Under the pieces are notes generated by a model that was given only the letters and a program-made list of their open reading frames with translations, did not search any database and was not told where the DNA came from. A stretch of 64,000 bases of DNA from Embleya scabrispora (GTDB lineage Bacteria; Actinomycetota; Actinomycetes; Streptomycetales; Streptomycetaceae), in the NCBI RefSeq assembly GCF_002024165.1, contig NZ_MWQN01000001.1, forward strand, positions 1,550,001 to 1,614,000, in the 5' to 3' direction. Below, piece after piece: positions 1 through 64,000 of this stretch. The translations under genes and the position numbers were made by a program. How positions within the stretch are numbered: the stretch's first letter is position 1; each line of letters begins with the position of its first letter.

Positions 1-1
1 G

Positions 2-145
2 CACTGGGGCAAGATGCACACCCGCGACGCGCATCACCTGGCCGACCTGTATCCGAGGTTCGCCGACTTCACGGCGCTGCGGAACCGGGTGGATCCGGAG
101 CGCCGCTTCGGCAACGACTACCTGCGTCGGGTGCTGGGCGACTGA
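2..145 (+). CDS. FAD-linked oxidase, C-terminal end (D-arabinono-1,4-lactone oxidase family), partial
   Basis: Only the last 47 residues lie in the window; the 5' end is cut by the window edge. The fragment opens with HWGKMHTRDAHHL and continues with LYPRFADFTALRNRVDPERRFGNDYLRRVLG. The HWGK motif followed by a D-P-x-x-x-F-x-N-x-Y-L ending is the signature of the C-terminal substrate/FAD domain of the ALO group (D-arabinono-1,4-lactone, L-gulonolactone and xylitol oxidases), in which the His-Trp-Gly-Lys segment lies at the flavin. These enzymes oxidise sugar lactones or polyols with O2. The exact substrate cannot be read from this piece. The next gene is convergent and ends 23 bp away. Confidence 0.8.
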   Translation, partial: HWGKMHTRDAHHLADLYPRFADFTALRNRVDPERRFGNDYLRRVLGD

Positions 146-168
146 GGCACCGGGGCGGCGGCGGTCGG

Positions 169-1098
169 TCAGCGGGTGCCGGCGCCCGACCCCGCGTTCG
201 CGTTCGTACCGCCCCGGCCGCCCGCCTCGTTGCCGGCCGCCGCGCCGCCGCCGGCGTCCGGGTCGCCGCCGGCCGAGCCGCCCGCCGGGGGTTTGGTCGG
301 GGACACGGGCGTGGTCGGCGGCGTGGAGCCGGTCGGGTTCGACGAGGGGCTGCCGCTCGGCCGGGTGGTCGGTGTGGTCGAGGGCACCGAGGTCGCGCCC
401 CCGCCGCCGCCGTTCGGGGGCGACGTGCCCTTGTCGCCGGTGTCCGGGGCGTGGCTCGACGTCGATCCGGTCGATCCGGTCGGGCCGGGGGTGGCCCCGC
501 CGGGCGACTTCGGGGTGTCGTCGCGGGTGCGCTTGTCGTCGACGATGCGCGAGATGGTCGAGCCGTCGTCGCCGTGCCCGAACAGGCTCGCGAAGGAACG
601 GCCGATCGCGGTCTCGGCGAGGGTGACCACACCCATCGCCACCACGAACACCACCACCGCGCCGACCAGCGAACGCGCCAGCCAGACCCGCCGCTCGCCG
701 GTCGGCGCCGCCCCGGACTCGGTCCCGGCGTCGCCCGGGGGCCGGGTGTACTCGCCGACCGGCAACAGCATCGTCTCGTCGCTCGCCCGCCCCGGATCGG
801 CCACGCCCGTCGGCCGATCGGGAATCGCGGTCGGCTCGGTGGCCGGCCCGCCCCGGGGCGGCGGGGTCAGCGTCGCGCGCACGTCGCGCAGTTGTTCGCC
901 GGTGCGCCGGAACAGGTGGACGTAGACCGCGCTTCCGACGGTGGCGACCACGCTCGCGAGCGCCGCGCCGATCACCGTCCCGGCGACACCGAGCGTGGAG
1001 AGCAGGAACGCCGAGGAGATGGCCGCCAGGGCACTGCCCACGACCTGCACTCCGTTGACATCGATCCGGCGACGTTCACGCTCGGTCCTTTCCGGCAT
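169..1098 (-). CDS. Two-TM membrane protein with Gly/Pro/Thr-rich tail, unknown function
   Basis: About 309 residues. A basic N-terminus (ERTERERRRID) precedes a hydrophobic stretch of roughly 35 residues that could span the membrane once or twice. A linker of about 65 residues follows, then another membrane segment (SLVGAVVVFVVAMGVVTLA), and then about 130 residues rich in Gly, Pro, Thr and Ser that look disordered. I do not recognise a named family. The ATG at 1098 is preferred because AAGGAAA lies just upstream; a GTG at 1122 in the same frame would add eight residues and has no clear ribosome site. The gene is divergent from sepH with a 454-bp gap between them. Function unknown. Confidence 0.6.
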   Translation of the reverse strand: MPERTERERRRIDVNGVQVVGSALAAISSAFLLSTLGVAGTVIGAALASVVATVGSAVYVHLFRRTGEQLRDVRATLTPPPRGGPATEPTAIPDRPTGVADPGRASDETMLLPVGEYTRPPGDAGTESGAAPTGERRVWLARSLVGAVVVFVVAMGVVTLAETAIGRSFASLFGHGDDGSTISRIVDDKRTRDDTPKSPGGATPGPTGSTGSTSSHAPDTGDKGTSPPNGGGGGATSVPSTTPTTRPSGSPSSNPTGSTPPTTPVSPTKPPAGGSAGGDPDAGGGAAAGNEAGGRGGTNANAGSGAGTR

Positions 1099-1552
1099 CA
1101 CTTTCCTTGCACGTTCGTTCACAACCGATGGCTAATCATGAAAAACACGACTTCACCCTGGTTACGACTGAACGGCCCAGCGACATCGTTCCAATCGGCC
1201 CAATCTTGTGATCGACATCACCCCGGACGGCCGAAAACGACTCGTCCGAACGGGACGCGCCGATGCGGCGCGGTGTGTCCCGGTAGAGCCCCCGAATGGA
1301 GTACTGTTCACGCCAGGTTCCGGAAAGGCCTGTGCGCGAAGGGGGAGGCGACCGACCGCAGGGGTCAGGGTGGGGCACCGCCCCGGTATCTACCCGAAAT
1401 GGTGTAACCAAGGCAATTCGGCCAGTCAGGTAATAAATCCGACACGCCGGACAACTCGGTCAGGTTGTGGTCATGCCGAGGCTGGGCAGGTCACACTCGT
1501 AGCGGGAGCAACGACGCAGGTGACGTCGGCAGGCACCACCCGGGAGGTCCCC
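1099..1552. other. Divergent intergenic region upstream of sepH
   Basis: 454 bp between the membrane-protein gene and sepH. The sequence is less GC-rich than its surroundings in places (for example around 1420-1440) and must carry both promoters, but I found no -10/-35 pair clear enough to mark. Open frames run into it in the sepH frame, but they lack protein-like composition and a ribosome site, so I do not extend sepH into it. Confidence 0.5.
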
Positions 1553-2650
1553 ATGCCCGAACTGCGTGTCGTGGCCGTCAGCAACGACGGCACACGGTTG
1601 GTGCTGAAGGCTGCCGACGGCACTGAGTACATGTTGCCCATCGACGAGCGGCTCCGCGCCGCCGTCCGGGGCGACCGCGCCAGACTCGGTCAGATCGAGA
1701 TCGAAGTCGAGAGCCAGCTGCGTCCGCGTGACATCCAGGCCCGGATAAGGGCCGGTGCCACCGCGGAGGAGGTCGCACAGCTCGCCGGCATCCCCGTGGA
1801 CCGCGTACGGCGGTTCGAGGGCCCGGTGCTCGCGGAGCGTGCCTTCATGGCCGAGCGTGCCCGCAAGACCCCGATCCGCCGGCAGGGCGAGACCACCGGT
1901 CCGCTGCTCGGCGAGATCGTCACCGAGCGACTGCACCTGCGCGGCGCCGACTCCGAGTCGGTGCAGTGGGATTCGTGGCGCCGCGACGACGGCAGCTGGG
2001 AGATCCTGCTGCTGTACCGCGCCGACGGCGAGATGCGCTCGGCGAGTTGGAGCTTCGACCCGCCCCGGCGCCTGGTCACCACCAACGACGACGAGGCGCG
2101 TTCGCTGATCGGCGAACACCCGGCGGCATCCGAGACCCCGTTCCCGTTTCGCCCGCGCCTGGCCACCATCCCGCGCGAGAGCGACGACGACGCGATCACC
2201 AGCCTGCTCGACGCCGTACCCGGACTGCGCGGCGAGCCGGCCGCTCAGGAGCGACAGGCCTCCCCCGGGCCGATGCGGATCGACGTCACCGCGCTGGCCG
2301 AACGCCCGCGCGTGGGCAGCATCGAGCGTCCGGAGCGGCCCGAGCGCCCGGAGCGGATCGAACGTGTCGAGCGGCCCGAGCGGATCGAGCGCGTGGAGCG
2401 GGCGGAACGCCCCGAGCGCGCCGAGCCGATCGAGGAGGAGGAGACCCAGGCCCCCGCCGCGGCGGCGGGCGCGGGCAGCGCCTACGAGAACGTGCTGGTG
2501 CCGCGCGGTGTGGTCGGCCCGCACCGCGAGCGCCTGGTCGGCAGCACCGACCGGCAGGCCGAGGCCGACGGGGTGCGCCCCGGGCGCCGGGCGACCGTGC
2601 CCAGTTGGGACGAGATCGTCTTCGGCAGCAGGCGCAAGCGGCGCGAATAG
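1553..2650 (+). CDS. sepH: Cell division protein SepH (DUF3071)
   Basis: SepH binds FtsZ and promotes assembly of FtsZ filaments during septation in actinobacteria. The 365-residue product has the expected layout. Residues 1-170 form the DUF3071 domain starting MPELRVVAVSNDGTRLVL, with a helix-turn-helix-like segment at about 57-90 (RPRDIQARIRAGATAEEVAQ). A long disordered linker follows, and the product ends in the conserved FtsZ-binding tail (VPSWDEIVFGSRRKRR). The linker contains a striking run of ERPERPERIERVERPE-type units at about 258-291. The ATG is set by GGGAGG at 1542-1547. The gene is monocistronic, ends at a strong terminator and converges on a sulfurtransferase. Confidence 0.95.
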   Translation: MPELRVVAVSNDGTRLVLKAADGTEYMLPIDERLRAAVRGDRARLGQIEIEVESQLRPRDIQARIRAGATAEEVAQLAGIPVDRVRRFEGPVLAERAFMAERARKTPIRRQGETTGPLLGEIVTERLHLRGADSESVQWDSWRRDDGSWEILLLYRADGEMRSASWSFDPPRRLVTTNDDEARSLIGEHPAASETPFPFRPRLATIPRESDDDAITSLLDAVPGLRGEPAAQERQASPGPMRIDVTALAERPRVGSIERPERPERPERIERVERPERIERVERAERPERAEPIEEEETQAPAAAAGAGSAYENVLVPRGVVGPHRERLVGSTDRQAEADGVRPGRRATVPSWDEIVFGSRRKRRE

Positions 2651-2666
2651 CCACACGACAGCGGGA

Positions 2667-2696
2667 AAAGGAGCCGAGGTTTTCCTCGGCTCCTTT
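2667..2696 (+). terminator. Intrinsic terminator of sepH
   Basis: A perfect 13-bp stem (2667-2679 pairs with 2684-2696; arms AAAGGAGCCGAGG and CCTCGGCTCCTTT) with a TTTT loop and two further T residues. It lies 17 bp after the sepH stop, between convergent genes, and could also stop transcription from the sulfurtransferase side. Confidence 0.93.
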
Positions 2697-2727
2697 TTCG
2701 TGCCCCGGCGACCTCGACCGCTCGCGG

Positions 2728-3570
2728 CTACTCGCCCGTGGCCACCGGGCGTTGCGGGTCGGAGATCCAGTCGCTCCACGAACCGGCGTACAGCGCGGCG
2801 GGTACGCCGATCACGTGCAGCGCCAGCACCTCGTGCGCGGCGGTCGCGCCGGAGCCGCAGTAGGCGGCCACCCGCACGCCGGGAACCACGCCCTTGGCCG
2901 CGAAGTACTCCGCCATCTCGGCGGGTTCGCGGAACCGGCCGTCGGCGTGGGTGTACTCGGTCGCGGGCGCGCTGATCGCGCCGGGGATGTGGCCGGCCTT
3001 GGCGTCGATCGGCTCGCTCTCGCCGCGGAAACGTTCCCCGGCGCGGGCGTCGAGCAGCACGCCGCCGCCCGCCACGAACGCCGCGGTCTGGTCCGCGTCG
3101 AGCCGGGTCGTGCCGCCGGGGCGCGGTACGAAGGTGCCCGGCTCGGCGGGTTCCGGCACCACGTCGGTGACCGGCAGGTTCGCCGCCGTCCAGGCACCGA
3201 GGCCGCCGTCGAGCACGCGCACCCGGTCGTGACCGAAGTGGCGCAACAACCACCACGCGCGCGCCGCGGCGACGCTCTGTCCCGCGTCGTAGACGACCAC
3301 GTCGGTCTCCGGGCCGATCCCGTACCGCCGCATGGCCGCGCCGAACGCGGCCGGTTCGGGCACCGGATGCCGGCCGCCGGCGCCGGTCGGGGTGTGCGGT
3401 CCCGACAACTCCTTCGCGAGGTCGACGAAGTGCGCGCCGGGCACGTGTGCGACCCGGTAGGCGTCGATGCCGGGCGGGCCGCCCAGTTGCCAGGAGACGT
3501 CGAGCACGATCGGGGGCGACGAACCGTCCAGGGCGGCGGCCAGGTCGGCCGCGCTGATCAGGGAACTCAT
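2728..3570 (-). CDS. Thiosulfate/3-mercaptopyruvate sulfurtransferase, two rhodanese domains
   Basis: 280 residues. It transfers a sulfane sulfur from thiosulfate or 3-mercaptopyruvate to an acceptor such as cyanide or thioredoxin, in the cytoplasm. Two rhodanese domains are visible: an N-terminal one (about 5-130, with IVLDVSW and VVYDAGQSVAAARAWW) lacking a catalytic Cys, and a C-terminal one (about 155-275) with the active-site loop CGSGATA. The persulfide-forming cysteine is Cys238, and the loop is close to the CGSGVTA form of this family. SWSDW at 264-268 is also typical. The start ATG at 3570 follows a modest GGCAGGA site. The gene converges on sepH and is divergent from the VOC gene. 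Confidence 0.93.
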   Translation of the reverse strand: MSSLISAADLAAALDGSSPPIVLDVSWQLGGPPGIDAYRVAHVPGAHFVDLAKELSGPHTPTGAGGRHPVPEPAAFGAAMRRYGIGPETDVVVYDAGQSVAAARAWWLLRHFGHDRVRVLDGGLGAWTAANLPVTDVVPEPAEPGTFVPRPGGTTRLDADQTAAFVAGGGVLLDARAGERFRGESEPIDAKAGHIPGAISAPATEYTHADGRFREPAEMAEYFAAKGVVPGVRVAAYCGSGATAAHEVLALHVIGVPAALYAGSWSDWISDPQRPVATGE

Positions 3571-3680
3571 GACGGCATCCTGCCCCGTGGAACGGCTCGG
3601 CGACGAGCACATGCGGCACGCGGCCGGCAGCATCGATGTCGTATCGTCCCCGATTGTCACCTTCTGCCGAGGAGGCAGCG

Positions 3681-4460
3681 ATGAGTGTGTGGACCTCGCG
3701 ATATCCCACCGGCGTGCCGTGTTGGGTGGACCTGGCCGTGCCCGATGTCGCGGCCGGTCTGGCGTTCTATCGCGGACTGTTCGGCTGGGACGACGAGATC
3801 GAGCCGGCCCCGCCCGGCGGTTACACGACCTGCACCCTCGGCGGGCGGCCCGTCGCCGGTCTGCTCGACCGGCTGCCCGAGCGGTCGGGGCCGATCGCCT
3901 GGACCACCCACCTCGCGGCGGACGACATCGACGCGGTGGCCCGAGGGATCGTCGCCGCGGGCGGCGAGGTGTCGGTGCCGCCGACGGACGTGCGCACACT
4001 CGGCCGCACGGCGGTGGCCACCGACCCGACGGGCGCGGTGTTCGCCGTCTGGCAGGCGCGCGAACACATCGGCGCGGGGGTGGTGGACGAGCCCGGCGCG
4101 GTGGTGTGGAACGAGCTGTACACACCGGACAGCGGTCGGGCGAAGCGGTTCTACACGGATGTGTTCGGCATCACCTTCCAGGACATGTCCGACGCCGACT
4201 TCGACTACGCCACCTTCCATGTCGACGGTGTGCCGCGCGGCGGGCTCGCGGGGGTGCGCAACGGGCCGCCGCCGCGCTGGGCCGTCTACTTCGCGGTGCG
4301 CGACGCGGACGAGAGCGTCGCACGGGTCGACGACCTGGGCGGCACCGTGCTGCGCGGGCCGGAGGAGTCCCCCTACGGCCGGGTGGCCGCCATACGGGAT
4401 CCGCAGGGCGCGCTGTTCAACGTGATCGCGGTGGCCTCGAATCCGAATGGTCCGGAATAG
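3681..4460 (+). CDS. VOC family protein with two glyoxalase-like domains
   Basis: 259 residues with two tandem vicinal-oxygen-chelate domains. The first (about 10-120) opens GVPCWVDLAVPDVAAGLAFYRGLFGWD. The second (about 135-255) contains VVWNELYTPDSGRAKRFYTDVFGITF and ends with the typical DPQGALFNVI. This matches the actinobacterial double-VOC group that includes mycobacterial CFP30B-like proteins, whose ligands are mostly unknown. Members may bind a metal or small hydrophobic ligands or act in glyoxalase-like or resistance roles. The start is fixed by GAGGAGG just before ATG 3681. I can support the fold but not a reaction. Confidence 0.88.
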   Translation: MSVWTSRYPTGVPCWVDLAVPDVAAGLAFYRGLFGWDDEIEPAPPGGYTTCTLGGRPVAGLLDRLPERSGPIAWTTHLAADDIDAVARGIVAAGGEVSVPPTDVRTLGRTAVATDPTGAVFAVWQAREHIGAGVVDEPGAVVWNELYTPDSGRAKRFYTDVFGITFQDMSDADFDYATFHVDGVPRGGLAGVRNGPPPRWAVYFAVRDADESVARVDDLGGTVLRGPEESPYGRVAAIRDPQGALFNVIAVASNPNGPE

Positions 4461-4697
4461 TCGACTGCTTCCGATCCGCCGCCCGGTCGGGCCCTACCCG
4501 GCCGCCACTCCGACCGGAAACCGCTCCCCCCTTGAACCAAACGGGTGACGTAGAGTCGAGCTTGACGGGCTTCCGACCGGAGCGGGGTCCGGGATCAGCG
4601 GGACCCGTGCGCCTACGTACACACGGGCCGCGCCACCCGCGACCTTCCCCGACCGGGAGACGCACCATCGTTTCGACCATCGAGGGGGTCCATTTCC

Positions 4698-4784
4698 ATG
4701 GGCAAGCTGTTCAAGATCGTCCTGCTGCTCGCCGCCGCCGCGGGTGTCGCGCTCGCTGTGCAGAAGAAGCGCAACCAGGCCTGA
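4698..4784 (+). CDS. 28-residue single-TM peptide, unknown function
   Basis: A very short gene encoding MGKLFKIVLLLAAAAGVALA followed by VQKKRNQA: one hydrophobic helix of about 17 residues with a lysine on the N-terminal side and a basic KKR tail, so probably inserted in the membrane with its C-terminus in the cytoplasm. Support comes from a good ribosome site (GAGGGGG, 9 nt before the ATG), a stop followed within 20 bp by a strong intrinsic terminator, and a 237-bp leader region free of other genes. Actinomycetes encode several such peptides; I cannot assign this one to a named family. It could be spurious, but the terminator placement argues for a real transcription unit. Confidence 0.6.
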   Translation: MGKLFKIVLLLAAAAGVALAVQKKRNQA

Positions 4785-4803
4785 ACCGGCGGTGATTCGG
4801 CAC

Positions 4804-4836
4804 AAAGGGGCGACCCCCATCGGGGGCCGCCCCTTT
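4804..4836 (+). terminator. Intrinsic terminator after the 28-residue membrane peptide
   Basis: AAAGGGGCG (4804-4812) pairs with CGCCCCTTT (4828-4836), and an inner CCCCC/GGGGG stem closes on an ATC loop, with one A-C mismatch between the two parts. It lies 20 bp after the small gene's stop. Confidence 0.88.
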
Positions 4837-4921
4837 AGCTTGTGGCAAAGCCGCGCTCGCAAACAAGCCGCCTCGCCGAGAAAGCTGAGCCCACCGAGAT
4901 GCCGGACCCACCGAGACGCGC

Positions 4922-4943
4922 CGCGCCGGCCGAGTCCGGCGCG
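4922..4943 (-). terminator. Hairpin after the phosphatase-superfamily gene
   Basis: CGCGCCGG (4922-4929) pairs with CCGGCGCG (4936-4943) around a 6-nt loop, 10 bp beyond the stop of the minus-strand hydrolase gene. There is no T-tract, as is common for terminators in high-GC actinomycetes. Confidence 0.55.
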
Positions 4944-4953
4944 CGCGCAGGCG

Positions 4954-6120
4954 CTAACTCCGCACTTCGAGCAGCGGGATCAGTTGTTCGGCCGCGGTCA
5001 TCGAGCCGTGCACGCCGGTGAGCCGCGACTCGCCGGGCTCGCGCCGGGAGGCGACCACCGCGACGTCGCCGAAGGCGGCCGCGACGATGTCGCCGATGCG
5101 CTCGCGGACCCGGTCCTCGACCTTGGGCCCGAACCACCCCGACTCGATCGCCTCGTCGCGGGTGACCACCCACATCCGATCGCCGAGCATGTCGTCCCAG
5201 ATCGCGTACACGTCCCGGGCCGCGCCGGGCCGGGTGTAGACGTGCCGGGCACGCGCCTCGCCGCCGAGCAGGGCCACTCCGGCGGACAGGCCGGGGTCGG
5301 CGTCCACGTCGACCCGCTGCTCGGGGGCGACGTCGACCATGCCGTGGTCGGCCGTGACGTACAACACCGAGTCGGCGGGCAGCCCCTCGGCCATCGCCCG
5401 GACCACCCCGTCGATCCGGCGCAACTCGGCGCGCCACTCGGGCGAATCGACGCCCATGCCGTGCCCGACGCGGTCGAGCTCACTCGCGTACGTGTAGATC
5501 AGCACCGGACCCGGCTGCGCCAACTGCCGGTGTACGGCCTCGATCCTGGGGGCGCCGAACTCGGCGCCGAAGTAGCGACCGCCGGCGAGCGCCGCCCTGG
5601 TCAGCGGCGTGTGCTCGAACATGGCGTCGTTGACCTGCGCGACGGTGATCCCGGCCGCCGCGGCGCGTTCGAGGACGCTCGGATACGGCTGCCACGCCCG
5701 GGGTTCGATGTCGCCGGCCCAGCGCAGCTGGTTCATCAGCCGGTCCCGGCCGGGCATCGCCACCGCGTAGCCGACCAGGCCGTGCACACCGGGGGTGAGC
5801 CCGGTGCCGAACGACGCGAGACTGGTCGCGGTGGTCGCCGGGAAGCCCGCGGTGAGCGGTGTGCCGGTGCCGGCGAACGAGCCGGCCAGGAGCGAGTGCA
5901 GATACGGCGCCTCGACGGGATGCGCCCGCAGCACCTCCCACCCCAGTCCGTCGATCAGGAACACGCACGCGGCGCGCGCGGGCGCGAGGCCGAGGATGTT
6001 CCGCTCCCCCGCCATGCCGAGGGAGGCGGCTATGGAGGGCAGCAGGTCGCACAGCGCCCCGGCCCCGTAGCGGGGCAACGGGACCGGGGGTTGTTCGTCG
6101 AGCCAGACGGAAGTGCTCAC
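4954..6120 (-). CDS. Alkaline-phosphatase-superfamily hydrolase (nucleotide pyrophosphatase/phosphodiesterase-like)
   Basis: 388 residues. The family hydrolyses phosphodiester or pyrophosphate bonds with two metal ions and a Thr nucleophile. Metal-binding motifs are in place: LIDGLGW (Asp) near residue 56, the nucleophile segment FPATTATS near 96, ELDRVGHG (Asp and His), TADHGM (Asp-His), and a late GVHGSM (His). No signal peptide is seen, so it is probably cytoplasmic. It starts at a GTG whose last bases overlap the stop of the DUF5998 gene (GTGA), so the two are translationally coupled. Actinobacterial genomes commonly keep this pair together. The physiological substrate is not known. Confidence 0.88.
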   Translation of the reverse strand: MSTSVWLDEQPPVPLPRYGAGALCDLLPSIAASLGMAGERNILGLAPARAACVFLIDGLGWEVLRAHPVEAPYLHSLLAGSFAGTGTPLTAGFPATTATSLASFGTGLTPGVHGLVGYAVAMPGRDRLMNQLRWAGDIEPRAWQPYPSVLERAAAAGITVAQVNDAMFEHTPLTRAALAGGRYFGAEFGAPRIEAVHRQLAQPGPVLIYTYASELDRVGHGMGVDSPEWRAELRRIDGVVRAMAEGLPADSVLYVTADHGMVDVAPEQRVDVDADPGLSAGVALLGGEARARHVYTRPGAARDVYAIWDDMLGDRMWVVTRDEAIESGWFGPKVEDRVRERIGDIVAAAFGDVAVVASRREPGESRLTGVHGSMTAAEQLIPLLEVRS

Positions 6121-6713
6121 TGGTTGATGCCGGCCACGGCCTCGGACAGCGCGCGGGCGAAGGTGAGCGTGCGCTCCACCGCCTCGGGGCCGTCGGCGGC
6201 CTCGCTCACCCGCAGCGACAGGTCGTCGGCGGTCAACGAGCCGGTGTAGCCGTGGTCGACCTCACAGTTCGGGTCGGCGCACCCGGCCGGTTCGAGGTCG
6301 ATGCGGCCGACCGCGCCCCAGCCGATGGTGAGCACGGCCTCGCGCGGCGGGGCCCCCGGCACGTATTCGGCGGGGTTGCCCACGACCCGACTGACCACGA
6401 CCGACTCGAGTCGGTCGATGCGCACGGTCTCGGTGGACGTGGTCGCGTAGGGCGTGGGCGACGTGTCGTCGGGTGCGTGTTCGTCGGTGTGGCTGACCAG
6501 GAATCGGCCTGGCGTGAGCACCAGAACGGTGATGTGGCGGCGGACCTCATTGGAATCGAACGTGGTCTCCTGGTGCACCAGGAAAGCGTCGACCGGCTCG
6601 GTGCCGATCGTGGACTCGACCGCGTCGGCAACGAGGCTCGGGTAGTAACCGCTGCGCTCGATGGCCGTGCGCAGCCCCTGGGTCGAGGTGGTGGTCTTAG
6701 CCATACCCCCCAT
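6117..6713 (-). CDS. DUF5998 family protein
   Basis: About 198 residues. The conserved text includes TTSTQGLRTAIERSGYYPSLVADAVESTIG near the start, RHITVLVLTPGRFLVSHTDEH in the middle, and CADPNCEVDHGYTGSLTADDLSLRVSEAADG towards the end. This is a widespread actinobacterial family of unknown function, always cytoplasmic in appearance. GGAGG stands 7 nt before ATG 6713, which I prefer over a second in-frame ATG at 6704. Its stop overlaps the GTG of the downstream phosphatase-superfamily hydrolase, so the two are one operon. The coupling suggests the proteins act together, but no role has been shown. Confidence 0.85.
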   Translation of the reverse strand: MGGMAKTTTSTQGLRTAIERSGYYPSLVADAVESTIGTEPVDAFLVHQETTFDSNEVRRHITVLVLTPGRFLVSHTDEHAPDDTSPTPYATTSTETVRIDRLESVVVSRVVGNPAEYVPGAPPREAVLTIGWGAVGRIDLEPAGCADPNCEVDHGYTGSLTADDLSLRVSEAADGPEAVERTLTFARALSEAVAGINQ

Positions 6714-7263
6714 CCTGGCACCTCCGAGGGCGCCCGTGCGCCATCCACCTCGTCCGAAGATCGGGTCGGACACCGGCCGTTGCCGAATGGTGACGGTTTG
6801 TCGACGTAATGACAGGACCGAACGGGTGAGCTGGATGCGCACTGTTGGGGCGCCCTCTACGGATCGCCACCGTGCGCCTTTCGTGCGCCCTCCCGTTCGA
6901 CGGCTCGGCGGGGTTGACTGATCTCTCGAGAGACCCGGCCGGGGCAACAGGGACGCGCCGTGCAGACGGTGGCACCGGCGGATCTCTCGCGACACTCGTT
7001 TCCCCCGGGCGGGGGACGAGTGACACCGCCTCACCGCCGGGGACACTCGGGGAAACGACCGGCGCGGGGCGGCTCGGTCCGGACAGCGTGAACGGCATGA
7101 GATGCGCAGCCATGTGGAGGGTAGGCGCGGAGGGGCATGCCGCGGAGCGGATCCGGCCCGGAGCCGTCGCCGTACGTAGGTGCCACAGCTCGGGGTGGCA
7201 TGTGAGTACGGCGGCGGTTCCACATGTCCGGGCGGGCACGAGGAATCCGGGCGACCTCGTTCA
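6714..7263. other. 550-bp region with no gene recognised
   Basis: Lies between the start of the DUF5998 operon and the stop of the PatA-like gene, both on the minus strand. Open frames exist on both strands but have Arg/Pro/Ala-rich shadow-like composition and no ribosome sites. It must hold the promoter of the DUF5998-hydrolase operon; I could not pick out a convincing one. Confidence 0.5.
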
Positions 7264-9996
<2,733 letters not shown>

Positions 9997-10119
9997 GTTT
10001 GCGAGGCTAACCCCTGTGTCGTGCCGCCGGCGGATTCGAGGCGCCCCGACTCGGTTGGTGTCCGGCACGCCTGATAGACCATCAGATACCGTTCCCGGTC
10101 TCACTCCAGGAGGCAACCC

Positions 10120-10458
10120 ATGTCCGCTCAGGGCCTGTCCGCCGCTTTCCCCGTCGCCGACATGGCCGCCGCGGTGCGGTTCATGACCACCGTGCTCGGG
10201 GCCGAACCGACCTTCGTCGACGGGGAGCGCTGGGCGCAGTTCGACGTGGCCGGCGGCCGGCTGGCGCTGGCGGGTACCGACCGCGAGGGCGACGCGGCGT
10301 CGGTGATGGTCAAGGTCGCCGACCTGGAGGCGGCGCTCGCGCCGCTGCGCGAGGGCGGGTTCACGGTGGGCGAGCCGGTCGAGGGGCCGCACGAGGTGCG
10401 GGTCCGGGTGAGCGGGCCGGACGGCTGGGCGGCCGTGCTGTACCAGCCCCGGCGCTGA
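10120..10458 (+). CDS. Small single-domain VOC protein
   Basis: 112 residues starting MSAQGLSAAFPVADMAAAVRFMTTVLGAEPTFVDGERWAQFDV and ending SGPDGWAAVLYQPRR. The pattern (beta strand, helix with a Phe before the LGAEP turn, and a final strand after GPDG) fits one glyoxalase/bleomycin-resistance domain, which normally pairs into a dimer. Metal-ligand positions are not obvious, so it may bind rather than transform a ligand. AGGAGG precedes the ATG by 6 nt. It is divergent from the PatA-like gene and upstream of psuG. Confidence 0.82.
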   Translation: MSAQGLSAAFPVADMAAAVRFMTTVLGAEPTFVDGERWAQFDVAGGRLALAGTDREGDAASVMVKVADLEAALAPLREGGFTVGEPVEGPHEVRVRVSGPDGWAAVLYQPRR

Positions 10459-10587
10459 CCCCGCGTCGGGGTGGAACGGTGAATTGCCATGATCATCGGA
10501 GTATCCGAGCGTCGGGGTGAGGCCGAGCCGGCACGTCCCGGCGCGTATGCCACCCCGCTGCCGCTCGCGCCCGGTAGCGTCCTTCCG

Positions 10588-11499
10588 GTGAACGGCTTGC
10601 GGATTCTGCCGGAGGTCGCCGACGCGCTGGCCGCGGGGCGGCCGGTGGTCGCGCTGGAGAGCACGATCATCGCGCACGGGCTGCCGCGGCCGGACAACCT
10701 GCGGATCGCGCGGGAGATCGAGGGGCGGGTCCGGGCCGCGGGCGCGGTGCCGGCGACGATCGCGGTCGTGCACGGGCGCCCGTCGATCGGCCTGGACGCC
10801 GAGACGCTCGAATTCGTGGCCGGCTCCCGGGAGGTGCTCAAGGCCGGGATCCGGGACCTGGCGCCGGTCGCGGCGCGGGGCGGGCACGCGGCGACGACCG
10901 TGGGGGCGACCGCGCATCTGGCGTATCAGGCCGGGATCAGGGTCTTCGCCACCGGCGGCCTGGGCGGGGTGCATCGCCAGGCCCGGGACAGCTGGGACGA
11001 GTCGGCCGACCTGGTCGCGCTGACCGGGTGCGGGCTGACCGTGGTGTGTTCGGGGGTCAAGTCGATCCTGGACGTGGGCGCGACGCTGGAGCGGTTGGAA
11101 TCGCTCAACGTCACCGTCCTGGGCTTCGGTACGCACGCCTTCCCCGGGTTCTATCTGGCCGACTCCGGCCATCGCCTGGAGTGGCGGGTGGACACCGCCG
11201 ACGAGGTGGCCGACGTGGTGCGCGCGCACGAGGCGCTGGGGTTGGGCCGTAGCGCCGTGGTGGTGGCCAATCCGGTGCCTCGGGGCGATCAGATGGATCC
11301 GGGTCTGCACGATCGGGTGCTGGAGCGGGCGCTGGCCGCGCTGGCGGACAGCGGGGTGCGCGGCAAGGCGGTCACCCCGTTCCTGCTGGAGTTCTTCCAC
11401 CGGGAGACCCGCGGCGCGAGCCTGGCCGCCAACATCGCGCTGATCCTGGGCAACGCCGACCTGGCCGCGCGGATCGCGAGGGCGTTGACCATCACCTGA
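10588..11499 (+). CDS. psuG: Pseudouridine-5'-phosphate glycosidase
   Basis: 303 residues. PsuG reversibly cleaves pseudouridine 5'-phosphate to uracil and ribose 5-phosphate using a metal (Mn) and a lysine. Family text is unmistakable: [71 protein letters not shown], and [13 protein letters not shown] choose the GTG at 10588, giving the usual family length; an upstream ATG at 10489 would add 33 residues of non-conserved sequence. TAGCGT lies 7 nt before the GTG, so translation may be leaderless. The usual partner, the pseudouridine kinase psuK, is not next to it or anywhere in the window. Confidence 0.92.
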
Positions 11500-11744
11500 C
11501 CGGGCCCGGGCCGATCGGCGTGCGAGCGGACCTGGTCGTCACGGCCGGGTCGCGCCCGGGCGCGGGTGTTGTCGCACGTCCACAACCGGGGCCGCATCGC
11601 GGCCGAGGCCGTCGACTTCTAGGCGCCGTCTTGCCCGGTCTCGGTCGTTGACCGCTCGGACGGGTGATGCGAGGGTGCGTTTCTGCACGTGCGACGCCGT
11701 GTTGCGGTACAGCGAGACCACACGACAGACGGAGGAATTCGGCG

Positions 11745-13466
11745 ATGACGACGGGTGCGACCGAGGCGTTTCGCGCTGCGCGCGACTTCCTGCTCGAACA
11801 CCGCGAGGACCAGCCCACCGCGTGCCGGGACTTCCCGCGCCCCGAACCCACCGAATTCAACTGGGCGCTCGACTGGTTCGACGCGATCGCCCGCGACAAC
11901 GACGCCACCGCGCTGTGGATCGTGGCCGAGGACGGCACCGACACCAAGGTCTCCTTCGCCGAGTTGTCCCGGCGTTCCGACCGGGTCGCCGGCTGGTTGC
12001 GGGCGCGGGGGGTGCGGCGCGGCGACCGGATCCTGCTCGTGCTCGGCAACCGGGTCGAGTTGTGGGAGGCGATGCTGGCCGCGATGAAGCTCGGCGCGGT
12101 GATCATCCCGGCCACCACGATGCTGGCGCCGGCCGACCTGACCGACCGGGTCATCCGGGGCGGCGTCGCGCACGTGATCGCCGAGTCGGCGGTGACGGCG
12201 GGCTTCGCCGAGGTGCCGGGCAAGTGGACCCGGATCGTGGTGGGCGAGCCGACCGAGGGCTGGCTGTCGTTCGACGACGCGCGGGAGTGCGACGACCCGT
12301 TCGCGCCCGACGGGCCGACCGCCGCGAGCGATCCGCTGCTGCTCTACTTCACCTCCGGCACCACCGCGCAGCCCAAGCTGGTCGGGCACACCCAGGCCAG
12401 CTACCCGATCGGGCACCTGTCCACCATGTACTGGATCGGCCTGCGGCCCGGCGACGTGCACCTGAACATCTCCTCGCCCGGCTGGGCCAAGCACGCGTGG
12501 AGCAACTTCTTCGCCCCCTGGAACGCCGGTGCCACGATCCTGATCGTGCGTCAGGAGCGGTTCGCCGCCCGCCCGTTGCTGGACACCATGGTGCGCTGCG
12601 AGGCCACCTCGTTCTGTGCGCCGCCGACCGTGTGGCGCATGCTGGTCCAGGAGGACCTGGGCGCGTGGCGCACCTCGCTGCGCGAGGTGATCGGCGCGGG
12701 CGAGCCGCTGAACCCCGAGGTGATCGAACAGGTGCGGGCTGCCTGGGGGTTGACCATCCGCGACGGCTTCGGGCAGACCGAGACCACCGCGCAGATCGGC
12801 AACGCGCCCGGGCAGGAGGTGCGTCCGGGGTCGATGGGCCGTCCGCTGCCCGGATACACGGTGGCGCTGGTCGACCCGATCTCCGGCGAGGTGGTCACCG
12901 GCACCGACGCCGAGGGCGAGATCTGCCTCGAACTGGCCGCGCGCCCGCTGGGTCTGATGGCGGGCTACCTCGACGACCCGCGGCGCACCGCCGAGTCGAT
13001 GCGCGACGGTTACTACCACACGGGCGACGTCGGCACCCGCGACGCGGACGGCTACATCACCTACGTGGGCCGCTCCGACGACGTGTTCAAGGCGTCCGAC
13101 TACCGGATCTCGCCGTTCGAGTTGGAGAGTGTGCTGATCGAGCACGACGCGGTGGCCGAGGCCGCCGTGGTGCCCTCGCCCGATCCGGTCCGGCTCGCGG
13201 TGCCCAAGGCGTACGTGGTGCTCGCCCCGGGGCACGAGCCCACCCGGGAGACGGCGTTGTCGATCCTGCGGCACGCGCGCGCGGTGCTCTCGCCGTACAA
13301 GCGGGTGCGTCGGATCGAGTTCGCGGACTTGCCCAAGACCATCTCCGGCAAGATCCGTCGGGTCGAACTGCGGGGTCGCGAGCGCGAGTTGCACGAGGAG
13401 GATCTGGCCTCGCGCGGCACCTCGGAATGGTTCGAGGAGGACTTCCCAGAGCTCAAGGGCAGCTGA
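11745..13466 (+). CDS. AMP-forming acyl-CoA synthetase (medium-chain type)
   Basis: 573 residues. It activates a carboxylic acid with ATP to an acyl-adenylate and then to acyl-CoA. Adenylating-superfamily motifs are present: the phosphate loop YFTSGTTAQPKL (201-212), GFGQTETT (about 341-348), YHTGDVGTRDADGY (about 424-437), the hinge-region GRSDDVFKASDYRISPFELES, and the C-terminal catalytic lysine motif PKTISGKIRR (530-539). The N-terminal FNWALDWFD segment is typical of medium-chain/benzoate-type members. The lysine in PKxxSGK is the residue acetylated by Pat-type enzymes, and a PatA-like gene is close by. Start fixed by GGAGG at 11731-11735. The exact acid is not known. Confidence 0.9.
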   Translation: MTTGATEAFRAARDFLLEHREDQPTACRDFPRPEPTEFNWALDWFDAIARDNDATALWIVAEDGTDTKVSFAELSRRSDRVAGWLRARGVRRGDRILLVLGNRVELWEAMLAAMKLGAVIIPATTMLAPADLTDRVIRGGVAHVIAESAVTAGFAEVPGKWTRIVVGEPTEGWLSFDDARECDDPFAPDGPTAASDPLLLYFTSGTTAQPKLVGHTQASYPIGHLSTMYWIGLRPGDVHLNISSPGWAKHAWSNFFAPWNAGATILIVRQERFAARPLLDTMVRCEATSFCAPPTVWRMLVQEDLGAWRTSLREVIGAGEPLNPEVIEQVRAAWGLTIRDGFGQTETTAQIGNAPGQEVRPGSMGRPLPGYTVALVDPISGEVVTGTDAEGEICLELAARPLGLMAGYLDDPRRTAESMRDGYYHTGDVGTRDADGYITYVGRSDDVFKASDYRISPFELESVLIEHDAVAEAAVVPSPDPVRLAVPKAYVVLAPGHEPTRETALSILRHARAVLSPYKRVRRIEFADLPKTISGKIRRVELRGRERELHEEDLASRGTSEWFEEDFPELKGS

Positions 13467-13500
13467 ACCCCCCGGGGGGGCGTACGAACAACCGGGATCG

Positions 13501-13531
13501 CGCGGGGGCCGAGTCGAGGCCGGCCCCCGCG
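13501..13531. terminator. Bidirectional hairpin between convergent genes
   Basis: CGCGGGGGCC (13501-13510) pairs perfectly with GGCCCCCGCG (13522-13531) around an 11-nt loop, between the convergent ends of the acyl-CoA synthetase and lipoprotein genes. Confidence 0.75.
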
Positions 13532-13538
13532 CGGCGGC

Positions 13539-14246
13539 TCAGATCTTGTCGGCGATGATCTTCGCGATCGCGATGTGCTGCGCGCGCGGCAGATTCTTCG
13601 CGGCGGGTGCCAGGCTGACGTGCATGTCGACGATCACGTCGCCGTGCGTCTTGGCGAAGTAGACCTCGGGGACACCGGGCGCCGGGTAGTTGCCGCCACC
13701 CGGCACGTACAGCGTGGGGAACGCGCCGAGGTCGGTGATCGGCTTGCCGTACTTCGACACCTCGTTCTTGGCCACCACGCTCTCCGGCGTGTCGGCGCCC
13801 TTGCTGCTGCGGAGGAAGTACTGCAGCGTCACCAGGCCGGAGTCGTCGGGCCCGTAGTAGCGGCAGGTGCGCAGCGTGTCGTCGTTCTTGGTACGGGTGA
13901 CCTCGGTGTTCAGCACGCCCTTGAGTTCGGCGGGCGTGAGCAGGTTGCAAAACGCCTTCGGGTCGAGGTCGCCCGTGCCACCGGGCTTGGTGGTGCCGGG
14001 CGCCGTCGCCGGCGCGGTGCCCTTGCCCCCGCCGGGCGCGGTCGCGGGCGCGCCGGTCGCGCCGCCGGTCGAACCGCCACCACCACCGCTCGGCTGCGGC
14101 GCGGTCGTGGCCGGATCCTTCTTCTTCTTGTCGTCGTCGCCCTTGACCTTGTCGGCCAGGCCGCAGCCGCTCGAAAGAGCGATGACGGACGCGGCGACGA
14201 GCAGTCCCGAAAGGGCAGGCTTACGCAGGTACAACTGGTTCTCCAT
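13539..14246 (-). CDS. Secreted lipoprotein, DUF3558-like
   Basis: 235 residues. A signal peptide with a positively charged start (LRKP) and hydrophobic core ends in the lipobox LSSGC, so Cys28 should be lipidated and the protein anchored outside the membrane. A charged stretch (DDDKKKKD) and a Gly/Thr/Pro/Ala-rich linker follow to about residue 92. The globular part starts FCNLLTPAELKGVLNTEV, which with the later CRYYG resembles DUF3558 lipoproteins common in actinobacteria, with two cysteines likely forming a disulfide. Function unknown. It is convergent with the acyl-CoA synthetase gene and shares a hairpin terminator with it. Confidence 0.78.
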   Translation of the reverse strand: MENQLYLRKPALSGLLVAASVIALSSGCGLADKVKGDDDKKKKDPATTAPQPSGGGGGSTGGATGAPATAPGGGKGTAPATAPGTTKPGGTGDLDPKAFCNLLTPAELKGVLNTEVTRTKNDDTLRTCRYYGPDDSGLVTLQYFLRSSKGADTPESVVAKNEVSKYGKPITDLGAFPTLYVPGGGNYPAPGVPEVYFAKTHGDVIVDMHVSLAPAAKNLPRAQHIAIAKIIADKI

Positions 14247-14401
14247 CCCCGTGTGGCGACCCGGCGCCTTCCTCCACCCCCGTGGACGCGTGACGGGACG
14301 TCACGTCGGCGCCGCTCGCTCGATGTTGCCGGTGCGTGTGTCGGCAGGGTGAGGCTAATGCAGGAAATGGTCCGCCGCTGAAGTGCCGTGGGAGCGATAC
14401 C

Positions 14402-14815
14402 GTGCCTGATGTGACGATTACCGCAGGTGACTTCGATCGGCTCCAGCGGGCGGCCGCGCTCGCTTGGGGCGGTGCCCGCACGGCACTGGGGGTGGTCGCG
14501 CTGCTCGACCCGCCCCGGGTGGCCCGCCCCTGGATCGGCGACGACGCGGACCGCGTCGGAGCGCTGGTGTTCGCCCGCGCACTGGGCGGCCGCGACCTGG
14601 CGCTCGGCGTCGGCACCATGGTCGCGGCGGCACGCGGCGAACCGGTCCGCCTATGGGCCCTGACCGCCGCGGCCGCCGACCTCGGCGACGTCCTGATCAC
14701 CGCAAAACACGCCAGGGCCCTCCCCCGAGGCCACCGCACCTTCATCGCCACCCTGGCCGCCGGCTCGGCCCTGTTCGGCGCGGCTCTGGCAATCACGGAA
14801 CGCCAAAAACCCTGA
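14402..14815 (+). CDS. Small membrane protein, DUF4267-like
   Basis: 137 residues beginning MPDVTITAGDFDRLQRAAALAWGGARTALGVVALLDP (from GTG). Four hydrophobic stretches can be seen, separated by short loops containing RALGGRDLALGVGTMVAA and AADLGDVLITAKHA. The conserved GRD-L-x-L-G pattern in the middle is typical of the DUF4267 group of small integral membrane proteins of unknown role. GGGAG lies 7 nt before the GTG at 14402. The gene is divergent from the lipoprotein gene and is followed by an unusual repeat-rich gap. Confidence 0.7.
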   Translation: MPDVTITAGDFDRLQRAAALAWGGARTALGVVALLDPPRVARPWIGDDADRVGALVFARALGGRDLALGVGTMVAAARGEPVRLWALTAAAADLGDVLITAKHARALPRGHRTFIATLAAGSALFGAALAITERQKP

Positions 14816-14841
14816 AACAACACCCCCGCCCGAAGCACCCC

Positions 14842-14882
14842 CACGCCAGGCGCGAGGCACCGCACGCCAGGCGCGAGGCACC
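14842..14882. repeat. 20-bp tandem direct repeat (two copies)
   Basis: The 20-mer CACGCCAGGCGCGAGGCACC occurs at 14842-14861 and again at 14863-14882 with one spacer base. It is the left end of the repeat-rich gap between the DUF4267-like gene and the P-type ATPase gene. Confidence 0.9.
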
Positions 14883-14966
14883 CCCCGTGGCGCGTCAGCG
14901 CCCACGACAAGGGCCACCCACGCGATCGACGCGCGAAGCGCGGAGAGCGGCGGAGCCGCAAACCTT

Positions 14967-15007
14967 GGGCTGGGCGACCCGGAGCGAAGCGCAGGGGCGC
15001 CCAGCCC
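14967..15007. repeat. Inverted repeat with a GCGAAGC-containing loop
   Basis: GGGCTGGGCG (14967-14976) pairs with CGCCCAGCCC (14998-15007), and CCC/GGG pairs continue inside. The loop contains GGAGCGAAGCGC. It sits just upstream of a larger hairpin whose loop holds the same GCGAAGC heptamer. Confidence 0.85.
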
Positions 15008-15010
15008 CGA

Positions 15011-15069
15011 GCGAGGGGCCACTTTTCTGCGGAGGAGCGAAGCGGGGGAGCAGAAAAGTGGCCCCTCGC
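15011..15069. repeat. Perfect 20-bp inverted repeat around a 19-nt GCGAAGC loop
   Basis: Positions 15011-15030 are perfectly complementary to 15050-15069. The arms contain CCACTTTTCTGC and GCAGAAAAGTGG. The 19-nt loop includes GCGAAGC at 15037-15043. The stem is too long and too AT-containing in its centre for an ordinary terminator here, and it does not sit directly after either flanking gene. Confidence 0.92.
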
Positions 15070-15261
15070 GAGCCGGCGCGAAGCGCCCAACAAAAAGCCG
15101 CCGCCGCCGACATGCCCCCGCCCCGCCCGCTTCCCGGCCGGGCCCTCCCGACCGACCCCCTCACCAGCCGGCACAAGGCACCCAACAAACACCCCCGCCC
15201 CGATCGCCAGGCGACCGGGGCGGAGCTCATACCCTCACACCATCACACCGAAATCACACGA

Positions 15262-17754
15262 TCACGCCGAAACAGCCGGCGCCCCCGCCGCCGCGACCTC
15301 CAGAGCCAATCGCCGCTTATTCCAATAGGCGACCACCTCCAGCAGCAGCCCCGCGGCAATCGCCAGACCCACCGCGGTCCACGGCATCCGCGTACCGACC
15401 AGCTTGAGTTCGAAGAACCGCTGCAACCACGGCACCGTCAGCACCACGGCGAATCCGGCACCCATCACCAGAACCAGCGCTATCCGCCACCAGGTATACG
15501 GCCGCGCGATGATCGCCAGCACCCACAAGCCGACCAGGAACAGCGTCAGCGTCGCGATCGAGGTCTCCGCCGTACGCGTGGCATCCGTCGCCCCGTAGTG
15601 CGAGCGGGCCAGCAGATATGCGGTGAACGTCGCGGTGCCCGCGATCACGCCGGAGGGTCCGGAGTAGCGCAACACCCGCTTGACGAAGCCCGCCCGGGCC
15701 CGCTCCTTGTTCGGCGCCAGCGCCAGGAAGAACGCCGGCGTGCCGATCGTGAACCAGGCGAGCAGCGTCAGGTGCCGCGGCAGGAACGGGTACGGCACGT
15801 TGGCGATGACCACCAGGATGGCCAGCAGTACCGAGTAGGCGGTCTTGGTCAGGAACAGGTTCGAGACCCGCTCGATGTTCCCGATCACCCGCCGGCCCTC
15901 GCCGACCACCGACGGCAGCGTGGCGAAGCTGTTGTCCAGGAGCACGATCTGCGCGACGCCCTTGGTGGCCTCGCTGCCCGAGCCCATCGACACGCCGATG
16001 TCGGCGTCCTTGAGCGCGAGCACGTCGTTGACGCCGTCGCCGGTCATCGCCACGTTGTGGCCGCGCGACTGGAGCGCGGCGACCATGTCCCGCTTCTGCT
16101 GCGGGGTGACCCGCCCGAAGACCGTGTTGGCCTCCAGCACGTCGGCCAGCTCGTTCTGGTCGGTGGGCAGCGTCCGGGCGTCCACCGGGTGGTCGGCGCC
16201 CTTGATGCCGAGCTTGGCGGCCACCGCGCCGACCGAGATCGCGTTGTCCCCGGAGATGACCTTGGCGGCCACGCCCTGGTCGGCGAAGTAGTCCAGCGTC
16301 GCGCCGGCGTCGTGCCGCAACCGCTGCTCCAGCACGACCAGCGCCGCGGGCGTCACGTCGGCCCCGTCGGGGCCGCCGACCAGCGCGTCGACCGTGTCCG
16401 CGAGCGAGGCGTCGGTACGCACGAGCAGCAGGACCCGCAGGCCCTGCGCGCCGAGCCGCTCGGCCTCGCCCAGCAGGTCGCCGTGCGCCTGCGTGGTCAC
16501 CAGCACCTCGGGGGCGCCGATCAGCCACGTGGCACGGGCACCGGCCACCTCGAAGGTCGCCCCGCTGTACTTGCGCGCGGAGGAGAACGGCACGCTCTCC
16601 ACCGAGGCCCAGCCCTGCTCGGCCGGGCACTCGTCGATGATCGCGGCCAGGCTCGCGTTCGGCCGGGGCTCGGTGGTGCCGAGCGCGCCGAGCGCGGGGC
16701 GCACCGGCAGGCCCTCGGCCAGCTCGCGGACCTCGGCGACGTTCATCCCGCCCTCGGTCAGCGTGCCGGTCTTGTCCAGGCACACCACGTCCACCCGGGC
16801 CAGGCCCTCGATCGCGGGCAACTCCTGGACCAGGCACTGCTTGCGGCCCAGGCGCACCACGCCGACCGCGAAGGCCAGCGAGGTGAGCAGCACCAGGCCC
16901 TCGGGCACCATCGGCACGATGCCCGCGATCATCCGGGTCACCGCCTCGCGCCAGGTGGTGTCCTCCAGCCGGTACTGGCTGATGATCAGCGCGATCGAGG
17001 CCGGGAAGAGGATCCAGGTGACGTACTTGAGGATCGTGCTGATCCCGTTGCGCAGCTCGGACGCCACCAGCGTGAACTTGCTGGCCTCCTCCATCAGCTG
17101 CGCGGCGTACGCCTCGCGACCCACCCGGGTCGCGGTGAACGCGCCGTTGCCGGCCACCACGAAGCTGCCGGACATCACCGGGTCGCCGGGGCGCTTGATC
17201 ACCGGGTCGGCCTCGCCGGTGAGCAGCGACTCGTCGATCTCGAGGTTGTCGGCCTCGACCACGACGCCGTCCACGGCGGCCTTGTCGCCCGCGCCCAGCT
17301 CGATCACGTCGTCGAGCACGAGGTCGGACGGGGACAGCGCGATGGCCCGTCCGTCGCGGCGCACCACCGGCTTGGACTCGCCGATCACCGCGAGGCGGTC
17401 CAGGGTGCGCTTGGCGCGCATCTCCTGGATGATGCCGATCCCGGTGTTGGCGATGATCACGAAGCCGAACAAGCCGTCCTTGACCGACCCGACGGACAGG
17501 ATGATCAGCCAGAGCACGCCGATGACGGCGTTGAACCGGGTGAAGACGTTCGCCTTGACGATCTCGGTGGTGGATCGGCTCGACCGCACGGGGACGTCGT
17601 TGACGTCGCCCCGCGCGACCCGTTCCGCGACGTCCGCGGTGGTCAGTCCGACGCCGAGGCGTACGTTCGGTTCGCTTTCTTTCCCGTCGGGTCTGTCGAC
17701 CGGCGGGATGGCTGTCGTCTCTCCGGGCCCGGCGCCCGGCAACGGCTGAGTCAT
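15262..17754 (-). CDS. Cation-transporting P-type ATPase (CtpE-like)
   Basis: 830 residues. P-type ATPases move cations using an aspartyl-phosphate intermediate. Visible in order: actuator motif LLTGEADPV (a variant of TGES), membrane motif VPEGLVLLTSLAFAVG in the ion pathway, phosphorylation site CLDKTGTLTEGG with Asp327, hinge TGDGVNDVLALKDADIGVSMG, and about four C-terminal membrane segments. The VPEGL pattern without N-terminal metal-binding CxxC domains argues against a copper or zinc pump and resembles mycobacterial CtpE, linked to calcium uptake; the ion is inferred. The start ATG at 17754 has a weak ribosome site. Upstream in the same direction are the M16 peptidase genes. Confidence 0.88.
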   Translation of the reverse strand: MTQPLPGAGPGETTAIPPVDRPDGKESEPNVRLGVGLTTADVAERVARGDVNDVPVRSSRSTTEIVKANVFTRFNAVIGVLWLIILSVGSVKDGLFGFVIIANTGIGIIQEMRAKRTLDRLAVIGESKPVVRRDGRAIALSPSDLVLDDVIELGAGDKAAVDGVVVEADNLEIDESLLTGEADPVIKRPGDPVMSGSFVVAGNGAFTATRVGREAYAAQLMEEASKFTLVASELRNGISTILKYVTWILFPASIALIISQYRLEDTTWREAVTRMIAGIVPMVPEGLVLLTSLAFAVGVVRLGRKQCLVQELPAIEGLARVDVVCLDKTGTLTEGGMNVAEVRELAEGLPVRPALGALGTTEPRPNASLAAIIDECPAEQGWASVESVPFSSARKYSGATFEVAGARATWLIGAPEVLVTTQAHGDLLGEAERLGAQGLRVLLLVRTDASLADTVDALVGGPDGADVTPAALVVLEQRLRHDAGATLDYFADQGVAAKVISGDNAISVGAVAAKLGIKGADHPVDARTLPTDQNELADVLEANTVFGRVTPQQKRDMVAALQSRGHNVAMTGDGVNDVLALKDADIGVSMGSGSEATKGVAQIVLLDNSFATLPSVVGEGRRVIGNIERVSNLFLTKTAYSVLLAILVVIANVPYPFLPRHLTLLAWFTIGTPAFFLALAPNKERARAGFVKRVLRYSGPSGVIAGTATFTAYLLARSHYGATDATRTAETSIATLTLFLVGLWVLAIIARPYTWWRIALVLVMGAGFAVVLTVPWLQRFFELKLVGTRMPWTAVGLAIAAGLLLEVVAYWNKRRLALEVAAAGAPAVSA

Positions 17755-17788
17755 GGGTCTACCGTAAGTGGCCGGGGGGATCCCGGTT

Positions 17789-17823
17789 GGCGGTGGGCCG
17801 ACCGTTGTGGTCCGCCCACCGCC
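17789..17823 (-). terminator. Terminator hairpin of the M16 peptidase operon
   Basis: GGCGGTGGGC (17789-17798) pairs with GCCCACCGCC (17814-17823), and an inner GACC/GGTC stem extends the structure. It lies 9 bp beyond the stop of the second M16 gene and upstream of the P-type ATPase gene. Confidence 0.8.
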
Positions 17824-17831
17824 GGAGCGCC

Positions 17832-19196
17832 CTATTCGACGACCGTGACCGGTCCCAGGTCGAGGGCTTCCAGGGGTTCGCGGATCTTGTCCGCGTCGCC
17901 CACGAGCACCGCCACCAGGCGCGCGGGATCGAACCCGCCCGACGCCGCCTCGGCGGCGTCCTTGGTGGCCACGTCCGCCAGCTTCAGGTAGAGCTCGGGC
18001 AGGTAGCCGTCGGGCAGCCGCTCGGCGGCCATGTCGGCGAGCGAGTCGCACACCGCGCGCGGCGTCACGTACTTCAGCGGCGCGACGCCCACGATGCTCT
18101 GCACGGCCGCGTCCCGCTCGCCGTCGGTCAGGCCCTCGGCGGCGAGTGTGCGCAGCACGGTGACCAGGTCGGCGACGGCCGGTCCGGTGACGTCGGTCTC
18201 CACCGAGCCGTGGATGGCCAGCAGCGAGCCGTTCGGCAGCGACTGGTTCGCCGCCCGCACGCCGTAGGTGTAGCCCTTCTCCTCGCGCAGCACCCGGTCC
18301 AGGCGCGAGGTGAGGGTGCCGCCGAGGCAGTAGGTGCCGATGGTCAGCGCCGGCCACGAGGCGTCCTCGCGGCCCGGGCCGATCCGGCCGACCAGCAGTT
18401 GCGTCTGCACGCTGCCCGGGCGGTGCACGATCACCACGCGCGCGTGGTCGTCGGCGACCACCGGTCCCGGCCGCGAGGGCTCGGCGGCCGACGCGCTCCA
18501 GGTGCCGATGGTGCGCTCCAGCACGCCGGTGACATCGACGCCGGCGAAGTCGCCGACCACCACGAGGGTGGCGGTCTGCGGGCGCACGTGCGCGGTGAAG
18601 AAGTCCCACACCGCCGCCCGGTCCACCCGCGCGACGCTCTGTGCGGTGCCCGCGCGCGGCCGGGACAGCCGCACCGCGTCGTCGAACAGCGTCGCGTTCA
18701 GCGCGAACGCCGCGCGCCGGGGCGGGCTGGCCATCTCGTGCACGATCTCGTCCAGCCGCTGGCGCACCAGACGGTCCACCTCGGCGGCCGGGAAGGCCGG
18801 CGCCCGGACCGCGTCCGCGAGCAGCCCCAGGGCCCGCTCCAGGCGCGAGGCCGGCACGTCGAGCGCGACCCGCACACCCGGGTGGTCGGCGTCGGTGTCG
18901 ATCGTCGCGCCGCAGCTCTCCAGTTCGGCGGCGAACTCCTCCGCGCCCATCCGGTCCGTGCCCTCGGTGAACGCGCGCGCCATGATCGTGGCGACGCCCT
19001 CGCACTCGGTCGGCTCGGCGGCCAGCGGCGAGTCGAGCACCAGCTCGACCGCCACCACCTTCTGCCCGGGCCGGTCCACGCGCAACACCGCGAGGCCGTT
19101 GCCGAGCACCGAGCGCTCGGGCGCGGGGAAGGTCCACTCGCGGGCCGCTCCCGCGCCGGGGCGCGGGTGGAACACCATCTCGCCGGTCTGGGTCAC
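17832..19196 (-). CDS. M16 family peptidase, non-catalytic (R/Y) subunit
   Basis: 454 residues. It has the two-lobed M16 layout, but where active members carry HxxEH this protein has CEGVATIMARAFTEG, so no zinc site is possible. It does retain the motif EEKGYTYGVRA in the C-terminal half, the Arg/Tyr region that contributes to substrate binding in the inactive partner of M16B heterodimers. The GTG start overlaps the stop of the upstream gene (GTGA), so it is co-translated with the zinc-bearing subunit. Together they should form a two-chain clamshell peptidase. No signal peptide is apparent. Confidence 0.9.
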   Translation of the reverse strand: MTQTGEMVFHPRPGAGAAREWTFPAPERSVLGNGLAVLRVDRPGQKVVAVELVLDSPLAAEPTECEGVATIMARAFTEGTDRMGAEEFAAELESCGATIDTDADHPGVRVALDVPASRLERALGLLADAVRAPAFPAAEVDRLVRQRLDEIVHEMASPPRRAAFALNATLFDDAVRLSRPRAGTAQSVARVDRAAVWDFFTAHVRPQTATLVVVGDFAGVDVTGVLERTIGTWSASAAEPSRPGPVVADDHARVVIVHRPGSVQTQLLVGRIGPGREDASWPALTIGTYCLGGTLTSRLDRVLREEKGYTYGVRAANQSLPNGSLLAIHGSVETDVTGPAVADLVTVLRTLAAEGLTDGERDAAVQSIVGVAPLKYVTPRAVCDSLADMAAERLPDGYLPELYLKLADVATKDAAEAASGGFDPARLVAVLVGDADKIREPLEALDLGPVTVVE

Positions 19197-20512
19197 GCGA
19201 CCTGCTCCTCGTTCTCGTCCGCGTCGTCGGTCGGTTCGTACACGAGCACCGCCCGGTTGTCCGGCACCAGGCGCTCGGCGGCCACCGCCCGCACCTCCTC
19301 GGCCGTGATGTCCAACAGCCGATCCAGCGCGGTGAACGCCAGGTTCGCGTCACCGAACAGCGTCGCGTAGCGGCACAGTTCGTCGGCCCGGCCGCCGACG
19401 GTGGCCATCGTGTCCAGATAGGCGCGCTCCAACTGGGCCTGCGCGCGCTCGAGTTCGGCCGGGGTGGGACCCTCCTGGGCGAACCGGGTGAACTCCTCGG
19501 CCAACGCCGTGTCGATCGCCGCCACCGCGCCCGAGCCGGACGCCTTCACGTCGAGCATGGCCACCGAAGCGGTCCCGGACAGCCGCATCAGGCCGACCCC
19601 GGCGTACACCGCGAGTTCGTCGTGCCGCACCAGGCGGGTGTTCAGCCGCGAACTCTCCCCCTCGCCCAGCACGGTCAGCGCGATGTCGGCCGCGTCGGCG
19701 CCCCGGGTGCCGTCGGCCGGCATCCGGTAGGCGGCCATCAGCGCGGGCGAGGGCACCTCCTCGTGCACCGTCTCGCGCAACTCCTCGCCGATCACCGGCG
19801 CCAGCGCGCCGTCGGCCGGCACCGGCTTGCCGTCGTGCGCGGGGATCGTGCCGAAGTACTTCTCCACCCAGGCCAGCGTCTGCTCCGGGTCCACGTCGCC
19901 CACGATCGCCAGGACCGCGTTGTTCGGCGCGTAGTAGGTCCGGAAGAAGGCCCGGCAGTCCTCCAGGGAGGTGGCGTCCAGGTCGGCCATCGAGCCGATC
20001 GGCATGTGGTGGTACGGGTGGCCCTCCGGGAAGGCCATCGCCACGAGCCGCTCCCACGCGGTGCCGTAGGGCACGTTGTCGTAGCGCTGCCGGCGCTCGT
20101 TCTTGACCACGTCGCGCTGGTTGTCCAGGCTCTCCTCGGTCAGCGCCCGCAGCAGCCCGCCCATGCGGTCCGCCTCCAGCCACAGCGCGAGTTCCACCTG
20201 GTGCGCGGGCATCGTCTCGAAGTAGTTCGTGCGCTCGAAGCTGGTGGTGCCGTTGAGCGAACCACCCGCGGACTGCACGAACTCGAAGTGCTCGTTGCCG
20301 TGCACGTTGGCCGAACCCTGGAACATCAGGTGCTCGAAGAGGTGCGCGAGCCCGGTCCGCCCGGGCTTTTCGTGCCGTGAACCCACGTCGTACCAGAGGC
20401 AGACGGCGGCCACGGGGTCGACGTGGTCCTCCGAGAGCACCACGCGGAGCCCGTTGCCGAGGGTGTGCGTGGTCGCGGTGAACCCCAACGATGCAGTCGC
20501 CGGTCCTGCCAT
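19193..20512 (-). CDS. M16 family zinc peptidase, catalytic subunit
   Basis: 439 residues. The inverted zinc motif HLFEH is intact at 57-61 (GLAHLFEHLMFQG), with downstream helix residues ESLDNQRDVVKNERRQ providing the further glutamate ligand. The following NVPYGTAWERLVAMAFPEGHPYHHMPIG is typical of the processing-peptidase/pitrilysin B group. It cleaves short peptides inside a closed chamber formed with its partner, encoded immediately downstream with a GTGA overlap. ATG 20512 follows AGGAGAGG, which begins right after a hairpin, so that hairpin forms part of the leader or ends upstream transcription. Confidence 0.92.
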   Translation of the reverse strand: MAGPATASLGFTATTHTLGNGLRVVLSEDHVDPVAAVCLWYDVGSRHEKPGRTGLAHLFEHLMFQGSANVHGNEHFEFVQSAGGSLNGTTSFERTNYFETMPAHQVELALWLEADRMGGLLRALTEESLDNQRDVVKNERRQRYDNVPYGTAWERLVAMAFPEGHPYHHMPIGSMADLDATSLEDCRAFFRTYYAPNNAVLAIVGDVDPEQTLAWVEKYFGTIPAHDGKPVPADGALAPVIGEELRETVHEEVPSPALMAAYRMPADGTRGADAADIALTVLGEGESSRLNTRLVRHDELAVYAGVGLMRLSGTASVAMLDVKASGSGAVAAIDTALAEEFTRFAQEGPTPAELERAQAQLERAYLDTMATVGGRADELCRYATLFGDANLAFTALDRLLDITAEEVRAVAAERLVPDNRAVLVYEPTDDADENEEQVA

Positions 20513-20533
20513 AAGCCCATCCGTCCTCTCCTG

Positions 20534-20564
20534 GAGGGTGACCGCCGCGACGGCGGCCACCCTC
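20534..20564 (-). terminator. Hairpin between the DUF2630 and M16 genes
   Basis: GAGGGTG (20534-20540) pairs with CACCCTC (20558-20564), and an inner CCGCCG/CGGCGG stem closes on CGA, with one A-C mismatch between the two. It follows the DUF2630 gene on the minus strand and ends just before the ribosome site of the M16 gene. Confidence 0.75.
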
Positions 20565-20640
20565 ACCCTAACGACGCGCGGGACCGGTTCGACTCCCGCG
20601 CGCGGGGCTGTTCGCGACCAGCGAAGCGGGGCGCGCGGAG

Positions 20641-20886
20641 CTACTGCTGGTAGCCCTCGACCTGGCGCGCGGGACGCACCGCGGCGGTCTCCGGGTCCGC
20701 GCCGGCGTCGCGCAACGCCTGACGCTGCCTCAGCAGATCCCAGCACCGGTCCAGTTCGGCCTCCACCTCGGCGAGCCGCCCGTGTTCCTCGTCGGTGGTG
20801 AGCGCGCCTTGCGCAAGTCGGTCGCGCAGGGCACGCTCCTGCTCGACCATGTCGGTGATGCGGTCGCGGATCTGCTTGTCGTCCAT
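20641..20886 (-). CDS. DUF2630 family protein
   Basis: 81 residues, mostly one or two amphipathic charged helices: MDDKQIRDRITDMVEQERALRDRL followed by EEHGRLAEVEAELDRCWDLLRQRQALRDAGADPE. The DDKxIxxRIxxLVxEExxLR start and the LDxCWDLLRQRRA core are diagnostic of DUF2630, a small actinobacterial family with predicted coiled-coil structure and no known function. The gene is divergent from parC; the intervening 251 bp carry both promoters. Confidence 0.88.
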   Translation of the reverse strand: MDDKQIRDRITDMVEQERALRDRLAQGALTTDEEHGRLAEVEAELDRCWDLLRQRQALRDAGADPETAAVRPARQVEGYQQ

Positions 20887-21137
20887 CGGGCGGAACCCTT
20901 CTTCCTCCTGCTCGAACGGCGGCCGGGAACTGCGGCACAACCGTGGGCCAAAGGGCTGTCCTTCCCCCCTCGCACGGCCCTCAAGCACGCTGTCACCCGG
21001 GTCGATGCACTCACTTGTCGCACCGGCGCGCCACAATGGGCACGCCGTGCGGGCCGTCCCCGGCCGCGCCGCCCTCGGGCGGACACGGGAGACACGGCCC
21101 GGCGCCGGCCCGAAGAAGCAAAGGAGCAACGCCGCGC

Positions 21138-23606
21138 ATGGCCCGCCGTAGTACGAAAACCTCCGGTCCGCAGCCACCCGACGACTTCGAGGAACGCATC
21201 CTCGACATCGACGTCGTCGACGAGATGCAGGGCTCCTTCCTGGAGTACGCCTACTCGGTGATCTACTCGCGGGCACTGCCGGACGCCCGCGACGGGCTCA
21301 AGCCCGTACATCGCCGCATCCTGTACCAGGCCGCCGAGATGGGCCTTCGCCCCGACAGGGGCTACGTCAAGTGCGCCCGCGTCGTGGGCGAGGTGATGGG
21401 CAAGCTGCACCCGCACGGTGACGGCCCCATCTACGACACCCTGGTGCGCATGGCGCAGCCGTTCTCGATGCGCCTGCCGCTGATCGACGGCCACGGGAAC
21501 TTCGGCTCCCTCGGCGGCGACGACCCGCCCGCCGCGATGCGCTACACCGAGTCCCGGCTGTCCGCGGCCGCGATGTTGATGGTCGACTCGATCGACGAGG
21601 ACGTCGTCGACTTCGGCCCCAACTACGACGGCCAGGAGCAGGAACCGGGCGTGCTGCCCGCCGCGTTCCCGAACCTGCTCGTCAACGGCGCGTCCGGGAT
21701 CGCGGTCGGCATGGCGACCAACATGCCGCCGCACAACCTGGTCGAGGTGGTCGCCGCCGCCCGGCACCTGATCCGCCACCCCACCGCCGACCTCGACGAC
21801 CTGATGCGCCACGTGCCCGGCCCCGACCTGCCCACCGGCGGTCGGATCGTCGGCCTGGGCGGTGTCCGCGACGCCTACGAGAAGGGCCGCGGCACGTTCA
21901 GGATCCGGGCGACCGCCACGGTCGAGTCGGTCACCGCGCGCCGCAAGGGCATCGTGGTCACCGAACTGCCGTACAACGTCGGCCCGGAGCGGGTGATCGC
22001 CAAGATCAAGGAGCTGGTGCAGTCCAAGAAGGTCCAGGGCATCGCCGACCTGAAGGACCTCACCGACCGCTCGCACGGGCTGCGCCTGGTCATCGAGATC
22101 AAGAACGGCTTCAACCCCGAGGCGATCCTCCAGCAGCTCTACAAGCTGACGCCGATGGAGGAGACGTTCGGCATCAACAACGTCGCCCTGGTCGACGGCC
22201 AGCCGCTCACCCTCGGTCTGAAGGAACTGCTCCAGGTCTACGTGGACCACCGCTTCGAGGTGGTCCGCCGGCGCAGCGAGTTCCGCCGCCGCAAGCGCCA
22301 GGAGCGCCTGCACCTGGTCGACGGCCTGCTGGTCGCGCTGATCGACATCGACCGTGTGATCGAGCTGATCCGCTCCAGCGACAACTCCGCCCAGGCGAAG
22401 GAACGCCTGATGGAGACCTTCTCGCTGTCCGACATCCAGGCGTCCTACATCCTGGACACCCCGCTGCGCCGGCTCACCCGGTTCGACCGGATCGAACTGG
22501 AGGCCGAGCAGGAGCGGCTGCGCGCCGAGATCGCCGAGCTGACCAAGATCCTGGACGACGACAAGCTGCTGCGGAAGGTCGTCTCCGACGAGTTGGCCGC
22601 GGTGTCCAAGAAGTACGGCACGCCGCGCCGCACGGTCCTGCTCGAATCGGCCGACGTCCCCGCCGCGGCGGTTCCGCTGCAGGTCACCGACGCTCCGTGC
22701 ACGGTCCTGCTGTCCTCGACCGGCCTGCTGGCCCGTACCTCCACCGGCGGCCCGCTGCCGCCCGAGGGGGGCCGGGCCAAACACGACCTGGTGGTCTCCT
22801 CGGTCGCGGCAACGGTGCGCGGCGAGGTCGGCGCGGTCACCAGTACCGGCCGGCTGCTGCGGATCAACGTGGTCGACCTGCCCGCGCTCCCGGAGACCGC
22901 GACCGCGCCGAACCTGGCCGGCGGCGCCCCGCTGTCCGAGTTCGTCTCGCTGGAGTCCGACGAACGTGTGGTGTGCCTGACCACGCTCTCCGCCGACTCC
23001 CCCGGGCTCGCGCTCGGCACCGCGCAGGGGGTGGTCAAGCGGGTCGTGCCGGACTATCCGGCCAACAAGGACGACCTAGAGGTGATCGCGCTGCGCGACG
23101 GCGACTCGATCGTGGGCGCGGTCGAGTTGCGCACCGGTGAGGAGGACCTGGTCTTCATCACCGACGACGCGCAACTGTTGCGCTTCCAGGCGTCCATGGT
23201 CCGGCCCCAGGGCCGCCCGGCCGGCGGCATGGCCGGCATCAAGCTCGGCGACCGGCAGTCCGTGCTCTCGTTCACCGCGGTCGACCCGGGCGCCGACGCG
23301 GTGGTGGTCACCGTGGCCGCGTACAGCGGCGACGCGCTGTTCGGCGCGGAACACGGCACCTGCAAGGTCACCCCGTTCGCCGAGTATCCGCGCAAGGGTC
23401 GGGCCACCGGCGGCGTGCGCTGTCAGCGCTTCCTCAAGGGCGAGACCACGCTGCGTCTGGCCTGGGCGGGCCCGGCGCCGGCACGCGGCTCCGACGCCAA
23501 GGGGCAGCCGGTCGAGCTGCCCGCCCCCGACCCCCGTCGGGACGGCTCGGGCACTCCGCTGGCCAAGCACGTCGAGGTGGTCGGCGGCCCGCCCGGCACG
23601 GTCTGA
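21138..23606 (+). CDS. parC: DNA topoisomerase IV subunit A
   Basis: 822 residues. ParC cuts and rejoins both DNA strands and, with ParE, unlinks sister chromosomes. The catalytic tyrosine is Tyr136 in AAMRYTE. The breakage-reunion domain runs to about 490 and is followed by a beta-pinwheel C-terminal domain without the QRRGGKG gyrase box, which together with its position near hrdB and parE supports ParC rather than GyrA. In the quinolone-binding region ([10 protein letters not shown], 91-100) the usual serine is Gly96, while the acidic residue is kept as Asp100. AAGGAG stands 11 nt before ATG 21138. Two hairpins follow the stop. Confidence 0.93.
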
Positions 23607-23611
23607 CCGAG

Positions 23612-23634
23612 GAGCCCGCCGCACGGGCGGGCTC
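23612..23634 (+). terminator. First hairpin after parC
   Basis: GAGCCCGCC (23612-23620) pairs with GGCGGGCTC (23626-23634) around GCACG, 6 bp after the parC stop. A second, longer hairpin follows. Confidence 0.75.
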
Positions 23635-23644
23635 CCACGAAACG

Positions 23645-23675
23645 GGCCCCCGCGGCGTCCCTCGCCGCGGGGGCC
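23645..23675. terminator. Second hairpin after parC, shared with the convergent HD gene
   Basis: GGCCCCCGCGGC (23645-23656) pairs perfectly with GCCGCGGGGGCC (23664-23675) around a 7-nt loop. It lies between the convergent parC and HD-domain genes and can serve both. Confidence 0.85.
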
Positions 23676-23717
23676 TCTCCCGTCCCGGAGCGTCCCGGCC
23701 ACGGCCGGGACGCCCGC

Positions 23718-24191
23718 TCAGCGCGCCGCGAACCGCTCCAGGAGTTCGATCGAGCGCGTGTACTTCTCGCGCAGTCGCACCTGCGTCGCCGGATCGAGTT
23801 GGCCCAGACGGGCCTCGGACCGGTTGTCCGCGATGTCCGCCCGCTTGACCACCAGCGCGATCGGGTCCGCCGCCGCGCGGGCCATGCTGCGCTCCAGCGG
23901 CTCGCCCGGCAGCTTGGACAGCGCGATCACCGCGACCACGACCTGCTCCGGCACCCCGGCGGCGCGCAGGTCGTCCGCACCCACCGGCGTGTCCTCGATC
24001 ACATCGTGCAGGACCGCCGCCATCCGCGTGTAGGTCCCCTCGACGTGCTGCATCACCCGAAGCGGGTGCGTGATGTACGGGTGACCACCCTTGTCCAATT
24101 GACCGTCGTGCGCGGCCCTGGCGAGCGCCACCGCGTCGTCCAACGTGAAGCCGGCTATCGCCGCGCTTCCGTCGGTCCGTCCCTGGGGCAT
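23718..24191 (-). CDS. Small HD-domain phosphohydrolase (RelA/SpoT hydrolase-like)
   Basis: 157 residues, a single metal-dependent HD domain. Key residues: HDGQLDKGGHPYITHPLRVM near the N-terminus (first His), MAAVLHDVIEDTPVG (the HD pair followed by the ED of HDxxED), and VKRADIADNRSEARLG (late Asp). This is the pattern of the (p)ppGpp-hydrolase domain of RSH enzymes and of small stand-alone hydrolases of the MESH1 type. There is no synthetase or TGS/ACT part. Alarmone or NADPH-like substrates are possible by family but not proven. GGGAGG lies 6 nt before ATG 24191. It is convergent with parC and divergent from the sucrase/ferredoxin-like gene. Confidence 0.83.
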   Translation of the reverse strand: MPQGRTDGSAAIAGFTLDDAVALARAAHDGQLDKGGHPYITHPLRVMQHVEGTYTRMAAVLHDVIEDTPVGADDLRAAGVPEQVVVAVIALSKLPGEPLERSMARAAADPIALVVKRADIADNRSEARLGQLDPATQVRLREKYTRSIELLERFAAR

Positions 24192-24290
24192 GGCCGCCTC
24201 CCATCGTTACCGTGTGCAACAACCGTACCGGGATCACCCGATCGTGGCGCCCGGGGCGGGGTCGATCCGGTGGTCGCACCGCTGCGGCTG

Positions 24291-24296
24291 TACCGT
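24291..24296 (+). promoter_or_regulatory. Candidate -10 of a leaderless transcript (sucrase/ferredoxin-like gene)
   Basis: TACCGT fits the TANNNT consensus for the principal sigma factor and lies 8 nt before the GTG at 24305. No ribosome site precedes that GTG, and no clear -35 is seen. Confidence 0.4.
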
Positions 24297-24304
24297 GCAC
24301 GGTC

Positions 24305-25234
24305 GTGGAAACCTGCGTCTTTGCCTCGCACGAACTGGCCGAGCCGATGGCCGGCACCGCTCCCACCACGCGCGGATGGTTGCTGATCGAACATCCCGGG
24401 CCGTGGGCGGCGAAGGCGCTGGTGGACAGCCGGGGCCTGGCCGACGGCGTGGGTCGCGAACTGGAGGCGCGCGCGGCACGGGCGGGCTTTCGCGCGACGC
24501 TGATCCGCAGGCCCGACGAGGCGGGCGCGCGAGCCGAGGCGGAGCCGGTCGAGCCCGACGCGCCGCGCACGGTCTTTTTGGCCTGGACCGAGCCGGGCGC
24601 GACCTGGCTGCGCCGACTGTGCGTGAGCGACGTCGCCGAACTGCTCGCCCACGACCTCGCCGCGCTCGCCGGACCGGTCGAGCCCTCGGTGGGCGAAGCG
24701 GTCGCCGAGCCGCTGATGCTGGTGTGCACGAACGGCAAGCGCGACCGCTGCTGCGCGGTCGAGGGCCGCCCGCTCGCCGCCGCCCTCGCCGCGAGGTTCC
24801 CCGAGGCCACCTGGGAGGCCACCCACCTGGGCGGGCACCGTTTCGCCCCGACGGCCGTGGTGCTGCCCCAGGGCTACCTGTACGGCCGCCTGGACCCCCT
24901 CGCGGCCGGCGCCGTGCTCACCGCCGCTCGCCGGGGCGAGATCGCGCCGGAGCACTGCCGGGGCCGGGCCACCTGGTCCCGGGCCGGCCAGGCGGCCGAA
25001 CTCGCGGTCCGGGAGGAGTGCGGCGAGCGCCGGGCCGACGCCCTGTCGGTGCACGACGAGCGGGCCGAGGACGACGGCGGGTGGACCGTGCTCGTCCACC
25101 ACGTCGACGGGCGCCGCTGGACCGTGGTGGTGAACCCGCGCGAGGAGGCCCCGGCCCGGCCGGAGAGCTGCGGCAAGGGCGGCGCCCTCCCGACCAGCAT
25201 GCGGGCCAGGGTGGCGGCGACCTCGCGTCAGTAG
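24305..25234 (+). CDS. Sucrase/ferredoxin-like (Apd1-type thioredoxin-fold ferredoxin) protein
   Basis: 309 residues. The family carries a [2Fe-2S] cluster in a thioredoxin-like fold. Recognisable text: CVFASHELAEPMAGTA at the start, LMLVCTNGKRDRCCAVEGRPLA in the middle (a C-T-x-G-x-x-D-x-C-C pattern), and ATHLGGHRFAPTAVVLPQGYLYGRL (HxGGHxFA). In yeast Apd1 the cluster uses Cys and His ligands from these motifs. Roles are poorly known; redox or metal-stress functions are suggested by the family. I use the GTG at 24305 rather than an upstream ATG, since homology begins at ETCVFASHE. Its last 7 bp overlap the end of the convergent actP gene. Confidence 0.83.
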   Translation: METCVFASHELAEPMAGTAPTTRGWLLIEHPGPWAAKALVDSRGLADGVGRELEARAARAGFRATLIRRPDEAGARAEAEPVEPDAPRTVFLAWTEPGATWLRRLCVSDVAELLAHDLAALAGPVEPSVGEAVAEPLMLVCTNGKRDRCCAVEGRPLAAALAARFPEATWEATHLGGHRFAPTAVVLPQGYLYGRLDPLAAGAVLTAARRGEIAPEHCRGRATWSRAGQAAELAVREECGERRADALSVHDERAEDDGGWTVLVHHVDGRRWTVVVNPREEAPARPESCGKGGALPTSMRARVAATSRQ

Positions 25235-26841
25235 GCGCCCGCCCCGGTCAGCGAACGCACCTCCATCTCGGCGTACTTCGCCGCGTCCGCCTCCTCGTCC
25301 GAGCGCAACGTGCCGATCCAGCCGCACAGGAAGCCGATCGGGATGGACACGATCCCCGGGTTCTCCAGCGGGAACCAGTGGAAGTCGACGCCGGTCACCA
25401 GCGGCGTCTTGCCCCCGGAGACCACCGGCGAGAACAGCACCAGCACCAGGGCCGAGCCGAGCCCGCCGTAGATCGCCCAGACCGTGCCGTTGGTGTTGAA
25501 CCGCCGCCAGAACAGCGTGTAGAGCAACGTGGGCAGATTCGCCGAGGCGGCCACCGCGAAGGCGAGCGCGACCAGGAAGGCGACGTTGAGCTTTTGCGCG
25601 GACAGGCTCAGCCCGATCGCGATCCCGCCGATCACGATCGCGGACAGCCGTGCCGCCCGCAGTTCGCTCTTCTCGTCGGTCTCCTCCTTGCGGATCACGT
25701 TCGTGTACAGGTCGTGCGCGAACGACGCCGAGGAGGCCAGGGTCAGCCCGGCCACCACCGCCAGGATGGTCGCGAACGCCACCGCCGCGATCACCGCGAG
25801 CAGCACCACGCCGCCGAACGTGTCCGGCCCGCCGCCCAGTTCCTCCGCGAGCAGCGGCAGCGCGGTGTTGCCCGCCGCGTTCGACTTGCGGATCCGGTCC
25901 GAGCCGAGCACCGCCGCCGCACCGAACCCGAGCACGATCGTGAGCAGGTAGAACGTGCCGATCAGTGCGATCGCCCACATCACCGAGTGCCGCGCGGCCC
26001 GCGCGGTGGGCACGGTGTAGAACCGCACCAGGATGTGCGGCAGCCCCGCGGTGCCGAGCACCAGGGCGATGGCCAGGCTGATGAAGTCCAGCCGGCTGGT
26101 CAGGTTCTTCCCGTACTTCAGGCCCGGTTCGAGGAACTGCTGCCCGTGGCCGCTGGTGCGCGCGGCGGTGTGCAGCAACTCGTCGAGGTCGAAGTGGAAA
26201 CGCCACAGGACCAGCAGGGTCATCAGGATCGCGCCGCCGAGCAGCAACACCGCCTTGACGATCTGGATCCAGGTCGTGCCCTTCATCCCGCCGAAGGTCA
26301 CGTAGACCACCATCAGCGCGCCGACCCCGACGATCGTCCAGGTCTGCGCCGAGCCGCCGCTGTCGCCGAGCAGCAGCGCCACCAGCGTGCCCGCGCCGAC
26401 CATCTGGGCGATCAGGTAGAAGATCGAGACCACGATCGTCGCGGCGCCGGCGGCGGTGCGCACCGGCTTGCGGCTCATCCGGAACGCCACCACGTCGGCC
26501 ATGGTGAACCGGCCGCAGTTGCGCACGAGTTCGGCCACGAGCATGAGCACGACCAGCCACGCGACCAGGAAGCCGATCGAGTACAGGAAGCCGTCGTAGC
26601 CGAACAGCGCGATCAGCCCGGCGATGCCCAGGAAGGAGGCCGCCGACATGTAGTCGCCCGCGATCGCGAGCCCGTTCTGCGCGCCGGAGAACTCCCGTCC
26701 GCCGGCGTAGAAGTCGTTGGTCGTGCGGTTGTTGCGGCTGGCCCACACGGTGATGCCGAGGGTGATCAGCACGAAGACCACGAACAGCAGTCCGGTCAGG
26801 CCGCGATGGCCGGCGGCGGCCGCCAGGTGCGGGCCGGTCAT
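25228..26841 (-). CDS. actP: Acetate/solute:sodium symporter ActP (SSS family)
   Basis: 537 residues with about 13 membrane segments. ActP imports acetate and other short monocarboxylates with Na+. Family features: TNDFYAGGREFSGAQNGLAIAGDYMSAASFLGIAG near the N-terminus, VTFGGMKGTTWIQIVKAVLLLGG, a LGTAGLPHILVRFYTVPTARAARHSV segment, and LTLASSASFAHDLYTNVIRK. It starts at ATG 26841, overlapping the DUF485 stop (ATGA); this DUF485-actP pair is the standard actinobacterial and proteobacterial arrangement. It could supply substrate to the acyl-CoA synthetase elsewhere in the window. Its 3' end overlaps the convergent sucrase/ferredoxin-like gene by 7 bp. Confidence 0.92.
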   Translation of the reverse strand: MTGPHLAAAAGHRGLTGLLFVVFVLITLGITVWASRNNRTTNDFYAGGREFSGAQNGLAIAGDYMSAASFLGIAGLIALFGYDGFLYSIGFLVAWLVVLMLVAELVRNCGRFTMADVVAFRMSRKPVRTAAGAATIVVSIFYLIAQMVGAGTLVALLLGDSGGSAQTWTIVGVGALMVVYVTFGGMKGTTWIQIVKAVLLLGGAILMTLLVLWRFHFDLDELLHTAARTSGHGQQFLEPGLKYGKNLTSRLDFISLAIALVLGTAGLPHILVRFYTVPTARAARHSVMWAIALIGTFYLLTIVLGFGAAAVLGSDRIRKSNAAGNTALPLLAEELGGGPDTFGGVVLLAVIAAVAFATILAVVAGLTLASSASFAHDLYTNVIRKEETDEKSELRAARLSAIVIGGIAIGLSLSAQKLNVAFLVALAFAVAASANLPTLLYTLFWRRFNTNGTVWAIYGGLGSALVLVLFSPVVSGGKTPLVTGVDFHWFPLENPGIVSIPIGFLCGWIGTLRSDEEADAAKYAEMEVRSLTGAGAY

Positions 26842-27218
26842 CGGAACATCTCCTGGGTCTCCCAGCGCAGGTTCAGCGCCGCGCGGTCGCGCTTGGCCCG
26901 GGCGTTGCGCGCGTACGCCCACGTGATCAGGAAGGTGCTCGCGAACTGGAGCAGCCCGAACGCCAGCGCGACATTGCACGCGCCCAGGAGGCGGTGCGCC
27001 ATGAAGTGCCGCGCGAACGTGGACGCGAACACGTAGAGCAGGTACCAGGCGAGGAAGGCCAGCGACATCGGGAAGACGAAGTCGCGGTGGCGGCGCCGAA
27101 TCTCCTGGAACTCGGGGCTCGCCTGCACGCGCAGGTAGATCTCCGCCCGCGGATCCGGCTCCGGGTCGCCGAACGGCACACCCAGGCTGGGTGTGGGTCG
27201 GTACGAACTGGTCGTCAC
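26838..27218 (-). CDS. DUF485 membrane protein, ActP partner
   Basis: 126 residues. After a Pro-rich N-terminus comes the DUF485 core: QASPEFQEIRRRHRDFVFPMSLAFLAWYLLYVFASTFARHFMAHRLL, then a second membrane helix ALAFGLLQFASTFLITWAYARNARAKRD. DUF485 proteins are small two-TM proteins nearly always encoded directly upstream of actP, and are thought to help assemble or regulate the symporter. The GTG start follows GAGGAGAG. The stop overlaps the actP ATG by four bases. Confidence 0.9.
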   Translation of the reverse strand: MTTSSYRPTPSLGVPFGDPEPDPRAEIYLRVQASPEFQEIRRRHRDFVFPMSLAFLAWYLLYVFASTFARHFMAHRLLGACNVALAFGLLQFASTFLITWAYARNARAKRDRAALNLRWETQEMFR

Positions 27219-27343
27219 CGTAGCTCTCCTCGTCGATCGCCGAACCGCGCGATGCCTCCCGGTCCGAGCGCCGACACAGGCGTTCGATGGGACTGGTGTT
27301 CAGCATGGTCAGCGGGCGCGGGCCGCACGGCCAGGTTCTGCGC

Positions 27344-27365
27344 GATTCACCTGTACGGATGAATC
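27344..27365. promoter_or_regulatory. Imperfect 22-bp palindrome upstream of the actP operon, candidate operator
   Basis: GATTCA (27344-27349) and TGAATC (27360-27365) form the outer arms around a GTAC centre, with 18 of 22 positions symmetrical. It lies about 125 bp before the DUF485 start codon, in a typical regulatory position. The binding protein is unknown. Confidence 0.4.
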
Positions 27366-27535
27366 ACCGGCACGGCCGCACCCCTGGCTCCGCCATGCGT
27401 CGTGGAATCGTCTGGCCAACGAGGGGGCGAGGCTTCCCGATACGGGAGACCGGCCGGTCACACGCCAATGAGTGACATTCGTCCTTCTATCGCAGATATA
27501 CGGACCGTTTGGCCCTGATGTCCCGATCGAAAAAA

Positions 27536-27571
27536 GCCGGGCCCGGCGGGACGTATCCCACCGGGCCCGGC
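27536..27571 (-). terminator. Intrinsic terminator of parE
   Basis: GCCGGGCCCGG (27536-27546) pairs with CCGGGCCCGGC (27561-27571), then a mismatch, then GGGA/TCCC around CGTA. On the minus strand it is followed by six T residues (AAAAAA on the plus strand at 27530-27535). A textbook rho-independent terminator. Confidence 0.95.
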
Positions 27572-27621
27572 GTGTGCGCGTCGCGGGAGCGGGACCGGGA
27601 TCCCCGGCCCGCGGCCCTCGA

Positions 27622-29742
<2,121 letters not shown>

Positions 29743-30128
29743 GCGGTGCAACTCCTCGCATGTAGTCGAGTAGTCGGATCGCCGCGTACGCGTCGATCCG
29801 TACGGCGCGTTCGCGATGTGTCGAACCCACGGAAGTGGGGCCGATGATCACCCTCGTAGCGCCGGAGAGCAAGGCTACCGGGGCCGGAAGACAGCCCGGC
29901 CACGGCTCGCCGCCGCATACTAGCCGGCATCCGAACACATCTTCGACCACCCGATCGGGTGGCCGGCATGAACCGTACGCACACAGGGCACGTCCTATGC
30001 ACAAGGAACGAGTTGCAAAAGGGGTGTGCCGAGAAGCTGTTGAACATGACACGATCACCCCGGGAACGTTCGAGGCTGATTTGATGTTGGACATCGATGA
30101 AGGCTTCGTCGAGTAGAGAAGAGGCGAC
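29743..30128. other. Divergent region between parE and the DUF7455 gene
   Basis: 386 bp with lower GC than average, especially 29990-30120. It must contain both promoters. TAGCCT on the minus strand near 29873-29878 is a possible parE -10 but has no matching -35. A short open frame on the plus strand has no ribosome site, and I do not call it. Confidence 0.45.
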
Positions 30129-30359
30129 GTGAATTCGGTTCTGACACCCGCCAGTCCGTTGACGGCCGCCGACCGTTGTGATCGGTGCGGCGCCCAGGCA
30201 TACCTTCGGGTTGTCCTTTCCAGCGGCGGCGAACTGCTGTTCTGTGCGCACCACGCCCGCAAGTTCGAGCCGGAACTTCGGAAGGTGGCCGTGGAGATAC
30301 AGGACGAGACCGACCGCCTCACGGCGGTCCCCGTTACCGCACCGGACGACGACAACTGA
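30129..30359 (+). CDS. DUF7455 family protein with Cys/His zinc-binding-like motif
   Basis: 76 residues. The core reads LTAADRCDRCGAQAYLRVVLSSGGELLFCAHHARKFEPELRK: a CxxC pair followed about 20 residues later by CxHH. That could hold one metal ion, such as zinc, in a ribbon-like fold. This small family sits next to hrdB and parE in Streptomyces genomes and has no known role. The GTG start follows a GAAGAGG site. It is divergent from parE and ends before a 17-bp terminator shared with the convergent protease gene. Confidence 0.85.
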   Translation: MNSVLTPASPLTAADRCDRCGAQAYLRVVLSSGGELLFCAHHARKFEPELRKVAVEIQDETDRLTAVPVTAPDDDN

Positions 30360-30400
30360 CCAAACAGCCGACCCTCTGAGATCCCGACGAGCAGACATCG

Positions 30401-30436
30401 CGCCGATGGCGGCCACCGAGGTGGCCGCCATCGGCG
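30401..30436. terminator. Bidirectional terminator between the DUF7455 and protease genes
   Basis: A perfect 17-bp inverted repeat, 30401-30417 against 30420-30436, with GGCGGCCACC at the apex of the left arm. It lies 41 bp after one stop and 65 bp before the other, between convergent genes. Confidence 0.88.
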
Positions 30437-30501
30437 TCTGTCCCGCGCAACCCGCCCGCTTCAGGGAGGGTCGTCGAGGTCCGAAACGTGCGTGATATCC
30501 C

Positions 30502-31368
30502 TCACAATCCGGCGGCATCCCGGATGTCCCGGGCGAACGCGGCGACCCGGGTGTACACGCCCGGCTTGCCCGCCAGCGCGCACCCGTCGCCCCAGGACAC
30601 GATCCCGGCGACCCGTCCGCCGATCAGCAGCGGTCCGCCGCTGTCCGCGCTGCACGCGTCCTTGCCGCCCCGCTTCTCCCCCGCGCACACCATCGACGCG
30701 GCGTCGTAGGTGCCGTAGATCCCGCCCGGATAGGCGGTGCTGCACGCGGCGTCGGACACCAGCGGCACGGTGACCTGACGCAGCGTCGGGGAGTAGTCGC
30801 CCCGTCCCGTGGTGTCACCCCAGCCGACCACCGTCGAGGGGGTGTCGGCGGCGTACACGTCCTCGTCCGCGCCGACCAGCGACGCGCTGCCGGTGCTCAG
30901 CGGCTCGTCGAGGGTCAACACCGCCCAGTCGCCGGAAATCCAGGTGGCGTCGAAACCCGGGTTCACGTACACCGAGCCGACCGCGACCTCGCGGCCCGTG
31001 GTGGTGCGTAGATCCGTCCGGCCCTGGATCACCTTGAGATCCGGGCGATCGTCGCGTTTTCCGTTCTGATCGAACATGCAGTGCGCGGCGGTCAGCACCT
31101 TCGTGGGTGCGATCAGCGTGCCGCCGCAGAACTGCCCCGATCGCGCGGAGCCGTACTCGGCACGACTGGAGAGGGCCACCGCCCACGGATAGGTCGCGGT
31201 GTCGGCGGGCGACCCGCCGACCACGCCGCGCGGGGGCCCGGCGGGCGCGGAGGGCGCGGCCCCCGTCAGGACCGCCGCAACCACGATCGCGGCCAACGCG
31301 GCCGTCGATCCTCGGATGTACCGCCGGAAACTGCTGCGTTCGTTCCGCTCGGGCGCTCGCACCATCAT
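30502..31368 (-). CDS. Secreted trypsin-like serine protease (S1A)
   Basis: 288 residues with an N-terminal signal peptide (basic RRYIRGS, then STAALAAIVVAAVLTGAAPSAPA). The mature enzyme starts near VVGGSPADTATYPWAVAL. The catalytic triad is intact: His in VLTAAHC, Asp in SGDWAVLTLDEPL, and Ser in CSADSGGPLL. Asp in GKDACSADSGG occupies the S1 position that gives trypsin-like preference for Arg/Lys. Six cysteines fit three disulfides. It acts outside the cell, probably on host or own-mycelium proteins. GAGAGG precedes ATG 31368. It lies downstream of hrdB's region but in its own unit. Confidence 0.93.
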   Translation of the reverse strand: MMVRAPERNERSSFRRYIRGSTAALAAIVVAAVLTGAAPSAPAGPPRGVVGGSPADTATYPWAVALSSRAEYGSARSGQFCGGTLIAPTKVLTAAHCMFDQNGKRDDRPDLKVIQGRTDLRTTTGREVAVGSVYVNPGFDATWISGDWAVLTLDEPLSTGSASLVGADEDVYAADTPSTVVGWGDTTGRGDYSPTLRQVTVPLVSDAACSTAYPGGIYGTYDAASMVCAGEKRGGKDACSADSGGPLLIGGRVAGIVSWGDGCALAGKPGVYTRVAAFARDIRDAAGL

Positions 31369-31477
31369 GGGGAACCTCTCGCCGGCTACCGTCAGGTAGT
31401 GTCCGGTGCCCAGGCGTGACGATCCGGAATCCTTCGCCCCGGCGAACGGGTGACTGAGCCGCGCCCGCGCACACGAA

Positions 31478-31502
31478 GGCCCCGGATGGTGTATCCGGGG
31501 CC
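31478..31502 (-). terminator. Terminator hairpin of hrdB
   Basis: GGCCCCGGAT (31478-31487) pairs with ATCCGGGGCC (31493-31502) around GGTGT, 29 bp after the hrdB stop on the minus strand. Confidence 0.82.
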
Positions 31503-31531
31503 GTGCGGACGGATCGATCGTGGCGGTGGGA

Positions 31532-33115
31532 TCAGTCGAGGTAGTCGCGCAGCACCTGGGAGCGCGAGGGGTGGCGCAGCTTGGACATCGTCTTCGACTC
31601 GATCTGCCGGATGCGCTCGCGCGTCACGCCGTAGACCTTGCCGATCTCGTCGAGCGTCTTGGGCTGACCGTCGGTGAGCCCGAAGCGCATCGACACCACA
31701 CCCGCCTCGCGCTCGGAGAGCGTGTCGAGCACCGAGTGCAGTTGCTCCTGGAGCAGCGTGAAGCTGACCGCGTCGGCGGGCACGACCGCCTCGGAGTCCT
31801 CGATCAGATCGCCGAACTCGCTGTCCCCGTCCTCGCCGAGGGGGGTGTGCAGCGAGATCGGCTCGCGACCGTACTTCTGGACCTCGACGACCTTCTCCGG
31901 CGTCATGTCGAGTTCCTTGGCCAGTTCCTCCGGGGTGGGCTCGCGGCCCAGGTCCTGGAGCATCTGGCGCTGCACGCGGGCGAGCTTGTTGATCACCTCG
32001 ACCATGTGGACCGGGATGCGGATGGTCCGCGCCTGGTCGGCCATGGCCCGGGTGATCGCCTGCCGGATCCACCACGTGGCGTAGGTGGAGAACTTGTAGC
32101 CCTTGGTGTAGTCGAACTTCTCCACCGCGCGGATCAGACCCAGGTTGCCCTCCTGGATCAGGTCCAGGAAGAGCATGCCGCGGCCGGTGTAGCGCTTGGC
32201 CAGCGAGACCACCAGGCGGAGGTTGGCCTCCAGGAGGTGGTTCTTCGCCCGCCGGCCGTCCTCGGCGATGATCTCCAGCTCCATCCGGAGCTTGGGTTGC
32301 ACCTTCTCGCCGGAGCCCAGCTTGTCCTCGGCGAACAGGCCCGCCTCGATCCGCTTGGCGAGGTTGACCTCCTGCTCGGCGTTGAGCAGCGGGACCTTGC
32401 CGATCTGCTTGAGGTAGTCCTTGACCGGGTCGGCGGTGGCGCCCGCGGCGGCGACCTGCTGGGCCGGCGCGTCGTCCTCGTCGTCGGAGAGGATGAAGCC
32501 CTTGTTCTCCGGCTCGTCGGGCGCCGCGTCCTCGACGACGACGTCGGGCTCGTCGGGCAACTCCTCGGCGTCCGGCTCGGCTTCGTCGGCCTTGCCGGCC
32601 GTCTTCTTGGCGGCGACCTTCTTCGGCGCGGCCTTCTTGGCACCGGCGGCGGTCTTCTTCGCGGCGGCCTTGCGCGGCGCGGCGGCAGGTGCCGAGGCGG
32701 CCTCGGCGATCGGGGTGGCGTTCTCGTCGGGTGTCGTGGCGTTCGCAGGCGGCTCCGCGGTGATGCCCGGCGCGGGGGCGGCCGGCACGGGGGCGACCGC
32801 GGCGCGGTTGGTGACGACGGTCTTGGTCGCGGTGCGCTTGGCCGCGCTCTTCGCCGCCACGCTCTTGCGACTGCGCTTGGGTGCCGCCGAGTCCGCGGCA
32901 CTGACCATGATGGTCACCCCCTCCTGGTCGAGGACCTGGTTGAGGCTGCGCAGGACGTTCTTCCACTGGGTGGCCGGAATCTGGTCGGCCTCGAACGCCT
33001 GGCGCACCTCGTCGCTGGCGATGTACCCCTGGGCCTCACCCCGCTCGATCAACGACTTCACGTTGACGAATTCGGCGATCTCGGGCGGGAGCGAACGGGA
33101 TGTGCTGGCCGACAC
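31532..33115 (-). CDS. hrdB: Principal RNA polymerase sigma factor HrdB (sigma-70 group 1)
   Basis: 527 residues. HrdB directs RNA polymerase to most housekeeping promoters. After about 75 residues of region 1.1-like sequence comes a long Lys/Ala/Pro-rich and then acidic insertion (about 75-215), typical of streptomycete HrdB. Conserved parts follow: [16 protein letters not shown] (region 1.2), [60 protein letters not shown] (region 2), region 3 from about 375, and region 4.2 with [33 protein letters not shown]. The GTG start at 33115 has GAGAGG 6 nt upstream. A terminator follows. Candidate promoter elements in the 276-bp upstream gap are weak. Confidence 0.96.
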
Positions 33116-33391
33116 AAACAACCTCTCGACGATCTGGACGGCGTCACGGCCTGGTGAACAGGCAGGCGCCGCCAAGCGAACGACACTCGGGCGGACAGCG
33201 CGTGGTTCCGGCAAACCGGTTGCACTCGAGTCAGCGCTTCGGCTTGTTTTGCTATTCCCGAACGGCTGCCACCTTCGTACTCATCGGGCCAGGCGAAGAA
33301 GTGTTACGCGCCCCTTCAGTGGCGCAGCTCACACGATTCCCCCTTGCGGTGCGCGCCACACCCTGTGTGAGGGATGTATGCGCGATCCGCC

Positions 33392-35047
33392 TCAATCGTC
33401 GCCGGTGATCCGCACCCCCAGGATGGTCACGTCGTCGTCGCGGCCCCGGTCGCCGATGAGTCCGTCGAGGATGGCCGTCAACAGCGGCTCCAGGCCCTCG
33501 TTGGCCCCCCGGGCCATCTCGACGAGGTCGTCCAGCCCCTCGTCGATGCCGCGACCGCGCGTTTCCACCAGCCCGTCGGAGAAGCCGATCAGAATGTCGC
33601 CGGGATCGAGGCGCACGGTGTGCTGGGTGCGGTGTTCGGCCACCCCCAGGGGCGTGGACTCCTCGCCGATCTCGACCAGTCGGGACTTGCCGTCGGCCGA
33701 GACGACCACCACCGGCAGGTGCCCCGCGTCGGCGAGGTCGAGCAGACCGGTGGTGGGGTCGACCACCGCGTAGACGAGCGTGGTCAGCGACTCGTCGTCC
33801 TCGGTGGCGGTGAACAGCCGGTCCAGGCCGGTGAGTACGGCGGCGGGTTCGGGATCGGTGAAGGCGAGCGCGCGCAGCGCCGAGCGCACCCGGCCCATGC
33901 CCGCCGCCGCGGTCAGCCCCTTGCCGATCACGTCGCCGACCACGATCGCCACCCGCCCGTCGGGCAGTTGGAACACGTCGTACCAGTCGCCGCCCACCTC
34001 GAAGTCGGGCGCGCCCGGCAGGTAGCGGAAGCCGAACTCGACCCCGGGCACCGCGGGTAACCGATCCGGCAGCAGGCTGCGCTGCAGGGCGACCGCGGTG
34101 CGGTGTTCGCGCTCGTACAGCCGGGACCGCTCGACCGCGAGGGCGCACTGTCCCGCGAACGCCTCCAGGAAGATCCGGTCGTCCGCCCCGAACGCCCGTC
34201 CGTCGTCGAAGGTGTAGCGCAGTACGCCCAGCGGCGCGCCGGAGCCGACCAGCGGCAGGACCGCCCGGGAGGCGCCGGGGCCGTCGGCGCAGGTGTACTG
34301 CGCCACGCCGTCGGTGACCGCCGCCACCAGGTCCGCCGGCCAGTGCGCGGGCATGCCCCGGCGGCGGCCGACGGTGCGCTGCGCGGGCACGTTCGGCCAC
34401 GGATACACCGGTGTGGTCTCGTCCAGGAGGTACGCCTCCGAGCACACGGCGGCGATGCCGGCGCCGAGTTCGCCGACCGCGACCTCGACCTCGGGCACGC
34501 TCAGGGTGCCGGCGATCCGCGCCGTCATCGCCTGGAGCCCGGCGGTGCGCCACTGCCCGGCGCGCAACAATTCCGCGCAGCGACGCTGCTCGGTGACGTC
34601 GCGTACCACCAGCAGCACGCCGACCGCCGGGCCGTCCCGGTCGGCGGGATCGGGAACGGGCAACCACTGTGCCTCGTAGACCCGTTCGTGCCCGTCCGCG
34701 GGATCCGGCCGGGCCCGGTCGCCGGAGTCCGCGGAATCCGGGGCGTCCGCGGCGCCGTCGGGGCCGGTCGCGTGCGGCTCGACGTGGGGTTCACCGTCGG
34801 CAAGCACCCGGGACAACACCGCCTCGATCCGCCGACCCCGCGCGTCCGGGGAAACCTCGCCGGGACGCCTGCCGAGCAGATCGGCGGCGGCGCGCCGGTG
34901 CATCCCGGCGAGCGCGCCGCTGACCCGCCGACAGCGCAACTGCCGGTCGTAGAAAGCGAATGCGATGGATCCGTGGGTGCTCAAGGTGTCGAGCAACGCC
35001 GCGTCGATGTCCGCGGGCCGCGCGCTTCCGCCCTTGTCGTCGTTCAT
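33392..35047 (-). CDS. PAS-GAF-SpoIIE PP2C-type protein phosphatase
   Basis: 551 residues. Layout: PAS domain (about 15-160) with an acidic, Asp/Ala/Pro-rich insertion at about 97-120; GAF domain (about 175-320); and SpoIIE-type phosphatase (about 335-550). Metal-binding aspartates are present: GGDWYDVF, VVGDVIGKG, GFSDGLVE, DDDVTILGV. Such proteins dephosphorylate anti-sigma-factor antagonists and thereby free alternative sigma factors in response to signals sensed by the PAS and GAF parts. Streptomyces encode dozens. No anti-sigma or antagonist gene is adjacent, so its partner is elsewhere. ATG 35047 has a weak GAGG site. Confidence 0.9.
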   Translation of the reverse strand: MNDDKGGSARPADIDAALLDTLSTHGSIAFAFYDRQLRCRRVSGALAGMHRRAAADLLGRRPGEVSPDARGRRIEAVLSRVLADGEPHVEPHATGPDGAADAPDSADSGDRARPDPADGHERVYEAQWLPVPDPADRDGPAVGVLLVVRDVTEQRRCAELLRAGQWRTAGLQAMTARIAGTLSVPEVEVAVGELGAGIAAVCSEAYLLDETTPVYPWPNVPAQRTVGRRRGMPAHWPADLVAAVTDGVAQYTCADGPGASRAVLPLVGSGAPLGVLRYTFDDGRAFGADDRIFLEAFAGQCALAVERSRLYEREHRTAVALQRSLLPDRLPAVPGVEFGFRYLPGAPDFEVGGDWYDVFQLPDGRVAIVVGDVIGKGLTAAAGMGRVRSALRALAFTDPEPAAVLTGLDRLFTATEDDESLTTLVYAVVDPTTGLLDLADAGHLPVVVVSADGKSRLVEIGEESTPLGVAEHRTQHTVRLDPGDILIGFSDGLVETRGRGIDEGLDDLVEMARGANEGLEPLLTAILDGLIGDRGRDDDVTILGVRITGDD

Positions 35048-35357
35048 TGCCTCACAACCCCACCTGTTGGCGATTACGGGCCGGCGAGTCGGATCGAGTC
35101 GGATATCGAGAGTACGCACGCGAACCGCCTCACCGGGAGGATTGCCCCGAACTCTCCGTGTCTCGCGCGGCCCGTGGCGCGCCGCCTCGCGAACTGCCGC
35201 GCCGCAGCCGACGGTTCGCGACTCGTCGTCGACGCCCCGGCGGGCCGCCGGGGGCAGGATCGGACCGGAGCGCGGGGCATACGCGCGCCCCTCCGTCGAC
35301 CCGGGCGGTGGGTCGGCGAAGGGGCGGTGCGCGGTATCCGGGACGCGGTGGCGCGGG
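35048..35357. other. 310-bp gap between the phosphatase and FadR-type genes
   Basis: Very GC-rich, containing several short self-complementary stretches but no ribosome site or protein-like frame. It presumably holds the promoter of the phosphatase gene. Confidence 0.45.
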
Positions 35358-36245
35358 TCATCCCTCGCGGGGGGCGGGAAACTGGCGGTCCACCTCGGGG
35401 TGTACCGCGAGCAGCGACCGCATGGCGGTCTCGGCACTCTCCCCGTCGCCGGCGGCGACCGCGTCGACCAGACGCGCGTGCAGCGCGACCGACGCCTCCG
35501 ACAGGTGTTCGCATCCGGCGACATGCCCGCCCGACACCTGGAGGGCGGCGGCCAGGATGCTCGCGAGGTGGTCGAGCATACGGTTGCCGGCGACCTGGAG
35601 CAGCAGGCCGTGGAACTCGGCGTCGGCGCGGCTGAAGGTCAGCGGATCGGGCTGGGCCACCGCCCGCTGCATGATCTCCACCACGTCGCCGAGCCGACGG
35701 ACGATCTCCGGGTGGTTGCGACACGCGGCCATGTGTGCGGCCAGCGGCTCGATCCCCCAGCGCAGTTCGAACAGTTCGCGACGCTGCGAATCACGCTGCG
35801 GGCCGCACGCGCGCCACTCGATCACATCGGGGTCGAGCAGGTTCCAGTCGCTCACCGGGCGCACCCGGGTGCCGACGTTGGGCCGGGCGCTGACCAGGCC
35901 CTTGGCCTCCAGGACCCGGAGCGATTCGCGCACCACGGTCCGGGAGACCTCGAAGCGCTGGCCGATCTCCTCGGGCACCAGCGGGCGTTCGGCGCCCACC
36001 TCGCCCGCGACGATCATCTGGCCGAGCTGCTGGACGAGTTGGCCGTGCAGTCCCCGCCCCCGGCCGACGCCGGGTTTGCGGACGGCGCGGGCCGGTTCGA
36101 GGTCGGGTCCGTCCCACACGTACGGCCGGCGGGACATCGGGTCGGTGCCGGCGGCGCCCGGCTCGCCGGCGCGGAACGCGTCGGCCGGGCCGCTCGCCGG
36201 GGCGTGGGTCATTGTCTGATGGGCAGCGATACTCACGCTCTCCAT
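35358..36245 (-). CDS. FadR/GntR-family transcriptional regulator (FCD domain)
   Basis: 295 residues. A non-conserved N-terminal extension of about 65 residues precedes a winged helix: LHGQLVQQLGQMIVAGEVGAERPLVPEEIGQRFEVSRTVVRESLRVLEAKGLVSARPNVGTRVRP. The C-terminal FCD effector domain (about 150-285) has ELRWGIEPLAAHMAA, ADAEFHGLLLQVAGN and a late HARLVDAV, which give the Asp/His ligands of a metal-dependent acid-binding pocket. Effectors of this subfamily are typically sugar acids or other carboxylates. ATG 36245 has GAGG 5 nt upstream; a TTG at 36278 is less likely. No catabolic genes flank it, so its regulon is not visible here. Confidence 0.88.
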   Translation of the reverse strand: MESVSIAAHQTMTHAPASGPADAFRAGEPGAAGTDPMSRRPYVWDGPDLEPARAVRKPGVGRGRGLHGQLVQQLGQMIVAGEVGAERPLVPEEIGQRFEVSRTVVRESLRVLEAKGLVSARPNVGTRVRPVSDWNLLDPDVIEWRACGPQRDSQRRELFELRWGIEPLAAHMAACRNHPEIVRRLGDVVEIMQRAVAQPDPLTFSRADAEFHGLLLQVAGNRMLDHLASILAAALQVSGGHVAGCEHLSEASVALHARLVDAVAAGDGESAETAMRSLLAVHPEVDRQFPAPREG

Positions 36246-36379
36246 CTCGGCCTCGAACGGGTCGGGCTTGAGCCGCAAACCCGCTCCCGGCTGAAAAACA
36301 CACGAAAGGGTGATCTACCTTGCGGGTCGATCGTCCGAAAGTGTGAAGCCCGCACAACCCCACGAAGCGGCCCCCGTGC

Positions 36380-37141
36380 TCAGGCCCGCCGACGACCGAA
36401 CGTCACCATCGCCAGTACGACGACCACACCCGTGAGCCCGGCCAGAGCCGCGCCGTCGACCAGCGGCGACCACCCGTCGCCCTCGCCGACCACGAGCATC
36501 CGGTCGGCGGCGCGGAACGGAAGGTAACGCACCAGGTCCCGCTCCGCCGGCGGAGCACCGGCCCGGATGGCCGCCGCGATCAGCCGTTCGGCACCCGCGG
36601 GCAGCGCCGCGACGGCGACCGCGATCAGCGGTGCGCCGCGGGCCAACACCCCGACGGCCAGGCCGAGTACGGCGCCGAGCACCACGTAGCCGACGAAGCC
36701 GACCAGGATCCGCGGCGCCGGAGGGTCGATCGCCGCGAGGTCCGGGAAGGTCGGACCGAACACCGCGCGGGCGGTGAGCAGGCCGGCGCCGACCGCCAGG
36801 ACCGCGACCAGCGCGGCGGCGAGCGCGGTGCCGACGACCTTGGCCAGGAACACCCGGTTGCGTCGGGGCAGGGCGATGAAGAGCGTGGGCAGCGCGTCAC
36901 GACGCTGCTCGCTCGCACACGCCAACGCGATCGAGAGCATGATCGCCGGGACCAGGACCGGGGTGTGGCCGGGGCCCGCGGTGAGCAGGTTGGCCGCCTC
37001 GCCGGAGCCGATCGGTACGGCCCCGGCCTGGCGGGCCGCCACCCATGTGCTCCCGGCGGCGAGGGCGATCAGCGCCGACGCGCCGCACCAGGTGGCGCGC
37101 AGGCTCCGGGCTCGCGCGAGTTCGTACCGGATGGCGCTCAT
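36380..37141 (-). CDS. ABC transporter permease
   Basis: 253 residues with about six membrane segments. It begins MSAIRYELARARSLRATWCGASALIALAAGSTW and contains the EQRRDALPTLFIALPRRNRVFLAKVVGTALAAALVAVLAVGAGLL segment typical of ABC-2 type exporters fed by BcrA-like ATPases. Its ATG overlaps the stop of the ATPase gene (ATGA), so both proteins are made together. Substrate unknown; related pairs export antimicrobial compounds or lipids. Confidence 0.85.
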   Translation of the reverse strand: MSAIRYELARARSLRATWCGASALIALAAGSTWVAARQAGAVPIGSGEAANLLTAGPGHTPVLVPAIMLSIALACASEQRRDALPTLFIALPRRNRVFLAKVVGTALAAALVAVLAVGAGLLTARAVFGPTFPDLAAIDPPAPRILVGFVGYVVLGAVLGLAVGVLARGAPLIAVAVAALPAGAERLIAAAIRAGAPPAERDLVRYLPFRAADRMLVVGEGDGWSPLVDGAALAGLTGVVVVLAMVTFGRRRA

Positions 37142-38592
37142 GCGCTTTTCACCTCGTCGGTCTGTGGGGCGCGGTCGGCGGAGCGCCAGGTGCGGGCGAA
37201 CCGACGCCTCGGCGGACGTGCGGCGGGCGGGTCCTCGGGGGCCGGCCCGGGCTCGTCGAGCGGGCGCGCCTCGGGCGCGGCCGCCGGGGCCGGTTCGGCG
37301 CGTCGGGGGTCGGGGGTGACCGTGGCCCGGGGGAGGTCGGCGCGGGTGGGGGCGTCGAAGCGGGGGGCGGGTTGGGCGAGCGTGGACTCGGCGAGGGCTT
37401 CGGTGAGGTGATCCGTCGTCGCCGGGGTGGGATCGACGCGGTGGGCGGTGAGGGATCCGGGGGTGGGTGCGAGTGCGGGGCCGGGCGCGGGCGCGGGGTC
37501 GGCCGGGTGGTGGTCGGCGCGGGCCGGGTCGCCCGTACGGGTCGGGTCGTCGGTACGGGCCGCGCCGTCCGTCTGTCCCGGGTCGGCGAGGTGTGGTGTC
37601 GCTCGGTCCACGCGTGGCGGATCGGCGCGGCGTTCCGTTTCGCCGGGCACCGCGTCGGCGGAGTGCCCGGCGCCGGCGGGTTCGGTCGTGACGGCCGCGC
37701 GCTCGCGGCGGCGGGTGATCGCGTCGGCGAACGCGTCGCCCACGCCCGGCTCGCGTTCGGCCAACTCGTGCAGCAGCACGCCGCCGCGGAAGGCGATCTC
37801 GCCGACCCGGGCCCGATCCGCGCCGATCGCGGTGAGCGTGGTGCCCCCGGGGCGCGTGGTGTGTACCCCCTCGGCCCGCAACAGCGCGGACAGCCGAGCC
37901 ACCTGCGGAGTCCGTACCGCCACCCCCGTGCGCACCCCTCGACGCAGGAAGTCGGCGGCCGACTCGTCCGCGACCAGCCGACCACGACTGATCACCAGCA
38001 CGCGATCGGCGCAGCGCGCGGTCTCGGCCAGGATGTGCCCCGCGACCAGGACGGTACGACCCTGGGCGGCATAGGCGCGCAGGAAGTCGCGCAGCCACCG
38101 CACCCCCTGCGGGTCCAGGCCGGCGGCCGGTTCGTCCAGGATCAGCGTGTCCGGGTCGCCGAGCAGCGCCGAGGCGAGCGCGAGTCGGCCGAGCGCGCCG
38201 GTCGAGAGCACCCGGGCGCGGGCGCCGGCCACGGGGGTCAGGCCGACCAGGTCCAGCACCTCGTCCACCCGACGCGCCGGGATGCGCCCGGCTGCGGCGA
38301 GCATTCTCAGGTGGGCTCGCACGCGTCGGCCCGGGTGGGCCGCGCCCGGGCCGACGCAGGCGCCGACCACGGTGCCGGGTCGACGCAGTCGGCGATAGCG
38401 GCGGCCGTCGTACCGCGTCTCGCCGCCGCCCCGTTCGAGGTCGAGCATCAGCCGCAGCGTGGTCGTCTTGCCCGCGCCGTTGGGCCCGAGCAGGGCGGTC
38501 ACCTTGCCCGGCAGCACATCGAAGGAAAGATCGTCGACGGCCACGATGCCGCCGTATCTCTTGGTCAGCGCACGTGTCTGGATCATCGCCAT
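37138..38592 (-). CDS. ABC transporter ATP-binding protein with long disordered tail
   Basis: 484 residues. The nucleotide-binding domain occupies about 1-300: Walker A LLGPNGAGKTTTLR, signature LSTGALGRL in place of LSGGQ, Walker B TLILDEPAAGLD, and switch His in VAGHIL. The Q-loop glutamine is not evident. After residue 310 the protein continues for about 170 residues of Ala/Pro/Asp/Arg/Thr-rich, low-complexity sequence. Three ATGs lie close together; the one at 38592 fits GGGAG at 8 nt. It is the first gene of an operon with the permease. Confidence 0.87.
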   Translation of the reverse strand: MAMIQTRALTKRYGGIVAVDDLSFDVLPGKVTALLGPNGAGKTTTLRLMLDLERGGGETRYDGRRYRRLRRPGTVVGACVGPGAAHPGRRVRAHLRMLAAAGRIPARRVDEVLDLVGLTPVAGARARVLSTGALGRLALASALLGDPDTLILDEPAAGLDPQGVRWLRDFLRAYAAQGRTVLVAGHILAETARCADRVLVISRGRLVADESAADFLRRGVRTGVAVRTPQVARLSALLRAEGVHTTRPGGTTLTAIGADRARVGEIAFRGGVLLHELAEREPGVGDAFADAITRRRERAAVTTEPAGAGHSADAVPGETERRADPPRVDRATPHLADPGQTDGAARTDDPTRTGDPARADHHPADPAPAPGPALAPTPGSLTAHRVDPTPATTDHLTEALAESTLAQPAPRFDAPTRADLPRATVTPDPRRAEPAPAAAPEARPLDEPGPAPEDPPAARPPRRRFARTWRSADRAPQTDEVKSA

Positions 38593-38780
38593 CGCCATCG
38601 CTCCCGGTCGTCCCATGCGTGGGAGATCTTTGGATCTTTGGCAACATACCGGCGAAATCGCTATTTTCCCGGCATTTGATCCTGTATCGGCGAGCTGTGG
38701 AAAAGTCCCCCGAACCTGGACAGGTCGTGGGGTGCGGGAGGACCATCGAACTACCGCCGAGCACGTCTCTGGAGGTCGGC

Positions 38781-39233
38781 ATGTCCCTTCCCGATCCGGG
38801 CGTCCTGGACGCCGTCCGCCGCAGGCGGAGCGATCTCGACGACGCGTTGACGATCGTTCGTGACGGTCTGGTCGCCGACCGCGCGGGTTCGCGCCGGATG
38901 GCCGCGCTGTGCGCGGGGCTGCGGCAGTTGCGGGCCGATCTGTACGAACACGTCGCGGCCACCGAGGGGCCCGACGGGCTCTACGAGGAGGTGCGCCGCG
39001 CGGATCCCAGGTTCGAACCCACGGTGTGGCGGCTGCGGGATGAACACGCCCGGCTCGGCCTGCTCCTCGACGACCTGCTCTCGGGCCTCGCCTACGGCCC
39101 GCAGGACGCGGCCGGCTGGCCGGCACTGCGGCCGAGGGTGCTGGAGCTGCTCACCCAACTGGTCCGCCACCGCAGCCGAGACGCCCAGCTCGCGTATGAC
39201 GCGGTCGCGTTGGACCTGGGCGGACAGGACTGA
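38781..39233 (+). CDS. Hemerythrin-like four-helix protein
   Basis: 150 residues, all helical in appearance. Possible metal ligands are spread as in HHE/hemerythrin domains: DLYEHVAATEGPDGLYEEV, WRLRDEHARLGLLLDDLL, and LVRHRSRDAQLAYDAV, giving His and Glu/Asp residues on successive helices. The spacing differs from classical oxygen-binding hemerythrins, and I cannot show that all five histidines exist, so iron binding is uncertain. GGAGG stands just before ATG 38781. It is divergent from the ABC operon and convergent with the Nudix gene. Confidence 0.62.
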   Translation: MSLPDPGVLDAVRRRRSDLDDALTIVRDGLVADRAGSRRMAALCAGLRQLRADLYEHVAATEGPDGLYEEVRRADPRFEPTVWRLRDEHARLGLLLDDLLSGLAYGPQDAAGWPALRPRVLELLTQLVRHRSRDAQLAYDAVALDLGGQD

Positions 39234-39285
39234 CGGGGGCGCGGTGGGGGTCCCCGCCGCGCCGCACCATCTGGGCCTGACGATC

Positions 39286-39354
39286 GGGCAGGGCCCGGCA
39301 ATGGGGCAGGTCCGGCAATGGGGCAGGTCCGGCGATGGGGCCGGGTCCGGCGAC
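39286..39354. repeat. Four tandem copies of a ~17-bp unit between convergent genes
   Basis: Units of the form GGGGCAGGTCCGGCAAT at 39286-39302 (variant), 39303-39319, 39320-39336 (one change) and 39337-39354 (18-bp variant). The array lies in the 138-bp gap between the hemerythrin-like and Nudix genes and ends 17 bp before the Nudix stop. Confidence 0.85.
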
Positions 39355-39371
39355 CGGACAGGGCCCGGTGA

Positions 39372-40079
39372 TCAGGCCTCGGGACGCAACATCGGCGGGT
39401 TGAGCTTCTCCGCGGAGCCTCGACGGAACAGCTGGGCGGGGCGACCGCCCTGGCGCGTGGTGGTGCCACCGGTGGGCACCAGGAAGTCGGGCGTACCCGT
39501 GACCTTGCGGTGGAAGTTGCGTGGGTCCAGAGCCACGCCCCACACCGACTCGTAGACCCGGCGCAGCTCGCCCACGGTGAACTCCTCGGGGCAGAACGCG
39601 GCGGCCAGCGAGGAGTATTCGATCTTGGACCGGGCCCGCTCGACACCGTCCTCCAGGATCCGCGCGTGGTCGAACGCGAGCCGACCGCCGTCGCCCAGCA
39701 GTTCGCCGACCGAGGACCAGCGCGCGCCCGCCGCGTCTCCGCCGGGGCGCGGGGCGGGCAGGTCGGGGGCCAGGACCAGGTAGGCGACGCTGACCACGCG
39801 CATCCGGGGGTCCCGGCCGGGGTCGCCGAACGTGGCGAGTTGTTCGAGGTGCACGGGCAGCCGATCCAGCCCGGTCTCCTCGGCCAGCTCCCGCGCCGCG
39901 GCGGCTTCCAGACCCTCCCCCTCCCGCACGAATCCCCCGGGCAACGCCCAGGCCCCCTGGAACGGCGGCTCGCCCCGACGAATGGTCAGGGCACTCAGAG
40001 CGTGCTCGCGCACCGTGAGGACGACAAGATCCACGGTGACTCCGAAGGGCGGGAAGAGCGAGGTCTCGGAGCGCGGCAT
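39372..40079 (-). CDS. Nudix hydrolase with C-terminal winged helix (NrtR-like architecture)
   Basis: 235 residues. The N-terminal Nudix domain (about 12-145) has an intact Nudix box: GFVREGEGLEAAAARELAEETGL (Gly, Glu, REL-EE-Gly), so hydrolase activity on a nucleoside-diphosphate-linked substrate such as ADP-ribose is plausible. The C-terminal part (EYSSLAAAFCPEEFTVGELRRVYESVWGVALDPRNFHRKVTGTPDFLVPTG) is the winged-helix domain found in NrtR regulators of NAD metabolism. In classic NrtR the Nudix box is usually degenerate. It may therefore be an enzyme, a regulator, or both. No NAD genes flank it. ATG 40079 follows AGGA. Confidence 0.87.
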   Translation of the reverse strand: MPRSETSLFPPFGVTVDLVVLTVREHALSALTIRRGEPPFQGAWALPGGFVREGEGLEAAAARELAEETGLDRLPVHLEQLATFGDPGRDPRMRVVSVAYLVLAPDLPAPRPGGDAAGARWSSVGELLGDGGRLAFDHARILEDGVERARSKIEYSSLAAAFCPEEFTVGELRRVYESVWGVALDPRNFHRKVTGTPDFLVPTGGTTTRQGGRPAQLFRRGSAEKLNPPMLRPEA

Positions 40080-40642
40080 GGAGCGATCCTAGTGCCCGGG
40101 AGCCACTAGCTGTCTGGCTGACGATAAAACCACCGCCAACCTCACCCTTCCCGCAGGCCCCTCGAACAACATCCGGGCACACCCCGAAGCGGAGCGACGT
40201 TCCGCCGCCGAAGTGCCCCACCGATCGGCGGGGGTCGCGCGCGACGGGACAGCGCTGTGGTACCCGACCGAGGCCTGCGCGGGTGGGCCACGGACCGGCC
40301 TGGGCCGACGGGGTGGCGGGGGCGGTCGCCGGCGGACGCGAATCGGGCCGGCTCGGTGGGCACTCCACGGCTCACGACCCCGACTGTTCGCGCAGTCCGG
40401 GTCGCGCCCACGGCATCCGAGCACGAGTGCACCCGCCGGCGGCGTGCCTGCCGCGAGGTGGGCCGGGGGCTCGTTCGGATGGCGGGTGTGGGGCGGCGGC
40501 GGGCGGGATCCGACGGCGTCTCGGTCGGTCCGTCGTGGGCCTCGTCGGAGCGACAGGTGGTGATGAACGACCGCCGCACCGGCGCCTGTGGAGCGGTATG
40601 TGGTGGTGGTGTCGGGGCGGTGGAGGTGCTGTCAGGGGTAGG
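40080..40642. other. 563-bp region with no recognised gene
   Basis: Between the Nudix start and the stop of the glycogen-debranching-like gene, both on the minus strand. It is very GC-rich with long Arg/Pro/Gly-rich open frames on both strands and no ribosome sites. I see no remnant of a known family. The Nudix promoter should lie at the left end, where the sequence is less GC-rich (40110-40135). Confidence 0.5.
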
Positions 40643-42592
40643 TCATGTGGAGAGTTGGAGGGATTCGGGGGCCTCTTCGATGATGGGTTGGCCGGCGCGG
40701 TTCACCCGGACCGTGAAGGGGTCGCCGGCGATGCGCAGGTCGCGGAGTTCGAGTTCGCCGATGTCCAACGGGCCGCCCGGGCGCACGGTGACGCGGCCGG
40801 TGGGGGCGTCGGGGCGGATGCCGGCGAGGGCTACCAGGACCGGCAGGACCGCGCCGGCGGCGCGGGCGAGGGGGCGGCAGGCCAGCGGGTGGGCCACCGG
40901 TGCGTGGCCCTCGGCGCGTTGTTCACCCGCGTGCATCTCCGGCAGCCGGTACTGGAACCACGGCGCGGCGTCGAGCAGTCCGGCGAACAACCGCTGTGCG
41001 GCGTCGGGATGACCGGCCTCGGCCAGCCCGGCCACCGCCACGCAGGTGTCGTGGGTGCGCACCACGCCGCCGCGCGCGGCGAGCGGGTGATAACCGGGCG
41101 TCCGGGCCGAGGTGCCGCGCAGGCCCCAGCCGCAGTCCAAGTCGGGCGCGGTCAGCCGACGGGCCACCGCCTCGCTGCCGGTGTCGTCCAGGATGCCGCT
41201 GCCGGGCAGGTGCGCCATCGCCGAGGAGGCCACCGGGATCGGCCGACCGCCGGGGTCGAGCGCCGCCGCGTAGTACTCCCCCGCCGCGTCCTCGGCCCGG
41301 AACGCCCGGCGAAACGCCACGGCCAACTCTTCGGCCCGCTCGCGTAACGCCGCCCCGCCCGGCAGGTCGTGCGCGTCGAGGAGTGCCGCGCCGTGCCGCG
41401 CGGCCTCGTACGTCTGGGCCTGGAGTTCACACGGCGCCGGCCCCTCGGGCCCGAGCCTTGCGAAGTCGCCGGGTCGCTCGCCCAGCGTCCGGGTCAGATG
41501 TCCGAGCGCGCGGCCGAGCGCGGGCAGCAGCGCGGCGGTCTCGGTGGCGGGCAGCCCCCACCGCCACGCCTCGCCGAGCAGCGTGACGAACAGCGCGGTC
41601 GAGCCCACACAGTCGTAGCGCACGTGCTCGCCGCTCCGCCCCAGGGTGTGCGGGATGCGCCCGGGCTCCTCGCCGACCCCGGGTCGCGACCGCACCCCCT
41701 GACGTGACGCGAGCAACCGCAATACGCCGCTCGCGAAGCGGGTGCCCAGCGGCAGCAGCATCCGGGCCGTCCACAGCGCGTCGCGCCCGGCGGGGGCGAG
41801 TTGCCAGGGCGCGCCGACGACGGGCAGCGCCGCGGTCGGCAGATCCGGATCGGGGACCACGAGCAACGCCCGCAGATCGCGCAGGCCCTGATCGACCCAG
41901 GCCGCCACCCGTACGTCGTCGCAGCGCACCCGCGGCTCGGTCCACGGCGGCCGGCCCGAGACCGCGCGCGGGCCGGACCGCCCGGGCACCGGCTCGGCGA
42001 GCATGCGCAGTTCGACCGACCATGAACGGGCCGGCTCCAGCGCCACCTCCCAGCGCAGCGTCGCGGTGGCGGCCAGCGCGGTGTCCGGTGCGGGCTCGGC
42101 CACCGCGCGCACCGACATGCCGTCCGGCGCGCTCCAGCCCAGGCCTGCCGCCGCGACCCGGGCGGGCAGTTCGGCCGGCCGGTATCCGGCGCGCAGCGCG
42201 TCGAGCGGCATCAGGTCGGCGCCCAGCACCATCTCGACCGGGAAGCTCAGCGGCCGGCGACCGGTGTTGCGCACCACGATCCGCTCCCGGCCGTCGGCGA
42301 ACCGGGTGCGCTCGACCACGAGGGCGGGGTCGGGCGTGGTGTCCGCGGCGAATCGGCGCATCGCCAGGTATCGCACGGCCCCCGCGGCGACCACGTGCCC
42401 GGACAGCGGCTCCGGCTCGATGCCGCCGAGGGTCAGCACATTGCGCGAAAGCGTGCGTCGCCCGTCGTGGTACACGCCCTCCACGCCCCGACCGCGCAGT
42501 TGCCCGTCGCGACCGCCGATCGCCATGCCCGGCGCGTCCACGCAGACGAGCGCGTCGTGCGCGACCGGATGTGGAATCGTGCTCACCGTCAC
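40643..42592 (-). CDS. Glycogen-debranching N-terminal-domain protein (amylo-alpha-1,6-glucosidase-like)
   Basis: 649 residues. The N-terminal beta domain (about 10-210) has HDALVCVDAPGMAIGGRDGQLRGRGVEGVYHDGRRTLSRNVLTLGG, and the rest is an (alpha/alpha)6-barrel-like region with WQLAPAGRDALWTARMLLPLGT and ELQAQTYEAARHGAALLD. Such proteins act on alpha-glucan branch points or on trehalose/glycogen-like substrates, and in Streptomyces they are often listed as amylo-alpha-1,6-glucosidase. No signal peptide. The GTG at 42592 with GGGAGG 7 nt before it is preferred over an ATG at 42649 that lacks a site. I cannot confirm the catalytic acid residues. Confidence 0.83.
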   Translation of the reverse strand: MTVSTIPHPVAHDALVCVDAPGMAIGGRDGQLRGRGVEGVYHDGRRTLSRNVLTLGGIEPEPLSGHVVAAGAVRYLAMRRFAADTTPDPALVVERTRFADGRERIVVRNTGRRPLSFPVEMVLGADLMPLDALRAGYRPAELPARVAAAGLGWSAPDGMSVRAVAEPAPDTALAATATLRWEVALEPARSWSVELRMLAEPVPGRSGPRAVSGRPPWTEPRVRCDDVRVAAWVDQGLRDLRALLVVPDPDLPTAALPVVGAPWQLAPAGRDALWTARMLLPLGTRFASGVLRLLASRQGVRSRPGVGEEPGRIPHTLGRSGEHVRYDCVGSTALFVTLLGEAWRWGLPATETAALLPALGRALGHLTRTLGERPGDFARLGPEGPAPCELQAQTYEAARHGAALLDAHDLPGGAALRERAEELAVAFRRAFRAEDAAGEYYAAALDPGGRPIPVASSAMAHLPGSGILDDTGSEAVARRLTAPDLDCGWGLRGTSARTPGYHPLAARGGVVRTHDTCVAVAGLAEAGHPDAAQRLFAGLLDAAPWFQYRLPEMHAGEQRAEGHAPVAHPLACRPLARAAGAVLPVLVALAGIRPDAPTGRVTVRPGGPLDIGELELRDLRIAGDPFTVRVNRAGQPIIEEAPESLQLST

Positions 42593-42720
42593 GCTCTCGC
42601 CTCCCGCTTCTCCCAGGTCCCACGCGGCGCCGGAATCGCGCCGTTCCATCCGGACGGCGGCGGCGCGTCGAGCCGCACCGCACCCCCGCGTTCGTCAACC
42701 GGCCCCCGGCCCCCCAACGC

Positions 42721-43932
42721 TCACGGCGCCCGGTTGGTCACGGCATCGCGAAAGATCCGCCGCCGCACCTCGGCGGCGCTCAGGGGGCTGTTGATCGCCG
42801 AGTGCAGCAGCCGCGCCATGGTGTATCCGGGATCGGCGCGCAGCGCCCCGGTCACCGCGACCCGGGCCAACACGCCGTCGTGCGCCGTCCAGGCCGCCCA
42901 CGCGGCGAGGGTGAGCGGCGGCGCGGACGCGGGCGCGAAGGCCCGACGCGCGAGCACGGTCCACAGGGCGAGCAACGCGCGGTCGTCGGCCTCCCCCGGC
43001 GTCTCCCCGTGCCACGCCATCACCTCGTCGCGCACCCGCGCGTCACCGAGCCCCAATACCAGTCGCGCCGCCTCCTCCGGCTCGATCTCGGTATTCCCGG
43101 CCCGAAACCGAATCCGGTGGCCCGCCAACGCAATCAACGTGCGCCCCGGCTCGAAGCCGGCGGAATCGCCACGCACGTCGGTGTACGCACGCAGTATCCG
43201 CTCGCGCATCGCATACTCCGGCGGCCGAAACAGCCGCATCAGATCGGTCAAGGAGGCCGGCTCCGGCAACCCGGCCCAGACCGCGGTGGCGGCCACGGTC
43301 GAATTACGTTCGGTACGCAACGGCGTACCTTCCATCGGACAACACCGCGCATCGTCGCACCCATAGGACCACCACCGCCCGGCGGTGACACACACCGCTT
43401 CCCGAACCTCGATCCCACGAGCCGCACACTCGCGCGCGATCGCCTCATGCAGAGGCCGCAGCCGGCCGACGGTCGCGGGCAGGTCATCGAGGGGGGCGGA
43501 GGAAGAACCGGGCAACCCTTCCGCCGTCCCGGAAGCCTCCGGGGCGTCCGGGGCACCCGACCCATCGGATCCATCGGAGGCGTCGCCCGCACGCGACGTC
43601 CCGGCCGCCTCCGCCCCGCTCATCCGGCCGCTCTCCCCGTCGGCGTATATCGCCACCGCGACCCCACGCGCGCCGGTCCGCACCAGCAGGCGGGCGAAAT
43701 GCCGGGCGGCGTTCACGAAGTCGGCCGGGGCCGGAAGGTCGTGCCGCAACACCGGCCCGACCCGGCTCCGATCCCCCGGCAGGATCCCGAGCAGCACCAC
43801 GCTGTCGGTGGGCCGCACGCCGATCAGATACGGCACGGCCTCCACCAGATCGGCGGGCGAGCGAACCCGCAGGACGGATTGCGGGGTCATGGCCACATAG
43901 GGCGGGCGGTCGAACCCGTCGGTGTCGTTCAT
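42721..43932 (-). CDS. DUF4192 family protein
   Basis: 403 residues. Family text near the start: LRVRSPADLVEAVPYLIGVRPTDSVVLLGIL, then ARRVAVAIYADGE-like ARGVAVAIYADGES. An interruption of about 45 residues rich in Gly/Ala/Ser/Asp/Pro (about 108-150) sits before GIEVREAVCVTAGRWWSYGCDDARCCPMEGTPL, and the C-terminal part is a helical domain with APPLTLAAWAAWTAHDGVLARVAV. DUF4192 proteins are cytoplasmic and occur across actinobacteria, often beside recQ as here; no function is known. The Cys-rich GCDDARCCP motif is conserved in the family. The start ATG at 43932 has a weak ribosome site. Confidence 0.87.
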   Translation of the reverse strand: MNDTDGFDRPPYVAMTPQSVLRVRSPADLVEAVPYLIGVRPTDSVVLLGILPGDRSRVGPVLRHDLPAPADFVNAARHFARLLVRTGARGVAVAIYADGESGRMSGAEAAGTSRAGDASDGSDGSGAPDAPEASGTAEGLPGSSSAPLDDLPATVGRLRPLHEAIARECAARGIEVREAVCVTAGRWWSYGCDDARCCPMEGTPLRTERNSTVAATAVWAGLPEPASLTDLMRLFRPPEYAMRERILRAYTDVRGDSAGFEPGRTLIALAGHRIRFRAGNTEIEPEEAARLVLGLGDARVRDEVMAWHGETPGEADDRALLALWTVLARRAFAPASAPPLTLAAWAAWTAHDGVLARVAVTGALRADPGYTMARLLHSAINSPLSAAEVRRRIFRDAVTNRAP

Positions 43933-44246
43933 GCATCGAGCGTCCGCTCGACACCACTGCCGACCGGACTCCCGCAACCCGGCCGTGCACAACTCGCCCC
44001 TTGTGGACCGCCGACTCGACAACACCGAACCCCAGCGTCCCAACGAACGAGGTCCAAGCGACCCGTCGGCGAGCGGACGAATCCACGTCAAGCCTGTGGA
44101 GTCGCACGGCGAAGGGGGCCGGCCGGGTCTATCGGGCGCGGCGAGGGTGGTTGCCGGCGGGGTGGCCGATGGGTAGGCGACGCGTTTCTGCACAAAACCG
44201 TGCACCTGCCCTCCTCCCCGTCGGGGTGGGGGGTTACAAAGGGGGC
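43933..44246. other. 314-bp divergent region between the DUF4192 and recQ genes
   Basis: Must contain both promoters. No convincing -10/-35 pair, operator palindrome or small gene was found. Confidence 0.45.
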
Positions 44247-46436
44247 ATGAAACAGGACGACGCCGGCACCGGCCCAAGCGATACCGAACCGGGCGGCACC
44301 GATCGCGCCCGGTCCGACACCGGATCCGCCGCGGGGACCGAGTTGCGCGATCGTGCCGACGCCGTGTTGCGGGAGCTGGTGGGGGGCGAGGCTCGGCTGC
44401 GGGAGGATCAGTGGCGGGCCGTCGAGGCCCTGGTCGCGCGGCATCGGCGGGTTCTGGTGGTGCAGCGCACCGGGTGGGGCAAGTCGGCGGTGTACTTCGT
44501 GGCCACCGCGCTGCTGCGTGCTCGTGGGGCGGGGCCCACCGTGATCGTTTCGCCGCTGTTGGCGCTGATGCGCAATCAGGTCGACGCCGCCGCCCGCGCC
44601 GGGATCCGGGCCCGCACCATCAACTCGGCCAACGTCGACGATTGGGACGCGGTGCAGGCGGAGGTCGCCGGCGGCACGGTGGATGTGCTTCTGGTCAGCC
44701 CGGAAAGGCTCAACAATCCCGATTTTCGGGACACCGTGTTGCCTAAGTTGGCCGCCACCACCGGGCTGCTCGTGGTGGACGAGGCGCACTGCGTCTCCGA
44801 CTGGGGGCACGACTTCCGGCCCGACTACCGTCGCCTGCGCACCCTCCTGGAGGAGTTGCCGGCGGGCGTTCCGGTCCTGGCCACCACCGCCACCGCGAAT
44901 GCCCGGGTGAGCACCGACGTGGCCGAACAACTGGACCCGACCGGCGACGCGTTGGTCCTGCGCGGCGCACTCGATCGGGAGAGCCTGTCGCTGGGCGTGT
45001 TGCGCCTGCCCGATCCGGCCGAGCGGCTGGCCTGGCTCGACACGCACCTGCCCGAGCTGCCGGGCTCGGGGATCGTCTACACGCTGACCGTCGCCGCCGC
45101 CGAGGAGGTCACCGCGTTCCTGCGCTCGCGCGGCCACGCGGTCGCCTCCTACTCGGGCCGCACCGAGGACGCCGAGCGACGGGTCGCAGAGGCAGACCTG
45201 CTGGCCAACCGGGTCAAGGCGCTGGTGGCCACCTCCGCCCTGGGCATGGGCTTCGACAAGGGCGACCTGGGCTTCGTCGTACACCTGGGCGCCCCGCAGT
45301 CGCCGATCGCCTACTACCAGCAGATCGGCCGGGCCGGGCGCGCGGTGGAGCGCGCCGACGTACTGCTGCTGCCCGGCCGCGAGGACGAGGCGATCTGGCG
45401 CTACTTCGGCTCGCTCGGCTTCCCCGCCCGCGAGCAGGTCGAGCGCACCCTGGCCGCCCTGGAGGGCGCCGGGCGCCCGCTGTCCACGCAGGCCCTCGAA
45501 CCCCTCGTGGAACTGCGCCGCAACCGCCTGGAGCTGATGCTCAAGGTGCTCGACGTCGACGGCGCGGTCAAGCGGGTGCGCGGCGGCTGGATCACCACCG
45601 GCCACCCCTGGGTGTACGACGCGGAGCGCTACGCGCGCGTGGCCGCCGCCCGCGAGCACGAACAGCAGTCCATGCGCGACTACCAGGCCGACGGCACCTG
45701 CCGGATGGAGTTCCTGCGCCGCTGCCTGGACGACCCGGGCGCCGCCCCGTGCGGGCGCTGCGACACGTGTGCCGGGCCGCGCCACGACGCGCGGGTGGAT
45801 CCCGCCTCGCGCGAGGCGGCCCGCGCCGCGCTGGGCCGGCCGGGCGTGGAGGTGGAGGCGCGCCGGATGTGGCCCACCGGCATGGCGGTCACCGGGGTCG
45901 CGTTCAAGGGCCGCATCCCCGACGGCGAGCAGGCCGCGGCGGGCCGGGCCCTGGGCCGCTCCTCCGACATCGGCTGGGGCAACCGGCTGCGCCCGATCCT
46001 GGCCCCCGGCGCACCCGACGGCCCCGTCCCCGACGCCGCGTTCGCCGCCGTCGTCGAGGTCCTGGCCGGGTGGGGCTGGCAGCGGCGCCCCGGAGGCGTG
46101 GTCACCATCGCCTCGCACACGCGCGGCACGCTGATCGACAGCCTGGGCGAGCGGCTGGCCGAGGTCGGCCGGCTGCCCTGGCTGGGGCGGGTGGAATACG
46201 CGCCGGGCGCCGGCGGCCCGGCTCCGCGCAGCAACAGCGCCCAGCGGCTGCGCACGGTCGCCGACGCGTTCGTCCTGCCGCCCGACGTCGCCGAGCGGGT
46301 GGCCGCCCTCGGCGCCCCGGTCCTGCTGGTCGACGACCGCACCGACACGGGGTGGACGCTCACCGTGGCGGCCCGCCTGCTGCGTCGCGCCGGCGCCGTG
46401 CAGGTGTTGCCCCTGGTGCTCATGATGGAGGGGTGA
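44247..46436 (+). CDS. recQ: RecQ-family DNA helicase with C-terminal phosphoribosyltransferase-like domain
   Basis: 729 residues. Helicase motifs: RTGWGKSAVYF (Walker A variant), VSPLLALMRNQV (Ia), VVDEAHCVSDWGHDFRPDY (DEAH), ATTATAN (III), and QIGRAGRAVERAD (VI). A RecQ zinc module follows (CRMEFLRRCLDDPGAAPCGRCDTC). Instead of an HRDC domain, the C-terminal ~150 residues end in VAALGAPVLLVDDRTDTGWTLTVAARLLRRAGAVQVLPLVL, the PRPP-binding VLVDD-x-x-x-TG-x-T pattern of type I phosphoribosyltransferases such as ComF. It unwinds branched DNA in repair; what the PRT-like part does is unknown. A GGGGG run lies just before ATG 44247. Confidence 0.9.
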   Translation: MKQDDAGTGPSDTEPGGTDRARSDTGSAAGTELRDRADAVLRELVGGEARLREDQWRAVEALVARHRRVLVVQRTGWGKSAVYFVATALLRARGAGPTVIVSPLLALMRNQVDAAARAGIRARTINSANVDDWDAVQAEVAGGTVDVLLVSPERLNNPDFRDTVLPKLAATTGLLVVDEAHCVSDWGHDFRPDYRRLRTLLEELPAGVPVLATTATANARVSTDVAEQLDPTGDALVLRGALDRESLSLGVLRLPDPAERLAWLDTHLPELPGSGIVYTLTVAAAEEVTAFLRSRGHAVASYSGRTEDAERRVAEADLLANRVKALVATSALGMGFDKGDLGFVVHLGAPQSPIAYYQQIGRAGRAVERADVLLLPGREDEAIWRYFGSLGFPAREQVERTLAALEGAGRPLSTQALEPLVELRRNRLELMLKVLDVDGAVKRVRGGWITTGHPWVYDAERYARVAAAREHEQQSMRDYQADGTCRMEFLRRCLDDPGAAPCGRCDTCAGPRHDARVDPASREAARAALGRPGVEVEARRMWPTGMAVTGVAFKGRIPDGEQAAAGRALGRSSDIGWGNRLRPILAPGAPDGPVPDAAFAAVVEVLAGWGWQRRPGGVVTIASHTRGTLIDSLGERLAEVGRLPWLGRVEYAPGAGGPAPRSNSAQRLRTVADAFVLPPDVAERVAALGAPVLLVDDRTDTGWTLTVAARLLRRAGAVQVLPLVLMMEG

Positions 46437-46657
46437 CCCGCGCGGGCCGGTCGCCCGACCCGCCCGATCGGTCGCCGGGCCGTCACGCGGACGTAGCGAA
46501 TGATCACCGGTACGTGTTGCCGAGTTCGTCGGCGTCACGCAAGAATCGACAAGGCGTTCTCTTCACTTTCCCGTGCGGGCCCCGTCGGCGCCGCTCCGCC
46601 GCGAGCCGCCCGCAGTGGGAGCGCGCGCCGCTGTCCGCCATGGACGGAAGGAGGACC

Positions 46658-47320
46658 GTGCACATCGCCGCAACCGCGTCCCCGGCGCCGGCCCCCACCG
46701 GCACGCCCCCGGCCAGTCCCTCCCGCTGGTTGGACCCGGAGTCCTGGCGCGCGCGCCGGATTCCCCTGCTGCGCGATCCGCGAGCACTGCTCAACCGGCT
46801 CCACGACCTGCACCGTCCGGCCGCGCGCACGGCGGTGGTCGCGGTCCTGGATCGGTCCGAACGGCCGGTCGCCAGCGCGTCCTTCGGCTTCGGCGAGGGC
46901 CGTACCGACGGCTGGCGCTGTCGCAATCTGATCCTGACCAACCTGCGCCTGATCGTCCCCGACGAGCTGCGCCGGGGCACCCCCACGCACACCGCGGTGT
47001 TGGCGGTGCATCGCGAGGGCGGGCGCGGCTGGGCGGCGGACGACGGCCGCTGGATGTGGGGGCTGCACGACGCGTGCGTCCTGCACGGTCTGCGCTGCGG
47101 CGCCTTCGCGATCGTCGCGGAGGACGGCTGGCAACTGGTCGCCGACGGGCGTCGCGGACGTACCCCCGCGCTGCCCCCGGGCCGCGACGGCGGTCCCGGC
47201 GCCGGAACGCCGATCAGGGCAGCGGGCATCGCCCCGGCCCGCGCCGCGACGGAACTGCCGCAGGTGCGCTACCTGCCGGAGGCGGGGCCCACTCCCCTGG
47301 TACGACCCTCCGCGTCCTGA
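46658..47320 (+). CDS. Conserved-looking protein of unknown function
   Basis: 220 residues. The N-terminus is Ala/Pro-rich. The folded part (about 25-160) has ARTAVVAVLDRSERPVASASFGFGEGRTDGWRCRNLILTNLRLIVPDELRRGTPTHTAVLAVHREGGRGWAADDGRWMWGLHDACVLHGLRCGAFAIVAEDGWQLV, with balanced composition that looks genuine. I do not recognise a named domain. The GTG at 46658 sits after GGAAGGAGG; an ATG at 46640 in the same frame lacks a site. It lies downstream of recQ in the same direction but 221 bp away, so probably separately transcribed. Confidence 0.68.
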   Translation: MHIAATASPAPAPTGTPPASPSRWLDPESWRARRIPLLRDPRALLNRLHDLHRPAARTAVVAVLDRSERPVASASFGFGEGRTDGWRCRNLILTNLRLIVPDELRRGTPTHTAVLAVHREGGRGWAADDGRWMWGLHDACVLHGLRCGAFAIVAEDGWQLVADGRRGRTPALPPGRDGGPGAGTPIRAAGIAPARAATELPQVRYLPEAGPTPLVRPSAS

Positions 47321-47335
47321 TGGACACGTGTGTGA

Positions 47336-47704
47336 TCAGGCGGTGAGACCACGCTCGGCGAGCCAGTCGACCAGATCGGTCGTGACCGTCAACGCGTGGT
47401 CCTGAACGAGCTCCGGACTCTGCAGCCGCGTGCGCAGATGTTGCGCGTGGAACGGCTTGATCCCGGAGATCAACTTGCGTACCCCGAACACGTTGCAGAA
47501 CGCCCGGTCGTCACCGGCCGAGAAGGCGCGGTCCCATTCCTGGCGTTCTTCCCCGATCAAGGTCGTGTAGGCGTACCGGTTGAGATAGCCCGACAACATG
47601 TCGATGACAGTGCTACAGGCCCGGTACTGCTGTATTTTCAGCCGGTCCTCCTGGTCGCTGAGGAACCGGTCAAGGAGCTGCGCGATCGACGGCGATTCCG
47701 ACAT
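47336..47704 (-). CDS. 122-residue helical protein, integrase-core-binding-like, unknown function
   Basis: MSESPSIAQLLDRFLSDQEDRLKIQQYRACSTVIDMLSGYLNRYAY continues with LIGEERQEWDRAFSAGDDRAFCNVFGVRKLISGIKPFHAQHL and ends VTTDLVDWLAERGLTA. The order (short helices, FLxxQ, a helix ending in GYLNxYAY, an acidic FCxxFGxxKL segment, and LxxWLxxxG) resembles the SAM-like DNA-binding head found before the catalytic part of tyrosine recombinases and in some SEC-C proteins. There is no catalytic domain. The coding sequence is less GC-extreme than its neighbours and lacks a strong ribosome site. The resemblance is from memory and needs a profile search. The gene converges on the upstream unknown gene with a 15-bp gap. 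Confidence 0.62.
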   Translation of the reverse strand: MSESPSIAQLLDRFLSDQEDRLKIQQYRACSTVIDMLSGYLNRYAYTTLIGEERQEWDRAFSAGDDRAFCNVFGVRKLISGIKPFHAQHLRTRLQSPELVQDHALTVTTDLVDWLAERGLTA

Positions 47705-47800
47705 GGCAACGAACCGTAGCCGACCTTGGCGATCCGCGGGGCAGGGGGCCCGAGTTCGGTCGGACCGGATACGGCCGGGCCCCCTACGTGCTACGACGTC

Positions 47801-48421
47801 TTACGCGACGCCGGTGAGCGCGCGCACCCGCTCCACGTCGCCGCAGACCGTGACCGACGCCCCGGCCGTGAGCGCCGAGGTCAGGATGCGACCCGCGTCG
47901 GCGCCCTCGGCGAAACCGTTGACCACGACGACGACCGCGGGCCGCCGCAGCGGACGCGAGGCCGGCAGCGACGCGTAGAACACGTCCTTGCCCTCGTCGT
48001 ATTGGCGCCAGTACTGCGCGGCGCCGAACGTCTCCTCGTGCTGCTGCCACGGGTGCGGCCCACCCGTGGTCAGCACCAGGATGGCGCCGGGCTCGGTACC
48101 GGCCTCCAGGAGCGCGTCGACCGCGTCGTCGGCGACGTCGAAGACGTCGTCCGCGCCGGCGGGGATCAGCGTCACGCGCGGCGTCGGCGAGGCGGACAGG
48201 TCGGGGCCGGGCTTGGCCGCACCCGGCTTCGGGGGACCGGGCTTGGCCGGACCGGGCTTGGCCGCCGCACTCGCCTGCCGCGGCACGGCGGGCTTGGGCG
48301 GGCTCGGCTTCGGGCGCGGTCCGGGCTTGGGCACCGCGCCGGACGGACGCGGCACGGACGGGGTCTCTGCTGCGGACGTCGTGTCCGCGGTGTTTTCGGC
48401 AGTCACCGGATTCACAGTCAT
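47801..48421 (-). CDS. Stand-alone domain resembling the C-terminal end of SF1 (UvrD-like) helicases
   Basis: 206 residues. Residues 1-80 are Ala/Pro/Lys-rich and disordered. The rest (about 81-206) reads PRVTLIPAGADDVFDVADDAVDALLEAGTEPGAILVLTTGGPHPWQQHEETFGAAQYWRQYDEGKDVFYASLPASRPLRRPAVVVVVNGFAEGADAGRILTSALTAGASVTVCGDVERVRAL. The run VLTTG-x-x-HP...YW..(F)....VFY....-x-x-L-x-R-PAVVVxxN resembles the last motor subdomain of certain UvrD/DEAD-like SF1 helicases, where it is followed by a GLSRA arginine-finger motif. Here that motif is SALTAGA, so no ATPase function is expected. There is no Walker A. The recognition is from memory and should be tested by profile search. Confidence 0.6.
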   Translation of the reverse strand: MTVNPVTAENTADTTSAAETPSVPRPSGAVPKPGPRPKPSPPKPAVPRQASAAAKPGPAKPGPPKPGAAKPGPDLSASPTPRVTLIPAGADDVFDVADDAVDALLEAGTEPGAILVLTTGGPHPWQQHEETFGAAQYWRQYDEGKDVFYASLPASRPLRRPAVVVVVNGFAEGADAGRILTSALTAGASVTVCGDVERVRALTGVA

Positions 48422-48637
48422 GTCTGGGGAAGGCTCGGTTCGTTCGTGGCGGTACCGGGATGCCCGGCGGTGAGGAGACGCGGGGAGGGATCGGTGGAGT
48501 CCCGTTCCCCGGAGAACACGCGCGGCATGGTGGCAGTCCTATCAAAGCCGCGCGGGGCGTGCCCACCCAGGGTGCTCCTGGGGTGTGGCCCGGGCGTACG
48601 ACGGCGCATACTACGATGCCCCGTCAGCTCGGCCGGA

Positions 48638-51235
48638 TCAATCGTCCACCACCACCCCGTGCTCGATCACCAAAGCTGCCAGCCCCTCCGCGTAGCCCTG
48701 ACCGACCGCCCGCAGGCGCCAGGAGTCGCCGCGCCGATAGACCTCGGCCAGGATCATGACGGTCTCGTCGCCTCCGCTCAACCGGAATTCGGCGAGTCGA
48801 CGGCAGGTCACGGGGTCGACGATACCGACGGTCACCGGTACCTGGGCGAAGGTGGTGCCACTCGTCGCGTCCAACGCGAGCGCGACCACGACCCGACTGC
48901 GGCCGGCCGGCAGCGTGGTGACGTCGATCTCGACCGAATCCGAGCCAGGTTCCACGTCGTTGGTGGTCCCGGTCTGCAGTTTGCCGGCCAACCGCACCGC
49001 GCCGCTGGCGTGTACCGGCTGGTTGAAGAACACCAGGTCGCCGTCGTCGGCCACCCGCCGATCGTCGTCGAGGACGAGGGCCACCGTGTCGCCGTCCACC
49101 TGCGCGGGCGCCCACCACGCGGCCTCGATCCGCACCGTGCCCGCGAACGGGCCCAGATCCTCGATCGTGACCGCCTGCCCCCGGGTCAGCCCGCGCGGCG
49201 GCGCGATCGCCGGCCGCGGCGGCACGGTCGGCGCCGGGCCCGCACTCGCCGACTCCGCCGACACCTCGCCCGACGCCGGGTGTTCCGGCTTCGGCGGCAC
49301 GGACGACACCGGCCCGGGCGACACCGGCACCGTCGGCCGCGGCGGCGTGCGCGTCCCCGAGCCCGGCGGCGCCTGCGGCGGCGGCGGCGTCTGCGGCCCC
49401 GGCACGGGCGGCGGCGTGCTCGGCCCGGCGTCCGGCACCGGCGGCACCTCGGGCGGCGGCGGCAACACGTCCGGGACGGTCGCCTCCAACACCTCGGCGG
49501 CCGACGACCCGGCCGCGACCGGCAGATCGGCCGCGGTCGGCGGCGGCGGGATACTCGGCAGCGTCGCCCCCGTACCCGGCACCGGCGCCGGCGTGGTGGC
49601 GGACCCGGCCCCGGACATCGGCGCGCCCGGCGCGGACTGCGCCTCGGTGACCTCGAACGCCTCCGTCGGCGCCGACGACGCGTCCGGCCCGAACGCCTCC
49701 GTCGCCTCGAAGGCCTCGGTCGGCTCCGCCACCGCGGGCAGCACGTCGGAACCGTCCACCGGGGTGTCGTAGGGCCGGTACGGCCCCGGCGTGAACGACC
49801 CGGCACCGGCCGCCCCCGACGTGCTGGGCCGGGGCAGCAGGAAGCCGCTGGTGGTGCGCGGCATCCCCGGCACGGCAAGCGCCAACGAGGCGGCGGCCAC
49901 CTGGGAGGCCGCGTCGGCCGCGCTGCTGCGCCCGCGCTCCAGGTCGGCGAGCAGCGCCAGGAACACCGGCTCGATCAGCACCCGGATACCGCGCTGCCGA
50001 GCCCAGTAGGTGCGATCCGCGGACTCGTCCGGATCGGCGACCACGAGCACGTCCACCCGGTCGTGGATCCCGGACGCCACGGACAGGTCCGCCCGGGCCA
50101 TCCGACGCTCCAACTCGCCGCGGGTGACCGCGAGATAGCCGTGGAACAGCACCTGTAGACCCGACTCGAGCGGCCGCCCCCGGGCCAGGATGCGCGGCCC
50201 GCCACGACCCTCCTCGACGGTGGAGCGGGCCATCCCGACGATCTCGTCGAGCGCGGTGCGCGGAATCCCCAACTGCGCCGCCACCCGGGTCAGATCGGCC
50301 CGCTCCTCGCGGTCGATCGGGCCGGCGGCGACCATCGAGGCGGCCAGGGCGGTCACGTACAACCGGTCCAGGTCCTTGCGCTGCTCCTCGGAGATGCCCA
50401 GGGAGACCGCGAGTTCGGCGAGGTCGATCGCCTCCTGCGGGGTGATCACCCGGTCCTCCAGGGCCGCGTCCAGCACCGCCAGGTAGCTGTCGGGCCCCTC
50501 CCCCACGCCGGTCGGCGGCCCGTACGCCCGGGCCTTCTCCAGGTACGACACCGCGTCCCGGCGGCGCACCTGCTCGGCCTCCTCGCGGGCGCGCCGGGCC
50601 GTGTGCGCGTCGTCGCGGGTGAACACGCGCGGCGGATCGGCGCTGCGCCGCGGCCAGTTGAGCGAGGCGGCCACGGTCCGGGCCTGCTGCCAGTGCCGGG
50701 CCTCGCCCGCGCCGCGACTCAGGTAGTGCTCCAACAGGCGCGCCGTACCCATCGCCTTGGCCGCCGCGCCGTGTCCGCCGTCCACCGGCACCTCGGCCGC
50801 CTCGCAGCAGGCGAGCAGGGTGAACCTGGGCGCCTCCGGCAGGTGGTGCGGCGCCTCGCGCATCGTGCACACGGTGGTCAGCGGCGGCACCGTCGGCCGG
50901 CCTCGGCGCTGGAACTCGCGCTCGACGAAGCCGATGTCGAAGCGCGCGTTGTGCGCGACCACGACCCGCTGCCGGAACAGGTTGGCCAGCCACGGCGCGA
51001 CCTCGGCGAAGGTCGGGGCGTTGACCACGTCGTCGTCGAACAGCCCGTGGGCCTGGAAGTCGCCGGCGGGACCCTGCGGATCGAGCAGGGTCGTGAAGAA
51101 CTCGGTCACGCGTCCGTCGAGATCGCATTGCGCGATCGCGATCTCGATGATGCGATGTCGATGTGGGGACAAACCCGTCGTCTCCACGGCCACCACCGAG
51201 TAGCCGGGGCATTCGAGGCGATCACCGATGCGCAC
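48638..51235 (-). CDS. Pseudo-DEDDh exonuclease / TerB-like / BRCT-like / TerD fusion protein
   Basis: 865 residues. Domains in order: DEDDh exonuclease fold (about 10-175; GYSVVAVETTGLSPHRHRIIEIAIAQ, VVVAHNARFDIGFV); a helical region (about 245-345) suggestive of TerB; a BRCT-like region (about 365-445; LQVLFHGYLAVTRGELERRM ... RQRGIRVLIEPVFLALL); a Pro/Ala/Thr-rich linker of about 200 residues; and a C-terminal TerD domain (about 690-865; DGDLVFFNQP, GSDSVEIDVTTLP, DETVMILAEVYRRGDSWRLRAVGQGY). Two catalytic aspartates are missing: the DxE motif is Ala16-Val-Glu18, and the last motif HxAxxDA is HGAAAKA (Lys160). The GTG at 51235 has a GGGGGG site. TerD domains bind calcium and act in tellurite and stress responses. 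Confidence 0.86.
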   Translation of the reverse strand: MRIGDRLECPGYSVVAVETTGLSPHRHRIIEIAIAQCDLDGRVTEFFTTLLDPQGPAGDFQAHGLFDDDVVNAPTFAEVAPWLANLFRQRVVVAHNARFDIGFVEREFQRRGRPTVPPLTTVCTMREAPHHLPEAPRFTLLACCEAAEVPVDGGHGAAAKAMGTARLLEHYLSRGAGEARHWQQARTVAASLNWPRRSADPPRVFTRDDAHTARRAREEAEQVRRRDAVSYLEKARAYGPPTGVGEGPDSYLAVLDAALEDRVITPQEAIDLAELAVSLGISEEQRKDLDRLYVTALAASMVAAGPIDREERADLTRVAAQLGIPRTALDEIVGMARSTVEEGRGGPRILARGRPLESGLQVLFHGYLAVTRGELERRMARADLSVASGIHDRVDVLVVADPDESADRTYWARQRGIRVLIEPVFLALLADLERGRSSAADAASQVAAASLALAVPGMPRTTSGFLLPRPSTSGAAGAGSFTPGPYRPYDTPVDGSDVLPAVAEPTEAFEATEAFGPDASSAPTEAFEVTEAQSAPGAPMSGAGSATTPAPVPGTGATLPSIPPPPTAADLPVAAGSSAAEVLEATVPDVLPPPPEVPPVPDAGPSTPPPVPGPQTPPPPQAPPGSGTRTPPRPTVPVSPGPVSSVPPKPEHPASGEVSAESASAGPAPTVPPRPAIAPPRGLTRGQAVTIEDLGPFAGTVRIEAAWWAPAQVDGDTVALVLDDDRRVADDGDLVFFNQPVHASGAVRLAGKLQTGTTNDVEPGSDSVEIDVTTLPAGRSRVVVALALDATSGTTFAQVPVTVGIVDPVTCRRLAEFRLSGGDETVMILAEVYRRGDSWRLRAVGQGYAEGLAALVIEHGVVVDD

Positions 51236-51405
51236 AGTCACCCCCCAATGATGATGTGCCCGGTGCGGCCTCCTTCGGTCGCATCCCGGCAAGCCCGACC
51301 TGCGGCGCGCGTCCACGGTACGCGCTCGCGACCGGTGCGGGGTACGGCGCGACCGATCGGGCGTAACCGTACCGCTGGTGACGAGTCATCAGATATGACG
51401 CACGG

Positions 51406-52311
51406 TCAGGACGCGCTCTCCGAGGGCTGCGGCTTGCCGACCCGGATGCCCTTCAGGACGGTGTCCAGCGTCGCCTTGTCCGGAGCCCCGGCGGTGATCG
51501 CCATCCTCGACAGCACGCACGGGTATCTGCCGCGCTCGTTCTTCTCGTCGATCACCACCGCCTGCGCCCAGGCGGAGTCCGCGTTCATGCCCAGGTCCTC
51601 GGGCTTGCCCGAGACCCGGCCGCGCAGGACGTAACCCGGGTGGCCGTCCACCGTGATCGCCTTGTCCAGTTCCAGGTCCTCCAGCTTGATCCCGCCCTTG
51701 CTGCCGCCGCTCACGTCCTTCTTCAGATCGGCGACCAGCTCGGCCATGGAGCCGGCCTTGCGCGCGGTCACCGTCACCCCCGCCACGTAGCACTTGCGCT
51801 CCGCCTGGAACCGGGTCTCGACGTCGGATCCGCCGTTGCGCGTCGCCGACCTGCTCGGGCAGGGGCCTTCCACCGCCTGGTCCGCCGGGGATTGGGGGTC
51901 GGGAGCGACCCAGTCCTTGAACCTGGGCACGGTCAGCCCGGTGGTGGGGTCGGTGAGCGTGCCGTCCGTGGCCACCGTCGTGCCGCCGTCGTCGTCCCCG
52001 CCCAGGAGCACGATCAGCGCGGCGATCAATCCGCCCACCACGACCAGCGCCAGCACGCTCAGCCCGATCGCTCTGCCACGACCGGGCCGGGCGGCGCCGG
52101 GTGGCGGCCCGATCGGCTGGTAGCCGCCCGGGTATCCCCCCTGGGGGTAGCCGGCGTGCGGCGGACCGGGCGGGGCGCTGCTCGGCGGCGGCGGAATCTC
52201 GCCCTGCGCGCGGGCCCGGGTGGAGGCGGTCCACTGCGTCCCGTCCCACCATCGCTCGGAGCCGGGAGCCGACGGGTCTTCGTACCAGCCGGGAGGAATC
52301 GAGGCAGTCAC
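51406..52311 (-). CDS. DUF2510 membrane-anchored protein
   Basis: 301 residues. It opens with the DUF2510 motif IPPGWYEDPSAPGSERWWDGTQWT, a Trp-rich module common in actinobacterial membrane proteins. A Pro/Gly-rich stretch follows, then one membrane helix (AIGLSVLALVVVGGLIAALIVLLGG) and an extracytoplasmic domain of about 190 residues containing three cysteines. The outer domain shows no match I recognise; it may sense or bind something outside the cell. The GTG start lacks a ribosome site but sits 7 nt after TACCGT, so it may be leaderless. Confidence 0.8.
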   Translation of the reverse strand: MTASIPPGWYEDPSAPGSERWWDGTQWTASTRARAQGEIPPPPSSAPPGPPHAGYPQGGYPGGYQPIGPPPGAARPGRGRAIGLSVLALVVVGGLIAALIVLLGGDDDGGTTVATDGTLTDPTTGLTVPRFKDWVAPDPQSPADQAVEGPCPSRSATRNGGSDVETRFQAERKCYVAGVTVTARKAGSMAELVADLKKDVSGGSKGGIKLEDLELDKAITVDGHPGYVLRGRVSGKPEDLGMNADSAWAQAVVIDEKNERGRYPCVLSRMAITAGAPDKATLDTVLKGIRVGKPQPSESAS

Positions 52312-52318
52312 CCGCGTG

Positions 52319-52324
52319 ACGGTA
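52319..52324 (-). promoter_or_regulatory. Candidate -10 of a leaderless transcript (DUF2510 gene)
   Basis: On the minus strand TACCGT (plus strand ACGGTA) ends 7 nt before the GTG at 52311. It matches TANNNT, and no ribosome site lies between. The -35 is unclear. Confidence 0.4.
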
Positions 52325-52403
52325 CAACCGGCTCCGGCGCGACACGAGCGCCACCCGGCAAACGTGACCGTTCGGAGACGCGAACACCGCGAGCGGGCGC
52401 CGA

Positions 52404-53468
52404 TCAGCCCAGGTCGAGGCCGAGTTGACCGTCGACGACCGGCTCCACGCGGGGTCGCTTCAGATGCCGCCACGCGGGCAGGTCGTCCCAGTACGCCCAC
52501 GACATCCGGTGGTGGGGCGTGGGGCCGAATTCGGCCAACGCGGCCCGGTGCACCGGGGCCGGATAGCCGGCGTTGCCCGCGAAGCCGTACTCGGGGTACG
52601 TCTCGCCGAGCCCGGCCATCATCGCGTCGCGATGCACCTTCGCGAGCACCGAGGCCGCCGCGACGCCGACGCACGACTGGTCGCCCTTGATCACGCAGCG
52701 CACGGCCCACGGCGCGCCGAGGAAGTCGTGCTTGCCGTCCAGGACGATCGTGTCGGGGCGGATCGGCAGCGCGGCCAACGCACGCTCCGCGGCCAGCCGC
52801 AGCGCGGCGGTCATGCCGAGCGTGTCGATCTCCTCCGGCTCGGCCGCACCGAACGCGTACGCCCGCACCCACGAATCGACCGCGGCGGCCACCTCCTCGC
52901 GACGCCGCGCGGTGAGCAACTTCGAGTCGGTGAGCCCTGCGGGCGGTACGGACAGGTCGGTGATCGCCGCGGCGACCACCACCGGCCCGGCCCACGCACC
53001 ACGCCCGACCTCGTCCACGCCCGCCACCACACGCGCGCCCCGAGCGATCAACTCCCGCTCGACGTCGTAGGTAGGCGCCGCGATCCGCCCACCGCCCTTA
53101 CGCGGGCCGACGACCTTCTTGCCGACGGCCTTCTTGCCTGCCGCCTTCTTGCCGGCGATCGACTTTCCGGCCACCTTCTCGGCAGCGATCGTCCTGCCCG
53201 CGACCTTCTTGCCCGCGACCTTCTTGGCGATGGCCTTCTTGGCGGCAACCGTCTTGGCAATGACCTCGGCAGCGGCCTTGTCGCCGGCGATCGTCTCGGC
53301 CGCGACCGTCTCGGCAGCGGCCTTTGTGCCCGCCGTCGTCCTCGGGGCGCTTCGCGTCCCGGGGTGCGGCGTGGTGTCGGTGCTCGGCTCCGGCGCCGTC
53401 GCCGCGGTGTCCGCCGGGGTGCTCGTCGGTTCGGCGCTGGGCTGCTTCACGCCTCCACCGTAGGTCAC
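52404..53468 (-). CDS. rnhB: Ribonuclease HII with Lys/Ala-rich histone-H1-like N-terminal tail
   Basis: 354 residues. RNase HII removes ribonucleotides and primer RNA from DNA. The catalytic core starts near residue 131: [22 protein letters not shown] (Asp152, Glu153), [18 protein letters not shown], and [12 protein letters not shown], matching the DEDD active site. Before it is a 130-residue tail absent from ordinary RNase HII (usually 200-250 residues in all): first Thr/Pro/Ala-rich, then [22 protein letters not shown] and similar repeats to about 124. The tail is strongly basic and likely binds nucleic acid. The GTG at 53468 lies 3 bp after the stop of the M48-like gene; GTG 53450 is an alternative. 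Confidence 0.92.
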
Positions 53469-53471
53469 CCG

Positions 53472-54962
53472 TCAGCGATGGCCGACCACCGTCTCGCGTG
53501 CGCCGTCGGCGATCGAAAGCGGCGGCTTGGGTTCGAAGTAGGTCGACACCCCCGCCGCCCGCAACCGGTCGCGCAGCGCCCGCGCCCCGGCCGCCCCCGC
53601 CAGCGCGGCCTCCGCCGCCGCGGCCAGGTTCAGTTCGACCCCGTCGTGGTCGGTGACGGTGGCCGTGCCGGCCCAACTCGGCCGCATCCGGCCCCGGCCC
53701 GACTCGATCCACGCGCACTCCAGCAGGGCGGCCAGCGCCTCCGCGGTGTCCTCGCCGTGCCGGGCGATCAGCTCGTCCCCCCGCCCCTCCACGAGCAGGC
53801 CGAGCACGCCGCCGAGGGTGACCGGATACTCCACGCCCGCCCGCCTCGCGGACATCCCGAGCGCCGCCGCCCGGCGGGCCGGCCCGAATCCGAGCACGTG
53901 CCCCAGGAACGCCTCGTCGGACAACTTCACCAGACCGTCCAGCGGCGCGAACCCGCGCCGCCCGAGATGCCCGTCGTCGTCGGTGGCCAGCAGGTACGGG
54001 TGCACATGCGCCAACAACCTCGGTTCGGCCGACGCACCACCCAGCAGGTCCGTACCGGCGGGTGTGCCCCGCCCGTCCGTCGGCCGCGCCCGCAGCCGCT
54101 CGATCCGGGTCACCAGGGCCGCCTCCGGCTCGCTCCCGGCCTCGTCGCGCTCCGCCCGAAACGCCCGGAAGCCGGCGATCGGGTCACGCGGTACGCATCC
54201 CGCCGCCATCCCGGGCACCAGGAGTTCGTCCCGGAACCGCCGCCAGTCCGCCCGCGCCAGAGCCAGCTCGGTCAGCGCGTCCACGACCGCCTCGGTGCCG
54301 TAGGCGCGCGCGGCGGCCCGATCGGCGGCCCGCTCCTCGAAGGCCACCACGGGCGCGCACACCCGCCGGTACAGCGCCGCGTAGCCGGCCGCCATCCGGG
54401 CCGACGCACCCCGTCCGGCGAACGCGTCGGCCAGCCCGACCACCGCGTCCACGCCGTGGCAGGCGATGCGGTCCGCCAGCGGAGGTCGGCGCCGGCGGGA
54501 GTGGCCGAGCGCGTGCGCGATCACCACCCGCAACCGGCGGCCGGTCATCACGTGGGGCAACGTGCCGCCGAGGACCAGGTGTCGGTGCAGCAGGGTCCCG
54601 GGCCGGCGCACCACCCGCAGTTCGCAACCGGCGCCACCGGTCAGCACGATCCCGTCCGGGGCCGGCACCCGCAGGTCGGCGGCCACATCCTCGACCAACT
54701 CCCACAACACCGGCTGCGCCGCGGCGTCGACGGCGAGTCCGGCCGGCAGTCGGCGCGGGCCGGCGAGTTCGAGCAGCAGCGCGACCGTCGCGACCACGCC
54801 CAGGCCCCACAACACCGCCGCGCCCGAGGTGAAGAACCGCCCGTGGTCGACGATCGCGCCCGTGGCGAAGGCCACGACCAGGAGCGGCAGCGCGAGCACG
54901 ACGTAGAGCACGCCGAGGAGCAGCACCCCGGCGAGTGCGCGTAGGCCCGTCCGTGCGCCCAT
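53472..54962 (-). CDS. M48-like membrane protein with a broken HExxH motif
   Basis: 496 residues. Two hydrophobic segments at the N-terminus (about 8-36 and 46-66) are followed by a cytoplasmic M48-type domain. Where active enzymes carry HExxH it has IAHALGHSRRR: His150 and His154 remain, but the catalytic Glu is Ala151. A downstream FEERAADRAAARAYG would supply the third ligand, so metal could still bind, but hydrolysis is unlikely. The C-terminal 150 residues continue with an additional domain of unknown type. AGGGGG precedes ATG 54962. The gene is closely followed by the RNase HII gene (3-bp gap), so they are probably co-transcribed. Confidence 0.8.
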   Translation of the reverse strand: MGARTGLRALAGVLLLGVLYVVLALPLLVVAFATGAIVDHGRFFTSGAAVLWGLGVVATVALLLELAGPRRLPAGLAVDAAAQPVLWELVEDVAADLRVPAPDGIVLTGGAGCELRVVRRPGTLLHRHLVLGGTLPHVMTGRRLRVVIAHALGHSRRRRPPLADRIACHGVDAVVGLADAFAGRGASARMAAGYAALYRRVCAPVVAFEERAADRAAARAYGTEAVVDALTELALARADWRRFRDELLVPGMAAGCVPRDPIAGFRAFRAERDEAGSEPEAALVTRIERLRARPTDGRGTPAGTDLLGGASAEPRLLAHVHPYLLATDDDGHLGRRGFAPLDGLVKLSDEAFLGHVLGFGPARRAAALGMSARRAGVEYPVTLGGVLGLLVEGRGDELIARHGEDTAEALAALLECAWIESGRGRMRPSWAGTATVTDHDGVELNLAAAAEAALAGAAGARALRDRLRAAGVSTYFEPKPPLSIADGARETVVGHR

Positions 54963-55040
54963 CGGTCCCCCTCGAGGAATATTCACCCGTTCGAGGACGA
55001 CCCTAGAGCCTGGCCCGTGGCCCGCGCGGGATCCGCGGGC

Positions 55041-55070
55041 ATCCGTGCGCATCCGTGCGCATCCGTGCGC
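55041..55070. repeat. Three exact tandem copies of a 10-bp unit
   Basis: ATCCGTGCGC occurs three times in a row (55041-55070), with a degenerate fourth copy ATCCGCGGGC just before (55031-55040). It lies in the 183-bp gap upstream of the M48-like gene and beyond the HxlR gene's stop. Confidence 0.88.
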
Positions 55071-55145
55071 ATCGACCGGCACTCCGACCGCCTGCCGGGC
55101 ACCCACGGGGCGCCCACCGAGCGCCGCTGCCCGCCGGCAAGCCCC

Positions 55146-55670
55146 TCAAGGCAGCAGCGGCTCCAGCAACCGATGCGGCTGCCGCATCGCGCGGGTGACC
55201 GGATCGTCCCGGCGCAGCAGATTCGCCCCCGGCCCCGGCGCCACCTCGGTGTCCGCCGGCGCGACCGTCGCCCCGCACACCGCGCAGACCCCGTGCGGGT
55301 CGACCGCCCCGCCGCAGCCCTCGTGCCGGAAGATCCGGCAGGGCACCCCGTTCTGCACGTGCTGCTCGCCCCATCGGGCCATCGCCCGGATGATCGGCCA
55401 CAGGTCGATGCCACGCTCGGTGAGCACGTACTCGTCGCGCGGCGGGGACTCCTGGTAGCGGCGCCGATCCAGCACGCCGGCCTCGACCAGCGTCTGCAGT
55501 CGGCCGGAGAGCACCGCGCGCGGGATGTCGAGGTGCCCGAGGAAGTCGCTGTAGCGCCGCACGCCGTAGAAGGCGTCCCGGACGATCAACAGCGTCCAGC
55601 GTTCGCCGACGAGTTCCAGCGTGCGGGCGAGCGCGCAGTCCTGCTGTCCGTAGTCCTTGCCCAAAGCCAT
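55146..55670 (-). CDS. HxlR-family transcriptional regulator with C-terminal zinc-ribbon-like motif
   Basis: 174 residues. The winged helix is typical of HxlR: QQDCALARTLELVGERWTLLIVRDAFYGVRRYSDFLGHLDIPRAVLSGRLQTLVEAGVLDRRRY, then REEYxLTxxG-like RDEYVLTERGIDLWPIIRAMARWGEQHV. A C-terminal extension has CRIFRHEGCGGAVDPHGVCAVCGATV, four Cys likely holding a metal. It probably represses the divergent MFS gene and itself through two GGTTC-N7-GAACC sites in the shared gap. No ribosome site precedes ATG 55670, but TAAAGT lies 6 nt upstream, suggesting a leaderless message. Confidence 0.92.
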   Translation of the reverse strand: MALGKDYGQQDCALARTLELVGERWTLLIVRDAFYGVRRYSDFLGHLDIPRAVLSGRLQTLVEAGVLDRRRYQESPPRDEYVLTERGIDLWPIIRAMARWGEQHVQNGVPCRIFRHEGCGGAVDPHGVCAVCGATVAPADTEVAPGPGANLLRRDDPVTRAMRQPHRLLEPLLP

Positions 55671-55676
55671 GCGAGC

Positions 55677-55682
55677 ACTTTA
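55677..55682 (-). promoter_or_regulatory. Candidate -10 of a leaderless promoter for the HxlR gene
   Basis: On the minus strand TAAAGT (plus strand ACTTTA) fits TANNNT and ends 6 nt before ATG 55670. The -35 region falls inside operator 1, as expected for autoregulation. Confidence 0.5.
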
Positions 55683-55692
55683 ACCCCGGGTC

Positions 55693-55709
55693 GGTTCATT
55701 CATCGAACC
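55693..55709. promoter_or_regulatory. HxlR operator 1
   Basis: GGTTCATTCATCGAACC: perfect 5-bp arms GGTTC/GAACC around 7 bp. It overlaps the predicted -35 positions of both divergent promoters. Confidence 0.75.
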
Positions 55710-55718
55710 AAGAGGTGC

Positions 55719-55724
55719 TACGTT
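55719..55724 (+). promoter_or_regulatory. Candidate -10 of the MFS exporter promoter
   Basis: TACGTT matches TANNNT. A 17-bp spacer upstream places the -35 in operator 1 (TTCATT at 55696-55701), and operator 2 lies just downstream of the predicted start site. Confidence 0.5.
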
Positions 55725-55738
55725 GCTCGGGCATCTTC

Positions 55739-55755
55739 GGTTCATTCACCGAACC
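55739..55755. promoter_or_regulatory. HxlR operator 2
   Basis: GGTTCATTCACCGAACC differs from operator 1 by one base in the spacer. Centre-to-centre distance is 46 bp. It lies between the predicted MFS transcription start and its ribosome site. Confidence 0.75.
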
Positions 55756-55790
55756 GACGCGCCAGGAGTCGCAATCCGGGGAGCACAACC

Positions 55791-57185
55791 ATGTCCGTCG
55801 CCACATCCACCGCCACGCGCACGACATCCGCACCACCCGCCACGCCCGAGTCCGCCCTCGACCGGGTCCGCGCCGACCGCACCGTGCCGGTGGTGGCGCT
55901 GGGCACGCTGCTGCTCCTGGCGACCTACACAATGCCGATGGCGATCGTCCCGAGCACCGTCCGCGACCTGCACGCCGGACCGAGCGGCCCGGCCTGGATC
56001 CTCAGCGCCATCGGCCTGGGCCTGTCCGCCGCCCTGCTGATCACCGGCAGCCTCGCCGACGACCTCGGCCGCCGCCGGGTGTTCACGGCGGGCGCGCTCG
56101 GCCTGGCGCTGTCCTCCGCGCTCACCGCGCTGGCCCCGTCGCTGCCCCTGTACGTGATCGGCCGCGCCCTCCAGGGCGTCGCCGGCGCGGCGATCATGTC
56201 CGCCGGGCTCGGCCTGCTGGCGCACAACCATCGGGGCGCCGCACGCGGGCGGGCGATGGCCGCCTACGGCTCCTCGATCGGCGTGGGCATGGTGCTCGGA
56301 CCGCCGGCCGGCGCCGCCCTGGTCCAACTGCACCGGTCCGCGCCCTACTGGTTCACCGCGCTCGCCGCACTCGGCCTGGCCGTCGTCGCCCGCAGCATGC
56401 CCGAGTCGCGTGCCGAACACCCGCGCCGGCCGGACGTATGGGGCACACTCACCCTGGGCCCGGGCCTGATCGCACTCACCGCCGCGCTGATCGAGGGCCG
56501 CCGGGGGTGGCAGCGCCCGGTGGTCGACGCGCTGCTGGTGGCCGCCGTACTCCTGCTCGCCGGCTACGCCGCGACCGCGCTGCGCGGCCGGGCGCCGATG
56601 CTGGACCTGCGCATGTTCGCCCGGCCCGCGTTCCTGGGCGCCACGTTCGGCGCGCTGATCGCCGGCATCGCGGTGATCGCCATCGCCGCCTACCTGGCCA
56701 CCGTGTTCCAGGGCACCCTCGGTCTGAGCGCCCTGGACTCCGCGCTCCTGCTCGGCCTGTGGTCGGCCATGGCCGCGCTCACCGCGTTCGCCGTCGGTCG
56801 GGTGCACGTGCTGCCCGACCCCGCCCACCGCTTCGCCGCGGGCCTGCTCGTCTCCGCGGTCGGCTTCCTGGGCCTGTACGGGATCGGCCCCGCCGACTCG
56901 TGGCTCCGGGCCGTACCGGGCCTGCTGGTCGGCGGCTTCGGGGTCGGCCTCGTCAACACCGCGCTGGCCCGCCTCGGGGTGGAGAGCGTGCCCGCCGACC
57001 GCGCGAGCATGGGCTCCGGCGCCAACAGCACCGCCCGCTACACCGGCGCCTCGATCGGCGCCGCGCTCGTGGTCGCCCTGGTCGACGCGGGCGGCATGGA
57101 CCTGGCCATCCTGATGGCGGCCGGCGCATCCCTGCTCGGCGCGCTCGTCGTACTCGCCCTCCGGCGCGCCGAACAGCGGGCGTAG
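55791..57185 (+). CDS. MFS drug exporter (DHA2/EmrB-QacA type)
   Basis: 464 residues with about 14 membrane segments. Proton-driven export of hydrophobic compounds is the family role. Motif A appears as GSLADDLGRRRVFTAGALG after the second segment, and the antiporter motif C as SIGVGMVLGPPAGAALV in the fifth. The order TYTMPMAIVPSTVRDL ... WILSAIGLGLSAALLITG is typical of DHA2. GGGGAG lies 7 nt before ATG 55791. It is divergent from an HxlR regulator with two matching operators in the gap, so expression is probably induced by a substrate or stress signal sensed by that regulator. Confidence 0.9.
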   Translation: MSVATSTATRTTSAPPATPESALDRVRADRTVPVVALGTLLLLATYTMPMAIVPSTVRDLHAGPSGPAWILSAIGLGLSAALLITGSLADDLGRRRVFTAGALGLALSSALTALAPSLPLYVIGRALQGVAGAAIMSAGLGLLAHNHRGAARGRAMAAYGSSIGVGMVLGPPAGAALVQLHRSAPYWFTALAALGLAVVARSMPESRAEHPRRPDVWGTLTLGPGLIALTAALIEGRRGWQRPVVDALLVAAVLLLAGYAATALRGRAPMLDLRMFARPAFLGATFGALIAGIAVIAIAAYLATVFQGTLGLSALDSALLLGLWSAMAALTAFAVGRVHVLPDPAHRFAAGLLVSAVGFLGLYGIGPADSWLRAVPGLLVGGFGVGLVNTALARLGVESVPADRASMGSGANSTARYTGASIGAALVVALVDAGGMDLAILMAAGASLLGALVVLALRRAEQRA

Positions 57186-57363
57186 ACCGTACGGCCCGCA
57201 CCGGCCGCGCGGCGGCAGGCGGCACAACCCACCACGGCACAGCGAACACAACGACACAACCTGCGGGAATACCCTCGGCATCAAAGCGAATAAACCCACA
57301 AAGCTGCCCAAATCAGACACTCGCCGGCGACGCCGGGCCCCGCGTCTGGAAAACTCGGGTCAT

Positions 57364-58989
57364 GTGACGAGCGATGTGCAGACACCGACGACGGATCGAC
57401 CCGCAGCGCCGGCGGATCGCCGTCGTTTCCGGGCACTCGCCAACGCGATCATCGAGCGTCCGTACCTGATAACCGCGGGTCTGATCGGCCTGATCATCGT
57501 CACCGGGGTGAACGGGCCCGACTGGCCGGCGCAATACTTCCGCACCTGGCTGATCCGCGACCACGGCACCTACCTGTGGAACAACCAGTGGTACGGCGGT
57601 CACCTGCTCCCCGGCTACAGCATCCTCGCGCCGGTGATCGCCTCCAAGATCGGCACCGCCACCCTCACCGCGCTGTCCTGCGTCACCTCGGCGTGGGCCT
57701 GGGACAAGCTCCGGGTCGGCGCCAACGAATTCGCCCGCCAGGTGGGCAGCTGCTGGTTCGCGGTGATGTGCAGCGTCGACTACCTGATCGGCCGCACCCC
57801 GTTCGCGCTCGGCGTCGCGGCGGGCATGCTCGCGATACTGGCCGCCCGCCGCCGGCACCCCCTGTGGGCCGGCTTCGCCGCGCTGCTGTGCGGCCTGTCC
57901 AGCCCGCTGTCCGGCGCGTTCCTGATGCTGGTCGCGCTCGCGTGGGTGCCCCGGGAGCGGGTCTGGCCGACCCGGCTGTGCTTCGCTCCGGCCGCGCTCG
58001 GCCTGGTCGCCGCGCTGGCGTTCCCGAACGAGGGCATGTTCCCGTTCCCGTGGTGGCGGTTCCTGCCGATCCTGGCCTTCGCCGCGGTCGGCCTGGCGAT
58101 ACTGCCCAAGGAACTGAAGAGCGCCCGGCGCTTCCTGTGGTTGTACGCCGGCACCGCGGTGATCTTCTTCTTCGTGCCGACCTCACTCGGCGGCAACCTG
58201 GCCCGGCTGGGCGAGCTGACCTCCGGGCCGCTGATGGCCGTGGTCCTGCTCTCGGCCGGCCGGCGCCGGCTGGTGGTGCTGTTGACCCTGCCGCTGCTGG
58301 TCTGGCAGTTCCAGTCCGCCGCGCTGGCCATCACGCACGACATCAAGGACTCGCCGGGCGAGAAGCCGCAGTACTACGCGGGCATGCTCGACTACCTCCA
58401 GAAGAACAACACCCACCCGCTGGGCCGGGTGGAGATCCCGTTCACGCGCGGGCACTGGGAGTCGGTCTTCGTCGCCGAGAAGATGCCGCTGGCGCGCGGC
58501 TGGGAGCGCCAGTTGGACCGCAACTACAACGCGGTGCTCTACCAGAAGGACCTGACCGTCGAGGAGTATCGCGACTGGATCGACGACACGGGCGTGCGCT
58601 TCGTGGCCCTGCCCGACATCCCGATCGATCCGTCTGCGATCCCCGAGGCGGAGCTGATCCGCAAGGGCATCCCGTGGCTCAAGCCGGTCTACACGGAAAA
58701 GGACGGGCGCTGGCAGATCTGGGAGGTGGAGAACCCGAGCCCGATCGTCGAGGGGCCGGGCGAGCTGACCGAACTGACGCCCAGCCGGTTCTCCTTCGAC
58801 GCGCACTCGGCGGGCACGTTCGTGGTGAAGATCCATCCGACGTTCTGGGTGACCGCCGACCGGCCCGAGATCGTGATCAAGGCGACCAAGGACGAGTGGA
58901 GCGAGATCACCGTCGACCGACCCGGACCGGTCACGGTGTCCGCGCGCGACGCCAAACTCTTCAAGGGCGGCAAGGGCGGCAAGCCCTGA
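57364..58989 (+). CDS. Polytopic membrane protein (GT-C-like layout), paralogue 1
   Basis: 541 residues. About 10 membrane segments occupy residues 30-330, and a soluble C-terminal domain covers about 345-530. The first outer loop reads GPDWPAQYFRTWLIRDHGTYLWNNQWYGGHLLPGYSILAPVIA, with an Asp and aromatic pattern reminiscent of GT-C glycosyltransferases, which use a lipid-linked sugar. The C-terminal part has EIPFTRGHWESVFVAEKMPLARGWERQLDRNYNAVLY. I do not know a tested function. A strong paralogue lies at 60621-62240. The GTG start is used because an ATG two bases earlier runs straight into a stop. A 15-bp terminator follows. Confidence 0.78.
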   Translation: MTSDVQTPTTDRPAAPADRRRFRALANAIIERPYLITAGLIGLIIVTGVNGPDWPAQYFRTWLIRDHGTYLWNNQWYGGHLLPGYSILAPVIASKIGTATLTALSCVTSAWAWDKLRVGANEFARQVGSCWFAVMCSVDYLIGRTPFALGVAAGMLAILAARRRHPLWAGFAALLCGLSSPLSGAFLMLVALAWVPRERVWPTRLCFAPAALGLVAALAFPNEGMFPFPWWRFLPILAFAAVGLAILPKELKSARRFLWLYAGTAVIFFFVPTSLGGNLARLGELTSGPLMAVVLLSAGRRRLVVLLTLPLLVWQFQSAALAITHDIKDSPGEKPQYYAGMLDYLQKNNTHPLGRVEIPFTRGHWESVFVAEKMPLARGWERQLDRNYNAVLYQKDLTVEEYRDWIDDTGVRFVALPDIPIDPSAIPEAELIRKGIPWLKPVYTEKDGRWQIWEVENPSPIVEGPGELTELTPSRFSFDAHSAGTFVVKIHPTFWVTADRPEIVIKATKDEWSEITVDRPGPVTVSARDAKLFKGGKGGKP

Positions 58990-59001
58990 CCCGCGTCCGG
59001 T

Positions 59002-59034
59002 GGCCGGGGGCGGGTCCGCGACCCGCCCCCGGCC
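59002..59034. terminator. Bidirectional terminator between the membrane-protein and LOG genes
   Basis: A 15-bp perfect stem, 59002-59016 against 59020-59034, with CGC loop; the arms include GGCCGGGGGCGGG. It lies 13 bp after the stop of paralogue 1 and 4 bp before the stop of the convergent LOG gene. Confidence 0.9.
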
Positions 59035-59037
59035 CGC

Positions 59038-59631
59038 TCACGGCGCCGGCGGCGCGTCCGGGTCCAGGCCGCCGGCCCACTTGGGCGCCCGGGGCTGCCA
59101 CGCCTTGACCTCGGCGAGCAGGCTCGCCGCACTCCGCGCGACCAGCAGCGTCGAGCGCAGGTCCGGCTTGAGGAAGCCGTGGGCGGTCATCGTGTCCAGC
59201 GCGTCGAGCAGCGGACTCCAGAAGCCGTCCACCTCCAGGACCGCGACCGGCTTGGTGTGGATGGCCAGGTGCTGCCAGGTCCAGACCTCGAACAACTCCT
59301 CCAGCGTGCCCGCACCGCCGGGCAGCGCGACGAAGGCGTCCGCCTGGGCCGCCATCGCCGCCTTGCGCTCGTGCATGGTCTCGGTGACCTGGAGCTCGGT
59401 CAGGCCGAGGTGGGCGATCTCGCGATCCACCAGCGAGCGCGGCATCACGCCGATCACCTCGCCGCCCGCCGCCAGACAGGCGTCGGCGACCGCGCCCATC
59501 AAACCCACGTGTCCGCCGCCGTAGACGATCCCGACCCCCGCCTCCGCGAGCCCGCGGCCGAGTTCGCTCGCCGCCTCCCGGAACCGGGGCGAGACGCCCG
59601 ACGCCGACCCCGCGAACACCGCTACCCGCAT
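59038..59631 (-). CDS. LOG family protein (TIGR00730)
   Basis: 197 residues. The family hydrolyses nucleoside 5'-monophosphates with N6-modified adenine (cytokinin ribotides) or AMP-like substrates to base and ribose 5-phosphate. Diagnostic parts: VAVFAGSASGVSPRFREAASELG, GIVYGGGHVGLMGAVADA, the active-site-forming MHERKAAM (Arg), and LPGGAGTLEELFEVWTWQHL (PGGxGTxxE). Start ATG 59631 follows GGGGAG at 6 nt. In many actinobacteria LOG genes stand alone; here the gene sits between two paralogous membrane proteins. Confidence 0.92.
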   Translation of the reverse strand: MRVAVFAGSASGVSPRFREAASELGRGLAEAGVGIVYGGGHVGLMGAVADACLAAGGEVIGVMPRSLVDREIAHLGLTELQVTETMHERKAAMAAQADAFVALPGGAGTLEELFEVWTWQHLAIHTKPVAVLEVDGFWSPLLDALDTMTAHGFLKPDLRSTLLVARSAASLLAEVKAWQPRAPKWAGGLDPDAPPAP

Positions 59632-59883
59632 GACGGGCTCCCCTCGTCGATGACCACCGAAGTGGTGTGCGCAGAAAGATACGCCGCTCGAATTGTGCCG
59701 AATACGGTCACGCCCCCGGACGGCGGTCCCGTCCGGAGCTGCGCGGTCGAGGGGCATCGGATCGGTGCCGAATCGATGGCACGTCGAGTCGACGAATCGC
59801 CTCTCACCCGCCGGAGCGGCGGTACAGTCCCGGCATAGAAGGGCAAATTCGTCCATCGTCGGCCGCCGTCACCGAACCCGACG

Positions 59884-59914
59884 TTGACGGGAAGACCCCT
59901 CGCCACGGCAGAAT
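59884..59914 (+). promoter_or_regulatory. Candidate promoter of a leaderless gene
   Basis: TTGACG (59884-59889) and CAGAAT (59909-59914) are separated by 19 bp, and the GTG start follows 6 nt later. TTGACG is a good match to the -35 of the principal sigma factor. Confidence 0.5.
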
Positions 59915-59920
59915 GCCCGC

Positions 59921-60511
59921 GTGCCCGCCACCGAGCGCCCTGCCTCGGACATCCCGTTCGAGCGGCTGTTTCCCGATCTGGACGACCATGGCCGTGAACG
60001 CCTGGTCGCCGCCGCGAGAGCGCTCGATCTGCGCCGCTCCCTCGACGACCCCGCGCGTTGGTTCTGGAACGAGCCCGACCCGCTGAGCCCGGAACCCGAG
60101 CCCGAGCCGTCGCCGCACATCCTGGGCACCGCGCTGCTCCTGTACGAGGCCGACGGGGACTGGCTGGAACTGGGGCTGGACGTCTGGCAGCTGGACGGGC
60201 CCTTCGTCAGCGTCACCGCCACCGTCGAGGTGGCGTGCTGGTGCGACACCGACCACAACATGCACGCGGTCCAACGCGCCGAATGGCCGGCGTCCACCGC
60301 GCAGGCGTTCCTGGAGGCGTTCCACACCGCCGCGCTGTCCGTGATCCGCCGCATCGAGGGCCCGCGCGACCCGCGCGACCTGCGCGCCCGCGCGGGGCTG
60401 CCCAACCCGCCCGAACCACCCCCGAGGATGACCCCGCCGCCCCCCGAACGGGCCCCTGGTCTGAACCACCGATTCATCCGAACGAAGGATTTTTTCGCGG
60501 CACACCGGTGA
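59921..60511 (+). CDS. Conserved-looking protein of unknown function
   Basis: 196 residues. The centre has balanced composition: SPHILGTALLLYEADGDWLELGLDVWQLDGPFVSVTATVEVACWCDTDHNMHAVQRAEWPASTAQAFLEAFHTAALSVIRRI. The CWCDTDHNMH segment could bind a metal. The ends are Pro-rich. I recognise no named family. The GTG start has no ribosome site but is preceded by a plausible promoter 6 nt away, so the message is probably leaderless. It is divergent from the LOG gene and upstream of membrane paralogue 2. Confidence 0.68.
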   Translation: MPATERPASDIPFERLFPDLDDHGRERLVAAARALDLRRSLDDPARWFWNEPDPLSPEPEPEPSPHILGTALLLYEADGDWLELGLDVWQLDGPFVSVTATVEVACWCDTDHNMHAVQRAEWPASTAQAFLEAFHTAALSVIRRIEGPRDPRDLRARAGLPNPPEPPPRMTPPPPERAPGLNHRFIRTKDFFAAHR

Positions 60512-60620
60512 TTCCTCGACGGACATTGCGCCATGCCCCGCCATACATCGGACAATCCGGCGTCCTACCTCAACGCCCCCCTGCATCCCATCGGTTCCGG
60601 CGTGAAAAACTGGGGCCGTC

Positions 60621-62240
60621 ATGACACACGCTCTGGACGGCCGCATACCCCTGGGGGAACCCACATCGGGCGCGGGCGGCACCGCCCGCCGTACGTGGCG
60701 CCGACATGCGCGCACGGTGCTGATCGGGATCACCGAGCACCCGTACGTGATCACTCTGGCCCTGGTCGGCCTACTGACCGTGCTGGGCATCAACGGCGCC
60801 GACTGGCCGGCCCAGATCTTCCGCGCCTGGCTGGTGCGCGACCACGGCGCGGTGTTGTGGAACAACCAGTGGTACGGCGGACACCTGCTGCCCGGCTACA
60901 GCGTGATCACCCCGGTCCTGGCCGGCGGCATCGGCACGCGCCTGCTCACCGCGATCTCCTGCGTCGCCGCCGCGTGGGCGTTCTCCCGGCTGCGCCTTGG
61001 CCGCGGTGACCTGGCCCGGCGGGTCGGCAGTTGCTGGTTCGCGGTCATCGTCAGCATCGAATACCTGATCGGCCGCACCCCGTTCGTGCTCGGCGTGGCC
61101 GCCGGCCTGATGGCGATCCTGGCCGCCCGGACCGGACATCGGGCGTGGGCGGCGGTGGCGGCCGGCTTCTGTGGCCTGGCCAGCCCGCTGGCCGCGGCGT
61201 TCCTGCTGATGATCGCGCTGGCGTGGGTGCCCTCCGAGCGGGTGTGGGCGACCCGGTTCAGCCTGTCCCCCGCCGTGCTCGGCCTGGTGATGTCGCTGGT
61301 CTTCCCCGGCGGCGGCGACTTCGCGTTCCCGCTGTGGCGGTTCGCCGCGATCCTGGGCTTCGCGGGCGTGGGCCTGGCCCTTCTGCCCCGCACCGAGGTC
61401 AGCGCGCGCCGCTTCCTGTGGTTGTACGCGCTCTCCTCCACCGTGCTGTTCCTGATCCCCAGCGCCGTGGGCGGCAACGTGGCCCGGCTCGGCGAGTTGT
61501 GCGCCGGTCCGCTGATGGCCGTGGTGCTGCTCTCGCTGGGCCGCCGGCGCCTGGTGGTCCTGCTCGCCGTACCGCTGCTCGCCTGGCAGTTCTCCTCCGC
61601 CGGCAAGGCGGTCGCCTTCAACAACCAGGACAGCACCGGCAAGAACTCCGCCTACTACGTCGGGATGCTCGACTTCCTGGAGCGGGCCAATCTGCCGGTG
61701 GGCCGGATCGAGATCCCGTTCACGCGCGGCCACTGGGAGACCGTCTACGTCGCCGAGCACATGCCGCTCGCGCGCGGGTGGGAGCGCCAACTCGACCGCG
61801 CGCACAACTCGGTGCTGTACGGCCCCGGTCTGGACGAGGCGCAGTACCACGCGTGGGTGCGCGAGACCGGGGTGCGCTTCATCGCCCTGCCCGACGTCCC
61901 GCTGGATCCGTCCGCCAAGCGTGAGGCGGAGATCCTGCGCGCCGGCGCCGACTGGCTGGTGCCGGTGTGGTCCGACCCGCACTGGGTGATCTGGGAGGTG
62001 GCCGACCCGGTTCCGCTCCTGGACGGCCCCGGGCAGTTGGTCGACATCACCCCGAGCGGCTTCACCCTGCTCGCCCAGCAGGCCGGCACGTTCACCGTAC
62101 GGATCCACCGGACCAGCTGGTTCGTCGCGAACAAGCCCAATACGAGCATCGGCGAGACCGAGGACGGCTGGACCGAGGTGACCGTCACCGAACCCGGCGA
62201 GGTCACCATCACGGCGAAGGCGTCGGCCGTCCTGCCCTGA
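60621..62240 (+). CDS. Polytopic membrane protein (GT-C-like layout), paralogue 2
   Basis: 539 residues, clearly paralogous to the product at 57364-58989 along its whole length. Shared segments include NGxDWPAQxFRxWLxRDHGxxLWNNQWYGGHLLPGYS, GGNxARLGELCAGPLMAVVLLS and RIEIPFTRGHWExVxVAExMPLARGWERQLDR. Again about 10 membrane spans are followed by a soluble C-terminal domain. Even the bases before the two starts resemble each other (AAAACT then a G-rich stretch). Function unknown; a glycosyltransferase-like role is possible. It is followed 57 bp later by the deformylase gene. Confidence 0.78.
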   Translation: MTHALDGRIPLGEPTSGAGGTARRTWRRHARTVLIGITEHPYVITLALVGLLTVLGINGADWPAQIFRAWLVRDHGAVLWNNQWYGGHLLPGYSVITPVLAGGIGTRLLTAISCVAAAWAFSRLRLGRGDLARRVGSCWFAVIVSIEYLIGRTPFVLGVAAGLMAILAARTGHRAWAAVAAGFCGLASPLAAAFLLMIALAWVPSERVWATRFSLSPAVLGLVMSLVFPGGGDFAFPLWRFAAILGFAGVGLALLPRTEVSARRFLWLYALSSTVLFLIPSAVGGNVARLGELCAGPLMAVVLLSLGRRRLVVLLAVPLLAWQFSSAGKAVAFNNQDSTGKNSAYYVGMLDFLERANLPVGRIEIPFTRGHWETVYVAEHMPLARGWERQLDRAHNSVLYGPGLDEAQYHAWVRETGVRFIALPDVPLDPSAKREAEILRAGADWLVPVWSDPHWVIWEVADPVPLLDGPGQLVDITPSGFTLLAQQAGTFTVRIHRTSWFVANKPNTSIGETEDGWTEVTVTEPGEVTITAKASAVLP

Positions 62241-62296
62241 CCGGGGCGGGTAGGGTAATTCGGGTTCATGCCCTGGTGGAAAGGTAAAGCAGACCG

Positions 62297-62974
62297 ATGG
62301 CCGAGCACCACGACCACTCCAGCCACGATCACCACGATCACGAAAAGGGCCGGATCTTTGTGATGGGCCGCCCGGTGGACTCGTACCCCGCCATGGCGCC
62401 CGAGGCCGCGCGCGGCAAGGTCCTGCGCGTCACCGTGGTCGGCGAGGAAGTCCTGCACCGGCCCTGCGCCGAGATCACCGAGTTCGGCACCGACGAACTG
62501 AACACCCTGATCGACGACATGTTCCTGACCATGTACGTCGCCGACGGCGTGGGCCTGGCCGCGAACCAGGTCGACGTCGGCATCCGGCTGTTCGTCTACG
62601 ACTGCGTGGACGAGGACGGCAACCGGCACGTCGGCCACATCCTCAACCCGGTCCTGGACGAACTGCCCGCGGCCGAGCGGCACCTGGAGGAGGCGGGCGA
62701 GGGCTGCCTGTCCGTCCCCGGCCCGCACGAGGACCTGGCCCGCCCCGACCGCGCCATCGCCCGGGGTGTGGACAAGGACGGCAACCCGCTGGTGGTCGAG
62801 GGCGAGGGCTACTTCGCCCGCTGCCTCCAGCACGAGACCGACCACCTCAACGGCTACCTGTACATCGACCGGCTCTCCAAGCGCGAGCGCAAGAACGTGC
62901 TCAAGGAGATGGAGTCGATGCGCGACGAGGTGTTCGCCAAGCGCGACGCGAAGGCCAAGCAGCTCGCCGGCTGA
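62297..62974 (+). CDS. def: Peptide deformylase with His-rich N-terminal tail
   Basis: 225 residues. It removes the formyl group from the N-terminal Met of new proteins, using a metal (Fe or Zn). All three motifs are intact: GVGLAANQ (84-91), EGCLS (135-139, Cys ligand), and QHETDHLNG (HExxH-type at 179-183, two His ligands and Glu). Ahead of the catalytic domain is an extension of about 40 residues with seven His in the first 15 (MAEHHDHSSHDHHDHEKG), which is not part of the standard enzyme. AAAGG lies upstream of ATG 62297 at rather long spacing. A shared terminator separates it from nrdJ. Confidence 0.93.
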   Translation: MAEHHDHSSHDHHDHEKGRIFVMGRPVDSYPAMAPEAARGKVLRVTVVGEEVLHRPCAEITEFGTDELNTLIDDMFLTMYVADGVGLAANQVDVGIRLFVYDCVDEDGNRHVGHILNPVLDELPAAERHLEEAGEGCLSVPGPHEDLARPDRAIARGVDKDGNPLVVEGEGYFARCLQHETDHLNGYLYIDRLSKRERKNVLKEMESMRDEVFAKRDAKAKQLAG

Positions 62975-63015
62975 CCCCCGGAAGCACCTCCGAGCACAAC
63001 GCCGAGAACGACGTC

Positions 63016-63055
63016 GAAAGGGGCGGGGAACCGATACCGGTTCCCCGCCCCTTTC
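63016..63055. terminator. Bidirectional terminator between def and nrdJ
   Basis: A perfect 17-bp stem, 63016-63032 against 63039-63055, with 6-nt loop GATACC; the arms contain GAAAGGGGCGGGG. It is 41 bp after the def stop and 38 bp before the nrdJ stop. Confidence 0.92.
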
Positions 63056-63093
63056 ACGCGCTCACCCCATCATCCGAGGCACCGCCCTCGCGG

Positions 63094-64000
63094 TCAGCTG
63101 CACCCGCTGGTCGAGCCGCAGCCCTCGCAGACGTAGCAGCTGCCCGCCGGGCGCATCTTGATCCCGCAGGAGAAGCACAGCGGGGCGTCCGCGCTGCGGC
63201 CCTGCCGGGCCTCCAGCAGCTCGGTGGAGGAGTGCACCGCGGCCGGCACCGGCTTCAGGTCCGGGGCCTTGGGCGCGGCCTCGGTCGGCGCGGACTGCGC
63301 CAGGGTGCGCATGTCCTCCGCGGCGGCCGGCTCGTCCGGCTCGTAGGAACCGGTCTCCAGGTGCCGGGTGCGCTCCGCCGCCGAGTGGATGCCCAGCGCC
63401 GAGCGGGTCTCGAACGGCAGGTGGTCGAGCGCCAGGCGGCGGAAGATGTAGTCGACGATCGACTGCGCCATCCGCACGTCCGGGTCGTCGGTCAGACCGG
63501 CCGGCTCGAACCGCATGTTGGTGAACTTGGAGACGTAGGTCTCCAGCGGCACGCCGTACTGGAGCCCCACCGAGACCGCGATCGAGAAGGCGTCCATCAT
63601 GCCCGCGAGGGTCGAGCCCTGCTTGGACATCTTCAGGAAGACCTCGCCGAGGCCGTCGTCCGGGTAGGAGTTGGCGGTCATGTAGCCCTCGGCACCGCCC
63701 ACCGAGAAGGAGGTGGTGATGCCGGGCCGGCCCTTGGGCAGGCGCTTGCGGACCGGGCGGTACTCGACGACCTTCTCCACCACGGTGGCCGCGGTCGCCT
63801 TGCCGTCGTCGGCCTTGCCCTTGTTCTCGCCCTTGCCGGCCGAGAGCGGCTGGCCGACCTTGCAGTTGTCGCGGTAGATCGCGAGCGCCTTGATGCCGAG
63901 CTTCCAGCCCTGGAAGTAGATCTCCTCGATCTCCTCCACGGTGGCGTCCTCGGACATGTTGACCGTCTTGGAGATCGCGCCGGAGATCCACGGCTGGATC
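63094..64000 (-). CDS. nrdJ: Coenzyme-B12-dependent ribonucleotide reductase, C-terminal part (partial)
   Basis: About 302 residues of the C-terminus; the gene continues past the right edge. Class II reductases make deoxynucleotides using adenosylcobalamin. Visible: [45 protein letters not shown] (end of the barrel), [73 protein letters not shown], and a final zinc-ribbon-like [27 protein letters not shown] with paired cysteines. This matches the large actinobacterial NrdJ. Its promoter, and any B12 riboswitch, would lie outside the window. Confidence 0.94.

Follow-up and report, generated by a model that had tools for sequence, protein, structure and literature searches.

The gap between a 159-aa open reading frame ending at 14815 and a long minus-strand open reading frame ending at 15262 in Embleya is crowded with hairpins carrying the heptamer GCGAAGC, which raises the question of what kind of element they form and how it came to lie there. 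Positions refer to the window, the whole 64,000-nt stretch of DNA that was analysed (C1:1550001-1614000 of the 10.96-Mb genome). A preliminary description of the locus had listed four copies of GCGAAGC, two of them in the loops of long hairpins, and likened the arrangement to REP-like mobile palindromes. All four copies were recovered at their positions, all on the + strand, and every one of them proved to be a hairpin tip (of H2, H4, H5 and H6) in a set of six hairpins, so that the loop count of two was too low. The heptamer is not in excess in the window as a whole (17 observed, 17.2 expected), and the Poisson probability of four copies on one strand within 249 nt is ~5e-8.

The element occupies 14889 to about 15098 on the + strand and is a non-coding unit of ~210 nt with a core of six hairpins and an A-rich tail (Table 1), its boundaries being set, in an alignment of 66 copies, where the similarity between the flanks of copies ends. 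As single-stranded DNA (ssDNA), the + strand of 14889-15098 folds into the six hairpins with a z-score of -7.04; the minus DNA strand scores nearly the same (-6.62), and the element read as RNA is also significant (-5.80). The hairpins with a 10-bp stem and with a perfect 20-bp stem that had been described are real and correspond to the outer part of H4 (14967-15007) and to H5 (15011-15030 with 15050-15069), while the reported 20-bp tandem repeat exists with a unit of 21 nt and lies outside the element. On the 3' side of the H4 apex the window copy has GCA where nearly all other copies have GGA. By eye, no T run directly follows a hairpin on the + strand, where H6 is followed by the A-rich tail, which is not the form of an intrinsic terminator, and an Rfam search of the window gave no family near its cut-off for the element. 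A GC-rich, hairpin-like stretch at 15196-15230 was seen by eye just past the stop of the minus-strand gene ending at 15262, and judged in the same way it may be a better terminator candidate than the element.

Table 1. Features of the intergenic region, in window coordinates
Feature	Position	Strand	Basis
21-nt tandem repeat, two copies (14839-14859, 14860-14880), 95% alike; outside the element	14839..14880	+	Absent from other copies with flanks compared
H1, GGCGC-GTCA-GCGCC; 5' boundary	14889..14902	+	Paired, invariant in 66/66 aligned copies
H2, GNA-triloop hairpin, GCGAAGC at 14933; tip GAA here, GCA in other copies	14930..14942	+	GAA 43, GCA 23 (66 copies)
H3, GCGGC-GGA-GCCGC, GNA-triloop hairpin	14947..14959	+	GGA in 63/66
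H4, covarying stem, apex CC-GGA-GCGAAGC-GCA-GG, GCGAAGC at 14984	14967..15007	+	Both-side changes in 8/13 pairs
H5, 20-bp stem, fixed loop GGAGGAGCGAAGCGGGGGA, GCGAAGC at 15037	15011..15069	+	Both-side changes in 9/20 pairs
H6, GGCGC-GAA-GCGCC, covarying stem, GNA triloop, GCGAAGC at 15078	15075..15087	+	GAA 53, GGA 12, AAA 1 of 66
A-rich tail with probably one decayed unit of the 30-nt tandem repeat	15088..15140	+	3' flank comparison, 30-nt period in 3' flanks; decay probable
Probably a partial, decayed duplicate of the 3' end of the element	15157..15194	+	79% identity to 15062-15099

A search for further copies, as the preliminary description had proposed, was successful. The H5-loop 20-mer occurs 52 times exactly in the window genome against 0 for a reversed control, and a 103-nt core matched over at least 92 nt at 40 or more places. 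Three sister species held 9, 19 and 10 copies of the 20-mer; in E. scabrispora DSM 41855, 10 of the 19 matches lie within 170 bases of a contig start, so its copies are probably under-counted. The 20-mer was found in none of the 37 other genomes covered by the same search, and in a phylum sample of 396 genomes it was confined to the window genome and absent from the other 395, so it is uncommon overall and clusters in particular genera. The 211-nt element query had no match among phages, the plasmid search with the element gave a single match (in Embleya sp. NBC_00888), and the sole exact 20-mer match among viral contigs was at 1959-1978 of IMGVR_UViG_3300021791_000005 (L236).

Among the loci fetched, copies occurred singly, as 13 inverted pairs measuring 481-518 nt across, and as one tandem array. 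The spacer of the inverted pairs is conserved, at 114-117 nt in 11 of the 13 and 141-150 nt in the other two. In the array (L052, 5600-7706), element copies follow each other at alternating spacings of 317 and 318, giving a 635-bp double unit. Doublets are not better conserved than singles (0.890 versus 0.896, permutation p 0.76). With gene positions taken from a simple gene caller written for the analysis, none of 33 element clusters overlapped a called gene; they fell at 12 convergent, 16 tandem and 5 divergent junctions, compared with 58, 155 and 47 of the 260 other junctions in these loci. Where a single copy lay between co-directional genes, it had their orientation in six cases and the opposite one in two.

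Many copies carry a tandem repeat with a period of mostly 29-30 nt, located 3' of H6 past a linker of ~22 nt. It was called by autocorrelation (>=0.62, the 99th percentile of background being 0.61) in 24 of 44 copies of the window genome, a set from which the copies in the tandem array were excluded, and in 0 of 19 upstream flanks of singles. The units vary by locus and share a CGCGACTCCGGCC-like start. An array of 1.16 kb with ~40 units lies at 5270-6428 of L071, and locus-specific arrays of 29-30 nt were also observed directly 3' of the element at L066, L079, L072 and other loci. The window copy probably retains at most one decayed unit.

What is conserved in this family is the tip and not the stem. 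In 66 distinct aligned copies, 95.7% of stem cells are paired and both sides have changed in 17 of 53 stem pairs; covariation scored 0.181, compared with 0.089 in shuffled alignments and no more than 0.059 with slid partners. The H5 arms fall into 11 types; of 83 copies, 81 retain all nine loop-proximal pairs, one retains eight of the nine and one is mismatched. G-U (G-T) pairs are common in H5 (52/66 at alignment columns 150/197). H4 presents mutually dissimilar stem sequences on one fixed loop, constant in 80 of 85 copies, and H6 takes six different hairpin strings among the 66. Five of the six hairpins end in GNA triloops, two of these triloops being embedded in a larger loop of purines (GGA..GGA and GGAGGA..GGGGGA). 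In H4 the flanking GGA..GGA is reminiscent of tandem sheared G-A motifs in DNA. The GNA tip is present in 66/66 copies for H2, H4 and H5, in 65/66 for H6 and in 63/66 for H3, with N being A, C or G; many of the copies counted are related to one another, so the counts do not all represent independent events. Chance or base composition as the origin of the pattern is ruled out by the 52 copies against a control of 0, the covariation and the GNA counts. Trinucleotide GNA loops form very stable DNA mini-hairpins (PMC6479982, citing Yoshizawa 1997), and extraordinarily stable DNA hairpins have been described (PMC10527192). As the tips obey this GNA rule of DNA mini-hairpin chemistry, the weight that had been placed on the d(GCGAAGC) mini-hairpin was apt.

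The family also differs between species at the window site itself. The element is present there in E. hyalina NBRC 13850, and E. scabrispora DSM 41855 and Streptomyces sp. SID3343 keep both flanking genes with no element between them, so that two species are occupied (the window genome and E. hyalina) and two are empty. The copies at the two occupied sites have different H5 stems, CTTTTCTGC/GCAGAAAAG for the window and CTTTTTTCTC/GAGAAAAAAG for E. hyalina, and different H2 tips, GAA and GCA respectively. Divergence of the intergenic DNA prevents a junction from being placed to the base, and in the flanks compared by eye no target-site duplication, as expected of a MITE of DDE transposons, was seen. 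Absence from two of the three sister species argues against an essential local role. Given these empty sites and the 52 copies, neither of the two situations in which the preliminary description was to be abandoned (no other copies in the genome, no strain lacking the insert) holds.

The loop is not restricted to Embleya. A 20-mer scan of genome contigs returned at least 119 stretches, the matches listed including Nocardioides, Nocardia, Flexivirga, Arthrobacter, Paenarthrobacter, Rhodococcus, Hydrogenedentota MAGs and a Haladaptatus, among others. For the 116 distinct listed matches, the mean pairing energy of the 25-nt flanks with each other was -25.7 kcal/mol, compared with -15.8 when flanks were swapped, and a C-G pair closed the loop in 110 of them. 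By inspection, the stems carrying the loop outside Embleya sort into several groups without relation to one another, and the loop recurs as a repeat in Nocardioides, Nocardia, Flexivirga and Hydrogenedentota. A loop version allowing N in the triloop was found in 21/21 genomes tried, 20 of which had been preselected for having a match, with a control of 0 in all. When all three triloop bases were left free in six other genomes, 132 of 139 matches were GNA (the exceptions being 1 ACA, 4 AAA and 2 CTG), and in Flexivirga endophytica GNA was found in 48/48, with N being A in 19, G in 13, C in 11 and T in 5. Rfam searches of 16 loci from other taxa gave only tRNA and SRP RNA. In Nocardioides-type matches (L107-L225), loop hairpins were observed at the junction of two successive genes, after the stop codon of the first and ahead of the start of the second; in 27 of the 41 rows parsed, the hairpin followed the end of an open reading frame of at least 100 codons by 4-7 nt, often at ATGA or GTGA. 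A literature search covering mainly papers outside subscription journals yielded no paper with GGAGGAGCGAAGC, none combining Embleya, repeat and palindromic, and nothing on this family among the papers listed. A survey of REPs (PMC3733652) centred on GTAG and CGTC repeats and RAYTs and did not contain the word Actinobacteria.

The RAYT transposase that the preliminary description suggested looking for was not detected in Embleya: neither the Y1_Tnp profile PF01797 nor a profile (A2, E 0.1) of the RAYT subgroup that accompanies this loop in other taxa matched in any of four genus genomes. The A2 profile likewise had no match in the Nocardioides, Flexivirga and Nocardia genomes tried, and matched its own MAGs, a Pimelobacter MAG (2e-6) and, weakly, Haladaptatus. 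PF01797 was present in 5 of 20 named loop-bearing genomes, both Hydrogenedentota MAGs included, and had no match in 16 of 18 loop-carrying actinobacterial genomes (the window genome and 17 named ones). The IS91-type Y2 transposase profile PF04986 gave no match in four genomes, and its control was likewise silent. In the two Hydrogenedentota MAGs, RAYT-type genes at L282 (G052:C255, 1847-2968) and L296 (G051:C411, 1215-2100) have loop hairpins on both sides, on a stem that differs from Embleya's, so a RAYT-REP system can include this loop. Both genes pass PF01797; L296 is above the cut-off of the REP-associated transposase model NF047646, and L282, whose frame is shorter, reaches 55 where the cut-off is 80. 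At both loci, opposite-strand hairpins with a different loop on a similar stem were also observed. These are 2 of 27 Y1 matches in the two MAGs, with a rough chance estimate for the link of 3e-4 in one MAG and 3e-5 in the other; it is a post-hoc finding, as a first set of Hydrogenedentota RAYT loci had no flanking 20-mer loop and the link emerged only when more Y1 loci were examined. No such hairpin was present in the DNA fetched around five other members of this RAYT subgroup.

Embleya therefore carries a multicopy, intergenic family that is polymorphic between species and consists of six hairpins with covarying stems and constant tips. We consider it probable that the element in the window is one copy of a non-coding, non-autonomous, REP/BIME-like mobile repeat that acts as folded ssDNA, and that its mobilising enzyme in Embleya is not recognisably a Y1 or RAYT protein. 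That it is mobile is suggested by the distribution of copies and by occupied and empty sites. Counting against this reading, no Y1 transposase was detected in the four genus genomes, the flanks compared showed no target-site duplication, doublets are no better conserved than singles, and transposition itself was not observed. The working form would be the + strand as ssDNA, in which GCGNAGC could fold into very stable mini-hairpins, and a protein reading the loop may copy the element in trans on ssDNA; by analogy with the Hydrogenedentota RAYT loci this would most likely be an HUH-type nuclease, which in Embleya may be something other than a recognisable Y1/RAYT or may since have been lost. 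We infer an ssDNA rather than an RNA form because the tips follow the GNA rule, doublets contain the element in either orientation, and the 3' strand at the end of the NBC_00888 replicon has GNA loops (see below). The frequent G-U pairs in H5, the RNA fold, the nearly equal fold of the minus strand and the excess at convergent junctions weaken that preference. If the conservation of the tips under the GNA rule is borne out, the family is genomic evidence for a DNA fold under constraint in cells, and the 20-nt ssDNA loop is a ready bait for the protein that reads it. More speculatively, GGAGGAGC-GNA-GCGGGGGAG may be a cross-phylum ssDNA recognition signal that sits on stems without relation to one another, both in Hydrogenedentota and in no fewer than six genera of Actinomycetota. 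In the latter phylum a putative ssDNA-processing enzyme other than a RAYT might read it and disperse hairpin repeats of diverse structure, building the six-hairpin unit with its 30-nt array in Embleya and inserting at operon stop/start junctions in Nocardioides; we offer this only tentatively.

One alternative explanation is a classical REP or REPIN family mobilised by a RAYT that has been lost from Embleya or has become too divergent to detect. Inverted doublets, clusters and singles are what such a family would leave, the same loop flanks RAYT-type genes in the two Hydrogenedentota MAGs, and CGTC REPs without a dedicated transposase and deletable REPtrons are described (PMC3733652). The empty profile searches in the four genus genomes and in 16 of 18 loop-carrying actinobacterial genomes count against it, as do doublets that are no more conserved than singles, and we think it unlikely. 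We give still less credence to an RNA element in mRNA 3' ends, kept by selection as a stabiliser, a processing site or an unusual terminator. It would fit the intergenic position, the share of convergent junctions (12/33 versus 58/260 elsewhere; divergent 5/33 versus 47/260) and the RNA fold, and it more easily explains the frequent G-U pairs of H5. Inverted doublets nevertheless carry both strands, co-directional singles point both ways, no Rfam family came near its cut-off, no T run follows H5 or H6, the tips follow the rule for GNA triloops, and the site is empty in two sister species.

A further thought, that gene conversion, or template switching in the course of replication, generates the hairpins and keeps their stems perfect while GNA tips are favoured for stability alone, agrees with stems that are near-perfect yet differ wholesale between orthologous copies, and with the locus-specific 30-nt arrays beside the element. 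By itself it leaves unexplained why the same 20-nt loop sits on unrelated stems in several genera, nor does it account for the dispersal of a 200-nt unit, and we regard it as very improbable. Hardly any weight attaches, finally, to the idea that the copies are internalised telomere-type palindromes which, resembling the ends of linear Embleya replicons, would be bound by the telomere protein Tap. The linear replicon NZ_CP108785.1 of Embleya sp. NBC_00888 (L280, L281) does terminate in identical inverted sequences, in which palindromes have the loops GTA, GGA and GTA on the 3' strand, and Streptomyces palindromes II and III, closed by sheared G:A pairs, are bound by Tap (PMC4513846). Against this, no sequence in common with the NZ_CP108785 telomere was seen. 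The loop is also abundant in MAGs and in genera that have circular chromosomes.

Comparison with known systems places the element as a variant within the interspersed palindromic repeats. Like Streptomyces-type telomeres, whose overhangs are described (PMC4513846) as folds closed by sheared G:A pairs, it has successive hairpins with GNA loops on one strand, but it is chromosome-internal and dispersed, and no telomeric ends were seen among 11 contig ends examined in the window genome's assembly. The Nocardioides loop hairpins at stop/start junctions inside operons recall the mycobacterial MIRU, for which insertion at start codons is described (PMC12548453); this likeness is one of position, and the Embleya copies do not lie at such junctions. 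With REP/BIME elements the family shares an extragenic, dispersed and palindromic nature, an occurrence as singles, inverted dimers and clusters, and conserved loops on covarying stems, and to that extent the preliminary likening to REPs stands. It does not extend to REPs proper, which are defined as 20-40 nt long (PMC3733652) whereas the Embleya element has ~200 nt and six hairpins, comes without a RAYT and has attached 30-nt tandem repeats; by eye, no GTAG or CGTC tag was seen at a stem base in the 66-copy consensus, CGTC occurring only inside H1, across stem and loop. On length, tag and transposase the element is therefore not a REP proper. REPIN-RAYT systems are matched by inverted doublets with a conserved spacer in Embleya and, on a different stem, by the Hydrogenedentota RAYT gene lying between hairpins with the same loop, and they differ in that Embleya has no RAYT and its doublets are no better conserved than singles. 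In behaviour, REP/BIME and REPIN elements (PMC3733652, PMC3116915) are the closest relatives of the repeat family described here.

What the first reader, a model, noticed from the sequence alone, without database searches (positions are those of the whole stretch)
48638..51235. Exonuclease domain that has lost two of its five catalytic residues, fused to BRCT-like and TerD domains
The fold-defining parts of a DnaQ-like DEDDh exonuclease are present (VETTGL, HNARFD, HxAxxxA), but the first catalytic Asp is Ala16 (AVE instead of DxE) and the last is Lys160 (HGAAAKA instead of HxAxxDA). Loss of both should abolish two-metal catalysis while keeping a DNA-end-binding shape. Coupling this to a BRCT-like module and a calcium-binding TerD domain over a 200-residue linker suggests a scaffold or sensor that brings a metal/stress signal to DNA ends, rather than a nuclease.
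Basis: partly seen in the sequence, partly recalled or inferred. Interest (0 to 1): 0.75.

Follow-up and report, generated by a model that had tools for sequence, protein, structure and literature searches.

The report
Inactivated exonuclease fused to tellurium-stress domains
A soil-bacterium protein descends from a candidate anti-phage DNA-cutting enzyme, has permanently lost its cutting residues in a whole group of related bacteria, and has gained a stress-sensing TerD domain, so it probably works as a sensor or scaffold and not as a nuclease.

Summary
The gene (48638-51235, minus strand, 865 aa) has a DnaQ/DEDDh fold with Ala16 and Lys160 in place of the first and last catalytic Asp. It is no sequencing error: all seven orthologues (four Embleya, two Yinghuangia, one further genus) have A/G and K there, with drift at His155 (H/T/Y/A) and Asp100 (D/E). 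The 61 related exonuclease domains with both sites readable all keep both Asp. The dead clade has one origin (support 100/99). Of 46 family-conserved columns, only those two changed radically in every member, and codon divergence shows purifying selection. The first 434 residues match PADLOC's candidate anti-phage model PDC-S48 end to end; intact relatives with this layout occur in other actinomycete families. The dead clade also changed its BRCT phosphate-pocket residues (T to H, K to R) and gained a proline-rich linker plus TerD. Its genome keeps an intact DEDDh-BRCT-TerD paralogue. Most likely it is a non-catalytic Ter-type sensor/scaffold using the old nucleotide pocket. That it cannot cut is strongly inferred; what it binds is not shown. 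New variant of a known kind.

The parts
48638..51235 (-). Whole gene, 865 aa, GTG start: pseudo-DEDDh, TerB-like, BRCT-like, Pro-rich linker, TerD
50708..51202 (-). DnaQ/DEDDh exonuclease fold without its catalytic set (A16, E18, D100, H155, K160)
   Evidence: Pfam RNase_T 66 bits; AF2 pLDDT mostly above 90 over this part; VIA Z 20.5 to E. coli epsilon 1j53
51188..51190 (-). Codon GCC, Ala16, in place of the first catalytic Asp
   Evidence: A or G in 7/7 orthologues, D in 61/61 readable intact relatives
50756..50758 (-). Codon AAG, Lys160, in place of the last catalytic Asp
   Evidence: K in 7/7 orthologues
50642..50707 (-). Near-invariant connecting helix containing RHWQQARTVAASLNWP
50222..50509 (-). 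TerB-like helical domain
   Evidence: 15 of 15 homologous segments hit Pfam TerB, best E 5.5e-6; profile hits PDB 2ou3 (tellurite resistance protein, COG3793) E 2.2e-4
49934..50179 (-). BRCT-like domain with altered phosphate-pocket positions (T to H365, K to R408)
49193..49897 (-). Proline-rich disordered linker, fast evolving
   Evidence: pLDDT ~30; pN/pS near 0.8-1 in distant pairs
48641..49189 (-). TerD domain
   Evidence: Pfam TerD 112 bits; PDB 3ibz and 2kxt by sequence
47801..48421 (-). Downstream same-strand gene of unknown function, next to the pseudo-exonuclease in all complete loci but also present in nearly all Streptomycetaceae without it
44271..46436 (+). RecQ helicase with C-terminal phosphoribosyltransferase-like domain, part of the same syntenic block

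Best explanation
The gene encodes a fixed pseudo-exonuclease: a catalytically dead member of the DEDDh-TerB-BRCT (PDC-S48) family that gained a C-terminal TerD domain on a long flexible linker. Shown by sequence: the catalytic Asp pair is replaced in every orthologue, the fold is predicted intact, and the domain is under purifying selection. Inferred: it no longer cleaves, because the two metal sites cannot both form, and the invariant Lys160 probably fills the metal site and neutralises the remaining acids. Inferred and less certain: the retained cleft (ETTG, His63-Gly, HNARF in the 865-aa numbering) still holds a nucleotide or a 3' end, and TerB plus TerD respond to the stress ligand, so the protein couples a Ter signal to nucleic acid or to a partner without cutting.
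For: All seven orthologues have A/G at site 1 and K at site 5; 58 intact DEDHD and 3 DEEHD domains compared, none with K. One origin on the ML tree, 100/99, in 100% of 200 bootstrap trees; sister (93/88) to intact standalone DEDDh proteins. E20, G23, H65 and H97 (P0001 numbering) of the cleft are kept in all seven. pN/pS in the exonuclease part is below that of the linker in every pair where both could be measured well. AF2 gives a confident DnaQ fold. PDC-S48 model covered 5-408 of 411. Precedent for a dead DEDD fold that binds single-stranded DNA/RNA: PML PXL (PMC12934764).
Against: No binding, metal or expression data. The exonuclease domain is net acidic (-3 to -8), within the range of intact kin (-11 to +2), so charge gives no positive sign of nucleic-acid binding. 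BRCT phosphate-pocket residues changed, which argues against end binding through BRCT. The neighbouring genes are shared with genomes that lack the protein, so context does not name a partner. TerD lacks the canonical acidic loop.
Confidence: 0.55

Rival explanations
1. A regulator or decoy of an active relative: the dead protein pairs or competes with the intact DEDDh-BRCT-TerD paralogue or another DEDDh enzyme of the same cell and sets its activity.
For: The genome keeps an intact DEDDh-BRCT-TerD paralogue (G000:C1 5547564-5549396, residues D-E-D-H-D) with the same end domains and no intact full-length PDC-S48 protein. Dead paralogues often regulate active ones (general knowledge).
Against: The paralogue is far away on the chromosome and its exonuclease lies in a separate, distant branch. 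Whether it always co-occurs was not tested, and no interface was tested.
Confidence: 0.2
2. Defence sensor: the ancestral PDC-S48 nuclease was an anti-phage effector and the dead version, with TerB and TerD, now only detects infection or stress.
For: End-to-end PDC-S48 match at 371 bits; Ter systems are proposed to act against phage and xenobiotics with TerB and TerD as ligand sensors (PMC7824862).
Against: PDC-S48 is only a predicted candidate; no defence island was shown around this gene, which lies in a conserved housekeeping-like block.
Confidence: 0.17
3. Still a nuclease, with an unusual metal site or with another domain supplying activity.
For: E18, and in most Embleya D100 and H155, remain; ExoII Glu occurs in relatives that are otherwise intact (DEEHD).
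Against: Both outer Asp that hold the metals are gone in all seven, His155 drifts to T/Y/A, and Lys160 would repel a metal. PXL, with one of four DEDD residues, is inactive in vitro (PMC12934764).
Confidence: 0.05
4. A decaying gene on the way out.
For: Patchy distribution: 7 of 298 Streptomycetaceae genomes.
Against: Open reading frames in all complete orthologues, low pN/pS in every folded domain, one old origin spanning three genera.
Confidence: 0.03

Closest known systems
PADLOC PDC-S48 (phage defence candidate; DEDDh-TerB-BRCT)
   Same: Same domain order over residues 1-434; model covered almost fully
   Different: Catalytic residues lost, BRCT pocket altered, linker and TerD added; defence function is untested for the family in the papers I could search
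Intact actinomycete DEDDh-BRCT-TerD proteins (e.g. L026/L064 in the same genome)
   Same: DEDDh, BRCT-like and TerD in one chain
   Different: Catalytic set intact; no TerB-like domain detected; exonuclease from a different branch of the tree
E. coli DNA polymerase III epsilon (DnaQ), PDB 1j53/2gui
   Same: Same fold, Z about 21, 30% identity
   Different: Epsilon has the full DEDDh set (general knowledge); here D to A and D to K
PML PXL and Exuperantia pseudo-nucleases
   Same: Dead DEDD folds; PXL binds G-rich single strands without cutting (PMC12934764)
   Different: Eukaryotic, unrelated domain context, separate loss
TerD and TerB of Ter stress systems
   Same: Sequence homology of the C-terminal and middle domains
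   Different: Fused to a dead exonuclease; acidic loop of canonical TerD replaced

Membership tests
DnaQ-like DEDDh 3'-5' exonuclease | DnaQ fold / RNase_T profile | tested here: met
   Pfam 66 bits over cut-off 24; predicted fold Z about 21
DnaQ-like DEDDh 3'-5' exonuclease | Five catalytic residues D-E-D-H-D | tested here: not met
   A-E-D-H-K here; A/G-E-D/E-H/T/Y/A-K in the clade
DnaQ-like DEDDh 3'-5' exonuclease | Metal-dependent 3'-5' cleavage | not testable with these tools
   needs an assay
PDC-S48 (PADLOC) | Full-length profile match over DEDDh-TerB-BRCT | tested here: met
   371 bits, 5-408 of 411
PDC-S48 (PADLOC) | Intact exonuclease site as in relatives of the same layout | tested here: not met
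   full-length relatives L069-L078 and L080-L082 have D at both outer sites (one with Glu at ExoII); L079 is cut before site 1
PDC-S48 (PADLOC) | Anti-phage function | not testable with these tools
   candidate family; no paper held names it
TerD family | TerD profile above curated cut-off | tested here: met
   112 bits, cut-off 25.3
TerD family | Acidic calcium-binding loops | tested here: inconclusive
   DLD-type Asp pair kept, GDGDDE loop replaced by PGSDSVE
TerB family | TerB profile above curated cut-off | tested here: inconclusive
   this protein's segment is below cut-off (15.1 of 24.4 bits); 15/15 members hit, best E 5.5e-6; PDB 2ou3 E 2.2e-4
BRCT domain | BRCT profile | tested here: inconclusive
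   not called in this protein; 4 of 10 relatives scanned over the PF00533 cut-off
BRCT domain | Phosphate-pocket T/S-G and Lys | tested here: not met
   T to H and K to R in 6/6; T in 12/13 and K in 13/13 relatives

The most novel reading that the evidence does not exclude
The dead nuclease pocket has become a receptor for the nucleoside-like messenger that Ter systems are proposed to make: Lys160 replaces the metals, the ETTG/HG/HNARF pocket holds the nucleotide, and TerB and TerD read the same stress, giving a one-chain non-catalytic Ter signal receptor derived from a candidate anti-phage nuclease.
Probability: 0.12. Interest if true: 0.8.

Novelty: new variant of a known kind. Interest (0 to 1): 0.5.

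Why it matters
Profile searches call this protein an exonuclease, yet a whole lineage has kept it without the catalytic residues. It is a clean natural separation of function: intact relatives of the same layout, one origin, selective loss of two residues, and a TerD domain gained. It makes the question of what TerB and TerD sense, and what DEDDh-TerB-BRCT proteins bind, testable without nuclease activity in the way.

Tried and rejected
Sequencing error: rejected, seven genomes agree. Pseudogene: rejected by intact frames and low pN/pS. Operon partner: the gene at 47801-48421 sits next to the pseudo-exonuclease in every complete locus, which looked like a dedicated partner, but it occurs in 59 of 61 Streptomycetaceae, next to RecQ and RNase HII, mostly without it. 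Structure search for the TerB and BRCT parts gave nothing separate, because the exonuclease filled the lists; that is no evidence about those folds. The full-length AF2 model was poor (pLDDT 54) and was used only for disorder and secondary structure. Papers: the 2012 Ter survey is not held; no paper names PDC-S48; no open paper on TerD calcium ligands was found. Two whole-genome protein searches failed for technical reasons.

Full report
What is there. The gene at 48638-51235 on the minus strand encodes 865 residues. The window comes from an Embleya-like genome: the best match is Embleya hyalina at 98%. Pfam finds RNase_T at the N terminus and TerD at the C terminus. Codons were read directly: Ala16, Glu18, Asp100, His155, Lys160.

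Is it real and fixed? Seven copies, the window's included, were compared: the window, E. hyalina, E. scabrispora, a fourth genome of the same genus (cut by a contig end), Yinghuangia seranimata, a second genome of that genus, and one genome of a further genus at about 55-60% identity. In a draw of 298 Streptomycetaceae genomes only these seven carry the full-length protein: four of four in the Embleya group, two of three in the Yinghuangia group, one in the third genus. Their five catalytic positions read AEDHK (three), AEDTK, GEEYK (two) and AEEAK. Lys is invariant and the first Asp is always Ala or Gly. Among the other DEDDh domains collected, 58 read DEDHD and 3 read DEEHD; two fragments were unreadable at site 1. 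These relatives were gathered by similarity, so the set is not a random sample of DEDDh enzymes.

One origin. On a maximum-likelihood tree of 69 exonuclease domains the seven form one clade (100/99; one change, in 100% of 200 bootstrap trees; shuffled mean 6.8). The sister group is the intact standalone DEDDh proteins of Streptomycetaceae (93/88). The tree warns of long branches, among them the end branch of the most distant clade member, L037 (0.31).

Selective loss. Of 46 columns conserved in at least 90% of 35 intact kin, 31 are identical in all seven dead members. Most of the 15 departures are conservative or partial. Only the first and last Asp are replaced in every member by an unlike residue; His155 is lost in four of seven. 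Nei-Gojobori estimates against E. scabrispora and the two Yinghuangia give omega 0.07-0.25 for the exonuclease part against 0.49-0.75 for the linker; the closest pair (E. hyalina, very few changes) gives 0.21 against 0.31, and the most distant pair 0.39 against 1.04. The fourth genome gives 0.19 for the exonuclease; its linker is cut off. Synonymous sites in these GC-rich genomes are partly saturated, so the values are rough, but the order is consistent.

Architecture. Ten relatives scanned gave Pfam TerB hits below the cut-off in most and BRCT over the cut-off in four. All 15 homologous middle segments hit TerB (best E 5.5e-6), and their profile hits PDB 2ou3, a COG3793 tellurite-resistance protein (E 2.2e-4), and 2h5n. 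A model of residues ~10-435 built on 32 sequences has mean pLDDT 83.6; its first 180 residues match E. coli epsilon, PolC and DinG exonuclease domains with Z 20-22. The stretch from BRCT to TerD is predicted disordered.

Known family. PADLOC model PDC-S48 covers DEDDh-TerB-BRCT; this protein matches positions 5-408 of 411 at 371 bits, and full-length intact relatives from other actinomycete families score about 400-575 bits. Those relatives came from a draw of 395 genomes of the class, where open frames of 400-450 residues are typical, and none of the fetched ones shows TerD in the part read. PDC-S48 is a computational candidate; I found no experiment on it.

Second change in the same lineage. 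In BRCT domains a Thr/Ser-Gly at the end of strand 1 and a Lys at the start of helix 2 hold a phosphate (general knowledge of BRCA1 and RFC1 BRCT). The intact relatives have T in 12/13 and K in 13/13; the dead clade has H and R in 6/6. Arg may still bind phosphate, so this weakens DNA-end binding but does not exclude it.

TerD. Its closest solved relatives are 3ibz and 2kxt. Aligned with other TerD domains of the genome, the Asp pair of the DLD motif is kept and the GDGDDE loop is replaced. Calcium binding is neither shown nor excluded.

Surroundings. The gene lies between an RNase HII / DUF2510 pair and a block of a short gene (47801-48421), a 122-aa gene (47336-47704), a further gene and a RecQ helicase with a phosphoribosyltransferase-like end. 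In the twelve other Streptomycetaceae loci read, the block is present (RecQ seen in eleven, RNase HII in eleven) and the pseudo-exonuclease is absent. So the locus is conserved and this gene is an addition kept in, or lost outside, three genera. Context does not identify a partner.

How it most likely works. Catalysis by DEDDh enzymes needs two metals held by the acidic residues (PMC12934764). With both outer Asp replaced and Lys in the site, cleavage is very unlikely; I put its absence at about 0.93. The kept cleft residues and purifying selection suggest continued binding of a nucleotide, a strand end or a protein there. TerB and TerD are proposed ligand sensors of Ter systems (PMC7824862). 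The best reading is a non-catalytic coupling protein; the identity of ligand and partner is inference, at about 0.55 as a whole.

Verdict. The DNA-end and calcium parts are not supported. It is a new variant of a known candidate family.

Noticed in passing
window 44271-46436 (+): RecQ helicase with phosphoribosyltransferase-like C terminus matches PADLOC PsyrT at 701 bits over nearly its full length, yet it is syntenic across Streptomycetaceae, so the defence label may over-call a housekeeping helicase.
   Followed up: partly
L070 (same-class genome): A PDC-S48-like DEDDh-TerB-BRCT stretch runs on in frame into a very long protein (open frame 2433 aa), which looks like a DUF4011/helicase-type fusion (the fusion type is from memory of the sequence pattern).
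   Followed up: no
L065 5904-7716: A 218-aa DEDDh protein with Glu at the ExoII site (DEEHD) lies directly upstream of a TerC-like gene, and TerD hits lie a few kb away.
   Followed up: no
L064 3520-5415: Intact DEDDh-BRCT-TerD paralogue in the same genome, about 630 aa, D-E-D-H-D kept.
   Followed up: partly
window 47801-48421 (-): Gene of unknown function, no significant Pfam hit, one match per genome in 59 of 61 Streptomycetaceae genomes.
   Followed up: partly
G000 genome: 23 TerD matches in one genome, an unusually large set to my knowledge.
   Followed up: no
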